The notes beneath the pieces were generated by a model. That model was not told the origin of the DNA. It saw only the letters and a program-made list of their open reading frames with translations, and made no database searches. Shown piece after piece: positions 1-43,085 of a DNA stretch of 43,085 nt. Positions within the stretch are counted from its first letter, which is position 1. Every line of letters starts with the position of its first letter. Position numbers and translations under genes: made by a program. The stretch is taken from positions 1 to 43,085 of the forward strand of contig JAILKG010000281.1 in NCBI GenBank assembly GCA_024693915.1. Direction: 5' to 3'. The stretch comes from Treponema sp. (GTDB taxonomy: Bacteria > Spirochaetota > Spirochaetia > Treponematales > Treponemataceae).

Positions 1-82
1 GTTTTTTGAGTACAGCCCCAGGGCATATTTTCTGGTTACACTCCAGGCATGTTCTCAAGCTTCATTCCATGAATCTCAAAAT

Positions 83-111
83 TTGACTTTTAACATTTCC
101 TTTATTATATT
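83..111 (+). promoter_or_regulatory. lon promoter, leaderless configuration
   Basis: TTGACT (83-88), a 17-base spacer and TATATT (106-111). The ATG at 118 lies 7 bases after the -10 box, where transcription would normally start. Bases 1-82 show no gene or other clear signal. Confidence 0.75.
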
Positions 112-117
112 AAATTC

Positions 118-3042
118 ATGGCAGAAAAAGATAAGAAGAAAGATGAAGACATCGATTCAACAACAGATAAAATTCCCGGCGATAAAGAAATTGAAAGCAA
201 GCGAGCTCTTTTAAGAAAAGGACTTACAAAACTTCTGGATGAACTGGATGAATTCACTGATTCTGATTTTGATTACATGCAGGATGAAGATATGGATGAT
301 TTTGATGAATTTTTTTACAACCAGGATTTAGCAGAGGAACCTTCTAAATACGGTATCTTAGATTCTGATGATTTGAGTGACGGAAATTCCGGTGACTCCT
401 CTGACGATAATTCAGATGACATTGACGAATCGGATGATACAGAAGATTTTGATGATGATTCAGACGATGATTCAGATTCTGAAGATGATAAGAATGGCAA
501 AGGAAAAACAATTACTAATAAAAAAATAGATTCAAAAAAAGAAAAAAAATCTTTTGTGGCTAAAAAAGCTTCTTCTAAGGGAAGTTCTTCCGGCTCTGAT
601 GGAAAAAATAATGGTGGTAGTCAGATTGTTCCTGCTGACCAGATGCTTCCAAACAAGCTTTCAATTATTCCTTTGCAGGGGCGACCTATTTTCCCAGGAA
701 TTTTCACTCCTTTAATGATTACTGCCTCTGATGATATCAAGGTAATTGAGCATGCTTATAACGGAGACGGCTATATCGGAATTGTAATGCTCAAAAATGA
801 GAACGATATTCCAGAAGTAAAGGATTTGTACAATGTAGGAACGGTTGCCCGTATTATCAAAAAAATAAATTTGCCCGACGGAGGAGTGAACGTATTTATT
901 TCCACGATAAAGCGTTTTAAAATACGGAAAACTCTTCATTCAAGTGCACCAATTTGTGTTGCGGCAGAATATCTGGATGACGAAGAGGACGATACTTTTG
1001 AAGTAAAAGCCCTGACCAGAGCTCTTATCAGTGAAATGAAAGAAGTAAGCGAAAATAATCCTCTTTTTTCTGAAGAGATGCGCCTGAACATGGTGAATAT
1101 TGACCATCCTGGAAAAATTGCTGATTTTATCGCCTCTATTCTGAATGTTGATAAAAATGAGCAGCAGAAAGTTCTTGAACTTTTGAATGTCCGCCACCGA
1201 ATGGAGCAGGTTCTTGTTTACATCAAAAAAGAGCAGGAACTTTTACGGGTTCAGAAGAAAATTCAGAATGAATTGAACGAGCGGGTGGAAAAAAATCAGC
1301 GGGAATATTTCTTGCGGGAAGAAATGCGCTCAATTCAGGAGGAACTGGGCACTGATTCGGAAGGAAACGCAACTGATTACAATAAATTTAAAGAAAAAAT
1401 CAAGGCATTCAATTTTGAAGGTGAAATAAAAGAGACAGTAGAAAATGAACTGGAAAAATTTCAGCTTACTGAACCTAATTCACCGGAATACATGGTTTCA
1501 AGGAATTTTCTTGAGCTGGTATGCGCCCTTCCTTGGAATGAAGAGCTTAAAGAAAACTACGACCTGAATAACGCCAAAACTATTCTCGAAAACGACCACT
1601 ACGGTCTGGATGATGTAAAAAAGAGGATAATCGAATATCTTGCTGTAAGAAAGTTAAAGCAGGATGCAAAGGGCTCCATCCTTCTTCTTGTTGGACCTCC
1701 AGGAGTAGGAAAGACCAGTATTGGGCGTTCAATCGCAAATGCAATGAACAAGCCATTTTACCGTTTTTCAGTGGGCGGTATGCGGGATGAAGCAGAAATT
1801 AAGGGACACCGCAGAACTTATATCGGTTCTATGTGTGGTAAAATTATTCAGGGAATTCGCATAACAAAGACAAAATCACCGGTCTTCATGATTGATGAAA
1901 TTGATAAGATGGGTTCAAGTCACAATGGTGATCCTGCCAGTGCTCTTCTTGAGGTTCTGGATCCGGAACAAAATGTTACCTATCGCGATAATTATCTGGA
2001 TTTGCCATTTGATGTTTCCAATGTATTCTTTATTTTGACTGCAAATTCTCTTGATACAGTTCCTGAACCTCTTCTGGACAGGGCCGAAATTATTCAGCTT
2101 TCTGGATACATAGATCAGGAAAAACTTGAAATTGCTAAAAAATATCTGATTCCAAAGAATGCAAAGAAAAATGGACTTCGTAAAAATCAGGTGAAATTTA
2201 CCAAAAAAGCTATGCTTCGTATTGCCCAGGAATACGCAAGAGAGGCTGGTGTAAGAAACTTTGAAAAGTGTCTGGATAAGATACACCGAAAAATCGTAAC
2301 AGAACTTCTCTTTGAAGCAGAAACAAAGGCAGAAGAAGCCAGACAGGTTGGAAAAAACGAAGGAAAGTCGGCTGAAGAACTTAAAAATATCACGGCTTTT
2401 GATTTTATCGATTCCGGCAAAAAATATGATATCGATTCCGAGGATCTGGAAAAATATCTTGGAAAACCGGTGTTTGATGAATCAGAAATAAAAACAGCCA
2501 GTGTTCCGGGAACTGCAATCGGACTTGCCTGGACAAGCATGGGAGGAGACACTCTTTTGCTGGAAGCAACAAGCTTTGCAGGAAAGGAAGGGCTTATCCT
2601 TACCGGCCAGATGGGCGATGTAATGAAGGAATCTTCACGAATTGCTTTTAACTGGTGCAGAAAGTACGCCATCGAAAAGAAGATAAAGAAAGCAGACTGG
2701 TTTGATAAAAATACAGTTCATCTTCATATTCCGGAAGGGGCAACTCCAAAGGATGGTCCAAGTGCCGGTATCACAATGGCGGTAACATTCACTTCCCTTT
2801 TTACTGGAAAGAAGATAAAAAGCCATCTGGCTATGACAGGGGAACTTTCCCTGACTGGAAAAGTTCTTCCTATTGGCGGTTTGCGTGAAAAAACTGTTGC
2901 GGCAAAGCGCAATAAGATTAAGACAATTTTAATTCCTCAGGCTAATAAGCGGGATCTGGACGATATTCCGGAAAACGTAAAAGAGGGAATTACCTTTATA
3001 CCGGTAAGCAGGGTAGAGGAAGTTCTGGAACTTGCTTTTTAA
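118..3042 (+). CDS. lon: ATP-dependent Lon protease with acidic N-terminal extension
   Basis: Cytosolic AAA+ serine protease that degrades misfolded and regulatory proteins. The 974-residue product is longer than the usual ~800. Residues 1-175 are an Asp/Ser-rich acidic tract followed by a Lys/Ser-rich linker. The LonB substrate domain begins near 'LSIIPLQGRPIFPG'. Walker A GPPGVGKT is at 526-533, Walker B is FMIDEID, and the Ser-Lys dyad is S882 (PKDGPSAG) and K925 (GGLREK), with the family's spacing of 43. No Shine-Dalgarno precedes the ATG; instead a promoter ends six bases before it, so the mRNA is probably leaderless. A strong terminator follows. Family assignment is certain; the role of the acidic head is unknown. 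Confidence 0.98.
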   Translation: MAEKDKKKDEDIDSTTDKIPGDKEIESKRALLRKGLTKLLDELDEFTDSDFDYMQDEDMDDFDEFFYNQDLAEEPSKYGILDSDDLSDGNSGDSSDDNSDDIDESDDTEDFDDDSDDDSDSEDDKNGKGKTITNKKIDSKKEKKSFVAKKASSKGSSSGSDGKNNGGSQIVPADQMLPNKLSIIPLQGRPIFPGIFTPLMITASDDIKVIEHAYNGDGYIGIVMLKNENDIPEVKDLYNVGTVARIIKKINLPDGGVNVFISTIKRFKIRKTLHSSAPICVAAEYLDDEEDDTFEVKALTRALISEMKEVSENNPLFSEEMRLNMVNIDHPGKIADFIASILNVDKNEQQKVLELLNVRHRMEQVLVYIKKEQELLRVQKKIQNELNERVEKNQREYFLREEMRSIQEELGTDSEGNATDYNKFKEKIKAFNFEGEIKETVENELEKFQLTEPNSPEYMVSRNFLELVCALPWNEELKENYDLNNAKTILENDHYGLDDVKKRIIEYLAVRKLKQDAKGSILLLVGPPGVGKTSIGRSIANAMNKPFYRFSVGGMRDEAEIKGHRRTYIGSMCGKIIQGIRITKTKSPVFMIDEIDKMGSSHNGDPASALLEVLDPEQNVTYRDNYLDLPFDVSNVFFILTANSLDTVPEPLLDRAEIIQLSGYIDQEKLEIAKKYLIPKNAKKNGLRKNQVKFTKKAMLRIAQEYAREAGVRNFEKCLDKIHRKIVTELLFEAETKAEEARQVGKNEGKSAEELKNITAFDFIDSGKKYDIDSEDLEKYLGKPVFDESEIKTASVPGTAIGLAWTSMGGDTLLLEATSFAGKEGLILTGQMGDVMKESSRIAFNWCRKYAIEKKIKKADWFDKNTVHLHIPEGATPKDGPSAGITMAVTFTSLFTGKKIKSHLAMTGELSLTGKVLPIGGLREKTVAAKRNKIKTILIPQANKRDLDDIPENVKEGITFIPVSRVEEVLELAF

Positions 3043-3097
3043 AAAAGTAGTTTCATAGAAAAAGCCTGGGAAGACAAGTTGACTGGATCAGTTAATC

Positions 3098-3130
3098 GGC
3101 GGTTCTGATAAAAAAGAGCCGCCTTTTTTT
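3098..3130 (+). terminator. Rho-independent terminator after lon
   Basis: GGCGGTTCT pairs with AGAGCCGCC (one G-U pair) around an A-rich loop, followed by seven T. It lies in the convergent gap between lon and the hydrolase gene. Confidence 0.9.
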
Positions 3131-3163
3131 ACCCATTCCCCGAAAACATATTTTCCCTATAAT

Positions 3164-4069
3164 TTATAAAAGCTGGTTTTCTTCCAGCCAGAGCCAGACT
3201 TTTTCGTTCCAGTGAAAAGCCTTCATAAATGGTCCGTTCAGCATGCCAAAGCCGTGCTTTCCCCATTCGTAAACTTCAAGGTGGCAGTTTATCTTTTGAG
3301 CTTCAAGGGCCTGGTATAAAACCAGAGAATTGTGGTAATCAACAACATTGTCGTCTTTTGCCACCACAATGTAGGTTGGGCTCATATCGGCAGGAATTTG
3401 TTTTTCCATGGAAAATTCATCTTTTCTTTCCTGGCTCTGGTTCGTTCCCAGCAGACTTTTCCTTGACCAGCGGTGAGCAATGTCGTCCTGCATGGAAACT
3501 ACAGGATAAACCGGGATTACAAAAGCTGGTTTTAAGCTTACGCTGTGTTCTATCCCCAGTTTTTTAAGCTCATCGTGGCTTTGCCAGAAGGCTCCTCCCA
3601 TTGTTACAAGGTGCCCTCCTGCTGAATAACCGATTATTCCAACTTTTTCCGGATCAATTCCAAATTCATCAGCGTTTTCTTTTACCAGTTGAATTGCTCT
3701 CTGTAAGTCTTGCAGCATTGCAGGGTAATGGTTTCCGTCTTCTGCCGTTCTGTATCTGAGTGTAAAGGCTGCTACTCCTCTCTGGCTGAACCACTGGGCG
3801 CTTTTGAAACCTTCGTTGTAAAGTCCCAGATGATGGTAGCTTCCGCCCGGGCAGATGATAACTGCCGCACCTGGATTTTTACATGCGGGGTGATAATACA
3901 TTACCGATTTAATTTTTTTCATTGAAGGAATGTCTTTCCATAGCCAGATTGCTTTTCCTCCAAGGTCTCGCCTGTTTTTTGTTTCGACATTATTGTTGGC
4001 AAATATGAATGATGTAAGCAGAAGTGAAGTAAAAAAAATAATCTGCTTTTTATTGAAAGAAATCTTCAT
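3164..4069 (-). CDS. Secreted alpha/beta hydrolase (esterase / acetylxylan-esterase-like)
   Basis: 301-residue alpha/beta hydrolase of the BD-FAE/Abhydrolase_3 type, likely a carboxylesterase acting on acylated sugars. Residues 1-24 form a Sec signal peptide ending near 'FIFANN', so it is exported. Visible motifs are the oxyanion loop CPGGSYHHLG, the nucleophile elbow GYSAGG, the acid segment KDDNVVDYHNS and the catalytic His in HGFGM. The order and spacing are those of an intact enzyme. There are no operon partners; it converges on lon. A run of seven T sits directly before the ATG and no ribosome-binding site is visible, so translation initiation is unclear. The exact substrate cannot be read from sequence. 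Confidence 0.88.
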   Translation of the reverse strand: MKISFNKKQIIFFTSLLLTSFIFANNNVETKNRRDLGGKAIWLWKDIPSMKKIKSVMYYHPACKNPGAAVIICPGGSYHHLGLYNEGFKSAQWFSQRGVAAFTLRYRTAEDGNHYPAMLQDLQRAIQLVKENADEFGIDPEKVGIIGYSAGGHLVTMGGAFWQSHDELKKLGIEHSVSLKPAFVIPVYPVVSMQDDIAHRWSRKSLLGTNQSQERKDEFSMEKQIPADMSPTYIVVAKDDNVVDYHNSLVLYQALEAQKINCHLEVYEWGKHGFGMLNGPFMKAFHWNEKVWLWLEENQLL

Positions 4070-4326
4070 AAAAAAAGAATAGCATATTTTTTTTTATTTA
4101 AGAAGACCAGAAGTTTTTTTAGCCCTCCTTTGCATTTCATTCATGATTTGTCTGAAAATCGAGTTATTTAACTCTAAAAAAAAATAGGGCCTGGCTTCAT
4201 ATTGCGATCCTTAAATCATTCTGCCACTGCGAAAGGGTAAAGCCTTTTTTTGCAGGCGCGTTTACACCGGGAGCCAATTTTATAGTTAAAATTATAAAAG
4301 ACGAAATTTAGGCTACTAAAATAAAT

Positions 4327-4355
4327 TTGAAATATTTCGATATAGGTATTATATT
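4327..4355 (+). promoter_or_regulatory. Promoter of the DUF2974 gene, leaderless configuration
   Basis: TTGAAA (4327-4332), a 17-base spacer and TATATT (4350-4355), then seven bases to ATG 4363. The TTG that the ORF track uses as a start is the -35 box. Confidence 0.75.
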
Positions 4356-4362
4356 TAACTTT

Positions 4363-5559
4363 ATGGGTACGATTATTGATTATCTTGAATGGCGGGGGGA
4401 TATTCCCTTTTCTGCATCTGGATTTAACGAAATTGATGCTTTAATTCTCTGTCAGATTTCTTATTTGAACTTTGACGGGCTTATGGACGACGGAAATTTT
4501 CTTAAGAGCGTAAAACTTTCTGAGCTTGCTGATGTATTTATGAACTCTCCGGATTTTGAAACCAGGGCAAACATGGGAATGCTGATTAATCAGGAGACAA
4601 GCAAGGTTCTTGAGCTGGCAGGAAAGTCCGAGCGCTTTAAGAATGTTCTTGTAACCGGTTACACATCTATAATCGATTTATCTAAGGAAGAGCAGTTTTC
4701 TGCAACAACATATATTATAAGTCCAAAAATAAACTATGTGGTTTATCGTGGAACTGACGACACAATTGTGGGTTTTAAGGAAGACTTTAATCTTGCAATT
4801 ATGGACGAAGTTCCGGCTCAAAATGATGCAGTCCGCTATCTGGAGTTAGCAGCTTCCTCTTTAAAAGGTGAAATTTATGTCGGCGGCCATTCTAAGGGCG
4901 GAAATCTTGCAGTTTACGCTTCCGCAATGGTAAAAGCGGATGTAAAAAAGCGAATCAGCTTGATTTACAATATGGATGGTCCTGGTTTTTCTGAAAAACG
5001 CCTTGCATCTCAGGAATTTTACGAGATTATTCCAAAAATCCGTTCTTTCTACCCTCACTTTTCTATTGTAGGAATGATTTTTAATCATGCAGGTGAATAT
5101 TCCGTTGTAGAAAGTGAACAGACAGGAATCATGCAGCACGATCCTTTTAGCTGGCATCTCAGCGGCAATAAATTTGTGCTTCTGGATGATTTTGATGAGG
5201 CTTCGTCTTTCTTTAATAAAGTTCTGAACAAATGGCTTCTTTCTCTTTCAAAAGAGCAGCAGACCCAGTTTATCGAAACTCTCTACAATATTTTGGAAGT
5301 TACGGATGCCCGCACAAATTCAGAAATCGAAAGCAATCTTTTGAAGAATTCTTTCAAAATATTAAAGGCCTGGAAAGAAACTCCACCGGATATTCGGGAC
5401 GCTGTAGAAAATACATTGCGCCAGCTTTTCAAGATTGCCCACAGGCAGTTGCCTTCTCCTCAGGAGTGGTTTGAAAAAAACACAAAAAGGGGAATCCATA
5501 AGGTAAAGGAAAATGTTTCGATAATGCAGAAATTTAACGGAAAATTGTCTGCAAAATAA
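4363..5559 (+). CDS. DUF2974 (Mbeg1-like) lipase-fold protein
   Basis: About 398 residues. The family carries an alpha/beta-hydrolase nucleophile elbow, here GGHSKGGNLA, and resembles a lipase; no reaction is established for bacterial members. The start is set at ATG 4363, not the track's TTG at 4327. The protein then begins 'MGTIIDYLEWRGD', the usual family opening, and the bases from 4327 form a promoter. No signal peptide or membrane span is seen, so it is probably cytoplasmic. The region 4070-4326 upstream holds only AT-rich DNA with a short GAGTT/AACTC hairpin. It is followed by the leader of the BAX-inhibitor gene. Family confidence is high, function unknown. Confidence 0.88.
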   Translation: MGTIIDYLEWRGDIPFSASGFNEIDALILCQISYLNFDGLMDDGNFLKSVKLSELADVFMNSPDFETRANMGMLINQETSKVLELAGKSERFKNVLVTGYTSIIDLSKEEQFSATTYIISPKINYVVYRGTDDTIVGFKEDFNLAIMDEVPAQNDAVRYLELAASSLKGEIYVGGHSKGGNLAVYASAMVKADVKKRISLIYNMDGPGFSEKRLASQEFYEIIPKIRSFYPHFSIVGMIFNHAGEYSVVESEQTGIMQHDPFSWHLSGNKFVLLDDFDEASSFFNKVLNKWLLSLSKEQQTQFIETLYNILEVTDARTNSEIESNLLKNSFKILKAWKETPPDIRDAVENTLRQLFKIAHRQLPSPQEWFEKNTKRGIHKVKENVSIMQKFNGKLSAK

Positions 5560-5566
5560 AAGGTTG

Positions 5567-5680
5567 GGTTCGCCAGCGAACCTAATATAAGAAGGTAAAG
5601 CTAAAAATTGCTGCCGCAATTTTTTTAACGCTTTTCTATAAATCAGGAAGCAGCACAGCTGCTTCTCTCAGGAGCAAAAA
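5567..5680 (+). promoter_or_regulatory. Structured leader of the BAX-inhibitor gene (copy A of shared module)
   Basis: Three hairpins in order. GGTTCG-CCAG-CGAACC lies at 5567-5582. AAAAATTGC-TGCC-GCAATTTTT with a T run lies at 5603-5626 and is terminator-like. GAAGCAGC-ACA-GCTGCTTC lies at 5647-5665, directly before the ribosome-binding site CAGGAG. Bases 5594-5645 closely match the region upstream of the minus-strand gene starting at 9714, including GTAAAGCTAAAAA and TTTTTTTAACGCTTT. The TATAAA at about 5637 may be the -10 box of a promoter placed after the terminator. Confidence 0.7.
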
Positions 5681-6385
5681 ATGGAATCGGAAGAAAGAAA
5701 AATTGATATTGCAGAAATAGTTACCCGTAATCGCTTTTTGTCTAAGGTTTACCTCTGGATGACACTGGCCCTTTCAATCAGCGGGGGCGTTGCCGTGCTT
5801 ACGGCCAACAGTCCAAAGATGCTTTCAACTCTATTTGCAAACGGCGGGATGGGCTTTATAATTCTTTGTATTCTAGAAATTGTGATAGTTTCATTCCTAT
5901 CCCTTAGAATCAGGAAAATTTCTGCTTTTGCGGCCACAGTTGGTTTTGTAATTTATTCGGTTATAAACGGTCTTACTCTGTCATCGATTTTTCTTGCATA
6001 CCAGTTTTCTTCAATTGTTCTGGTATTCTTTATTTCTGCGGCAATGTTCCTTGTTATGGCAATTTACGGAAGCATAACAAAAAGCAAATTGACTTCCTTT
6101 GGTCGCTACTTTTCCATGGCGCTGATTGGAACAGTGATTGCCATTGTTGTGAATATTTTCCTTAAATCCTCGACGCTTGATATTCTGATTTCAATTGTTT
6201 CAGTTGTGATTTTTACAGGTCTTACTGCTTACGATGCTCAGAAACTTGCCAAAGCCAGCAAAAATGCTGAAAACCAGGAAGCAGATGTGTTTACAAAAGC
6301 CGCAGTAATCGGAGCCCTGGAACTTTATCTTGATTTTATTAATATTTTCCTTTCACTTCTGCGCCTTTTTGGAAGAAGAAAATAG
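5681..6385 (+). CDS. BAX inhibitor-1 / YccA-family membrane protein
   Basis: 234-residue integral membrane protein with about seven hydrophobic segments and a short charged N-terminus (MESEERKIDIAEIV). The C-terminal part has the family pattern 'FTGLTAYDAQK' and 'ALELYLDFINIFLSLLRLFG', which carries the conserved Asp pair of the pH-sensing site. Bacterial relatives (YetJ, YccA, YbhL) are Ca2+ leak channels or modulators of the FtsH protease. The start has a good ribosome-binding site (CAGGAG). It is transcribed alone and ends in a terminator. Its leader is shared with the TPM-family genes to the right, suggesting joint control. Family confidence is high; physiological role is inferred. Confidence 0.93.
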   Translation: MESEERKIDIAEIVTRNRFLSKVYLWMTLALSISGGVAVLTANSPKMLSTLFANGGMGFIILCILEIVIVSFLSLRIRKISAFAATVGFVIYSVINGLTLSSIFLAYQFSSIVLVFFISAAMFLVMAIYGSITKSKLTSFGRYFSMALIGTVIAIVVNIFLKSSTLDILISIVSVVIFTGLTAYDAQKLAKASKNAENQEADVFTKAAVIGALELYLDFINIFLSLLRLFGRRK

Positions 6386-6424
6386 TTTTTGAAGGATTGT
6401 TTTTAATTTTATCAGGGGCGGAAA

Positions 6425-6462
6425 AGGGGCTGTTTTAAAAATATTGAACAGCCCCTGCTTTT
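6425..6462 (+). terminator. Terminator after the BAX-inhibitor gene
   Basis: AGGGGCTGTT pairs with AACAGCCCCT (10 bp), followed by GCTTTT. Confidence 0.8.
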
Positions 6463-6496
6463 CCTACGGGCCTTCCGGGACTTGCTAAGCGCGCGG

Positions 6497-6534
6497 TCTG
6501 ACTTTTGGTCACTTCCTTCCCTAAAAGTCAGACT
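6497..6534. repeat. 11-bp inverted repeat in an intergenic GC-rich block
   Basis: GTCTGACTTTT and AAAAGTCAGAC are perfectly complementary around a 16-base loop. They sit in a GC-rich stretch (about 6470-6575) unlike the flanking genes and resemble an interspersed intergenic element. It is not clearly a terminator. Confidence 0.5.
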
Positions 6535-6603
6535 TGCCCAGGGGCAATCCCTACACGCCCGCCGCTTTAAAATTTCTCTGGCGGATATTTTTTCACCAAA
6601 AAA

Positions 6604-7209
6604 CTACTGTTTGATTACTTCTTTTATTGCATTTAAAAGCTCAGAATATTCTGTGAAAGCAGGATACTGAGGATAATCTTTTTTAATCTGGTCAGTTGTT
6701 CGGAAAAGGAAACCTGCTTTTGAAGCCTGAATCATTCCCAAATCGTTAAAAGAGTCACCGGAAGCGATTGTTTCAAAACCGCAGGACTGAAGGGCGCGAA
6801 CAGTTGTGAGCTTGGATTTTTCGCATCTCATTTTATAGCCGGTAATTTCACCTTTTGGACTTACTTCAAGTGTATTGCAGAAAATTGTTGGCAAACCAAG
6901 TTTTTTCATAAGAGGGGCGGCAAACTGCTCAAAAGTATCGCTTAAAATAATTGCCTGAGTGCAGCTTCTCAGTTCGTCCAAAAATTCCTTTGCACCTGGA
7001 AGGGGATCGATTTTTGCAATAGTCTCCTGAATTTCCTTGAGACCAAGACCGCGTTCCTTCAAAATATTGATGCGGTATTTCATAAGTTTATCATAATCCG
7101 GTTCATCTCTGGTGGTTTTTCTTAATTCAGGGATACCGGTTTCTTCAGAAAAAGCAATCCAGATTTCAGGAACCAGAACGCCTTCTAAATCCAAACAAGT
7201 TATATACAT
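6604..7209 (-). CDS. thrH: ThrH: phosphoserine / homoserine phosphotransferase (HAD family)
   Basis: 201-residue cytosolic HAD phosphatase. It opens with CLDLEGVLVPEIW, the ThrH signature, in which the nucleophile motif is DLEG rather than DxDxT. Motif II is LSDTF, a conserved Lys lies in the 'CEKSKL' region, and motif IV is SGDSFNDLGM. In Pseudomonas, ThrH dephosphorylates phosphoserine and can transfer the phosphate to homoserine, linking serine and threonine synthesis. The start is supported by AAGGAAGG about five bases upstream. It is a monocistronic minus-strand gene. Length and motifs are complete. Confidence 0.92.
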   Translation of the reverse strand: MYITCLDLEGVLVPEIWIAFSEETGIPELRKTTRDEPDYDKLMKYRINILKERGLGLKEIQETIAKIDPLPGAKEFLDELRSCTQAIILSDTFEQFAAPLMKKLGLPTIFCNTLEVSPKGEITGYKMRCEKSKLTTVRALQSCGFETIASGDSFNDLGMIQASKAGFLFRTTDQIKKDYPQYPAFTEYSELLNAIKEVIKQ

Positions 7210-7425
7210 AAAAGCCTTCCTTTGTATTTTATAAGGGATTTTACCATTTTATAGGCTTAAAAATCAAGAAAAGCAGTTTTATAGACCTGGGCTAAGGCAT
7301 TTTTCTCTTGTATCTAAAAAAAGGAACTGGTAAAGCCACAAAATTTAGACGCAGACGAAAAACAGGGGCGGACCTAGGCTCTTGCAGAGTTACAAAAGCA
7401 ACTAGCAGTTTTTTTATATACTTTT

Positions 7426-7431
7426 TATAAT
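7426..7431 (+). promoter_or_regulatory. -10 box directly before queH
   Basis: A perfect TATAAT ends six bases before ATG 7438. The -35 region is weak. No ribosome-binding site is seen, so this is another candidate leaderless start. The rest of 7210-7437 shows nothing clear. Confidence 0.55.
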
Positions 7432-7437
7432 GTGGCC

Positions 7438-8220
7438 ATGAGTTCATCCCAATATCAAAAAAAACTGGATTTATTGCTTGAGTATATGGGCCAAGCCGAA
7501 ACAGAAGTTCAGAATGGAAAAACTGATAAAATAAAACCTTCACTTTTGCTCCATGCCTGCTGCGGACCATGTTCTTCCTATGTACTTGAGTATCTTACCT
7601 CTTTTTTTGATATAACAATTCTCTACTACAATCCAAATATTTATCCGGAAGCAGAATATTTTCGCCGTCTGAATGAACTGAAAAATCTTCTGCCACGCTT
7701 TCCTGCAGCCTTAGAAAATAAGGTAAAACTTGTGGAGGATACATATAATCCGGATGATTTTTACAGGGCTATAGGAATAAAAGAAAATCCTGAATTGGCA
7801 GATGAAGAAGAGAAGGGTGAACGCTGCCGCCGCTGTTATGAGTTCAGGTTAAAAAGAGCTTATGAATATGCGGCAAAAAACAAATTTGATTACTTTTGCA
7901 CTACTTTAAGCATCAGCCCTTTTAAAGATGCGGAAAAGATTAATATTATTGGCCAGAAGCTGGAAAAAGAATCGGACAGTGTTTATGAAGGGCTGGAAGA
8001 AGAATCCGAAGGTAAGCTTTCTTTGGGCGCTCAAAGAGAAGAAAAAAAAATTGAGGGACCTCGCTGGCTTCCAAGTGATTTTAAGAAAAAAGGCGGTTTT
8101 AAAAGGAGCCTGGAATTGAGCGCGGAATACGGCCTTTACCGTCAGCAATACTGCGGCTGCGTTTACAGTAAAAAGAATACAGAAAAAGCAAGGGAAAAAT
8201 ACGGCCTTTCAGAAAAATAG
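7438..8220 (+). CDS. queH: Epoxyqueuosine reductase QueH
   Basis: About 260 residues. QueH (DUF208) reduces epoxyqueuosine to queuosine in tRNA, replacing the unrelated QueG. The cysteine ligands for the Fe-S/metal centre are all visible: HACCGPCSS near the N-terminus, ERCRRCYEFRL in the middle and YCGC near the C-terminus. 'STTLSISPFKDA'-like sequence (CTTLSISPFKDAEKIN) is also typical. The track start at GTG 7432 is unlikely because TATAAT ends at 7431; ATG 7438 fits a leaderless message. A charged low-similarity insert (ESEGKLSLGAQREEKK) lies before the last Cys motif. There are no queuosine-pathway neighbours in the window. Confidence 0.93.
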   Translation: MSSSQYQKKLDLLLEYMGQAETEVQNGKTDKIKPSLLLHACCGPCSSYVLEYLTSFFDITILYYNPNIYPEAEYFRRLNELKNLLPRFPAALENKVKLVEDTYNPDDFYRAIGIKENPELADEEEKGERCRRCYEFRLKRAYEYAAKNKFDYFCTTLSISPFKDAEKINIIGQKLEKESDSVYEGLEEESEGKLSLGAQREEKKIEGPRWLPSDFKKKGGFKRSLELSAEYGLYRQQYCGCVYSKKNTEKAREKYGLSEK

Positions 8221-8284
8221 GCGACCTGCAGCCTGGGCCCACGCAGAGTCATATTAAGGCAAAGGCATTATATACAAAACTAAC

Positions 8285-8314
8285 AAAAAAAAAGTGGTAA
8301 GGTCTGCGTACCAC
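8285..8314 (-). terminator. Terminator for the TPM-family transcript; one of two related repeats
   Basis: On the minus strand, GTGGTA pairs with TACCAC and is followed by nine T. The loop CGCAGACCT and the flank reading GCGTTTTTTGG recur at 21146-21187, so this is also an interspersed repeat. Confidence 0.7.
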
Positions 8315-8345
8315 AGGCCAAAAAACGCGCATTAATGCGCTAGAC

Positions 8346-8403
8346 GCTGTTTGTGGCAAAGGAACAATTATATGCCGCTAACGCGGCAACCACAAACAGA
8401 GTC
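8346..8403. repeat. Nested inverted repeat (cruciform)
   Basis: Outer arms CTGTTTGTGG and CCACAAACAG (10 bp) enclose an inner TGCCGC-TAAC-GCGGCA hairpin. No T run follows the inner arm. Confidence 0.6.
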
Positions 8404-8485
8404 TTTTTGCTTCGCGCACTTCGTGAGTCCGCGGCACGCTTTCCCCGTTTCAAATTTTTTGTGAATAGGATCTATAATGCCTTTG

Positions 8486-8579
8486 CCCGAAGAGCCCCGC
8501 AGCTTACCTGCGTAGCTTACAGCGTAAGGGACCCGAAGAGCCCCGCTGCTTGCCTGCTTTTCTTGCAGCGTAAGGGATA
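8486..8579. repeat. Two tandem copies of a ~46-bp unit
   Basis: Both units begin CCCGAAGAGCCCCGC and end CAGCGTAAGGGA. The interiors differ (AGCTTACCTGCGTAG versus TGCTTGCCTGCTTTT). Non-coding. Confidence 0.65.
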
Positions 8580-8691
8580 GTAGGGGCAGCCCGCAAGGGC
8601 TGTTCCGAAGGGCAGGAGCCCTGAGGAATGCAGGCGAAGGCCGGAACCCCGAATAGCCCGACCCGGCTTGCCGGGTTACGCCCTAAAAAAA

Positions 8692-9714
8692 TTAATTTAT
8701 GATTCCTGTTATGTTTCCCTGACTGTCGGTGGTAAAATCGTGGGCCTTAAGAGGTGCACCGCAGCCAGGACATTTTTTGTGAAATCCGATGAGGTATTCG
8801 GTGCCGCAGTATTCGCAATTGTCGTGTTCGTTGAAATTTTCCGGGCAAAGAGTTGCAGAGCGGTAGATTTCTTCTTTATTAGGATGGAAGCCACCAAAAG
8901 CAAAGAGAAATACAAGAATTATCAGGGCAAGGAACAAAATACTTAAGATAATTGAGCCTTTTGAAATATAAACCTGCATAACCCGCTGGTTTAAGTCGGT
9001 AAAAGCCATTGCCAGGGCTTCTTCCACAGAATATTTATCTTTTTGAAGAAGATATTTTTGAAGATGTCGGTTAAAAAATCTGCTTGCATCGACGGAAAGA
9101 ATATTATCGGTGTCCTTGCCCTGCATTCCTTCCCATTTCCAGTCCTGGAATTCCCCTTCCATAACTTGTGGAACAGAGTAAACGATAAGCCAGTGTTTTT
9201 CGTCCTCGAACATATTTACATAGAGTTCATAAGCATATATTTCCAGAGAATCGTAATTATTTATCCAGGATTCTTCCTTTACAGTAATAATTGCAGGACG
9301 AATTTTAGTTTGTTCGTAAAAGTCGCTCATAGCCTGGGAAAGACCTGTGGTGTCGCTGAAAAGATTTAGATCATCTTTGATTACAATTGTTTCCTGTCCG
9401 GCGCTGGCAATCTCTTCAGGACTCCAGTCAAGGGCTTTTGGATTGTGAATCTGGAGAACAACAGAAAGTACCCAGAATAAGAGAGCTATGATTAATTTAG
9501 TAACTTTTCGCCTGCTCTGCTTTGTTTTGGTGATATCGTAATTTGCCCAGATATAAACGGGTTTATTGTTTTCAAAATAAATGTAGCGCTGTGCCCCGGG
9601 GAATTTTTTTGACACTGCTTTATCGCTTTTGATTGTGGTGTGTCCTCCCAAGATGCTTTCTGAGCCAGAATGGCTTCCGCCAGAGTTGCTTTCCCCTTCA
9701 GATGAATGTGGCAT
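8692..9714 (-). CDS. TPM-like membrane protein with zinc ribbon, paralogue 1
   Basis: 340 residues, most diverged of five paralogues here. Order: Ser/Gly/His-rich head (MPHSSEGESNSGGSHSG), 'FPGAQRYIYFENNKPVYIW' segment, membrane span, TPM-like domain, second span, C-terminal zinc ribbon (CEYC and CPGC). The TPM part shows the DEKHWLIVYS strand and WEGMQGKDTDNIL, corresponding to the GLEGxLTD-type motif of TPM proteins. Predicted topology puts the TPM domain outside and the ribbon in the cytoplasm. No catalytic function is proven. It starts at the conserved MPHSS with ribosome-binding site CAGGAG. Its leader (9715-9802) matches that of the BAX-inhibitor gene. Assignment to TPM is by motif pattern, not a database search. 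Confidence 0.8.
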   Translation of the reverse strand: MPHSSEGESNSGGSHSGSESILGGHTTIKSDKAVSKKFPGAQRYIYFENNKPVYIWANYDITKTKQSRRKVTKLIIALLFWVLSVVLQIHNPKALDWSPEEIASAGQETIVIKDDLNLFSDTTGLSQAMSDFYEQTKIRPAIITVKEESWINNYDSLEIYAYELYVNMFEDEKHWLIVYSVPQVMEGEFQDWKWEGMQGKDTDNILSVDASRFFNRHLQKYLLQKDKYSVEEALAMAFTDLNQRVMQVYISKGSIILSILFLALIILVFLFAFGGFHPNKEEIYRSATLCPENFNEHDNCEYCGTEYLIGFHKKCPGCGAPLKAHDFTTDSQGNITGIIN

Positions 9715-9802
9715 GAATTACTCCTGTGATAGGCCGCTGGCGGCCGGTGTTTAATAGCAAAGCGTTAAAAAAAATGCGATAGCATTTTTTAGCTTTACTT
9801 AC
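9715..9802 (-). promoter_or_regulatory. Structured leader of TPM paralogue 1 (copy B of shared module)
   Basis: On the minus strand: GTAAAGCTAAAAA, hairpin AATGC-TATC-GCATT with eight T (9767-9790), AACGCTTTGCTATTAAA with a possible -10 box, hairpin GGCCG-CCAG-CGGCC (9732-9745), then CAGGAG. It aligns almost base for base with 5594-5680 up to the last hairpin. The terminator stem differs by a compensatory A-T/T-A swap. Confidence 0.7.
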
Positions 9803-9860
9803 TGATATATTGAAAGTCCTTAAAAAATTGCGAAGGAAATTTTTAGGCTATCATTATGTA

Positions 9861-9896
9861 TTTTTGGCCGGCGGGCCTAAGGCCGACGGGTCAAAA
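9861..9896 (-). terminator. Probable terminator after YD-repeat gene 1
   Basis: An imperfect GC-rich dyad (CGGCC-TTA-GGCCCG core) is bordered by A and T runs, immediately downstream of the stop at 9898. Confidence 0.5.
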
Positions 9897-9897
9897 A

Positions 9898-10653
9898 TTA
9901 TCCGTAAATTGTTATGTAGTATTCCTTTATTTTTTTGACTTTTCCATCTTCTGTCAGTTCGTAAACAAAAAAGCTCTCAACTTCGTAATCGTCCTGCTTT
10001 TCACATGTAAAAAGCAGTTTTCCTTCTTTTGAATAAATATATTCTCTATAATTTCCGCTGGAATAGCTTTCTTTTATAAGACGGCCTTCTTCATCGTAGG
10101 AATAAAGGGTTGAATCTCCATAGGAATATTCCATTTTAACTTTCTGGCCGGCATTGTTGTATGTGTATCTTTCTGAGTAGAGAAGGATTTCCCCTTCGTC
10201 TTCTGATTCCCCTTGGGAAAATTCAATTTCTGAAAGTTCAATTAATTTTCCTGTCTGGTCGTAGGAATATTTTTTGCCGTAGCCTTCGCTGTTTTTTATC
10301 ATCAGAAGGAGGCCGTTTTTGTCGTATTCGTACCATTCTTCCAGACCGTCAGAATCTTTTGTGTGGGTAAGGAGGCCTTTTTTGTTGTAGTCGTAGCTTA
10401 TCTGAAAATCGCCGCTTGACAAAAGAAGGAGGCGCCCTTTTTTGTCGTAACTGTAAAAGGTTCGTGGACCGCTTTCGCTTTCTTCGCTTGTCACTCTTCC
10501 CTTGGAGTCCAGTTCCTGAATATGCTGCAGGCTTACTTCCCGGGTAAGTTTTCCTTTTCCGGGAATAAAGAAAGTTTTTTCTTCTGCACTGGCGTAAAGG
10601 GCAGAAAAAAGTAATGCAGAGCAAAAAGCAGCGATTTTTACTGTTTTTTTCAT
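9898..10653 (-). CDS. Secreted YD-repeat protein 1
   Basis: 251 residues. Signal peptide 1-23 (MKKTVKIAAF...LYASAEE). The mature part is almost wholly short repeats of the YD/RHS type: YDKKGRLLLL, YNKKGLLTH, YDKNGLLLM, YDQTGKLIE, YNNAGQKVK, YDEEGRLIK, YSKEGKLLF. Such repeats form beta-strand shells and bind carbohydrate or other ligands; no toxin domain follows. The ribosome-binding site is GGGAG. It is a close paralogue of the next gene upstream on the same strand, and both sit inside the TPM-family cluster. Function unknown; periplasmic or surface location is inferred from the signal peptide. Confidence 0.8.
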   Translation of the reverse strand: MKKTVKIAAFCSALLFSALYASAEEKTFFIPGKGKLTREVSLQHIQELDSKGRVTSEESESGPRTFYSYDKKGRLLLLSSGDFQISYDYNKKGLLTHTKDSDGLEEWYEYDKNGLLLMIKNSEGYGKKYSYDQTGKLIELSEIEFSQGESEDEGEILLYSERYTYNNAGQKVKMEYSYGDSTLYSYDEEGRLIKESYSSGNYREYIYSKEGKLLFTCEKQDDYEVESFFVYELTEDGKVKKIKEYYITIYG

Positions 10654-10731
10654 TTATAAACTCCCGGAAAATGTAAAGTGAAATCTGTGGCTAATAAAAT
10701 TAGCGGAAATTGAAATCAACCAAAAATTAAA

Positions 10732-11466
10732 TTAGCCGAAAAGAGACCACATGTATTTTTTGGAACTTTTAAGCTTTCCTTCTTCAGATAATTCATAAAC
10801 ATAAAAAGTTTCTTCTTCAGACCCCTGGATTACAGTGTGACTGTAAAGAAGGTGGCCCCTTTCTGAGTAGAAATATTCTGTGTATGTATCGTCGGAATAG
10901 GTTTTTCTTACAAGTTTCCCCTTTTCGTCGTAAGTGTAGTTTTCTTCTTCTCCGAAAGAGGTGTATCTTTTGCTTCGCCTGCCGTTTGAATTATATTCGA
11001 AGAATTCTGAATAGAGAACAACATCTCCTTCATAATAAGTTATTTCTGCCAGACGGCCATTTTCGTTGTAGGTATATTTTCTGCCGGTGCTGTCGTTTCC
11101 TCGTTTTGCCAGAAGAACATTGTTTGCATCGTAGTCATACCATTCTTCAATGTCCTCTGAAGTTTTTTTGTGGATAAGAAGACCCTGCTTGTTGTATTTA
11201 AAAATTTCTTTGTAGCCGCTGTCGTGGGAAACAGAGGAGATTCTTCCCTTTTTGTCATATTTGTAAGTAATAAGAGGACCTGAGACCTGCTGAACGCTGA
11301 AAAGCCGTCCGTTTTTGTCAAAAGTTCTTTCTTCAATCAGAGTTACATCTTTTGTGATTTCCCCTTTGTCTGGAATGGAAAAAGTCATTTCTTCAGAGTG
11401 AATATAAAATGAGGAAAATAAAAGTGTTGTAAAAATTGCAGTTAATGTTTTTGTAATTTTTTTCAT
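10732..11466 (-). CDS. Secreted YD-repeat protein 2
   Basis: 244 residues, paralogous to the 9898-10653 product over its whole length. Signal peptide 1-24 (MKKITKTLTAI...FYIHSEE). The two share 'FSIPDKGEITKDV'-like openings (FFIPGKGKLTREV in copy 1), the order of YD repeats (YDKKGRISS, YNKQGLLIH, YDANNVLLA, YNENGRLAE, YDEKGKLVR) and the end 'VYELSEEGK'. The start has AGGAG ten bases upstream. The 78-base gap to copy 1 carries copy 1's own ribosome-binding site and no terminator, so the pair may be co-transcribed. Conservation of order and length suggests a recent tandem duplication followed by divergence. Function unknown. Confidence 0.8.
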   Translation of the reverse strand: MKKITKTLTAIFTTLLFSSFYIHSEEMTFSIPDKGEITKDVTLIEERTFDKNGRLFSVQQVSGPLITYKYDKKGRISSVSHDSGYKEIFKYNKQGLLIHKKTSEDIEEWYDYDANNVLLAKRGNDSTGRKYTYNENGRLAEITYYEGDVVLYSEFFEYNSNGRRSKRYTSFGEEENYTYDEKGKLVRKTYSDDTYTEYFYSERGHLLYSHTVIQGSEEETFYVYELSEEGKLKSSKKYMWSLFG

Positions 11467-11524
11467 GGATTTATGCTCCTAAATATATATTTTACAGCGT
11501 TTTGCTACAGTTTTCCACATTTTT

Positions 11525-12526
11525 CTAACTTTTTTGAGCAATCAGTGCACCGCAGTGAGGACATTTTTCATGAAGCCCTGCAATGTAGATACCCTGGCAG
11601 TAGGAACATGTTTCCTGGTCCGTATAACCTTCCGGACATTCCACAGCAGTTCTGTATTTTTTTGTTTTTTTGCTGTTTATAGTTAAATAAATGATAAATG
11701 GCAGGTAGAAAACAATTACCACATAGAGGTTAATAGCGATTATATAGAAATATGTGCTTCCTGGGATATATTTTTTCATTGCTACAGGAGTAAGAGTATC
11801 AAAAGATGTGATTAAAGCTTCTTCAAGACTATATTTTTCGGTCTGCAAAAGGCATTTCTGGAATGTTTTGTTAAATAAATCACTTTCTTTTGAAGAAAGA
11901 ATGGAATCTGTGTCGTCACCCTGCATTCCTTCCCATTCCCAGTTGTTAAAGCCGTCGCTTAAATCCGGGTCAGCAGAATAAACAATCAGCCAGTGCTTTT
12001 CGTCCTTAAAAAGATTTAGATATAAGGCAAAGGCATATTTTTCAAGTGACTGGAATTTTGGACTCCATTCATCCTTGTAGACTGTTTTTAAAGCCGGAGT
12101 GATGCCTGTTTCTTCATAAAAACGTTCAAAGGCTTCTATTACTGCCTGTTGATTGGAAATAATATTTGCATCATCTTGAATTACAATAGAAGTGTCGTAG
12201 TTGTTGAAGAGTTTGTCTGGAGCATGCTGGAAGCTTGCAAGAATTGCAAAAGTTGAAACCAGGGCGAATAAAAGCATAAAAGCAGTTGAGCATCCTGCTA
12301 CAGTCTTTTTTTCTCTGGAATTTTTTGGGTTCGGATTATAATTTGAATATATGAATTCAGGTTTATTGTTCACATAATAAACATATTTTTTTGCGCCTTT
12401 AAAAAAGCTTGATGAAATTTTATGTGCAGACGCAGAGGATGACGAGTGAGAGCGTCTGTATGAAGAATGGTGAGAAGAGGAATGATGTCCTCCCGAGTGG
12501 CTTCCGCCTCCAGATGAGTGTGGCAT
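11525..12526 (-). CDS. TPM-like membrane protein with zinc ribbon, paralogue 2
   Basis: 333 residues. Head (1-40) rich in Ser, His and Gly (MPHSSGGGSHSGGHHSSSHH), conserved 'FFKGAKKYVYYVNNKP', membrane span near 75-99, TPM-like domain about 105-255 with DDANIIS, DEKHWLIVYS and WEGMQGDDTD, second span about 257-283, and a zinc ribbon (CSYC, CPHC) to the end. It begins at the conserved MPHSS after CAGGAG. The leader contains a GGCCCG-CCAG-CGGGCC hairpin and the same GCTAT(A/T)AAACACCGG stretch as paralogue 1, but not the terminator-like hairpin. It lies directly upstream (in transcription) of the YD-repeat genes, separated by about 58 bases. Confidence 0.82.
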   Translation of the reverse strand: MPHSSGGGSHSGGHHSSSHHSSYRRSHSSSSASAHKISSSFFKGAKKYVYYVNNKPEFIYSNYNPNPKNSREKKTVAGCSTAFMLLFALVSTFAILASFQHAPDKLFNNYDTSIVIQDDANIISNQQAVIEAFERFYEETGITPALKTVYKDEWSPKFQSLEKYAFALYLNLFKDEKHWLIVYSADPDLSDGFNNWEWEGMQGDDTDSILSSKESDLFNKTFQKCLLQTEKYSLEEALITSFDTLTPVAMKKYIPGSTYFYIIAINLYVVIVFYLPFIIYLTINSKKTKKYRTAVECPEGYTDQETCSYCQGIYIAGLHEKCPHCGALIAQKS

Positions 12527-12592
12527 TTTTTCTCCTGTGGAAGGCCCGCTGGCGGGCCGGTGTTTTATAGCAAGCCGTAAAGGTAAGCCCTG
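12527..12592 (-). promoter_or_regulatory. Leader of TPM paralogue 2 (partial copy C of shared module)
   Basis: GGCTTGCTATAAAACACCGG followed by hairpin GGCCCG-CCAG-CGGGCC (12543-12558) and CAGGAG. The stem is one base pair longer than in copy B with both sides changed, so pairing is kept. Confidence 0.65.
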
Positions 12593-12626
12593 CTAATATC
12601 ATATAATTTTTTAAGGTCTGTTTAAA

Positions 12627-12704
12627 GTGCAGGATTGAAAGTGTGCAGGATTGAGAGTGTGCAGAATTGAGGGCAGTGCAGGTTTGAGAGCATTGGATTG
12701 AGGA
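12627..12704. repeat. Imperfect 16-17-bp tandem repeat (about four units)
   Basis: Units read GTGCAGGATTGAAAGT, GTGCAGGATTGAGAGT, GTGCAGAATTGAGGGCA, GTGCAGGTTTGAGAGCA, then a partial unit TTGGATTGAGGA. A second short repeat, CCGGATTTTCAA, occurs twice just after. They lie where the body of the truncated TPM gene would be. Confidence 0.75.
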
Positions 12705-12753
12705 CTGTTCCGGATTTTCAAAACTGGATTGTGAGTAGTGCCGGATTTTCAAT

Positions 12754-12891
12754 TCAGGCTTGTAAGTAAACATATTTTGTGGCGCCCTTAAAGGAGCTGC
12801 GTCTTTTTGTTCTTGAAGAGCCGGAACCGGAATGACTGTGTCCTGAATGGTGTCCGCCAGAGTGGCTACCATCCCCTGATGAATGTGGCAT
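12754..12891 (-). pseudogene. Truncated relic of a sixth TPM-family gene
   Basis: A 45-codon frame, too short for the ORF track, reads MPHSSGDGSHSGGHHSGHSH... and ends SSFKGATKYVYLQA-stop. It matches the head and the 'FKGAKKYVYY' block of the full-length paralogues and then stops. Downstream of the stop, tandem minisatellite-like repeats occupy the space and no TPM domain or zinc ribbon is found before paralogue 2. A ribosome-binding site (GAAGGA) is still present. It could still encode a 45-residue peptide, but a gene remnant is the simpler reading. Confidence 0.8.
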
Positions 12892-12921
12892 AAATCCTTC
12901 TTTTTTCTTTTTTGGAGGTTC

Positions 12922-12962
12922 CAGCAGGCAGAGGGCTCATTTCATTCCCCCTCTGCCTGCTG
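12922..12962. repeat. 14-bp perfect inverted repeat
   Basis: CAGCAGGCAGAGGG and CCCTCTGCCTGCTG flank a 13-base loop. It lies upstream of the relic gene. No T run follows on either strand. A second dyad (CAGCCGC/GCGGCTG inside AACCGC/GCGGTT) lies at about 12987-13033. Confidence 0.65.
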
Positions 12963-13048
12963 TCGCGCTTTTCACCGTTCCGCGCTAACCGCGCTCCATT
13001 CCTTCGGAACCAGCCGCAGGCGGCTGGCGGTTACAATCGCTAACCCTT

Positions 13049-13987
13049 TTATATTTCTGCACCGCAATGGGGGCAGTTTGTGTGAAAATCTTTTATGTAA
13101 ATTCCTCCGCAGTGGAGGCATTTTTCCTGATCTGTAAAATTTTCAGGGCATTCAACAGAAATTTTGTAAATTTTCTGAATTTTTAAAGCCTTGCGGCTGT
13201 CAAAGTAAATGTTTAACCAGACAACTGCAAAAAGAATGATTAAAATCCAGAGGTTAAGTTTGCTTATGTAAATTTTCATTACCACCGGAGTCAGGGTATC
13301 AAAAGCAAGGGTGATTGCCTGTCCTACATCGTATTTTTCCCTCTGCAAAAGGGCTTTGTGCAGGCATTCGTTAAAGACTTCAACTTCTTCGTCACCCAGA
13401 ATTCTGTCGGTTTTGTCCCCCTGCATTCCTTCCCAGCTCCAGTTTTCAAAGTCATCAGCGGAACTTTCCCCCTGGCTTTGCATGTCCTGACTTGAATAAA
13501 CAATCAGCCAGTGCTTTTCGTTTTCTTCAAAAAAATCTATATAGCGGTCGTAGGCATATTTTTCCAGATTTTCGTAGTCATTTTCCCAGTCTGAATTGTA
13601 AACAGTAAGAACAGAAGCTGAAATTCCGGTTTTTTCAAGAAAGCGGTCTAAGGCTCCGTAAACTTCTCCGGCATCTTTAATTACATTTGCTTTATCCATT
13701 ACAAAAGATTTTGTATCGTAATTCTGACGCAGTTTTACAGGCCAGTGCATCAGGTATAAAAAACAGATGGCAAAAATAAAGGCAAGAATTACAGAATACA
13801 TTAGTAAATTTGTTTTTTCTTCCTTTGTGATGTCCTGGTTTGTGTAAAAGAATTTTGGTTTATTGTTTTTGTAGTAAAGATATCTTGCTGCACCCTTGTA
13901 GTATCTTCTGCTAAAAGAGCTGGTGGTGCTAGAAACTCCAGAATGGCGTCCGCCTGAATGGCTTCCCCCTCCCGATGAATGTGGCAT
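13049..13987 (-). CDS. TPM-like membrane protein with zinc ribbon, paralogue 3
   Basis: 312 residues, the shortest full copy. Short head (MPHSSGGGSHSGGRHSG), 'YYKGAARYLYYKNNKPKFFY', membrane span, TPM-like domain with KANVIKD, EKHWLIVYSS and WEGMQGDKTDRIL, second span, and ribbon CLHC/CPHC. It is the last gene of a three-gene unit: paralogue 4 ends 20 bases before this start and the ribosome-binding site AAGGAGA sits in that gap. Relative to copies 4 and 5 it has an insertion (DMQSQGESSADDF) before the WxWEGMQGD motif. After it comes a GC-rich non-coding block, not a clear terminator. Confidence 0.82.
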   Translation of the reverse strand: MPHSSGGGSHSGGRHSGVSSTTSSFSRRYYKGAARYLYYKNNKPKFFYTNQDITKEEKTNLLMYSVILAFIFAICFLYLMHWPVKLRQNYDTKSFVMDKANVIKDAGEVYGALDRFLEKTGISASVLTVYNSDWENDYENLEKYAYDRYIDFFEENEKHWLIVYSSQDMQSQGESSADDFENWSWEGMQGDKTDRILGDEEVEVFNECLHKALLQREKYDVGQAITLAFDTLTPVVMKIYISKLNLWILIILFAVVWLNIYFDSRKALKIQKIYKISVECPENFTDQEKCLHCGGIYIKDFHTNCPHCGAEI

Positions 13988-14007
13988 TTTTTTTGAACTC
14001 TCCTTTT

Positions 14008-15051
14008 TTAATCTTTCTTTTGTATTTCAGCTCCGCAGTGAGGGCACTTTTCATGCAGGCCGGCAATGTAGATTCCCTGACAGAAAGGGCATTTTTCCTG
14101 GTCTGTGTAGCCTTCCGGGCATTCTACCGCACTTCTGTATTTCTTTTTTTTCTTGCTGTCGCTGATTATCAGAAGCATAGGCGGCAGGAACATAACAGAG
14201 AAGACGATGCAGGCTATTATGGCTATAGTTGTTGCAAATGGAGGAATATATTTTTCCATTGCAATGGGAGTCAGAGTATCAAAGGCGGATGAAACTGCTT
14301 CTCCTATGCTGTATTTGTTCCTCTGTAAAAGATATTTCTGAAAGTTTTCGTTGAATAATGAGGTTTCTCTGTCGCCTAGAATCGGGTCAGTGTCGTTTCC
14401 CTGCATTCCTTCCCATTTCCAGTCGTCAAAATTATCAGAAAGGTCAGAGTCCGGCAGATATACAATGAGCCAGTGTTTTTCGTCTTTAAAATTCTCTATA
14501 TACCAGTCGTAAGCATATTTTTCAAGCTGATCGTTTTCCGGAATATTCTGGTATTTCAGGACTTCTTTATCCCATTCTTCTCTGGAAAGAGTTTTTAAAG
14601 CCGGTGTAATGCCTGTCTGGTTAAAGAATCGCTCAAATGCATCTCTTACAAGAACTTTGTCTGAAATTATATCTGCGTCATCCTGGATGACTATTTCCGT
14701 ATTGTAATCGGTTAAAAGTTTTTTTGGGGCGTGCCTGCTTGTAAGCATAACCAGCCCAAGAGACAGGAATATAAAAAAGATCCAGATTGCAGAAAGACAG
14801 CCAAATGCAAGCGTTTTTTCGCAGCCGTCGTTGGGTTTTATGTCGTAGTTTGCGTATATGTATTCCGGTTTTTTGTTCACATAGTAAACGTATTTTTTTG
14901 AGCCTTCAAAATAACTTGAAGATTTTTTGAAGGTCGGCCTGTAGCTGGAAGAAGAGTATCCTCTGGAGTAGTGATAGCTGTGTGAACCTGAATGATGTGA
15001 ACCTGAGTGGTATCCGCCTGAGTGGCTTCCGCCGCCTGATGAATGTGGCAT
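14008..15051 (-). CDS. TPM-like membrane protein with zinc ribbon, paralogue 4
   Basis: 347 residues, middle gene of the three-gene unit. The head is long and Ser/His/Tyr-rich (MPHSSGGGSHSGGYHSGSHH), followed by 'YFEGSKKYVYYVNKKPEYIY', a membrane span, the TPM-like domain (DDADIIS, DEKHWLIVYL, WEGMQGNDTDPIL), a second span and ribbon CPFC/CPHC. It is closest to paralogue 2, sharing 'YRTAVECPEGYTDQE'-like and 'GIYIAGLHEKCPHCGA' sequence, which points to recent duplication. It has an extra seven-residue segment (LKYQNIPENDQ region) in the TPM domain. The gap to paralogue 5 is 12 bases, so translation is probably coupled within one mRNA. Confidence 0.83.
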   Translation of the reverse strand: MPHSSGGGSHSGGYHSGSHHSGSHSYHYSRGYSSSSYRPTFKKSSSYFEGSKKYVYYVNKKPEYIYANYDIKPNDGCEKTLAFGCLSAIWIFFIFLSLGLVMLTSRHAPKKLLTDYNTEIVIQDDADIISDKVLVRDAFERFFNQTGITPALKTLSREEWDKEVLKYQNIPENDQLEKYAYDWYIENFKDEKHWLIVYLPDSDLSDNFDDWKWEGMQGNDTDPILGDRETSLFNENFQKYLLQRNKYSIGEAVSSAFDTLTPIAMEKYIPPFATTIAIIACIVFSVMFLPPMLLIISDSKKKKKYRSAVECPEGYTDQEKCPFCQGIYIAGLHEKCPHCGAEIQKKD

Positions 15052-15063
15052 TTTTTTCTCTCC

Positions 15064-16230
15064 TTACAATCCGTGGTAATAAATATCTTCTTCGTCTTTG
15101 TCGCTGGCTTTTAAGATTTCTTCGTAATTTTTGATTTTGGAAGCAACATCTTCGCTTGTAGGACCATTTTTGCCGTAGGTGTAGGAAGCCTTGTTCTTGC
15201 CGGAAGCTTCTTTATCTTTAAAAACTGGATCAGACTGAATATCCGGCTGATAAGTTCCCGGCTGGTTTTGAAGTGGAATAGGTGCTCCGCATTGCGGACA
15301 TTTTTTGTGAAGCCCGGCAAGGTAAAGCCCATTGCAGTATTCGCATTTTTCCTGATTTGTGTAACCCGCCGGACATTTTTTTGCCATCCTGTATTTTTTA
15401 TTTAAAGGATGAACTCCAAATTGGGCAATTATAAAGATTATGGCAAATATTGAAGTAACAACAAATGACAGAACGGCATCCTTTTCGATATAGGTATCCA
15501 TTACGATGGGAGTAAGTTCGTCAAAGGCGAAGGTTATAGCCTGTCCAACGTCGTATTTGTCCCGCTGCAAAAGGCTTTTCTGCAACTCTGAATTAAAGAC
15601 ATCTCTTTCCCTTCTTTTCAGAATTGAATCAGTGCTATCGCCCTGCATTCCTTCCCAGGCCCAGTCGTCAAAATCGTCGGATAAATCGGTGTCTGCAGCA
15701 TATACAATCAGCCAGTGCATTTCATCGCTGAAATGATCCACATACCAGTCGTAGGCATATTTTTCAAGACTTGAGTAGGATTCCTTCCATTCTTTATCGG
15801 TTATTGTAAGGATAGCCGGAGTAATTCCTGTTTCATCCTGGAATCTTAAAAGGGAATCGTATAGACTTTCCCGGTCGCTAACTACATTCATTTCATCCAG
15901 AATCTGAATCTGGGTGTCGTAGTTCATGTTCAGCTTGTATGCCTTGCGTTTTATTGTTGAGAAGCTGATAAAACAGATGAAAATAGCAAATAAGCAGCGG
16001 AAAAAAGTTTTTGCAATATATTTTATGTCTTTAAAATCCGGTTTTACCGCAAAATTTGTAAAGAAATAAACCGGCTGTCCATTCTGATAGTAAACGTATC
16101 TTATGGCTCCCGGAAAATAGGTATTTTTTGAAATTCTTGATTGACCTGAGCCAGAGCCTGAACGGCTTCCAGAATGGCTTCCAGAGTGACTTCCACCTGA
16201 GTGACTTCCACCGCCTGATGAATGTGGCAT
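15064..16230 (-). CDS. TPM-like membrane protein with zinc ribbon, paralogue 5 (extended C-terminus)
   Basis: 388 residues, first gene of the three-gene unit. The head is a Ser/Gly/His repeat (GGSHSGSHSGSRSGSGSG). Then 'YFPGAIRYVYYQNGQPVYFF', a membrane span, a TPM-like domain (DEMNVVSD, DEMHWLIVYA, WEGMQGDSTDSIL), a second span, and ribbon CEYC/CPQC. Unlike its paralogues it continues some 60 residues past the ribbon with a charged, probably cytoplasmic tail ending 'DKDEEDIYYHGL'. The ribosome-binding site is GGGGAGA. The upstream gap of about 184 bases is shared with divergent ettA and carries AT-rich promoter-like sequence for both. Confidence 0.83.
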   Translation of the reverse strand: MPHSSGGGSHSGGSHSGSHSGSRSGSGSGQSRISKNTYFPGAIRYVYYQNGQPVYFFTNFAVKPDFKDIKYIAKTFFRCLFAIFICFISFSTIKRKAYKLNMNYDTQIQILDEMNVVSDRESLYDSLLRFQDETGITPAILTITDKEWKESYSSLEKYAYDWYVDHFSDEMHWLIVYAADTDLSDDFDDWAWEGMQGDSTDSILKRRERDVFNSELQKSLLQRDKYDVGQAITFAFDELTPIVMDTYIEKDAVLSFVVTSIFAIIFIIAQFGVHPLNKKYRMAKKCPAGYTNQEKCEYCNGLYLAGLHKKCPQCGAPIPLQNQPGTYQPDIQSDPVFKDKEASGKNKASYTYGKNGPTSEDVASKIKNYEEILKASDKDEEDIYYHGL

Positions 16231-16414
16231 AAATTCTTTCTCCCCGATTACGATATATATTTTTGTAAGACGCGTCCGTTTTACACTTTAAAATATTTTA
16301 TTCAAAAGCCCTAATATCATTCCTATTATAGAATGAAAGGATAAAATGTGCTATATTATAATTGAAAGAAATAATCTGTATTAAATATTTAAGAAATTGT
16401 AAGGAGTAGTTTGG

Positions 16415-18151
16415 ATGGCAAAAACTTTTGACGACAAAAAAATCATCTACACAATGGACAGAGTTTCCCGTGCTTACGGAACAAAGGTTGTTTTAAAAGA
16501 TATAAGCATTTCTTATTATTACGGGGCAAAAATTGGTGTGCTTGGTGCTAATGGCGCCGGAAAATCATCTCTTTTTAAGATTCTGGCAGGAATCGATAAG
16601 GATTTTACAGGAGAAACAACTCTGGCTCCGGGATACACAATCGGCTATCTTGAGCAGGAACCATACCTTGAACCTGGAAAAACTGTAATGGAAGTTGTAA
16701 AAGAGGGCGTAAAGGAAATTACAGACCTTCTTGAAGAATTTGACAAAATTAACGAAGCATTTGGTGACCCGGATGCAGATATTGATAAACTCTGCACCCG
16801 CCAGGGTGAAGTTCAGGAAAAACTGGACGCTCTTGACGCATGGAATCTTGATAACAATCTTGAACTGGCTATGGATGCTCTCCGCTGTCCGCCAAGCGAT
16901 CAGGTGGTAGACGTACTTTCCGGAGGTGAACGCCGCCGAGTTGCCCTCTGCCGCCTTCTTCTTCAGAAACCGGATATCCTGCTTTTGGACGAACCTACCA
17001 ACCACCTGGACGCAGAAACTGTTGCCTGGCTTGAAAAGCACCTCCACGATTATCCGGGAACTGTTATTGCCATTACCCACGACCGCTACTTCCTTGATGA
17101 AGTTGCAGGCTGGATTCTGGAACTTGACCGCGGTGAAGGCTTTCCTTTTAAGGGAAATTATTCCAGCTGGCTTGAACAGAAGAATCAGCGTCTTGCACTT
17201 GAAAGCAAAAACGAATCTGCCCGCCAGAAGGAAATCCAGAGAGAACTTGAATGGATTCACATGGGCGCTAAAGGACGCCAGGCTAAGCACAAGGAACACA
17301 TTACCCGCTATAATGAACTTATGAGTCAGGAAGCAAAAAAGCAGCTTAAAGATACCCAGATAAGTATTCCTGCCGGGCCACGTCTTGGCGGGCAGGTTAT
17401 TGACCTGGAAGGAGTTTCAAAATCCTTTGGCGACAAGCTTTTGTTCGACAACCTGAGTGTTCACATTCCTGCCGGTGCAATCGTTGGTATTGTAGGACCA
17501 AATGGCGCCGGAAAAACAACACTTTTCAAGATGATTGCGGATGCCGCTGGTTTTGAAAATGGAGAAAAGCCTGATTCAGGAACAATCAAAGTTGGTTCAA
17601 CTGTAAAACTGGTTTATGTAGACCAGATGAGAAGCGGTCTTGATCCAAATAAAACAGTATATGAAACTTTAGGCGGCGGCGCCGATATGATTAAGCTTGG
17701 TGCTGTGGACGAAAAGGGCCGGGCTCTGGAAGGCGGTGTTCGTGAAGTTAATGCCCATGCCTACTGCGGCTGGTTCAACTTTGCCGGTGCAGACCAGAAC
17801 AAAAAGGTCAGCGTACTTTCCGGTGGAGAGAAGAACCGCCTGAATCTGGGTATGATGTTAAAGGAAGCAGGAAACGTTCTTTTGTTCGACGAACCTACAA
17901 ATGACCTTGATGTTCAGACTGTTCGTGCTCTGGAAGAAGCTCTTGAAGATTTTGCCGGCTGTGCCATGGTTGTAAGCCATGACCGCTGGTTCCTGGACAG
18001 AATTTGTACCCACATCCTGGCATTTGAAAACAATTCTGAAGTCCGTTTCTTTGAAGGAAACTGGTCAGAATATGCTGAATGGAAGATGAAGGAATTCGGA
18101 GAAGAAGCCGGAGTTCCAAAGAGAACTGTATACAGAAAACTTTCCAGATAG
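16415..18151 (+). CDS. ettA: EttA: energy-dependent translational throttle, ABC-F ATPase
   Basis: 578-residue soluble ABC-F protein with two ATPase domains and no membrane span. Domain 1: Walker A GANGAGKS at 44-51, signature LSGGERRR, Walker B LLLDEPTNHLD. Domain 2: GPNGAGKTT, LSGGEKNR, LLFDEPTNDLD. The inter-domain linker contains WIHMGAKGRQAKHKEH, typical of EttA, which binds the ribosomal E site and restrains initiation when ADP is high. The start has AAGGAG. It is divergent from the TPM unit; a weak -10 candidate TATAAT lies at 16357-16362. It is followed by the PspC gene 60 bases on, without a terminator. Confidence 0.96.
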   Translation: MAKTFDDKKIIYTMDRVSRAYGTKVVLKDISISYYYGAKIGVLGANGAGKSSLFKILAGIDKDFTGETTLAPGYTIGYLEQEPYLEPGKTVMEVVKEGVKEITDLLEEFDKINEAFGDPDADIDKLCTRQGEVQEKLDALDAWNLDNNLELAMDALRCPPSDQVVDVLSGGERRRVALCRLLLQKPDILLLDEPTNHLDAETVAWLEKHLHDYPGTVIAITHDRYFLDEVAGWILELDRGEGFPFKGNYSSWLEQKNQRLALESKNESARQKEIQRELEWIHMGAKGRQAKHKEHITRYNELMSQEAKKQLKDTQISIPAGPRLGGQVIDLEGVSKSFGDKLLFDNLSVHIPAGAIVGIVGPNGAGKTTLFKMIADAAGFENGEKPDSGTIKVGSTVKLVYVDQMRSGLDPNKTVYETLGGGADMIKLGAVDEKGRALEGGVREVNAHAYCGWFNFAGADQNKKVSVLSGGEKNRLNLGMMLKEAGNVLLFDEPTNDLDVQTVRALEEALEDFAGCAMVVSHDRWFLDRICTHILAFENNSEVRFFEGNWSEYAEWKMKEFGEEAGVPKRTVYRKLSR

Positions 18152-18158
18152 AAAATCA

Positions 18159-18193
18159 GGAAGCAGCGGGGTTTAAGCAGCCTGACTGCTTCC
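18159..18193 (+). promoter_or_regulatory. Hairpin in the PspC-gene leader
   Basis: GGAAGCAG pairs with CTGCTTCC just before the ribosome-binding site AAGGAGGG. The preceding AATCAGGAAGCAGC is identical to 14 bases in the leader of the BAX-inhibitor gene (5641-5654). Confidence 0.6.
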
Positions 18194-18211
18194 TTAAGGA
18201 GGGATAATTTT

Positions 18212-18514
18212 ATGGAAAAAAAACTATATCGTTCAAAAGACAAAAAAATCGCAGGCGTATGCAGCGGAATTGCAGAATACTTTGATATAGATCCTACAAT
18301 CGTTCGCATTTTGTGGGTTCTTTTTGTGCTTGCTGGCGGAAGCGGAATTCTCATCTACATTATCATGGCATTTATTGTTCCTGAAAAGCCGGCCAGCATT
18401 GAAAAAAAAGAATCCGGGGAAGCTTCTTCAGAAGGCTCTTCTTCTGCAGCAGGTGATAACTGGCAGGCTCAAAAAGAAAGTGCTCAGGAAACTGAAGCCC
18501 ATACCAGCGAATAA
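18212..18514 (+). CDS. PspC-domain membrane protein
   Basis: 100 residues. A PspC domain fills the first 62: 'LYRSKDKKIAGVCSGIAEYFDIDPT' then a hydrophobic span 'ILWVLFVLAGGSGILIYIIMAF'. The tail is a polar Ser/Glu-rich stretch. PspC proteins sense or relay envelope stress at the inner membrane in the phage-shock response. No pspA or pspB is in the window. The start has a strong AAGGAGGG. It lies between ettA and a HAD phosphatase, probably in one transcript, and its leader has a hairpin like that of the BAX-inhibitor gene. Domain assignment is firm; function in this organism is inferred. Confidence 0.93.
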   Translation: MEKKLYRSKDKKIAGVCSGIAEYFDIDPTIVRILWVLFVLAGGSGILIYIIMAFIVPEKPASIEKKESGEASSEGSSSAAGDNWQAQKESAQETEAHTSE

Positions 18515-18531
18515 AAATAAGAAGCTTATAA

Positions 18532-19194
18532 ATGAATAATTTAAACTACTCTGTGGCAATTTTTGATATGGACGGCACAATTCTTGATACTTTAGAGGAT
18601 TTGTCCACCGCCATAAACAAAGCCCTGGTTGAAAATTCTTTGCCGGAAAGAAGCATTGAAGAAGTGAAGGGCTTTGTTGGGAACGGCCTTTACAAGCTTG
18701 TAGAAAGAGCTGTGCCTGCCTCTTCTTCTGATGAAGTTAAAAAGGCAGTTTTTAAAAACTTTAATGATTATTATGCCCTTCATTCTTCGGAAAAGACAAA
18801 GCCTTATCCTGGAATTGTGGAACTTTTGAAAAAACTAAAGGAGGGCGGCGTCAAAATTGCGGTCTGTTCAAATAAGCCTGACTACGCCGTTCAGGAATTG
18901 TGCAATATACATTTTCCCTCTCTTTTTGACGCCGCCCTGGGTGCAAAGGATAAAGAGCATGTAAAACCCTGCCCGGATGCGGTAAACAGAATCCTCGAAA
19001 AACTGGATATCCCTGCAAGTGAGGCAGTTTACATTGGAGATTCCGAAGTGGATATTCAGACGGCTGAGAATGCGGGAACAGCCTGTATTTCGGTTTGCTG
19101 GGGTTTTAAAAGCCGTGAATTTCTGGTTCAGAATGGAGCAAAATGCATTGTAAATTCTGCAGAAGAGCTTTCCTTTTTGCTTTTGGGATGCTAG
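18532..19194 (+). CDS. gph: HAD-family phosphatase, phosphoglycolate-phosphatase-like
   Basis: 220-residue soluble HAD hydrolase with an alpha-helical cap. Motifs: FDMDGTILDT at the N-terminus, motif II CSNKPD, the Lys in 'KPCPDA', and motif IV GDSEVDIQTA. This pattern fits phosphoglycolate phosphatase, which clears 2-phosphoglycolate, but pyrophosphatase PpaX or another small phosphate ester hydrolase is possible. It starts 17 bases after the PspC stop; a ribosome-binding site is weak (AAGAAG). It probably shares the ettA-pspC transcript. Length and motifs are complete. Confidence 0.87.
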   Translation: MNNLNYSVAIFDMDGTILDTLEDLSTAINKALVENSLPERSIEEVKGFVGNGLYKLVERAVPASSSDEVKKAVFKNFNDYYALHSSEKTKPYPGIVELLKKLKEGGVKIAVCSNKPDYAVQELCNIHFPSLFDAALGAKDKEHVKPCPDAVNRILEKLDIPASEAVYIGDSEVDIQTAENAGTACISVCWGFKSREFLVQNGAKCIVNSAEELSFLLLGC

Positions 19195-19292
19195 CTGATT
19201 TTGGTTTTTTATATAGAACAAAAAAAACGGCCTTAAGTCTGGGAAGAAAAACTTTTTGACAAAAACAGGCCGGGCAAGGATTGGAAGGGGGC

Positions 19293-19451
19293 GGGGGCTG
19301 TCCAATAATTTGAATGTCTATGGTCATTGTGTTTCGACAGGCTCAACAACCAAGGCTCTCGAAATAATCATGTGTACAAAAGATGGTGGTTGCTTCGCGC
19401 CTTCGGACGAGAACCTCAACCACCACAATTAGTACTTTTTGGACAGCCCCC
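19293..19451. repeat. 159-bp element with 13-bp terminal inverted repeats and internal hairpins
   Basis: GGGGGCTGTCCAA (19293-19305) and TTGGACAGCCCCC (19439-19451) are perfect inverted copies. Between them are TTTCGA/TCGAAA arms and TGGTGGTTG/CAACCACCA arms. The left arm's TTTCGACAGGCTCAACAACC resembles REP-type intergenic palindromes seen in many bacteria. A further stem (GTAGCAG/CTGCTAC around GCACTTGTGC) follows. No transposase. The whole gap 19195-19572 is non-coding; the ORF track's extension of the peptidase into it is not supported. Confidence 0.65.
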
Positions 19452-19572
19452 AGCCGTAGCAGGACATGCACTTGTGCAGGTTCTGCTACCGACCGCTAGG
19501 GTAGCCCTGGAAAGCCTTTGGGAAGAAAAGCTTCCCCCAAAAAATGAAAAAAAAGAAAATTGGAGATATATT

Positions 19573-20997
19573 ATGGCAAAGACTAAAAAAAAGAGCGGAA
19601 AAGCTTTTTACGGTGAAAATCTTGTAGAAAATTACAAGGATTTTTTGAACAATGGAAAAACTGAGCGTGAGTGCGTTGCCCAGATTATTGAAGGAGCAGA
19701 AGCCTGCGGTTTTAAAAATATTGCTGAATGCAAAAAACTTAAAGCTGGAGACAAGGTTTATGTTCAGAAAATGAACAAGGCAATTGCGCTTTTTGTGATT
19801 GGCTCTGGAGATATTGCAGATGGAATGAACATTTTAGGTGCTCATATCGATTCTCCTCGTCTGGATGCAAAACAGAATCCGATTTACGAAAAGGATTTTG
19901 TGACTTATCTGAACACTCATTATTATGGCGGAATAAAAAAATATCAGTGGGTAACTCTGCCTCTGGCAATTCACGGTGTAATCTGCAAGGCTGACGGCAC
20001 TGTGGTAAAAGTAAATGTTGGCGAAGATGAAGGTGATCCGGTTTTCTGTATTTCTGACATTCTGCCTCACTTGGCTCAGGATCAGATGAAAAAAGCTGGT
20101 TCTGATATCGTAAAGGGTGAAGATCTGGACGTAATCATCGGTTCAATCAAGCCTAGTAAAAAAGAAGAAAAAGCCGAAGACGAAGATAAAAAAGACAAGA
20201 AAAAGAGGAAAGAAGAAAAACTTACAAGCAAAAAAATCATCCTTAAGCTTTTGAAGGAAAAATACGGAATTGAGGAAAAAGACCTTGAATCCGCAGAGCT
20301 GGAAATTGTTCCTGCAGGTAAGGCTCGTGACTGCGGATTTGACCGTTCTCTGGTTCTGGGTTATGGCCAGGACGACCGTTCCTGCGCCTTTACTTCTTTT
20401 GCGGCTCTTATGGACGCCTGTGCTGAAGGCCTGAGCGCACCAATCCGCACAAGCTGCTGTCTCTGCGTGGACAAAGAGGAAATTGGTTCTGTGGGAGCAA
20501 CGGGAATGGGTTCTCACTTCTTTGAAAATGCGGTTGCAGAAGTTGTAAGCCGTCTTCAGACAATTTACAGTGAGTTGAGCTTGCGCCGCTGTCTTTCCAA
20601 CAGCTATATGCTTTCAAGCGATGTAAATGCCGCTTTTGATCCTATGAATCCAGGCCTTTACGACAAAGACAACGCTTCCTTCCTGGGTGGTGGACTTGTC
20701 TTTAACAAATATACTGGTTCCCGGGGAAAGTCCGGGGCAAGCGACGCCAATCCTGAATTTATTGCAAAACTTCGCGGCTGTATGAACCGGGCTGAAGTTT
20801 TGTATCAGATGGCTGAACTGGGAAGAGTTGACCAGGGTGGTGGCGGAACTATCGCTTATCTTGCGGCAAAATATGGAATGAACGTAATTGATGCCGGCGT
20901 TTCAGTTTTGAGCATGCACGCTCCATGGGAATTGACCGCCGCCAGTGATATTCAGCAGGCCTATAATGGTTACAGAGCCTTTTTGACTCTCTGCTAG
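19573..20997 (+). CDS. M18-family aminopeptidase
   Basis: About 474 residues, soluble, dinuclear-zinc aminopeptidase that removes N-terminal residues (often acidic) from peptides. Metal ligands and catalytic residues are in AHIDSPRLD, the 'DKEEIGSVGATG' block and SSDVNAAFDP. The start is set at ATG 19573, preceded by GGAG seven bases upstream. The ORF-track start at 19327 would translate the structured repeat region and has no homologous character. A Lys/Glu-rich insert (KKEEKAEDEDKKDKKKRK) near residues 200-215 is probably a surface loop. Terminator at 21073 follows. The enzyme family is firm. Confidence 0.94.
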   Translation: MAKTKKKSGKAFYGENLVENYKDFLNNGKTERECVAQIIEGAEACGFKNIAECKKLKAGDKVYVQKMNKAIALFVIGSGDIADGMNILGAHIDSPRLDAKQNPIYEKDFVTYLNTHYYGGIKKYQWVTLPLAIHGVICKADGTVVKVNVGEDEGDPVFCISDILPHLAQDQMKKAGSDIVKGEDLDVIIGSIKPSKKEEKAEDEDKKDKKKRKEEKLTSKKIILKLLKEKYGIEEKDLESAELEIVPAGKARDCGFDRSLVLGYGQDDRSCAFTSFAALMDACAEGLSAPIRTSCCLCVDKEEIGSVGATGMGSHFFENAVAEVVSRLQTIYSELSLRRCLSNSYMLSSDVNAAFDPMNPGLYDKDNASFLGGGLVFNKYTGSRGKSGASDANPEFIAKLRGCMNRAEVLYQMAELGRVDQGGGGTIAYLAAKYGMNVIDAGVSVLSMHAPWELTAASDIQQAYNGYRAFLTLC

Positions 20998-21072
20998 ACT
21001 TTGCGGGAAGTGCAGGAAGATATTTTATTCGGGTTTTGCACGATGTTTTGCAGCTAAAAATTGTTTTTTTAG

Positions 21073-21105
21073 GCGGGTGCTCTTTTAAGAGCCCCCGCTT
21101 TTTTT
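21073..21105 (+). terminator. Terminator after the M18 peptidase gene
   Basis: GCGGG-T-GCTCTT pairs with AAGAGC-C-CCCGC, one mismatch, followed by seven T. Confidence 0.85.
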
Positions 21106-21145
21106 ATAGTCGGCGAGATGTATCGCAAAACTGGGCATAAATAGA

Positions 21146-21187
21146 GCGTTTTTTGGACCCTGGTACGCAGACCTAACCATTTTTTTT
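21146..21187 (+). repeat. Second copy of the interspersed terminator-like repeat
   Basis: GCGTTTTTTGG..., TGGT-ACGCAGACCTA-ACCA and eight T. It corresponds to the minus strand of 8285-8330. The loop sequence is better conserved than the stem. Confidence 0.6.
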
Positions 21188-21255
21188 GCAGCTTACTTAT
21201 AAAGCGCTTGACCTGCTATTCCAGGCATATGCTCTCTTTAATTTTTTGCACCTAC

Positions 21256-21284
21256 TTGAAAATCTCTTGTTAAAAATCTATTAT
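21256..21284 (+). promoter_or_regulatory. Promoter of the 179-residue gene, leaderless configuration
   Basis: TTGAAA (21256-21261), a 17-base spacer and TATTAT (21279-21284), then five bases to ATG 21290. No ribosome-binding site. Confidence 0.75.
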
Positions 21285-21289
21285 ACGGT

Positions 21290-21829
21290 ATGGCTAATTC
21301 AGAAAAGATTAAAAGCTTGATACAGGAATTCGTTGATGCTGATACGATAAATGCTGTTGAAAGTTTTGCGCAGAATAAAGAAAATGACAATAAAGATGCT
21401 GATTTAATAGCAAAAATGTTCGGATACAGCTTGAGCGGAAGTTTTTCTTCTTCTTCTGAAGATGAACAGAAAAAGCAGGTTATCAGTTTTAAGAATAATC
21501 TTAAACTTTTGATTCAGAAAACATGGGTTGAAAAAGACGATGTAACCTTAAAAGAAGAAATCCTTGGTCGTCTTGAAGATTTAGACTGCGGTCAAGGAAA
21601 ATGGAAAGAAGTTTATACAGAATTTTTGACCATAATCGGAAGTTCGGTATATCTGATGTTCGGTCAGCAGACAAAATCCGATGATTTTGGAGAGTATTCA
21701 CTCAGAATTGATCCTGAATTTGGTATTTTCTGGTGGTTCATAAAAAGTCTGCCCGAAAAAGCAGAATGGTCTGATGAAAAATGTCGTAATGCCGTTCTGC
21801 TTGGAATGTATTTCCTTGCAAATTACTAG
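21290..21829 (+). CDS. Hypothetical protein, 179 residues
   Basis: I do not recognise the family. The product is soluble, acidic and mostly helical by composition, with no signal peptide, membrane span, Cys pair or nucleotide motif. Features are a Ser/Glu-rich patch (SGSFSSSSEDEQKK) near residue 50 and an aromatic stretch 'FGIFWWFIKSLP' near the C-terminus. Codon use matches the neighbours. It has its own promoter (leaderless type) and its own terminator, so it is a stand-alone unit between the peptidase and the proline genes. The regular promoter and terminator support it as a real gene. Confidence 0.8.
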   Translation: MANSEKIKSLIQEFVDADTINAVESFAQNKENDNKDADLIAKMFGYSLSGSFSSSSEDEQKKQVISFKNNLKLLIQKTWVEKDDVTLKEEILGRLEDLDCGQGKWKEVYTEFLTIIGSSVYLMFGQQTKSDDFGEYSLRIDPEFGIFWWFIKSLPEKAEWSDEKCRNAVLLGMYFLANY

Positions 21830-21840
21830 TTTTTTATATA

Positions 21841-21877
21841 AGGCCGGAGCTTTTAAGGGTTCCGGCTTATTTTTTTA
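21841..21877 (+). terminator. Terminator after the 179-residue gene
   Basis: GCCGGA pairs with TCCGGC around a TTTTAA-containing loop, followed by TTATTTTTTT. Confidence 0.8.
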
Positions 21878-21922
21878 TGGGATTGGATTTACCGGCTCAA
21901 AAAGTGAAAGATAGAGGAAAAT

Positions 21923-23239
21923 ATGAGTTTGGAAGAAAGTTATAAGATTTTACGGAAGGGTGCAGAAGTTCTTGCCCTGCAGAATGCTCAGACCAAAAAC
22001 AGAGTTTTGAAAATTGTAAAAGAAGCGCTGGATAAAAACCGCCAGAAAATTCTTGCAGAGAATGCAAAGGATGTAAAAAGAGCCCGGGATGCTGGTGTAA
22101 AGGATTCTCTGGTGGACAGGCTCTCCCTGGATGACAAAAAAATCAACGGAATTTTGGAAAGCATGGATGTGGTTATCGCACAGACTGACCCCATCGGTGA
22201 AGAAGTTGCCGGCTGGAAAACTCCAAACGGTCTTTGCATCAGGCAGGTGCGTGTACCTATTGGAGTGGTTGGTATTATTTACGAAAGCCGCCCTAATGTT
22301 ACCGTTGATGCTTTCTGTCTGGCTTATAAAAGCGGAAACTCAATTCTTTTAAGGGGCTCTTCCAGCGCATATGCTTCTAACCGCGCCATTGTGGATGTGA
22401 TTAAGGAAGCTCTGGATAAGGCTGAGGGCGGCGTGCCTGATGCAATCGAGCTTGTTGAAACAAAAGAAGGCGATCACTCTGATGTTGATGCAATTTTGAA
22501 CGCAGTGGGAAAAATTGATGTTGTACTTCCTCGCGGTGGAAAAAAACTGATTCAAAATGTTGTGCAGAATGCCCGTGTACCGGTTATTGAAACTGGAAGT
22601 GGTGTTTGCCATCTTTATGTTGACGAAAGTGCCGATCTTGAAATGGCTGTAACAATTGCCGAAAACGCAAAAATTCAACGCCCTGGAGTTTGCAACGCTA
22701 TTGAATGTATTCTTGTAAACAGAAAAGTTGCAGAGGACTTCTTAGAGCGGCTGGTTGAACGTTTTGCAGGCCGTGTAACTTTCCATGCTGACCCGGAAGC
22801 TCTTACAATTTTGAAGGAAGCCGCCTTAAGGGAAGCAATTGCCCAGAATGCAGAAGAAGGTTCCTCAGGAAAAAATCCTGCTACAAAAATTCTTGCAGCA
22901 AGAGAAGAGGATTTTGGAAACGAATATCTTGATTACGAGTGCTGTGTAAAAATTGTAGATGATGTAAATGAGGCAATTTCTTATATTAATGCTCACAATA
23001 CAAAGCATTCAGAAAGCATCATCACACAGGATATGAAAAATGCCCGCCTTTTCCAGTCAAAGGTGGATGCGGCCTGCGTTTATGTGAATGCTTCAACCCG
23101 TTTTACAGACGGAGGAGAATTTGGTTTTGGCGCAGAACTTGGAATCAGTACCCAGAAACTTCATGCCCGGGGACCAATGGGAATAAAGGCATTAACCACA
23201 ACAAAATATTTAATTGAAGGCGAAGGACAGATAAGATGA
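21923..23239 (+). CDS. proA: Glutamate-5-semialdehyde dehydrogenase ProA
   Basis: 438 residues. Reduces gamma-glutamyl phosphate to glutamate-5-semialdehyde with NADPH, the second step of proline synthesis. The ALDH-type fold is shown by 'RVPIGVVGIIYESRPNVTVDA', the cofactor-binding LRGSSSAYASN, the catalytic Cys in 'RPGVCNAIE' and 'FGFGAELGISTQKLHARGPMG' near the end. The start has AGAGGAA. The stop overlaps the start of proB in ATGA, so the two are translationally coupled. Length is typical. Gene order proA-proB is the reverse of that in E. coli. Confidence 0.97.
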   Translation: MSLEESYKILRKGAEVLALQNAQTKNRVLKIVKEALDKNRQKILAENAKDVKRARDAGVKDSLVDRLSLDDKKINGILESMDVVIAQTDPIGEEVAGWKTPNGLCIRQVRVPIGVVGIIYESRPNVTVDAFCLAYKSGNSILLRGSSSAYASNRAIVDVIKEALDKAEGGVPDAIELVETKEGDHSDVDAILNAVGKIDVVLPRGGKKLIQNVVQNARVPVIETGSGVCHLYVDESADLEMAVTIAENAKIQRPGVCNAIECILVNRKVAEDFLERLVERFAGRVTFHADPEALTILKEAALREAIAQNAEEGSSGKNPATKILAAREEDFGNEYLDYECCVKIVDDVNEAISYINAHNTKHSESIITQDMKNARLFQSKVDAACVYVNASTRFTDGGEFGFGAELGISTQKLHARGPMGIKALTTTKYLIEGEGQIR

Positions 23240-24036
23240 ACGAAGCAATCGCAAAGGCAATTAATTCTGCCAGAAAAATAGTAATTAAAATTGGAAGCAA
23301 TACTCTGGCAAAACCTGATGGAACTCAGAATACTCAGTTTATGGCAAATTTTGCTGCTCAGTGCAAAAAACTTGTGGAGCAGGGAAAGCAGATTGTTGTA
23401 GTTTCTTCCGGTGCTCAGGTTAGCGGAGTTTCTACCCTCAAGGAATGGGCTAGAAAAAAGGACGTGCATTTTCGTCAGGCTCTTTGCGCTATCGGCCAGG
23501 TTGAACTGATGGCTCAGTGGCGAAAGGCTTTTGCTGAACAGTCCCTTCACATCGGTCAGCTGCTTTTTACCAAAGAAGATTTCGAAAATGATCACCGTTC
23601 GCTGAATATCAGAAATACGCTTTTTACTCTTACTGATGAAGGGGTAATTCCTATCATCAACGAAAATGACTCGGTTTCCATTGACGAATTTTCTATTGGT
23701 GACAACGATAACCTTTCCGCCCTCACTTCAATTCTCTGGTCTGCAGATTTGCTGATTCTCTTTAGTGATATTGATGGAATTTTTACTGACAATCCAAAAA
23801 CCAATCCGGATGCTAAACTGATTGAAACAGTGGATGATATTCCTGCTCTGCGTTCAAAAATTAAAATCGGCTCTACAAATGCCTTTGGAACGGGCGGAAT
23901 CGAAACAAAAATTCAGGCCGCTGAAAAAACAACAGTTTACGGAATTCCAGTTGTTCTTGCCAATGGAAGCGAAGAAAATATTCTGGAAAAACTGAGTCTG
24001 GGTCAGGCAAAGGGTACATTGTTTTTGGAGAAATAG
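23236..24036 (+). CDS. proB: Glutamate 5-kinase ProB (no PUA domain)
   Basis: 266 residues. Phosphorylates glutamate to gamma-glutamyl phosphate, the first and usually feedback-controlled step of proline synthesis. The amino-acid-kinase domain is complete: IKIGSNTLA, VVSSGAQVSG, the 'IINENDSVS' motif, GDNDNLSA, SDIDGIFT and 'GSTNAFGTGGIETKIQAA'. The C-terminal PUA domain found in the E. coli enzyme (367 residues) is absent, as in several other bacteria. ATG overlaps the proA stop by four bases (ATGA). 26 bases separate it from the HD-GYP gene. Confidence 0.96.
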   Translation: MNEAIAKAINSARKIVIKIGSNTLAKPDGTQNTQFMANFAAQCKKLVEQGKQIVVVSSGAQVSGVSTLKEWARKKDVHFRQALCAIGQVELMAQWRKAFAEQSLHIGQLLFTKEDFENDHRSLNIRNTLFTLTDEGVIPIINENDSVSIDEFSIGDNDNLSALTSILWSADLLILFSDIDGIFTDNPKTNPDAKLIETVDDIPALRSKIKIGSTNAFGTGGIETKIQAAEKTTVYGIPVVLANGSEENILEKLSLGQAKGTLFLEK

Positions 24037-24053
24037 AAAAGCTGTGCTATAAT
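24025..24053 (+). promoter_or_regulatory. Promoter inside the proB end, driving the HD-GYP gene
   Basis: TTGGAG (24025-24030), a 17-base spacer and TATAAT (24048-24053), nine bases before ATG 24063. There is no ribosome-binding site next to that ATG, so transcription would give a leader of about two or three bases. Confidence 0.6.
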
Positions 24054-24062
24054 TTATGACAC

Positions 24063-25397
24063 ATGAATCTAGATTATCGGATAGAATTTGATATTGCTGG
24101 TCTTATTTTTGATTTCCTCATTCTTTTGATTGTCAAAAAATTGTATGGCTACACATCAAAAAATAACCGACGTTTTAAAACTTTTCTGATAGTCTGCATT
24201 TTTTCTGGAATTCTGGATATCATAACGGCATACACTTTTAGCAATGCCGCTTTTATCCCGGGAATCCTTAATTTTTTATTAAATTATTTCTATCTTTCTA
24301 CCGCTTTTTTTACGGCCTACCTTGTTCACGAATATCTGATTTGTGTACTTCAGTATGAATCAAAACTTTGCACAATTTTAAGAAAAGGATTTGTTTATCT
24401 TTTTATTGCGGTTTTTTCAGTTAATCTGATTTTTGCTATTCTTCACCAGCTGGATATTTTAAATTTTGTACTTATTTTTGATTTTAAAGACAGGACTTAC
24501 AATAAGGGACCTCTTTTCTATTTGAATTTTGCTCTTCCTTCATACTATCTTTTTCATTCCGGATTTCTTTTCTTTTTTAAGGGAAAACTTTTTACGCAAA
24601 AACAGCGCTACCTCTGCGCTTCGATTTTTGCTTTCCCTTTGATTGCGGTGATTATTCAGGTTTTGATGCCTGAATATTTGATGACTTTCTTTTCATATTC
24701 AGCTTTTACTTTTGTAATTCTATTTTCTCTGGAAACTCCAGATTTTCAGCAGTTAAAATATCTAAGGGAAAATCTTGAAAAAGAGGTAAAAAGGCAGACG
24801 GCGGTGGCTTATGACCGCCAGTTAAAAATTCAAAAACTTTCCATTGAGATTGTAGAAACTCTTGCCCAGGCAATTGATGAAAAGGATGAATACACCAACG
24901 GTCATTCCAGGCGTGTAAGTGAATATTCAGTTTTGCTTGCCAATGAAATGTGCTGGCCATCTGAAAAAATAGAACAATTAAGGGTTTCGGCTCTTTTGCA
25001 CGATGTAGGAAAAATTGGTATTCCTGATAATATTCTTTTAAAACCTGGCCGGCTTACGGACGATGAATATGAAATCATCAAATCTCATGCGGCTAAAGGT
25101 GGAAAAATTCTTCAAAACGTTTCTTCTCTTCCTATCGCGGCGGAAACTGCAAATTATCACCATGAACGCTTTGATGGAAAAGGCTATCCAAAGGGACTTA
25201 AGGGAACGGAAATTCCTGAATATGCCAGAATTGTTTCAATTGCCGATGCCTATGACGCAATGAATTCCAGACGAGTTTACCGAGATGCTCTGCCCAGGGA
25301 AGAAATTCGCCGCCGTCTGGAGGAAGGCAAGGGAAGTCAGTTTGACCCATGTTATCTGGATGTATTCTTAATTCTTTTTGATAAAGGTATTGTCTAG
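24063..25397 (+). CDS. Membrane HD-GYP domain protein (cyclic-di-GMP phosphodiesterase)
   Basis: 444 residues. Residues 1-220 carry about seven hydrophobic spans; a charged coiled segment (ENLEKEVKRQTAVAYDRQLK) links to an HD-GYP domain, about 255-440. Conserved residues are intact: GHSRRVSEYS, LLHDVGKIGIPD, HAAKGGKI, YHHERFDGKGYPKGLKG and the following SIADAYDAM. The family hydrolyses cyclic-di-GMP, so this protein likely couples an unknown membrane signal to its breakdown. It sits between proB and proC but has its own promoter, so linkage to proline synthesis may be only positional. A second, unrelated-head HD-GYP protein is at 35247. Confidence 0.92.
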   Translation: MNLDYRIEFDIAGLIFDFLILLIVKKLYGYTSKNNRRFKTFLIVCIFSGILDIITAYTFSNAAFIPGILNFLLNYFYLSTAFFTAYLVHEYLICVLQYESKLCTILRKGFVYLFIAVFSVNLIFAILHQLDILNFVLIFDFKDRTYNKGPLFYLNFALPSYYLFHSGFLFFFKGKLFTQKQRYLCASIFAFPLIAVIIQVLMPEYLMTFFSYSAFTFVILFSLETPDFQQLKYLRENLEKEVKRQTAVAYDRQLKIQKLSIEIVETLAQAIDEKDEYTNGHSRRVSEYSVLLANEMCWPSEKIEQLRVSALLHDVGKIGIPDNILLKPGRLTDDEYEIIKSHAAKGGKILQNVSSLPIAAETANYHHERFDGKGYPKGLKGTEIPEYARIVSIADAYDAMNSRRVYRDALPREEIRRRLEEGKGSQFDPCYLDVFLILFDKGIV

Positions 25398-25525
25398 TTT
25401 TTTGTAAATCAATAATATTTCTTCTAAAATGGAAGCTTGAAAATGTTTATTCAGAAATTCCTTTGTTCGGGCATTTTGGATAACATTGTTTTTAAAGGCC
25501 ATATTTAATTTTGGAGTGTAAAAAT

Positions 25526-26317
25526 ATGAAAATCGCTTGTATTGGAACTGGAGCCATGGGCGGAGCAATTATCCGTTCAGTCAGCAAAAAATACGATGTA
25601 AAAAATATCACCGTTACTGACAAAAATACCGAAGCAGGAAAAGCTTTTGCTGCTGAAACAGGAGTTAATTTTACAGAAAGCAATATTGAAGTTTTAAAAG
25701 ATGCTGATTTTGCTTTTATTGCCGTAAAACCTCAGTTTTTGAAGGATGTTTTTGATGAGATTAAGGGATATGTTGAAGCAAAAACTGTTCTTATTTCCAT
25801 GGCTGCAGGCGTAAAAATTGAAAAACTGAAAGAATATTGTCCAGAAGGACGTTTTGTCCGCATGATGCCAAATGTTTGCGCTCAGATTGGGCAGGCAATG
25901 ACCGCTGTAACAAAGGGAGAAGGTGTAAGCCAGGAGGAATTTAATACAGCAAAAGAAATTCTTTCTGCGGCTGGAGTTGTAGAAGAAGTTCCTGAAAAAC
26001 TTATGGACTGCGTAACTGCTGTAAGTGGTTCCGGCCCGGCTTTTGTTTTTATGTTTATAGAAGCCCTGGCAGATGCCGCTGTTCGTTGCGGTATGCCTAG
26101 AGCTCAGGCCTACACCTATGCCGCACAGACTGTAAAAGGTTCTGCGGCCCTGGTAATGGAAACAAAAAAACACCCTGCAGTTTTAAAAGATTCTGTGTGC
26201 TCTCCTGCAGGAACAACAATTGAAGGTGTAAAAGCCCTAGAAGAAAACGGCTTTAGAAACAGCGTAATTCAGGCTGTCTGTGCGGCAAACGATCGTTCTG
26301 CCGCGCTTGGTAAGTAA
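25526..26317 (+). CDS. proC: Pyrroline-5-carboxylate reductase ProC
   Basis: 263 residues. Completes proline synthesis by NAD(P)H-dependent reduction of pyrroline-5-carboxylate. N-terminal Rossmann motif CIGTGAMGGAI, VKPQ in 'IAVKPQFL', MPN in 'VRMMPNVCAQIG', and the C-terminal 'TAVSGSGPAFVF' and 'VCSPAGTTIEGVKALE' signature. The start is set at ATG 25526, nine bases after GGAG; the track's TTG 25511 would lie on the ribosome-binding site itself. It is separated from proAB by the HD-GYP gene, and ends in a strong terminator. Confidence 0.96.
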   Translation: MKIACIGTGAMGGAIIRSVSKKYDVKNITVTDKNTEAGKAFAAETGVNFTESNIEVLKDADFAFIAVKPQFLKDVFDEIKGYVEAKTVLISMAAGVKIEKLKEYCPEGRFVRMMPNVCAQIGQAMTAVTKGEGVSQEEFNTAKEILSAAGVVEEVPEKLMDCVTAVSGSGPAFVFMFIEALADAAVRCGMPRAQAYTYAAQTVKGSAALVMETKKHPAVLKDSVCSPAGTTIEGVKALEENGFRNSVIQAVCAANDRSAALGK

Positions 26318-26342
26318 GCAGAAAAATGTAAGTTAAATAAAT

Positions 26343-26379
26343 AAGCGCCACTGGATTTTTTTTCATGGCGCTTTTTTTT
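26343..26379 (+). terminator. Terminator after proC
   Basis: AAGCGCCA pairs with TGGCGCTT around a T-rich loop, followed by T8. It lies in the convergent gap with the minus-strand gene. Confidence 0.88.
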
Positions 26380-26392
26380 GCCGGTAAACTGA

Positions 26393-27727
26393 TTATTTGT
26401 TAAGTTCTGCTCTGATTACATCGGCAACAATGGCACGGTTTGAATCTGACACAAAGGCTGCGTCGCTAAGGGGTGTAAGTGGTTTTTCTGTTGCGGCAAT
26501 CCAATAGCGGGCATCGTCGGCCTGTTTATCAGGAATTGCACAGTTTGCCATGGCAGGAGCAAGTCCACTTCCAAAAGTCAATTTTTCCTGTAGATTTCTA
26601 CCCAAAAGTTTTATTGAGTTTCTGCACATTTCTTTTTTTGAAAGGCTGACTGCCATAATAACTGGAGCAGTAAAGCTTCTGGTCTGGTTTCCTGCGTCTG
26701 AAGGAAAGTAAATTGACCGGTATTTTCTGATTATGGAGTCGCTGTATGTTCTGTGGGCTTCAAGACTCATTAAAAGAATTGCAGTTTCATCAGAATTTGC
26801 ATAGGCCATAAGGTCATTTTTTTTAAGCTGGGTAAAAATTCTAGGTAGATAACCTTTTGCTTTCCAGTCTTTTAAGAATTGTACTGCTGAGTAAAGGGGG
26901 TTTCCTTCAGAAATCAATTCTTGAGTAGCTTCATAAAGCTCTGAACCGGCTTTTTTTCTGGAAGAAACGGCTCCTGCCAGCTTTTTTACGGCTTTTTCAT
27001 AATCACTTCTTCCGGAGAGAGATTCTGTAAGAGCTCCTACAATGTTCAAAAGTTCCCTGTCATCGCCGCCGGCAAAAAGGAGGGGAATTAAGCCCTGTTC
27101 TTTGCTGAATTCAGATAATTTTTCCAGGTCTTTCCAGTTGTTGATGCTTCCGATTTTGCTGTTTGTAAAGACTTCATATTTTACATCGATTTCATAATTA
27201 TCCAGAAGAATTGGAATAGCAGTGGTTTTTAAGTAAAAGCGGTTTTCTTCCTGAATGTGTTTTCTCTGTTCTTCTGAAAGATTTTCAGGAATTTTTTCGA
27301 TGTATTTTTTATCTTTGTAATCGGTGACTGTCTGCTTAATAGAAGTTGTCATTCCGCTTAGTACTTCATCTTTTGGGAAACCCAGATTTTTCTGTATTAC
27401 ATAGTCGTAAGCATAGCGGGCATTGGCACCATCTTTGATAAAAAGAATATCAATTTTTTTTGTATTTTTCATAGCTTCCGGAAGGGAAATTTTGTCGTTG
27501 AGAACAAGAATATCGTAAGCTCTTTTTCCTTCCCGGGTTTTTACGCTGGATTCAAGATTTTGAACGATAATGTCGCGGGTTTTATCAGAAATACCGTAAA
27601 AAGCAGCAAGTGGTTTTCTGTTTAAAAAATAGAGAACTGCAAAAAGAATGATAAGCAGCAGAATTAAGGCCATTGACGAAATCAAGGCGATTTTTATGAT
27701 TGAATCTTTTATTTTCTTTTCTTCCAT
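26393..27727 (-). CDS. Membrane-anchored solute-binding-protein-like protein
   Basis: 444 residues from ATG 27727. The track's start at 27835 would overlap the divergent gene, and a promoter lies in the added stretch. Residues 8-36 are a single membrane anchor (IIKIALISSMALILLLIILF). The rest resembles a type-I ABC sugar-type binding protein ('WKDLEKLSEFSKEQGLIPLLFAG', 'TAILLMSLEAHRTYS', 'FTAPVIMAVSLSKKE'). There is no lipobox Cys and no permease nearby, so a sensing role is possible instead of transport. It is divergent from the ANTAR gene with a 70-base gap. Family similarity is by pattern and is moderate. Confidence 0.7.
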   Translation of the reverse strand: MEEKKIKDSIIKIALISSMALILLLIILFAVLYFLNRKPLAAFYGISDKTRDIIVQNLESSVKTREGKRAYDILVLNDKISLPEAMKNTKKIDILFIKDGANARYAYDYVIQKNLGFPKDEVLSGMTTSIKQTVTDYKDKKYIEKIPENLSEEQRKHIQEENRFYLKTTAIPILLDNYEIDVKYEVFTNSKIGSINNWKDLEKLSEFSKEQGLIPLLFAGGDDRELLNIVGALTESLSGRSDYEKAVKKLAGAVSSRKKAGSELYEATQELISEGNPLYSAVQFLKDWKAKGYLPRIFTQLKKNDLMAYANSDETAILLMSLEAHRTYSDSIIRKYRSIYFPSDAGNQTRSFTAPVIMAVSLSKKEMCRNSIKLLGRNLQEKLTFGSGLAPAMANCAIPDKQADDARYWIAATEKPLTPLSDAAFVSDSNRAIVADVIRAELNK

Positions 27728-27734
27728 AACTACA

Positions 27735-27762
27735 ATTTTATCACAAAGAAATACTTTTTCAA
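27735..27762 (-). promoter_or_regulatory. Promoter of the binding-protein-like gene, leaderless configuration
   Basis: On the minus strand: TTGAAA (27762-27757), a 16-base spacer, TAAAAT (27740-27735), seven bases, ATG 27727. No ribosome-binding site. Confidence 0.65.
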
Positions 27763-27797
27763 TTGCTTTAGTCGATGAAATGAGGTAACTTTTTATT

Positions 27798-28436
27798 ATG
27801 AGTTCTCTTTTGTTTGTTACTGCAGATGATGCCACTCCATTTCAAATTTCTCTTTCAAATCTTGAAGTTTTTAAGGATTTTAAGCGTCTATTAAAGGTTC
27901 AGGGAATTCAAAATGCCAGGGATGCCCTTTGTTATGAAGATTTTGATGCCCTTGTTCTCTGCTGTAATTCAATTGAGACTGTAAAAAAAGTTGAAATAAA
28001 GTCTGTAAAAAAATCCACAGGGGCTGATTCTATCTTTGATTTTTTACAGGAAATTGAATGCTCTTGTATTCTTCTTGTTGAAAAAATTTCTGTGGACCTT
28101 GCCAGAAAACTTGAAAACTCAGGAATATTTGTAATTGAAAGAGATTTTGCTCCTGCCTGCTATCTGGATGATAATGCCGTAGAAACTCTCCTTATAAAAA
28201 TGCTGAAATTTATACTGTTAAAGACAAAAGAAAGGCAGAAAAGTCAGAGGGAAAAGCTGAAACTTGAAAACAGTCTGCAGGAAGAACGCCTTGTAAACAG
28301 GGCAAAATGTATTTTGATGCAGTATTTGAACATGAGCGAAAGTCAGGCTCACCGCTATATTGAAGTTCAATCCATGCAGCTGCGCCAGACCCGTCTTCAG
28401 ACTGCGGAAAGCATTCTGAAGACTTACGAAATCTAA
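27798..28436 (+). CDS. ANTAR-domain RNA-binding antiterminator with pseudo-receiver (AmiR-like)
   Basis: 212 residues. The C-terminal ~55 residues fit ANTAR: 'ERLVNRAKCILMQYLNMSES' followed by 'QAHRYIEVQSMQLRQTRLQT'. A charged coiled segment (KERQKSQREKLKLENSLQEE) precedes it. The first ~120 residues look receiver-like but lack the usual acidic phosphorylation cluster, as in AmiR. ANTAR proteins bind paired hairpins in nascent mRNA and prevent termination. The start has GAGGTAA upstream. Neighbours are a solute-binding-like protein, divergent, and a convergent export gene with a terminator in its leader. The ANTAR call is firm; targets and the non-phosphorylated state are inferred. Confidence 0.85.
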   Translation: MSSLLFVTADDATPFQISLSNLEVFKDFKRLLKVQGIQNARDALCYEDFDALVLCCNSIETVKKVEIKSVKKSTGADSIFDFLQEIECSCILLVEKISVDLARKLENSGIFVIERDFAPACYLDDNAVETLLIKMLKFILLKTKERQKSQREKLKLENSLQEERLVNRAKCILMQYLNMSESQAHRYIEVQSMQLRQTRLQTAESILKTYEI

Positions 28437-28509
28437 CTTTTTGCCGTCTGCTGAACTTTATCCAGCCTTAAGTCCAGTTTTTCAAGTTGAAAATTAAGAC
28501 TAGATATTT

Positions 28510-30870
28510 TTATTTTGAAGTGACAGCAATAATACTGATTGTGGTACTTATAGCGGTCAGCAAAGTTGTGATAACAGGGGCGTATTTACTGAAATAGAAT
28601 GTAAACTCTGTTGTTTCAGCGGTAATTGTTGATTCTGGTGAGATAAATTCCTTTTTACTGTATTTTTTGTTGTGCTTATCAGTAATTTTGATCATATCTC
28701 CGGCATTTTTGTTTTTATCAAATCCACCGGCAAGACCAACATAGTAATCCCAGGTTCTGTCCGGAATGTATGGATAGCGACCAGGAACCTGAACGGCACC
28801 TGCAACAGTTACAAAGGCCTGTTCAAAAGGAACCATAAGTACATCGTAAGGCTGAACTTCAATTTCTGTAGCATAGTTTTTGTCGTAAAGTATTGTTTCC
28901 AGGTTGATTGGTATTATTTTTTCCTGACGAATGATGTAGGCGTTTTTAAGGTCACTGGCATCAGAAAAAAGGTCTCTGTAACGGCGGACAAAATAAGCAT
29001 AATTTTCCCCTTCGTTAAATTCCAGTGACAGCTTGTTTGAAGCTTCAAGAACAGAAGCATCTTTTTCCATTTTTACGGCACCTTCAAGGAAGGCAACCTG
29101 GCGCAAGTCGTCGTAGGTTGGAATAAAGAAGGAGTCCATGTCAAAAACTTCGAAGGTTGTTTCAAAGCATATTTCTTTAAGATACTGTTTTCGTCCGCTT
29201 GTTCCGTCTGTGTCGTACTTTCTGAAAAGTTCTGTGCGGGTTTTGTCTGCTCTATCCAAAAGTCCGCCGCCGTAAAGAGTGTAGAGTTCTGTAAAGTTTT
29301 CTCCATCAAGCAATTCGTATGTTCCAGGGCGCTCAACACCACCGGAAATGCTTGCTCTTCTGGTAAGTCTGTTCAATGTGATGGTGCAGCCTGCCTGAAT
29401 GTATGGATTCTGGCTCATGTCACCAAAGCGGCTTGCCTTAAAAAGGTCGCAGTTTGAAATATGTCCTTCCGGGTCAGTTATTGTAATGTTTCTGGTGGAA
29501 GAAAAATCTGTGAGAACAGGCTTGATGATTTCTGAAAGGCGTTTTAATGGCCATGCTTCAATTTCTGTAACTTCCTTAACTTCTCCAGTGATTAAAATTT
29601 TAGTAGTTAAGTTCTGGCTGTAAGGTATTACGAGACGGTCATTTTTCATTACAAAAACTTCGCTTTGAACCTGAGGGTTATGGAGGAAGTAGTAAATGTT
29701 CATGTTGATTTTATTACCATCTCTGATGATGTAGGAATTTTCCAGGTCAGAATAGCTGGAATAGTAATTTGAAATTCTTTTTACAAGGGCAGCGTAGTTT
29801 TCACCATCGTAGAAACGGATGCTGGTTTTAAAAGAATTAATTGCAGGCGCTTTTTCATCGCTGCCTGTAAGGAGTGTCTGCTGACTTTCAGGATCTGGAT
29901 TTTTAATAATTCCTTCCAGAGTAATTGATGGTCGGAGTTCTGTAAAGCTTGGAATGTGTACCCTATCCTTGTTCTTTAATTCATAATTTGAAGAAATTGC
30001 AGAAGCAGAAAGATAAAGCGTATTTCCGGCTGGGTTTTCGGAGCCTTCTATTCTTTCTATGTAAATTCTTGAAGTATCTGCGGTTGCCTTTAAGCCCTTT
30101 CCGTAATTTTCGATAAGCTCTTTGAGGTTTTCGTTTGGCAAAAGTTCGTAGCTTTCAGGTCTTTCTACATCTCCATAGAGGGTAACCTGTCTTTCAAACT
30201 TTTTGATGATGATTGTGTCTTCCGGACGAACATATGGATCCTGGGAAAGGTCGCCGTCTCTGTAGGCTTTAAAAAGGTCGTAGTCAGTTTTTTTACCATC
30301 TTTTGAAATTACCTGAACAAAGCGTGTGGAAGAAAAATCTGTAAGGTAGTCGCCCTTAAGAATTGTGGAAAGGCGGTTCATTGCCCAGGAGGATTTTACC
30401 TGAGTTTGTGTTACTTCGCCTTTAATGGTGATAGAAAATACAGAAGGTTTCAGGATAAAAAACTGTACGCCACCCATTGGGTAGTTTCTGTTTACAATTG
30501 CTTCAACCTGAGTTTTTAACTGCATGAAAGTTTTGCCGTTTCCGTTCAGGGTGGCTAAGTTTGCAACTTTTATGGTGTAGGAAGAGTCTACTGGGATTGT
30601 GTAGCTGACAGGACTTGTGCCGGCCGCAAAAGAAAGCTGGTATACATCACCTGCAGTTACAGGATAATCTTTTGATGCGTTTGCAAGCTGGGCTTTTTCC
30701 TGGGCTTCCAGTTCTGCGTTTCCCAGCATGGCGGCTGTCTGACTTTGATTTTTTGTGGCAGCCTGCTGTAGTCTTTGTTGAAGGGATTGCTGGGCAAAGG
30801 AATTTTCTGCAGAGAAGAATGCGGCAAAAAGTGCCGTAAAGGAAATAATGCTTCTGATACTCTTTTTCAT
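28510..30870 (-). CDS. SLBB-domain polysaccharide export protein with internal duplication
   Basis: 786 residues, secreted: signal peptide about 1-26 (SAENSFAQ), then a Gln/Ala-rich linker. A polysaccharide-export (Wza-type) domain follows, 'YPVTAGDVYQLSF...', with several SLBB repeats ('LYGDVERPESYELL', 'SGGVERPGTYELL', 'AGAVQVPGRYPYI'). The middle is duplicated: 'LTDFSSTR', 'DLFKA', 'ERP.(S/T)YELL' and 'GENYA' recur in the same order. A C-terminal hydrophobic segment (VITTLLTAISTTISIIAVTSK) may be a membrane anchor. No partner kinase or polymerase is nearby. The start has AAAGGCG. A Rho-independent terminator lies 31-80 bases upstream on the same strand. Confidence 0.85.
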   Translation of the reverse strand: MKKSIRSIISFTALFAAFFSAENSFAQQSLQQRLQQAATKNQSQTAAMLGNAELEAQEKAQLANASKDYPVTAGDVYQLSFAAGTSPVSYTIPVDSSYTIKVANLATLNGNGKTFMQLKTQVEAIVNRNYPMGGVQFFILKPSVFSITIKGEVTQTQVKSSWAMNRLSTILKGDYLTDFSSTRFVQVISKDGKKTDYDLFKAYRDGDLSQDPYVRPEDTIIIKKFERQVTLYGDVERPESYELLPNENLKELIENYGKGLKATADTSRIYIERIEGSENPAGNTLYLSASAISSNYELKNKDRVHIPSFTELRPSITLEGIIKNPDPESQQTLLTGSDEKAPAINSFKTSIRFYDGENYAALVKRISNYYSSYSDLENSYIIRDGNKINMNIYYFLHNPQVQSEVFVMKNDRLVIPYSQNLTTKILITGEVKEVTEIEAWPLKRLSEIIKPVLTDFSSTRNITITDPEGHISNCDLFKASRFGDMSQNPYIQAGCTITLNRLTRRASISGGVERPGTYELLDGENFTELYTLYGGGLLDRADKTRTELFRKYDTDGTSGRKQYLKEICFETTFEVFDMDSFFIPTYDDLRQVAFLEGAVKMEKDASVLEASNKLSLEFNEGENYAYFVRRYRDLFSDASDLKNAYIIRQEKIIPINLETILYDKNYATEIEVQPYDVLMVPFEQAFVTVAGAVQVPGRYPYIPDRTWDYYVGLAGGFDKNKNAGDMIKITDKHNKKYSKKEFISPESTITAETTEFTFYFSKYAPVITTLLTAISTTISIIAVTSK

Positions 30871-30900
30871 TGTTCGCCTTTGTAAATAGAATTAAAAAGT

Positions 30901-30949
30901 AAAAAAAAAGACTGTCCAAAATGACTAGTTATAATCATCAGGCAGCCCC
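30901..30949 (-). terminator. Terminator in the leader of the SLBB export gene (possible attenuator)
   Basis: On the minus strand, GGCTGCC...GATGA pairs with GTCAT...GGACAGTC (mismatches and G-U included), then nine T. Thirty bases later comes the start codon. An alternative promoter (TTGGAC-17-TTTAAT) overlapping the T run could bypass it. Confidence 0.65.
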
Positions 30950-31433
30950 TTCCATATAGTGAAATACTACTATATAACGCATTTTTATTCAACAAGAGGG
31001 ATTCTTTTCTGAAGTGTGGGGGAAAGAGGTAAAAATTCCAGTAAAAAAGGAAAGAGGTGCAAAGCCTGGTAGGAAAAGTAAGAGCAGGACAAAGGCAGGA
31101 AAGCTTTTTGGTTATTGGAAAGTATTATAAAGAGACCGGAAAGAAAGGCTGTGTGCGCGCCTATGGAGCGGTTGCCGCCTGCGGCAAGGCGAGCGTTTTT
31201 TTTTGAGTCCTGCATGACTTGAGCTTAAAATCCACTGGTGAAAAAAAGACAGTTTTTTGAGATATAAGAAGCGAGACCGAGCGTTAGCGGGCCGCGGAAC
31301 AGGCGTAGGTGAAGGGGGTCGCACCCTAAAAAAAAGAAAAAAAGCCGGTGAAATAAAGAGGATAGGCCTGGGAATTAACAATATGGGCCCAAGCATTATA
31401 AAGTGGAATTTTTGGCATGGGCCGCTAAACACA

Positions 31434-31462
31434 TTTTCAAAAATGTAATTATATGATAAAAT
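31434..31462 (+). promoter_or_regulatory. Candidate promoter of the amino-acid-binding gene
   Basis: TTTTCA (31434-31439), a 17-base spacer and TAAAAT (31457-31462). The -35 match is moderate. Confidence 0.45.
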
Positions 31463-31526
31463 GCAGTTTCATTAGGTTATGAAAATTGCCGCATAAAAAT
31501 GTGGCAGCCAAAAGGAGTGAATCATA

Positions 31527-32297
31527 ATGAAAAAAATTATTGGAATTTTTGCCGCAGTAATGGCACTTGCATCTGTAGGTTGTTCAAAAAAAGCTCAGGT
31601 TCAGATTAATTCTGCTGCTGACCTGGCTGGAAAAGTAATAGGTTGTCAGGCTGGAACCACCGGAGAAATGTACGCTCAGGATGAGTCTGGAGCAAAAACT
31701 GTAAAATCTTTTAAAACAGGAATTGACGCTGCTCTTGCCCTCAAAAATGGTGCAATCGACGCTATCGTTCTTGACGAGCTTCCTGCAAAAGAAATCGTAA
31801 AAAGAAATCCTGATCTTGTAATTGTGAACGACCAGTTTTCTTCTGAAGAATACGCTATTGCTGTAAAAAAAGGAAATACTGAACTCCTTGATTCTGTAAA
31901 CAAGACAATTGCTGCTATTAAGGAAGACGGAACCTACGAAAAACTTATCGAAGCTTTTATGCCTGTTGATGGAAATATCGTAATTCCTGAAGTTGCCCTT
32001 GTAGATTCTAAAGAAGTTATCAGAATGGGAACAAATGCTGCTTTTCCTCCATTTGAATATGTTGAAGGTTCTGAAGTTGTTGGTTTTGACGCTACAATGA
32101 GCCGTCTGATTGCCCGTGATTACGGAAAAAAATTGAACATCATCGACATGAGCTTTGACGGACTTATCGCTGCCCTTCAGGCTGGTTCTATCGACTTTAT
32201 TGCTGCAGGAATGACTGCAACTGATGAAAGAAGACAGAATGTTGATTTTTCTGAGCCATATTACAAGACAAATCAGGTAATTGTAATCAGAAAATAG
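31527..32297 (+). CDS. Amino-acid ABC transporter substrate-binding lipoprotein, circularly permuted
   Basis: 256 residues with a lipoprotein signal (lipobox ASVGC, lipidated Cys19). The mature protein belongs to the polar amino-acid-binding family (SBP_bac_3), but the halves are in reversed order. Residues 28-145 match the usual C-terminal half ('SAADLAGKVIGCQAGTTGEMYA', 'GIDAALALKNGAIDAIVLDE', 'YAIAVKKGN', 'IKEDGTYEKLIE'). Residues 164-256 match the usual N-terminal half ('VIRMGTNAAFPPFEYVEG', 'FDGLIAALQAGSIDFIAAGM', 'VDFSEPYYKTNQVIVI'). A ~20-residue linker joins them. The start has AAAAGGAGTG. The permease follows 155 bases later, with no terminator seen. The order is clear by eye. Confidence 0.92.
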   Translation: MKKIIGIFAAVMALASVGCSKKAQVQINSAADLAGKVIGCQAGTTGEMYAQDESGAKTVKSFKTGIDAALALKNGAIDAIVLDELPAKEIVKRNPDLVIVNDQFSSEEYAIAVKKGNTELLDSVNKTIAAIKEDGTYEKLIEAFMPVDGNIVIPEVALVDSKEVIRMGTNAAFPPFEYVEGSEVVGFDATMSRLIARDYGKKLNIIDMSFDGLIAALQAGSIDFIAAGMTATDERRQNVDFSEPYYKTNQVIVIRK

Positions 32298-32452
32298 TTT
32301 AATCAGCCGTAATTTTGAGTTGTGTACCTTGAAACCACTTTTTCATTTTTATGTTACTAACTCGAAATTAAAACAAATCAGGCTATAAAGAAATAATTGT
32401 GGCGCAGTAATGCGGTAATGCAAAAGCGCCTGCATAATCAAAAGGTGTAAGT

Positions 32453-33115
32453 ATGTGGAACAGTTTTTACGAAACTATGATAGCAAAGGGAAGATGGCTC
32501 TTGATTCCTAAGGGATTGGGAACTACTCTTCTGATTGCAATTTGTGCTGTGCTTATTGGTTCCGTTCTGGGCTGCATATTTGCACTTTTTAAAATTTCAA
32601 AAAACCGATTTTTGAGGGGCTTTGCGGAATTCTATACAACTGTAATCCGCGGAATTCCTATGGCTACTCAGCTGATGATTTTCTATTTTGTTATTTTTTC
32701 ACCAATGGGAATGTCAAATGCTGTGGTTGTTGCCATTATTGCCTTTGGAATTAACTCCGGTGCTTACTGTACAGAAATTTTCCGTGCAGGTATTCAGGGA
32801 GTTGATAAGGGTCAGAATGAAGCCGGTCGTTCCCTTGGACTTACCTGGTGGCAAACTCTGGTAAAAATCATTCTTCCACAGGCTATCCGAACCTCTCTTC
32901 CTACCTACACAAGTGAATTTATTACTCTTATAAAAGAAACTTCAGTTGCCAGTTTTATTGCAGTTGTGGATTTGCAGAAAGCCTGCGATAACATCAGAAA
33001 CGCAACTTATAATGCCTGGATTCCTCTTCTTTCCTGCGCGGTAATCTATCTGTGTCTGACTGTAGGCCTTACAAAGATTTTTTCTATTCTGGAAAGACGC
33101 TTTATCAAGGCTTAG
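32453..33115 (+). CDS. Amino-acid ABC transporter permease (HisM/GlnP family)
   Basis: 220-residue inner-membrane permease with about five hydrophobic spans. It has the family's 'GLGTTLLIAICAVLIG' opening, 'FYTTVIRGIPMATQLMIFYF', 'SGAYCTEIFRAGIQGVDKGQ' and the EAA-loop 'NEAGRSLGLTWWQTLVKIILPQA', which contacts the ATPase. It works with the binding lipoprotein just upstream. No ATPase gene is adjacent, so the energising subunit must come from elsewhere in the genome. The start is preceded by AAAGGTG. The leader before it contains a GGCGC/GCGCC hairpin around 32401-32431. Confidence 0.94.
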   Translation: MWNSFYETMIAKGRWLLIPKGLGTTLLIAICAVLIGSVLGCIFALFKISKNRFLRGFAEFYTTVIRGIPMATQLMIFYFVIFSPMGMSNAVVVAIIAFGINSGAYCTEIFRAGIQGVDKGQNEAGRSLGLTWWQTLVKIILPQAIRTSLPTYTSEFITLIKETSVASFIAVVDLQKACDNIRNATYNAWIPLLSCAVIYLCLTVGLTKIFSILERRFIKA

Positions 33116-33199
33116 AAAAAAATTGATAAAATCTGCAGCAAATTAAAATCCCGGAAAAGGATTTAAAATGCGCCCTAAATTATAAAAAAAGAGGCAGTT

Positions 33200-33685
33200 A
33201 TGAAAAAGACAAATGCCATGCGCATTCTTGATTCAAAAAAAATCAAATACGAAGCAAAAGAATACGATGATGATGGAGAACACGCTCTTGAGTTGGGAGC
33301 GGCTGCCAGAACTGCTGAAAAACTTGGAGTTGATCCAAAAACTGTATTTAAAACTATTGTGATGAGAACGGATTCCAGGGAAATTTGCGTATTTTTGCAG
33401 AATGCAACCGGGGAAATAAATCCTAAAAAAGCCAGAAATGCCTGCGGTGCAAAGGAAATTTCTTCTGTAAAGCCGGACGAACTTTTAGGACTTACTGGAT
33501 ATGTTCGGGGCGGCTGTTCCCCTCTTGGGATGAAGAAGCAGTACAGAACCTTTATTGATCAGAGCGCTATGGAATGCGAGAAGATTTGTGTTTCTGCAGG
33601 AGTTCGTGGTCAGCAGTTGATTTTAGCGCCTGGGGACCTTGTTACCGCCTGTGGTGCCAGCCTTTGTGACCTGAGCCTAGACTAA
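33200..33685 (+). CDS. ybaK: Cys-tRNA(Pro) deacylase, YbaK/EbsC type
   Basis: 161-residue soluble protein of the YbaK family, which hydrolyses mischarged Cys-tRNA(Pro) and related errors. Family features: 'VFKTIVMRTD' with the key Lys, 'INPKKARNACGAKEI', and 'GYVRGGCSPLGMKKQYRTFID', the glycine-rich motif. The C-terminal 'RGQQLILAPGDLVTACGA' is also typical. It has an AGAGG ribosome-binding site. It follows the permease by about 84 bases and may be in the same transcript. It converges on the methyltransferase gene with a gap of five bases. Confidence 0.94.
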   Translation: MKKTNAMRILDSKKIKYEAKEYDDDGEHALELGAAARTAEKLGVDPKTVFKTIVMRTDSREICVFLQNATGEINPKKARNACGAKEISSVKPDELLGLTGYVRGGCSPLGMKKQYRTFIDQSAMECEKICVSAGVRGQQLILAPGDLVTACGASLCDLSLD

Positions 33686-33690
33686 ATATT

Positions 33691-35043
33691 TTACCCTTCG
33701 ATAAGGCGGTATTGGGCTATATTGCTTATTCCTGCCCGCTTGCAGCGTTCCAGGCAAAGTTGACTGATATCTGAAAAAATATTTCTTTCATTGCTGATTT
33801 CTTCCGCTTTCTGGATGAGGATGCATTTTCTTTTTCCGCCGTCTTTTTGATTCAGACTGTAAACCGCTTCCATGGTTGTACCGCTTCCGGCAAAAAAATC
33901 TAAAATTCGTATGTCATTTTTCATTCCGGTGATTTTTATAAAATGTTCAAGAAGGGCAACAGGTTTTGGGTTGTCAAAGGCATTTTTGATTCCCAGCAGC
34001 TTGTCCACATAATTTTGAGCATCTCTTGTGGTTCCAACTCCTCCTGGGCCCTGACCTTCAATCATATTTTTGGGAATAATCTCTGTTTTCTGTCCGTTAA
34101 ATATTTTGCTTCTTGGCACATTTGAATATTCAGGAGCCGGGCCCCAGTAAATTCGGTTATCTTTTATCATGTCTTCAATTTCCTGACGGGAATGGAGCCA
34201 CTGCCTTTTCCAGCGGATACCGCTTGGGGAAAGTATTTCAAAATAATTTTTGTGCTGGGGGTTTGACCGTTTTTCTGAAAAACTTATGCTGCCGGAAAAC
34301 CATGGTCCCCGGCTGTCATTATCAAGATTTTCTTTAGCCCAGGCGCTTTCCTGAAATTCGGAAAATTCTTTTAAGCGGCGGATATTTTTGGCGTAACACA
34401 GGTGGGATTGCTCCAGTGTTCTGGAAAATTTATCTTTTTTCCCTTTGCCGCAGAGCCATTTAAAATCGTTTACAAAGTTTTTTTCACCAAAAATCATGTC
34501 GCATAAAAGTTTCAGGTGGTAAAGCTCTTCGCTTCCGATTGCGATAAAAATACATCCTTCTTCTTTTAATACTTTTTTTGCAAGTTCAAGGCGTCTTTGC
34601 ATAAAACTGAGCCATACAGAGTGGCTGTCTTTGTTACTGCTGTATTTTTTTTCGTCATTATTTTCATGTTTGCCTGAAAAAAAGGCGTCGTTATAGACAA
34701 ATTTTTTACCGGTGTTGTAGGGCGGGTCTATGTAAATTAAATCGATTTTTTCAGAAAGTTCATCCTGTAAAAGTTGTAAAACCGGATAGTTGTCTCCTGA
34801 AATAAAAGTGTAAAGTTCTTCCAGATTCAGAATGTTTTTTTTATTTGCTGCCAGCTGGCTGTGTTCAGAATCAACTTTGCTTTGGTAAGAATGTGAATCT
34901 GGGGTAAATGATTCTTCTGAGTTTTTTTCGCTGGGATTTCTGTTTTCAGATTTTTTGTTAACAGGAATTATACGGCAGTTTTTTATGTAGTCCTGCTTAT
35001 CTGCATCTTCTGGATAATTGGTCCATGAAATAGAAAAAGGCAT
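33691..35043 (-). CDS. Solitary DNA adenine methyltransferase (Mod-like, N6_N4 family)
   Basis: 450 residues. Motif IV DPPYNTGKKF comes before motif I 'ILDFFAGSGTT', the beta-class order of N6-adenine and N4-cytosine methyltransferases. The DPPY form points to adenine. 'LELAKKVLKEEGCIFIAIG' and 'HLKLLCDMIFG' resemble type III Mod subunits, but it is shorter than those. A poorly conserved Ser/Glu/Asn-rich stretch (residues 30-65) precedes the catalytic part. No restriction gene is next to it, so it may act alone in epigenetic control. Its start carries a leaderless-type promoter. The recognition sequence cannot be read from the protein. Confidence 0.9.
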   Translation of the reverse strand: MPFSISWTNYPEDADKQDYIKNCRIIPVNKKSENRNPSEKNSEESFTPDSHSYQSKVDSEHSQLAANKKNILNLEELYTFISGDNYPVLQLLQDELSEKIDLIYIDPPYNTGKKFVYNDAFFSGKHENNDEKKYSSNKDSHSVWLSFMQRRLELAKKVLKEEGCIFIAIGSEELYHLKLLCDMIFGEKNFVNDFKWLCGKGKKDKFSRTLEQSHLCYAKNIRRLKEFSEFQESAWAKENLDNDSRGPWFSGSISFSEKRSNPQHKNYFEILSPSGIRWKRQWLHSRQEIEDMIKDNRIYWGPAPEYSNVPRSKIFNGQKTEIIPKNMIEGQGPGGVGTTRDAQNYVDKLLGIKNAFDNPKPVALLEHFIKITGMKNDIRILDFFAGSGTTMEAVYSLNQKDGGKRKCILIQKAEEISNERNIFSDISQLCLERCKRAGISNIAQYRLIEG

Positions 35044-35048
35044 GGTTA

Positions 35049-35077
35049 ATTTTATATTGAGGATAAAATCAGTTCAA
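35049..35077 (-). promoter_or_regulatory. Promoter of the methyltransferase gene, leaderless configuration
   Basis: On the minus strand: TTGAAC (35077-35072), a 17-base spacer, TAAAAT (35054-35049), five bases, ATG 35043. No ribosome-binding site. Confidence 0.7.
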
Positions 35078-35178
35078 GTGATATTTTTTGCGATATTTTT
35101 GGGCCGGTGTCTTAATCGTCTGCAAACAAAAAAATTGTTTCATAAAAAAACAATCATGGAAACATAGTCAAAAAAAAA

Positions 35179-35207
35179 TGTACAATAGCCAAAAGTCAAG
35201 ATATAAT
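35179..35207 (+). promoter_or_regulatory. Candidate promoter of the second HD-GYP gene
   Basis: TGTACA (35179-35184), a 17-base spacer and a perfect TATAAT (35202-35207), giving a leader of about 33 bases with AAGGA before ATG 35247. This is an ordinary leadered arrangement. Confidence 0.5.
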
Positions 35208-35246
35208 AACTCTGAATAGCGTCTTAACGATATTTAAGGATGGTAG

Positions 35247-36944
35247 ATGTTACTGTATTATTTTATCGCCCTGATAGCTTCTTTACTTTTTACCTGCTAC
35301 TTCATCGCAAAATGGGGAAGGAATGTTTCTGTTTACGTTTCCCAGCTATTCCTTCTGATTCCTTTTATCAATCTCTGTTATTTGAAATACGCACAAGCCT
35401 CTTCTATTGATGAAGCGCTTCTTGCCAATGGTCTTCTCTATCTTTTGAATTTTTATATTCAGTTTATCTTCTTTTTATATGTCTTTTCTTTTTGCAAAAT
35501 TAAAATAAAGCGAAGTGTAATTTTTACGATTTTTCTTTTGCTGATTTCTGCACTTTATACAATTTCTCTTTCCAGATACACAATTCCTCTTCTGTATAAG
35601 AGTGTAGAGCTGGAATCTTTGAACGGAGTTTCTTACCTGCGAAAAGTGTATGGACCTGCTCATGGGGTTTATTATGCAATGCTTTTTGCCTTTGTGATTC
35701 TGGGACTGACAATTTTGATTTATAATTTGCGAAAGAAAACCAATTCCAGAAAAAATATTTCGCTTTTAATTCTGCTTTATGTTGTTGTTGTATTTTCATT
35801 TTTGATTGGTCGTTTCTTCTCTCAGGCTGTAGATGTTCTGCCAGTTACTTTTATTATTCTGCAGTTCAGCCTTTTGATGCTGGTGCGCCGACTTTATATT
35901 TATGATCTGGATTTAATTGTTTCCAGTTCAATTTCCCATGGAAATGTTATTGGTATTGCCTGTTTTGATTTTTCCCATAATTTTTTAGGCTGTAATAAGC
36001 AGGCAATCTCTTTTATTCCTGAACTGGATTCCCTCTATGTTGATGCAAAACTCAAAAATACCTGCCAGCTTTATGAAAAAATAAATGTTCTTATGGAAGA
36101 ATTTGAGCAGAGTGGAAAGCCAACCCGCCTTTTCTTAAAAAGTGAAAAGCAGACTTTAAGGCTTACTGCTGAATTTTTGATTTCCAATAAAGTTCCCCGT
36201 GGTTTCCAGATTAGAATTGAAGACAATACCAAGGAGCAGGAATATATCCGCCTTTTGAACAATTACAATTCGGATTTGGAAAAGGAAGTTACCCAGAAAA
36301 CCGCTTCCATGCAGGAGTTGATGTCAAAATTTGTGATGGGAATGGCAGAAATGGTTCAGAACCGGGACAACAATACGGGTGGTCACATTAAAAGAACCAG
36401 TGAAGTAATAAAAATTCTTACTGACGAAATGCGAAAAGAAAATAAGTTTGGCCTTTCAAAGAAATTTTACGATGACCTGATAAAAGCGGCCCCAATGCAC
36501 GACCTGGGTAAAATTGCTGTTGATGATGCAATTTTGAGAAAACCTGGAAAGTTTACTGAAGAAGAATTTGCCGTTATGAAAACTCATGCTGAAAAGGGTG
36601 CAGAAATTATCAAAAAAATTCTTGGGGATACTGAAGATAAGGAATTCCTTTTACTGGCCGAAAATGTTGCCTGCTACCACCACGAACGTTTTGACGGTTC
36701 CGGTTATCCTAAAGGTATTTCCGGAAAAGAAATTCCACTTGAGGCCAGAATAATGGCAATTGCCGATGTTTACGATGCACTGGTAAGCCGGCGCTGCTAT
36801 AAGGATGCCTTTTCTTTTGAAAAAGCCTGGTCTATTATTGAAGATGGAATGGGAAATCAGTTTGATCCTGAATTAAATCCCTATTTTGTAGCCTGCCGAA
36901 AGCAGATTGAGGAATACTATAAGTCTGCTCCAGCAGGAGATTAA
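35247..36944 (+). CDS. Membrane HD-GYP domain protein with 7TM head and PAS-like region
   Basis: 565 residues. Residues 1-215 contain about seven hydrophobic spans, like the 7TM N-terminal region of some sensor kinases. A PAS-like region about 225-325 ('VIGIACFDFSHNFLGCNKQ') and a coiled segment follow. The HD-GYP domain is about 345-555: GGHIKRTSEVI, MHDLGKIAVDD, HAEKGAEI, YHHERFDGSGYPKGISGKE and AIADVYDAL. All metal-binding residues are present, so a working cyclic-di-GMP phosphodiesterase is likely. The ribosome-binding site is AAGGA. It converges on the heavy-metal ATPase gene across a shared terminator. Ligand of the head unknown. Confidence 0.93.
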   Translation: MLLYYFIALIASLLFTCYFIAKWGRNVSVYVSQLFLLIPFINLCYLKYAQASSIDEALLANGLLYLLNFYIQFIFFLYVFSFCKIKIKRSVIFTIFLLLISALYTISLSRYTIPLLYKSVELESLNGVSYLRKVYGPAHGVYYAMLFAFVILGLTILIYNLRKKTNSRKNISLLILLYVVVVFSFLIGRFFSQAVDVLPVTFIILQFSLLMLVRRLYIYDLDLIVSSSISHGNVIGIACFDFSHNFLGCNKQAISFIPELDSLYVDAKLKNTCQLYEKINVLMEEFEQSGKPTRLFLKSEKQTLRLTAEFLISNKVPRGFQIRIEDNTKEQEYIRLLNNYNSDLEKEVTQKTASMQELMSKFVMGMAEMVQNRDNNTGGHIKRTSEVIKILTDEMRKENKFGLSKKFYDDLIKAAPMHDLGKIAVDDAILRKPGKFTEEEFAVMKTHAEKGAEIIKKILGDTEDKEFLLLAENVACYHHERFDGSGYPKGISGKEIPLEARIMAIADVYDALVSRRCYKDAFSFEKAWSIIEDGMGNQFDPELNPYFVACRKQIEEYYKSAPAGD

Positions 36945-36978
36945 AAAGGCTGAGGGCTGGTTTACCAGCCTCTGCTTT
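36945..36978. terminator. Bidirectional terminator between HD-GYP and metal-ATPase genes
   Basis: GGCTGG-TTTA-CCAGCC core with an outer AAAG/CTTT pairing, bordered by A and T runs on the two sides, in a 40-base convergent gap. Confidence 0.75.
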
Positions 36979-36984
36979 ATAATT

Positions 36985-39330
36985 TTATGCCTTCTGGCTT
37001 TTTGCTTGATTAAAGCGAAGGGCGCGGAGTGCGTTCAGAACGGCAAGGAGGGCAACTCCTGTATCGCCAAATACGGCCAGCCACATGTTACCAATTCCGG
37101 TGGCACCCAGTATCATTATTAGAACTTTTATTCCCAGACTAAAAACAATATTCTGTTTTACAATAGAAATTGTCTTTCGGGCGTTCAGAATTGCTGAGGA
37201 AATGAGAGCCGGCGAGTCGTTCATTATTACAACATCTGCGCTTTCGATTGCGGCATCTGTACCAATGGCTCCCATGGCAATTCCAACATCAACTCTGGCA
37301 AGAACTGGAGCATCATTTATTCCGTCACCAGCAAAGGCAACTGTTGAAGAAAGGGCTTTACTTTCTTTTTTTGCAGCTTCACTTTTCAAGGAATTGTTAT
37401 TTTTATCGTAGTTTGCAGAATTATTTGCATTGAAAGTCTGGCCATTTTCTTTCAGTATCTCTTCCACAATTCTTACTTTGTCTTCTGGTAAAAGGGAAGC
37501 ATAATAGTTTGAAATTCCCAGCTCCTGGGCGGTTTTTCTGGCAGCATCATTGTTGTCGCCTGTGAGCATTGTAATATTTTTCACACCTGCTTTTTTAAGG
37601 CTGCGGATTGCCTGGCGGGCGTCATCCTTTGTAACGTCACTGATTACAATGTAGCCGCAGTATTCGCCGTCTACAGCCAGATGAATAACAGTTCCGCCTC
37701 TGCTATTAGAAGCTTCTGAATAACCTTTTACCGAATTGTCTTTCATAAGACGATCATTACCGGCAAGAACGATTTTTCCATCAAGGTTTACTTTTATTCC
37801 CTGTCCGCTTATTTCCTGTGCGTCGCTGATGTTTACAAGTGAACAGCATTCTGCATTGTGGGCTTTTTTTAGGGATTTTGAAACCGGATGATTTGAATAA
37901 GTTTCGGCATGGGCAGCCAGAGCAACAAGTTCGTCTTCCTGAATTTTTCCAGCAACAGGGTGTACTTCTGTAACTTCAAAAACGCCCTTGGTCAGAGTTC
38001 CTGTTTTGTCAAAAATAACTGTTCTTACTTTTGAAAGTGAGTCCAAAGCTGCACTTCCCTTTATCAGAATGCCCTGTTTTCCACTGGAACCGATTCCTGC
38101 AAAAAAAGTCAGAGGAACGGAAATTACAATTGCACAAGGGCAGGATACTACAAGGAAAATGAGGGCTCTTGAAATCCAGACGCTCCAGCCGTAAGTCTGG
38201 AAGAGGGCAGGGAAGAAGAGCATAAGTGTAAGTGGAGGCAGAAGGGCAACTGCCAGAGCCAGGGCGCATACGATTGGAGTATATACTTTTGAAAAGCGGG
38301 TAATAAATCTTTCTGTCTTTGTTTTTTTGGAAGATGATTCTTCCACCAGCTCAAGAATTCTTGCTGCTGCGGATTTTTCGCTGGTTTTCTCGGCTTTAAT
38401 TTGTATCAGAGAATCCTTGTTTACAGAACCGCTGAAAACCTGATTTCCTTCGAATATTTCAAGAGGAAGGGATTCACCGGTAAGGGCTGAATTGTCTACA
38501 AAACTTTTTCCGGAAACGACTATGCCGTCAACAGGAATGCGTTCTCCCGGGCGGACAACAAGGATTTCGCCAATTTGAACTTCATCTGCTTTTACTTGAA
38601 CTTCTATCCCGTCTCTAAGAACTACGGCTTTGTCCGGGCGGATTTCCATAAGAGATTTGATGGATTTTCTGGATTTATCTACAGCGTAGTCCTGGAACCA
38701 TTCACCAACCTGATAGAAGAGCATTACTGCAACAGCTTCCGGCATTTCGCCGATTAAAATTGCTCCCAGAGAAGCTATGGTCATTAAAAATTGTTCGTCA
38801 AAAATTGCGCCTTTTACAAGATTTTTGATTGCACCGATGACAACGTTTTTTCCAACCATAATAAAGGAAAGGAAAAATAAAACTATGCTCAAAAGGTGAA
38901 TAGTCTGATTGAAGCCTCCAAGTGCCAGAGTCAGGTTTTCTAAATAAGGCAGGACATTTGAGAAGGAAGGAAAAAATCTTGAAAGAAAATTTGTGTTTGT
39001 GTGTTCAAGGGCAAGTCCCAGGGCAAAAAGAATGAAAGCGATGATTATTTTTTTGAGGGACATTTCCTCTTCTTCATCCTCATCCTGGTCATGGTGACTG
39101 TGCCCGTTTTCATGATTTTCGTGCTTATCTTCCTGATGTTCATGGTGTTTGTGATCGTGCTCACAGTGTCCACAGCCGCAGCTTATATCGTCACCAAAAT
39201 GAGACTTTTTTTCCTTCTGCTCATCATGCTCGTGATTGTTGCAGTGCTGGTGTTCAGACTCTTCCATCTTATGCTTATGGTTTAATTCTTCAGTTATTTC
39301 TTCTGTATTTTTATTTTTTTCCAGATTCAT
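36985..39330 (-). CDS. P1B-type heavy-metal-exporting ATPase (Zn/Cd/Pb class) with His-rich head
   Basis: 781 residues. The first ~90 are His/Glu/Asp-rich ('HEHDEQKEKKSHFGDDISCG', 'HSHHDQDEDEEEE'), a probable metal-binding tail in place of a standard HMA domain. P-type features: CPC in SCPCAIVISVP, phosphorylation motif DKTGTLTKG, HP motif in SNHPVSKSL, and GDGINDAPVLARVDVG. The C-terminal span has 'AVFGDTGVALLAVLNALR', whose Asp-containing form fits the ZntA/CadA class exporting divalent Zn, Cd or Pb. It lies 25 bases after the ArsR repressor stop, with AGAGGT before its ATG, so the two form an operon. Metal preference is inferred. Confidence 0.94.
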   Translation of the reverse strand: MNLEKNKNTEEITEELNHKHKMEESEHQHCNNHEHDEQKEKKSHFGDDISCGCGHCEHDHKHHEHQEDKHENHENGHSHHDQDEDEEEEMSLKKIIIAFILFALGLALEHTNTNFLSRFFPSFSNVLPYLENLTLALGGFNQTIHLLSIVLFFLSFIMVGKNVVIGAIKNLVKGAIFDEQFLMTIASLGAILIGEMPEAVAVMLFYQVGEWFQDYAVDKSRKSIKSLMEIRPDKAVVLRDGIEVQVKADEVQIGEILVVRPGERIPVDGIVVSGKSFVDNSALTGESLPLEIFEGNQVFSGSVNKDSLIQIKAEKTSEKSAAARILELVEESSSKKTKTERFITRFSKVYTPIVCALALAVALLPPLTLMLFFPALFQTYGWSVWISRALIFLVVSCPCAIVISVPLTFFAGIGSSGKQGILIKGSAALDSLSKVRTVIFDKTGTLTKGVFEVTEVHPVAGKIQEDELVALAAHAETYSNHPVSKSLKKAHNAECCSLVNISDAQEISGQGIKVNLDGKIVLAGNDRLMKDNSVKGYSEASNSRGGTVIHLAVDGEYCGYIVISDVTKDDARQAIRSLKKAGVKNITMLTGDNNDAARKTAQELGISNYYASLLPEDKVRIVEEILKENGQTFNANNSANYDKNNNSLKSEAAKKESKALSSTVAFAGDGINDAPVLARVDVGIAMGAIGTDAAIESADVVIMNDSPALISSAILNARKTISIVKQNIVFSLGIKVLIMILGATGIGNMWLAVFGDTGVALLAVLNALRALRFNQAKSQKA

Positions 39331-39355
39331 ATTTACCTCTCTTTTTACTTATGAT

Positions 39356-39721
39356 TTATTTAAGTTCCAGAAGATGTTCTACACCCAGTTGTAATATCTG
39401 TGTAACATGTTCATCGGCCAGGGTGTAAATAAGGGATTTTCCTTCCCGTCGGTATTTTACAAGACGGTTTGTTTTTAAGATTCTAAGCTGGTGGCTGATT
39501 GCTGACTGGGTCATAGAAAGTTCGTCAGCGATGTCGTTTACGGACATTTCTCGTGAAAGGAGAGAAAAAAGAATTTTTACTCTGCTGGAATCACCAAAAA
39601 TTTTGTAAAGCTCTGCAAGGTCAAAAAGAGTGTCTTCGTCTGGAATCTGCATTTCTGCAGTAGAAGTTTCCAGTACATATTCTGTTTGAGAATCAGTAAA
39701 ATTATTAGTTTTATTTGCCAT
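39356..39721 (-). CDS. ArsR/SmtB-family metal-responsive repressor
   Basis: 121 residues from ATG 39721, preceded by AAGGAAG; the track's start at 39745 lies upstream of that ribosome-binding site. Winged-helix repressor: 'LAELYKIFGDSSRVKILFSL' and recognition helix 'MTQSAISHQLRILKTNRLVK'. The C-terminus ends 'DEHVTQILQLGVEHLLELK', with Asp/His spaced as in the alpha-5 metal site of SmtB/CzrA (DxH...HxxH/E). Such proteins release DNA on binding Zn, Co, Ni or Cd. It sits before the P1B ATPase in an operon, with a perfect operator-type dyad upstream. Regulation of both genes by metal is inferred from family and site. Confidence 0.92.
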   Translation of the reverse strand: MANKTNNFTDSQTEYVLETSTAEMQIPDEDTLFDLAELYKIFGDSSRVKILFSLLSREMSVNDIADELSMTQSAISHQLRILKTNRLVKYRREGKSLIYTLADEHVTQILQLGVEHLLELK

Positions 39722-39825
39722 AGTAGCTTCCTTATGTTTGGCCAAATGTATCGGCCTGTTTTTTTTTGATAAGTAAGAGACATTATTTTGAAGATTCGTT
39801 CAAAAAATATCTTTGATTACTTAAA

Positions 39826-39847
39826 CATATGAACACTTGTTCATATG
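39826..39847. promoter_or_regulatory. ArsR/SmtB-type operator
   Basis: CATATGAACA and TGTTCATATG are perfect inverted copies around a two-base centre. This matches the x-2-x operator form of SmtB/CzrA-type repressors. A weaker dyad TTTTGAA-GATTCG-TTCAAAA lies at 39786-39805, nearer the gene. Confidence 0.82.
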
Positions 39848-40117
39848 ATAAAAAGAAAAACTCTTTGTGTCAAGAAATTTTACTTTATGTGAAATAAATT
39901 GTATTTGAAAATTGAGATAAAAAATGGAAGGAAATAATAGATAATTAGCTGGGGTTACACTAAAAGGCTGGTATAAAATTTGAATGAAAGGGGGTCTTAG
40001 GGGGAGGCCTGAGCTTTGGGAAGGCTTCCCCCTAGGAGAATGGGGTGTGGCAAAAACCCGCCTTGAGTTTGCGAAAGGAGGGGTTTTGCCCAGGGGAAAG
40101 GCTTTTCCCCTCAAAAA
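39848..40117. other. 270-base intergenic region upstream of the ArsR operon, partly GC-rich
   Basis: No gene is seen. The left part is AT-rich and may hold upstream promoter elements. The right part (about 39980-40112) is a GC-rich block of the kind seen near 6500 and 8500. It includes AGGGGAAA-GGCT-TTTCCCCT (40097-40116 region), which can serve as the terminator of the minus-strand MarR gene. Confidence 0.5.
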
Positions 40118-40561
40118 TTACTGCTGACTTAAAAGTGAGTAGAGAATTCTGTAGAGTTCTTTTGCGTCTTCTTGTGGCAGAGAAATGCATTTTCCGATTT
40201 GCTGAGGAATCTGGCTGGCTTTTTCTTTGAGAGCTTCTCCCTCCGGTGTGATGGCAATTTTTACGATTCTTTCGTCGTTTTTGTCCCGGGTGCGGCAGAG
40301 CAAATTGCGGCTTTCCATGGACTTTAAAAGCGGGGAGAGGGTTCCTGTATCAAGAAAAAGTTTTTTTCCAATTTCGCCAACAGTGGTTTCTTTTACTTCC
40401 CACAAAACCATTAGAACAATGTACTGGGTGTAGGTTATGTTGAGTTCTTTTAAAAATGGCGTATACTTGCGTAAAATTTCTCTGGATGCCGCATAGAGCG
40501 GAAAACAGAGCTGGTTTTCAAGTTTTAGGCAGTCGTAATTGATTTCAGTATTTTCTTCCAT
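40118..40561 (-). CDS. MarR-family transcriptional regulator
   Basis: 147 residues. Typical OhrR/MarR-type fold: 'LCFPLYAASREILRKYTPFL' with a single Cys near residue 18, 'LNITYTQYIVLMVLWEVKET', 'VGEIGKKLFLDTGTLSPLLK' recognition helix, and the wing 'RTRDKNDERIVKIAITPEG'. The N-terminal Cys, Tyr and the 'LTYTQY'-like block match OhrR, a peroxide sensor whose Cys is oxidised. No ohr gene is adjacent. The ribosome-binding site is AGAGGAT. It has its own strong promoter overlapped by palindrome and direct repeats. The OhrR assignment is likely but not certain. Confidence 0.85.
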   Translation of the reverse strand: MEENTEINYDCLKLENQLCFPLYAASREILRKYTPFLKELNITYTQYIVLMVLWEVKETTVGEIGKKLFLDTGTLSPLLKSMESRNLLCRTRDKNDERIVKIAITPEGEALKEKASQIPQQIGKCISLPQEDAKELYRILYSLLSQQ

Positions 40562-40572
40562 GATTATCCTCT

Positions 40573-40616
40573 ATTTTAATGTTCTAATTATAGCGCATTA
40601 ATAATTTTAATGTCGA
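40573..40616 (-). promoter_or_regulatory. MarR/OhrR-gene promoter with operator-like repeats
   Basis: TCGACA (40616-40611), an 18-base spacer and TATAAT (40592-40587). A near-palindrome ATTATAGCGCATTAAT (40587-40602) overlaps the -10 box. Two copies of ATTTTAATGT lie at 40573-40582 and 40604-40613. The arrangement suggests autoregulation. Confidence 0.65.
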
Positions 40617-40627
40617 GTTTAGTAAAG

Positions 40628-40725
40628 GTCAGGCGGCCTACTGAAAATTTCATAATTTGAAAGCGGAATTTCAATCTTCTTTTCAAGAAGTCAGGCGACC
40701 TACTGAAAATTTCATAATTTGAAAG
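40628..40725. repeat. Pair of 36-bp direct repeats separated by 26 bp
   Basis: Both copies begin GTCAGGCG and end CATAATTTGAAAG, with one mismatch (G/A at position 9). They lie between the MarR gene and the cation transporter stop. Confidence 0.9.
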
Positions 40726-40733
40726 AGCTCTTC

Positions 40734-41855
40734 TTAGTCGCTCATGTCATTATCAAGCTGCAATGCAAACTGGTATTCCGGGAAAAGCTCTGAAATTTCC
40801 TTATGATATTTGAGCAGGCATTCAGAGCGGTTTTGGCAATCAAAAGAGACCACCACATCCAGTCTGACCATTTTAGAATCGGTATCTACATAAAAACCGT
40901 GAAGCTGAAGAATGTCGGGATAATTTTTTGCTACAGCTTCGATTTTTTCCTTCATTTGAGCAATTTTGGAATTTTTTGAATTAACGGAATAAATTCCAAC
41001 TGCGGTGAGCATAACATTGTGGTCATTAAAAACCCTGTTCTGAATTTTTCTGGTGACACCGTCGATTTTTACCGCGTCCCAGGAAGCTGGAACTTCGATA
41101 TGCACTGAGCCCCAGTAGGTGTTTGGGCCGTAATTGTTTAAAATCAGGTCGTAGGCGCCTTTTATTTCCGGATCCACGGAGATTATTGTATTTTTTATTT
41201 CCCTGGAGAGGGTGGATTCAATTCTTTCTCCAAGAATCTGGCTGACGGTTTCCAGTACCAGTTCAATACCGCTTTTTATAATCAGGCAGGAAATCAGAAG
41301 ACCGATATAGGCTTCAAAGGATTTTCCGGTAATCATAAAAATTGCTGCAGCAATAACGGTGGAAGTAGAAACTATGGAGTCCATCAGGGCGTCCTGGCCG
41401 GAAGCCACAAGGGAAGTTGAATTTACCCTTCGACCTGTTTTTTTAACGTAGAGTCCCAGAAAAATTTTTACAAAAACTGCCAGAATAAGTAAAGCGATGG
41501 AAATGTAATTGTATTCCGGAGTTTTTGGGCTGGTGATTTTTTTTACCGATTCAATCAGAGAGGTTGTACCGGCGTAAAGAATGATAACTGAAATTATCAG
41601 GGCAGAAAGGTATTCACTTCTTCCGTGACCAAAGGGGTGCTTTTTGTCGGCCGGTTTGAGGGCCAGCTTTGCTCCAATTACTGTAATAATAGAAGAAAGA
41701 GCATCGCTTAAATTGTTCAGGGAGTCCAGAATAATAGCAATTGAGTTGGAAAAAAATCCAACTACCGCCTTTGTGAGGGATAGAAGAATATTTGTGATAA
41801 TTCCAGCAATACTGGTGCGAACAATGATCTTTTCACGTGAAATTTCTTTTGCCAT
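40734..41855 (-). CDS. Cation diffusion facilitator (CDF) family transporter
   Basis: 373 residues. Six membrane spans (about 15-215) followed by a cytoplasmic metal-binding domain. Seen motifs: 'SLNNLSDALSSI' in span 2 (NxxxD), 'KHPFGHGRSEYLSALI' in the loop, and 'ASGQDALMDSIVSTSTV' in span 5 (DxxxD). The family exports divalent metals (Zn, Fe, Mn, Cd) in exchange for protons. The N-x3-D form differs from zinc-type HxxxD and may favour Mn or Fe, but this is inference. Its C-terminal domain (about 215-300) is followed by a second ferredoxin-like extension. The ribosome-binding site is AGGT, weak. Confidence 0.92.
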   Translation of the reverse strand: MAKEISREKIIVRTSIAGIITNILLSLTKAVVGFFSNSIAIILDSLNNLSDALSSIITVIGAKLALKPADKKHPFGHGRSEYLSALIISVIILYAGTTSLIESVKKITSPKTPEYNYISIALLILAVFVKIFLGLYVKKTGRRVNSTSLVASGQDALMDSIVSTSTVIAAAIFMITGKSFEAYIGLLISCLIIKSGIELVLETVSQILGERIESTLSREIKNTIISVDPEIKGAYDLILNNYGPNTYWGSVHIEVPASWDAVKIDGVTRKIQNRVFNDHNVMLTAVGIYSVNSKNSKIAQMKEKIEAVAKNYPDILQLHGFYVDTDSKMVRLDVVVSFDCQNRSECLLKYHKEISELFPEYQFALQLDNDMSD

Positions 41856-41905
41856 ATTTCGACCTGTGATTTTCTTTTCAGATAATCTTTGAATTTGTTT
41901 TTAGC

Positions 41906-43072
41906 TTATTTTTTTAAGCTTTTTACATATTCTATCGCAGAAAGGCCGGCTACGCCACCCTCGTAAACAGCTTTACATACCTGAAGAAGTCCCCCATTAA
42001 CATTTCCGCAGGAAAAAATACCTTTGGCAGCTGTCTGCATTTTTTCGTCAGTTTTTATGCTGTTTCCTTCAAGGGTCAGCCCAAGTTTTTTGGCAAAATC
42101 GGCACCGCCTGCGCTTCCAAGGGCAACGAAAAGGCCTTCGCAGGATATAGGTTCTCCTTCTTCAAAAGTAACTGCAGAAACCTTGTCCTGAAAGTCTCCT
42201 TTTGGAGAGTTTGCAGAGTCGACTGAAGCAAGGCCTGCAGACTGACTTTCATTTTTCTGACTGTCTGAGGCCTGGCTGGATGCCGCAATGCCAGAAGAAG
42301 CAAGAGCAGAAGATGCTAGACCTGCGATTGAGGCAATTTTTCTGCTGTCAATCCGGATTTTTGCAAGTGGAGATGAATTTGCGTTTTCTGTATTTCCACT
42401 GGATGCAGAATTAGTTGCAGAATCAGCTGTAGAATCAGCGGTTCCGCCTTCGTTTTTTATTTTTGTGCTACAGTTTTCAGATTCACAGTAGGCTTTTCCA
42501 CTGTTGGCCTGGGCGTAGAGAGCTTTTAATTCTGAGTCGTCTTTGCCGTCTGTTAAAATTGTAACTGAAGAAGCCATATTTGCCAGATAACTTGCCTCTT
42601 CCCAGGCGTAAAGCTGGTTTCCGATTACGCAGACATCTTTTTTTCTGTAGAAAAAGCCGTCGCAAACTGCGCAGTAGGAAACGCCGTGGCCTTCCAGCTC
42701 TTTAAGTCCAGCAATATCCGGGCTTAGGCGTTTATTTCCTGTGGCAATTATTACGGCAGGGGCCTGGTAATCTGTGGAGGAAGAACCGTCGTTTGCAGTT
42801 AGAATGTAGAGAGAAGGTCCGCCGTACTGAATATTCGTAACTTCTGCCTGAAGCACCTGAACTCCAAGATTTTTTGCCTGAGCAATACCTGCCTGATATA
42901 AATCTTTTCCTGAAATTCCTTCTTCAAAGCCGTAGTAGTTATCAATTTTGTGAGCTTTTTCCAGCTGGCTTTCTCCGTGGTAGAGAACCAGAACATTCAG
43001 ATTTGCTCTTTTTGCATATAAAGCGGCAGAAATTCCAGCCGGCCCTGCACCAATTATAATAACATCGAACAT
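41906..43072 (-). CDS. Thioredoxin-reductase-like FAD oxidoreductase with low-complexity insert
   Basis: 388 residues, about 80 more than TrxB. FAD motif IIGAGPAGISAALYA (7-21), ATGNKRL (110-116), redox pair CAVCDG with Cys134 and Cys137, and C-terminal FSCGNVNGG, like the family's 'AGD' region. The NAD(P)H-binding glycine motif is not canonical: 'VCVIGNQLYAWEEASYLA' replaces GGGxSAxE. Residues about 195-292 are a Ser/Ala/Asn-rich stretch ('GGTADSTADSATNSASSGNT', 'SSALASSGIAASSQASDSQK'). It starts after AGGAGGA. It may be a ferredoxin- or other-donor reductase, or a TrxB variant. No thioredoxin gene is next to it in the window. Confidence 0.85.
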   Translation of the reverse strand: MFDVIIIGAGPAGISAALYAKRANLNVLVLYHGESQLEKAHKIDNYYGFEEGISGKDLYQAGIAQAKNLGVQVLQAEVTNIQYGGPSLYILTANDGSSSTDYQAPAVIIATGNKRLSPDIAGLKELEGHGVSYCAVCDGFFYRKKDVCVIGNQLYAWEEASYLANMASSVTILTDGKDDSELKALYAQANSGKAYCESENCSTKIKNEGGTADSTADSATNSASSGNTENANSSPLAKIRIDSRKIASIAGLASSALASSGIAASSQASDSQKNESQSAGLASVDSANSPKGDFQDKVSAVTFEEGEPISCEGLFVALGSAGGADFAKKLGLTLEGNSIKTDEKMQTAAKGIFSCGNVNGGLLQVCKAVYEGGVAGLSAIEYVKSLKK

Positions 43073-43085
43073 ACAGTTCCTCCTG

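Follow-up and report, generated by a model that had tools for sequence, protein, structure and literature searches.

TPM-domain membrane proteins with a conserved N-terminal head and a zinc ribbon form a paralogue array in Treponema

Proteins carrying a TPM domain act in the assembly or anchoring of membrane complexes, and their clients include photosystem II (Psb32/TLP18.3), the mycobacterial bcc:aa3 supercomplex and the cbb3 oxidase (CcoZ) (PMC8581546, PMC11237479, PMC8267372). Phosphatase or nucleotidase activity has also been claimed for AtTLP18.3 and BA41, in reports cited in PMC11237479, but later authors have disputed the phosphatase assignment of TPM domains. In Bacillus subtilis, the pspA-ydjGHI operon encodes YdjH (TPM) and YdjG (zinc ribbon), which are membrane-integral.

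Here, we describe a family of membrane proteins found as an array of paralogues in the genome of a rumen Treponema. Like YdjH and YdjG, it combines a TPM domain with a low-complexity segment, membrane helices and a zinc ribbon. In contrast to the Bacillus pair, the TPM domain, two helices, the ribbon and an invariant N-terminal head form one polypeptide, and the family is multicopy, PspA was not found and the genes are not in an operon with an SPFH gene. Psb32/TLP18.3, involved in photosystem II assembly and repair, share the TPM fold, on the non-cytoplasmic membrane face as is predicted for the family described here, but they lack the head and the zinc ribbon, and their client does not exist in these anaerobes. 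Msmeg_4692/PRSAF1, the TPM subunit of the mycobacterial supercomplex, and Campylobacter CcoZ (Cj1484) also have the TPM fold and bind, or are required for, a membrane complex, but their clients are respiratory and their domain make-up is different. BA41 and BA42 of Bizionia argentinensis and Rhom172_1776 were solved as TPM domains alone. The long MPHSSGGGSH paralogues of Saccharofermentans-type Clostridia (L130, L133) have the same head, hairpin and TM-TPM-TM core, whereas they lack the C-terminal zinc ribbon and carry additional hydrophobic segments as well as a tail rich in charge.

The paralogue array

The window, a stretch of 43,085 nucleotides, contains five intact paralogues (P1–P5) and one truncated relic in a same-strand array bracketed by queH and ettA. 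A search of the genome with a profile of the five copies returned exactly P1–P5 and the relic (E 4e-10), as the preliminary description had proposed from the reading frames. All members lie on the minus strand. P5 (15064..16230, 388 aa) comprises head, hairpin, membrane helix, TPM domain, second helix, zinc ribbon and a C-terminal tail of ~65 aa; it is followed by P4 (14008..15051, 347 aa) and P3 (13049..13987, 312 aa). These three genes are indeed tightly packed, and their spacing of 12 and 20 bp suggests that they share one transcript. A promoter-like TTAATA-18-TATAAT sequence precedes P5 (16355..16384, minus strand); it matches the consensus, although the total count of such matches was not clearly above that in shuffled sequences. 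An Rfam search of the block gave no match. The relic of the sixth copy (12757..12891) retains 45 codons, with only the head and the GATKYVY block, before a stop, and 16-bp and 31-bp tandem repeats come after it. P2 (11525..12526, 333 aa) and P1 (8692..9714, 340 aa) complete the set. We considered and rejected an assembly chimera, since ettA on the same contig shares 92–94% identity with that of the nearest congeners, and synteny with the sister-species locus L024 extends over the whole block.

Pairwise amino acid identity among P1–P5 is ~38–60%, with ~80 invariant columns in the five-way alignment. Recent duplication was rejected because their coding DNA is merely 55–65% identical. Orthologues in L024 were assigned for P5 (L024_B, 72% amino acid identity), P4 (L024_D, 71%), P3 (L024_A, 57%) and P1 (L024_E, which bears a large insertion), while P2 clusters with P4/L024_D and has no one-to-one orthologue in the sister. 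Copies and their order have turned over between the sister species. The paralogue lineages are common to both, no copies are near-identical, and dN/dS values of 0.13–0.27 show purifying selection, all of which supports the earlier suggestion of diversification rather than dosage.

Two secreted YD/RHS-repeat genes, absent from the preliminary description, interrupt the array on the same strand. Y2 (10732..11466, 244 aa) has an orthologue in the sister cluster (70%) and Y1 (9898..10653, 251 aa) a counterpart there (39%). One congener (G009) has a relative of full length, and partial repeat matches are scattered elsewhere; the remaining carrier loci that we examined had none.

Protein architecture and conservation

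In the AlphaFold2 model of P4 (pLDDT 89.1, pTM 0.74), the TPM domain lies between two membrane helices and is followed by a C-terminal four-cysteine zinc ribbon. All P4 features are on the minus strand: a beta-hairpin block with the pattern (F/Y)xGAxRYVYYxNxxPxxxYxNYD (residues 46–70, 14842..14916), membrane helix 1 (residues 78–104, 14740..14820), the TPM domain with the motifs DEKHWLIVY and WxWEGMQGDDTD (residues 117–268, 14248..14703), membrane helix 2 (residues 271–305, 14137..14241) and the zinc ribbon, CxxC-x11-CPxC (residues 321–339, 14035..14091). Structural alignment of the model (pLDDT 89) gave Z scores of 11.4–13.3 to 13 TPM chains, with the first unrelated rows at Z ≤ 7.5. These chains included Psb32 and TLP18.3 (13.0 and 12.1), mycobacterial chains (~11.4–12.5, the supercomplex subunit at 12.5) and BA41, BA42 and the Rhodothermus protein Rhom172_1776 (11.6–13.3 at ~10–12% sequence identity, with BA41 at 13.3 and the Rhodothermus TPM at 11.7). 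An apparent likeness to the ATP synthase gamma subunit among Foldseek pdb rows was set aside, as it most likely reflects an antiparallel helix pair only.

The PF04536 profile scored 14.3 bits on P1 against a curated cut-off of 22.1 and did not list P2–P5, but it exceeded the cut-off in close homologues (L024_A, 25.2; L064, 28.3), and Pfam TPM matched 44 of the 81 family members at E ≤ 0.01. A sequence search of solved structures returned noise-level rows only, among them Tll0404, which is homologous to Psb32 (E 0.31). For the zinc ribbon, Pfam models were sub-threshold; the fragment model (pLDDT 78) had C4 zinc ribbons or fingers as its top Foldseek rows, each of them weak, and all four cysteines are invariant in the 81 sequences. 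The TPM-like domain, the two membrane spans and the terminal zinc ribbon that had been read from the letters were all recovered. The domain insertions noted at that stage are also present, but within the TPM domain they are small (6–9 aa).

The basic end of helix 2 (4.6 K+R versus 1.3 on the other side) supports a cytoplasmic C-terminus. Charges flanking helix 1 are balanced; the placement of the head inside the cell relies on the positive-inside rule. From charge and topology, we infer a cytoplasmic location for the head, hairpin and zinc ribbon, with the TPM domain facing the periplasm.

Sequence comparison shows that constraint is strongest in the N-terminal head. MPHSSGGGSH(S/G)GG occurs in 80/81 relatives despite synonymous codon changes. 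Moreover, each of the 29 exact heads found in 11 genomes is the start of a family member, making the head exclusive to the family; none of the papers in the collection searched contains its sequence. Between orthologues, identity is 100% in the head, 73–92% in the ribbon and 16–73% in the membrane helices, the most diverged region. The heads had been thought divergent, but the first 13 residues are identical in P2–P5 (MPHSSGGGSHSGG in P4, 15013..15051, minus strand) and degenerate only in P1 (MPHSSEGESNSGG); in P2–P5, it is the low-complexity stretch after them that varies.

Distribution and origin

An NCBIfam search of P1–P5 gave no meaningful name, and the family has no Pfam or NCBIfam name. 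It is common and often multicopy in rumen Clostridia, with up to eight matches per genome in Clostridia, whereas the spirochaete carriers found were the window's genome and three other Treponema-type genomes only. The expansion, first described as unusual, is so for spirochaetes, though common within the family itself. In a rooted tree, the 14 spirochaete copies all fall into a single clade (support 100/95) nested in Clostridia, which argues that the founder most likely came from rumen Clostridia in one old transfer, followed by local radiation beside one gene. No homologue was found in viral contigs, plasmids or phages, and BFVD gave sub-threshold rows only.

Candidate functions

The domain content of the ydjFGHI operon, with TPM and zinc-ribbon domains, and a PspC gene 2 kb from the cluster, which adjoins ettA here and in L024, would fit an envelope stress module in which the family tethers PspA/PspC to the membrane like Bacillus YdjGH. 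We regard this as improbable. PspA gave no matches in the window's genome (G000, 82% complete) and was not found in 14 of the 15 other carriers, leaving one of 16 with matches; the search control was positive in 9/14 genomes. In the gene-neighbour survey, PspC was beside ettA neither in L008, where two family copies lie beside ettA, nor in nine congeners. Among 122 proteins flanking Clostridial homologues, belonging to 101 Pfam families, none of the families occurred more than four times, and Psp genes did not recur. The one widely present type of YdjH partner was SPFH (Band_7_1), encoded in the window's genome on another contig (C82), outside the cluster. It is present in 4/4 Treponema-type carriers versus 10/23 congeners (hypergeometric ~0.06, only suggestive), and we found no association in Clostridia, where it is absent from 4/73 carriers and 3/42 non-carriers.

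The Pfam name, together with the activities reported for AtTLP18.3 and BA41 in work cited by PMC11237479, could instead indicate a periplasmic acid phosphatase or nucleotidase whose paralogues differ in specificity. This is unlikely given the dispute over that assignment, the Trp/Gly/Met-rich nature of the invariant parts (WxWEGMQG) and the concentration of constraint in the head and ribbon, parts that are predicted to be cytoplasmic and for which an external enzyme would have no use. That head and ribbon might themselves bind or sense Zn, Ni or Cu, with paralogues tuning homeostasis, is decidedly unlikely: the four cysteines and N-terminal histidine are conserved, but just two or three head histidines are, and no metal genes recur beside the family (Ni_insertion in 2/122 neighbours). 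Very doubtful, too, is a diversifying membrane family kept for immunity or resistance in inter-bacterial conflict or as phage-related surface variation. Copy and order turnover between sisters, the relic, the interspersed YD-repeat genes and lateral transfer would fit it; however, dN/dS is low, other parts evolve faster than the TPM domain, phage, plasmid and viral collections gave no homologue, and toxin or defence genes are not recurrent among the flanks.

By analogy, the protein probably has a role in assembling or maintaining membrane protein complexes. The specific reading that we favor, at a little short of even chances, is that the family is a membrane-anchored assembly or surveillance factor, with paralogues serving different clients, that operates without PspA. 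The TPM domain would dock onto a membrane protein complex from its outer side, aiding the assembly, stability or repair of that complex, as for photosystem II, bcc:aa3 and the cbb3 oxidase. Head and zinc ribbon may be the most constrained parts because both would recruit a common cytoplasmic partner, while divergence in the membrane helices and TPM surface would let paralogues serve different clients. The protein would then work as YdjG and YdjH joined in one chain, independently of PspA. Counting against this reading are the non-recurrent neighbours of the Clostridial genes, the absence of an association with SPFH, the catalytic activities claimed for some TPM domains and the balanced charges around helix 1.

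More speculatively, MPHSSGGGSH(S/G)GG could act together with the zinc ribbon as a new docking signature at the N terminus. It would connect a large unnamed family of TPM membrane proteins to a system for membrane-complex assembly or surveillance in gut Clostridia that works without PspA and that a few Treponema lineages acquired and elaborated for several clients. Although widespread and multicopy in Clostridia of rumen and gut, the family lacks a model in Pfam or NCBIfam; its invariant signature is exclusive to it and can be searched for easily. A single TPM–zinc-ribbon chain that works where PspA is absent would uncouple the TPM role from the Psp response and open that role to testing, and the paralogues that arose in Treponema by transfer and local radiation are a natural series in which client specificity could be compared.

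A five-gene array of TPM-fold membrane proteins

Between queH (7432–8220) and the ABC-F gene ettA (16415–18151), the minus strand encodes five complete paralogues, P1 (8692–9714), P2 (11525–12526), P3 (13049–13987), P4 (14008–15051), and P5 (15064–16230; longest-ORF calls), together with one relic (12757–12891), as a preliminary description had claimed. The tight packing of P5, P4, and P3 that it reported also held, with gaps of 12 and 20 bp. The five proteins can be aligned over their full length, about 80 columns being invariant, and their profile retrieved a single extra match in the 2.6-Mb genome, namely the relic, which reads MPHSSGDGSHSGGHHSG...FKGATKYVYLQA* and then stops. Tandem repeats of 16 bp (3.9 copies) and 31 bp (1.9 copies) lie immediately downstream of the relic (12627–12752). 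The intergenic region after queH (8230–8690) is G+C-rich (53%), with palindromic and 46-bp tandem repeats, and a similar G+C-rich stretch is found around 12890–13040. Two small secreted YD/RHS-repeat proteins, Y2 (10732–11466) and Y1 (9898–10653), are encoded in the interval from P2 to P1, co-oriented with the array. Their counterparts are interleaved in the cluster of a sister species (L024), and a full-length YD-repeat relative occurs in one congener (G009) without the TPM family.

An AlphaFold2 model of P4, built from an 81-member alignment of relatives, had a mean pLDDT of 89 and had a disordered head and a beta-hairpin, followed by a membrane helix (residues 78–104), a mixed alpha/beta domain (117–268), a second membrane helix (271–305), and a small C-terminal domain. 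Against solved structures, the alpha/beta domain matched BA41 (Z 13.3), Psb32 (13.0), a mycobacterial supercomplex subunit (12.5), TLP18.3 (12.1), and a Rhodothermus TPM protein (11.7), well above the first unrelated entry (7.5), which confirms the TPM-like domain proposed earlier. Pfam TPM was found at E≤0.01 in 44 of the 81 family members; the window copies scored under the Pfam cut-off, which was exceeded by L024_A, a Treponema relative, and by L064 from R. bicirculans. In L064 (5884–7014), part of the TPM domain is apparently duplicated internally (two ...DWQGxYSxLExxAYDxYV... stretches). The suggested terminal zinc ribbon was likewise supported, as all four cysteines of the C-terminal CxxC...CPxC are invariant in the 81-member alignment and a model of this fragment resembled C4 zinc ribbons, every single match being weak.

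The N-terminal head and membrane topology

An identical 13-residue head is present in all copies but P1, and the relic carries it with a single change. For 80 of the 81 relatives, the called ORF contains the start; in these, residues 2–5 are invariably PHSS, P1 alone departs from GGGS at residues 6–9, and 77 have His at residue 10. This invariance is not a selection effect, since relatives were retrieved via motifs in the TPM domain, and the Ser and Gly codons of the head vary among relatives, so the constraint acts on the protein and not on DNA or RNA. Across 11 whole genomes, all 29 exact heads start a family member, and the reversed pattern, used as a control, gave zero matches. The longer Clostridial paralogues L130 and L133 keep the head and have no C-terminal zinc ribbon, so that the head is the stricter definition of the family. 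In these proteins (464–490 aa), the ribbon has given way to additional hydrophobic segments and a tail of the form DYKRMKRxGFE.

Lys and Arg residues cluster after helix 2 (4.6, versus 1.3 before it), supporting a topology in which the zinc ribbon, and hence also the head, would be cytoplasmic and the TPM domain outside; charges flanking helix 1 were uninformative for orientation.

Diversification and origin of the copies

One-to-one partners in L024 were identified for P5, P4, P3, and P1 (72, 71, 57, and 54% identity, respectively), and the clade of P1 and its partner also includes a copy from L049, a further Treponema-type genome. P2 and L024_C have no such partner, and copy order differs between the window and L024. 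The P1 orthologue in L024 (11056–12453) contains a large insertion (465 versus 340 aa). Orthologous pairs gave dN/dS values of 0.13–0.27 (NG86), which are rough given synonymous divergence that is at or close to saturation. Between orthologues, divergence is greatest in the membrane helices (16–73% identity) and smallest in the head (100%) and the ribbon (73–92%). The array diversified long ago under purifying selection, with copies gained and lost along the way, and does not represent a dosage amplification, in agreement with the preliminary description.

The window's genome was the only one of 296 sampled Spirochaetota genomes in which we found the family, a marginal partial match aside, and its sampled congeners yielded no copy; most genomes are metagenome bins, so an absence may be a gap. 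Beyond this sample, the spirochaete genomes L024, L008, and L049 have 5, 2, and 2 copies. The family is common in rumen and gut Clostridia: in one Clostridial family, 73 of 115 genomes are carriers, with 1–8 matches each (counts come from six-frame matches, and copies may be split or merged). No homologues were found in phages, plasmids, or viral contigs. All 14 copies from spirochaetes group in one clade (support 100/95), nested within Clostridial sequences in a tree that was rooted on the long paralogues and whose bootstrap is not fully settled.

That the contig is chimeric could be rejected, as its ettA is 92–94% identical to those of the closest congeners and the block is syntenic with L024 (lon-axe-lipase-BI-1-thrH-queH-[cluster]-ettA-pspC-pepM18-proA). 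The two L008 copies also adjoin ettA, in an otherwise different neighbourhood. The EttA protein is 99% identical between the window and L024, versus 66–87% for the other measured shared flanking genes; at synonymous sites, ettA diverges by 0.38, much less than those genes do (1.3 to saturated).

Genomic partners and proposed role

In B. subtilis, the zinc-ribbon protein YdjG and the TPM protein YdjH anchor PspA and the SPFH protein YdjI (PMC8581546). The PspA/PspC link drawn for the array in the preliminary description was not sustained: a search for PspA, positive in 9 of 14 control genomes, detected none in the window's genome (82% complete), the other three carriers among spirochaetes, or 11 of the 12 carriers from Clostridia, and adjacency of pspC is limited to the window and L024. 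An SPFH Band_7_1 gene is present in 15 of 16 carriers and is near-universal in the Clostridial family, whether or not a genome has the TPM gene; the contrast within Treponema (4/4 carriers versus 10/23 congeners) is only suggestive. Clostridial flanking genes comprised 101 Pfam families, each in at most 4 of 122. Altogether, these results indicate that no fixed genomic partner is needed for the protein to act.

Those TPM proteins that have been studied by experiment act on membrane complexes, as is the case for Psb32/TLP18.3 on photosystem II (PMC13089150), Msmeg_4692 in the bcc:aa3 supercomplex and CcoZ for the cbb3 oxidase (PMC8267372), and YdjH in the anchoring of PspA and SPFH. A chaperone-like role on such complexes has been proposed for the domain (PMC11237479), and its reading as a phosphatase is disputed (PMC12419801). 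The most economical reading of the P1–P5 family is that of a membrane-anchored assembly or surveillance factor. While the fold, the pattern of conservation, and the history of the family are shown here, and its topology is supported, we infer that the TPM domain would touch a client on the outside and that the head and zinc ribbon would touch a common partner on the inside, with the paralogues differing by client.
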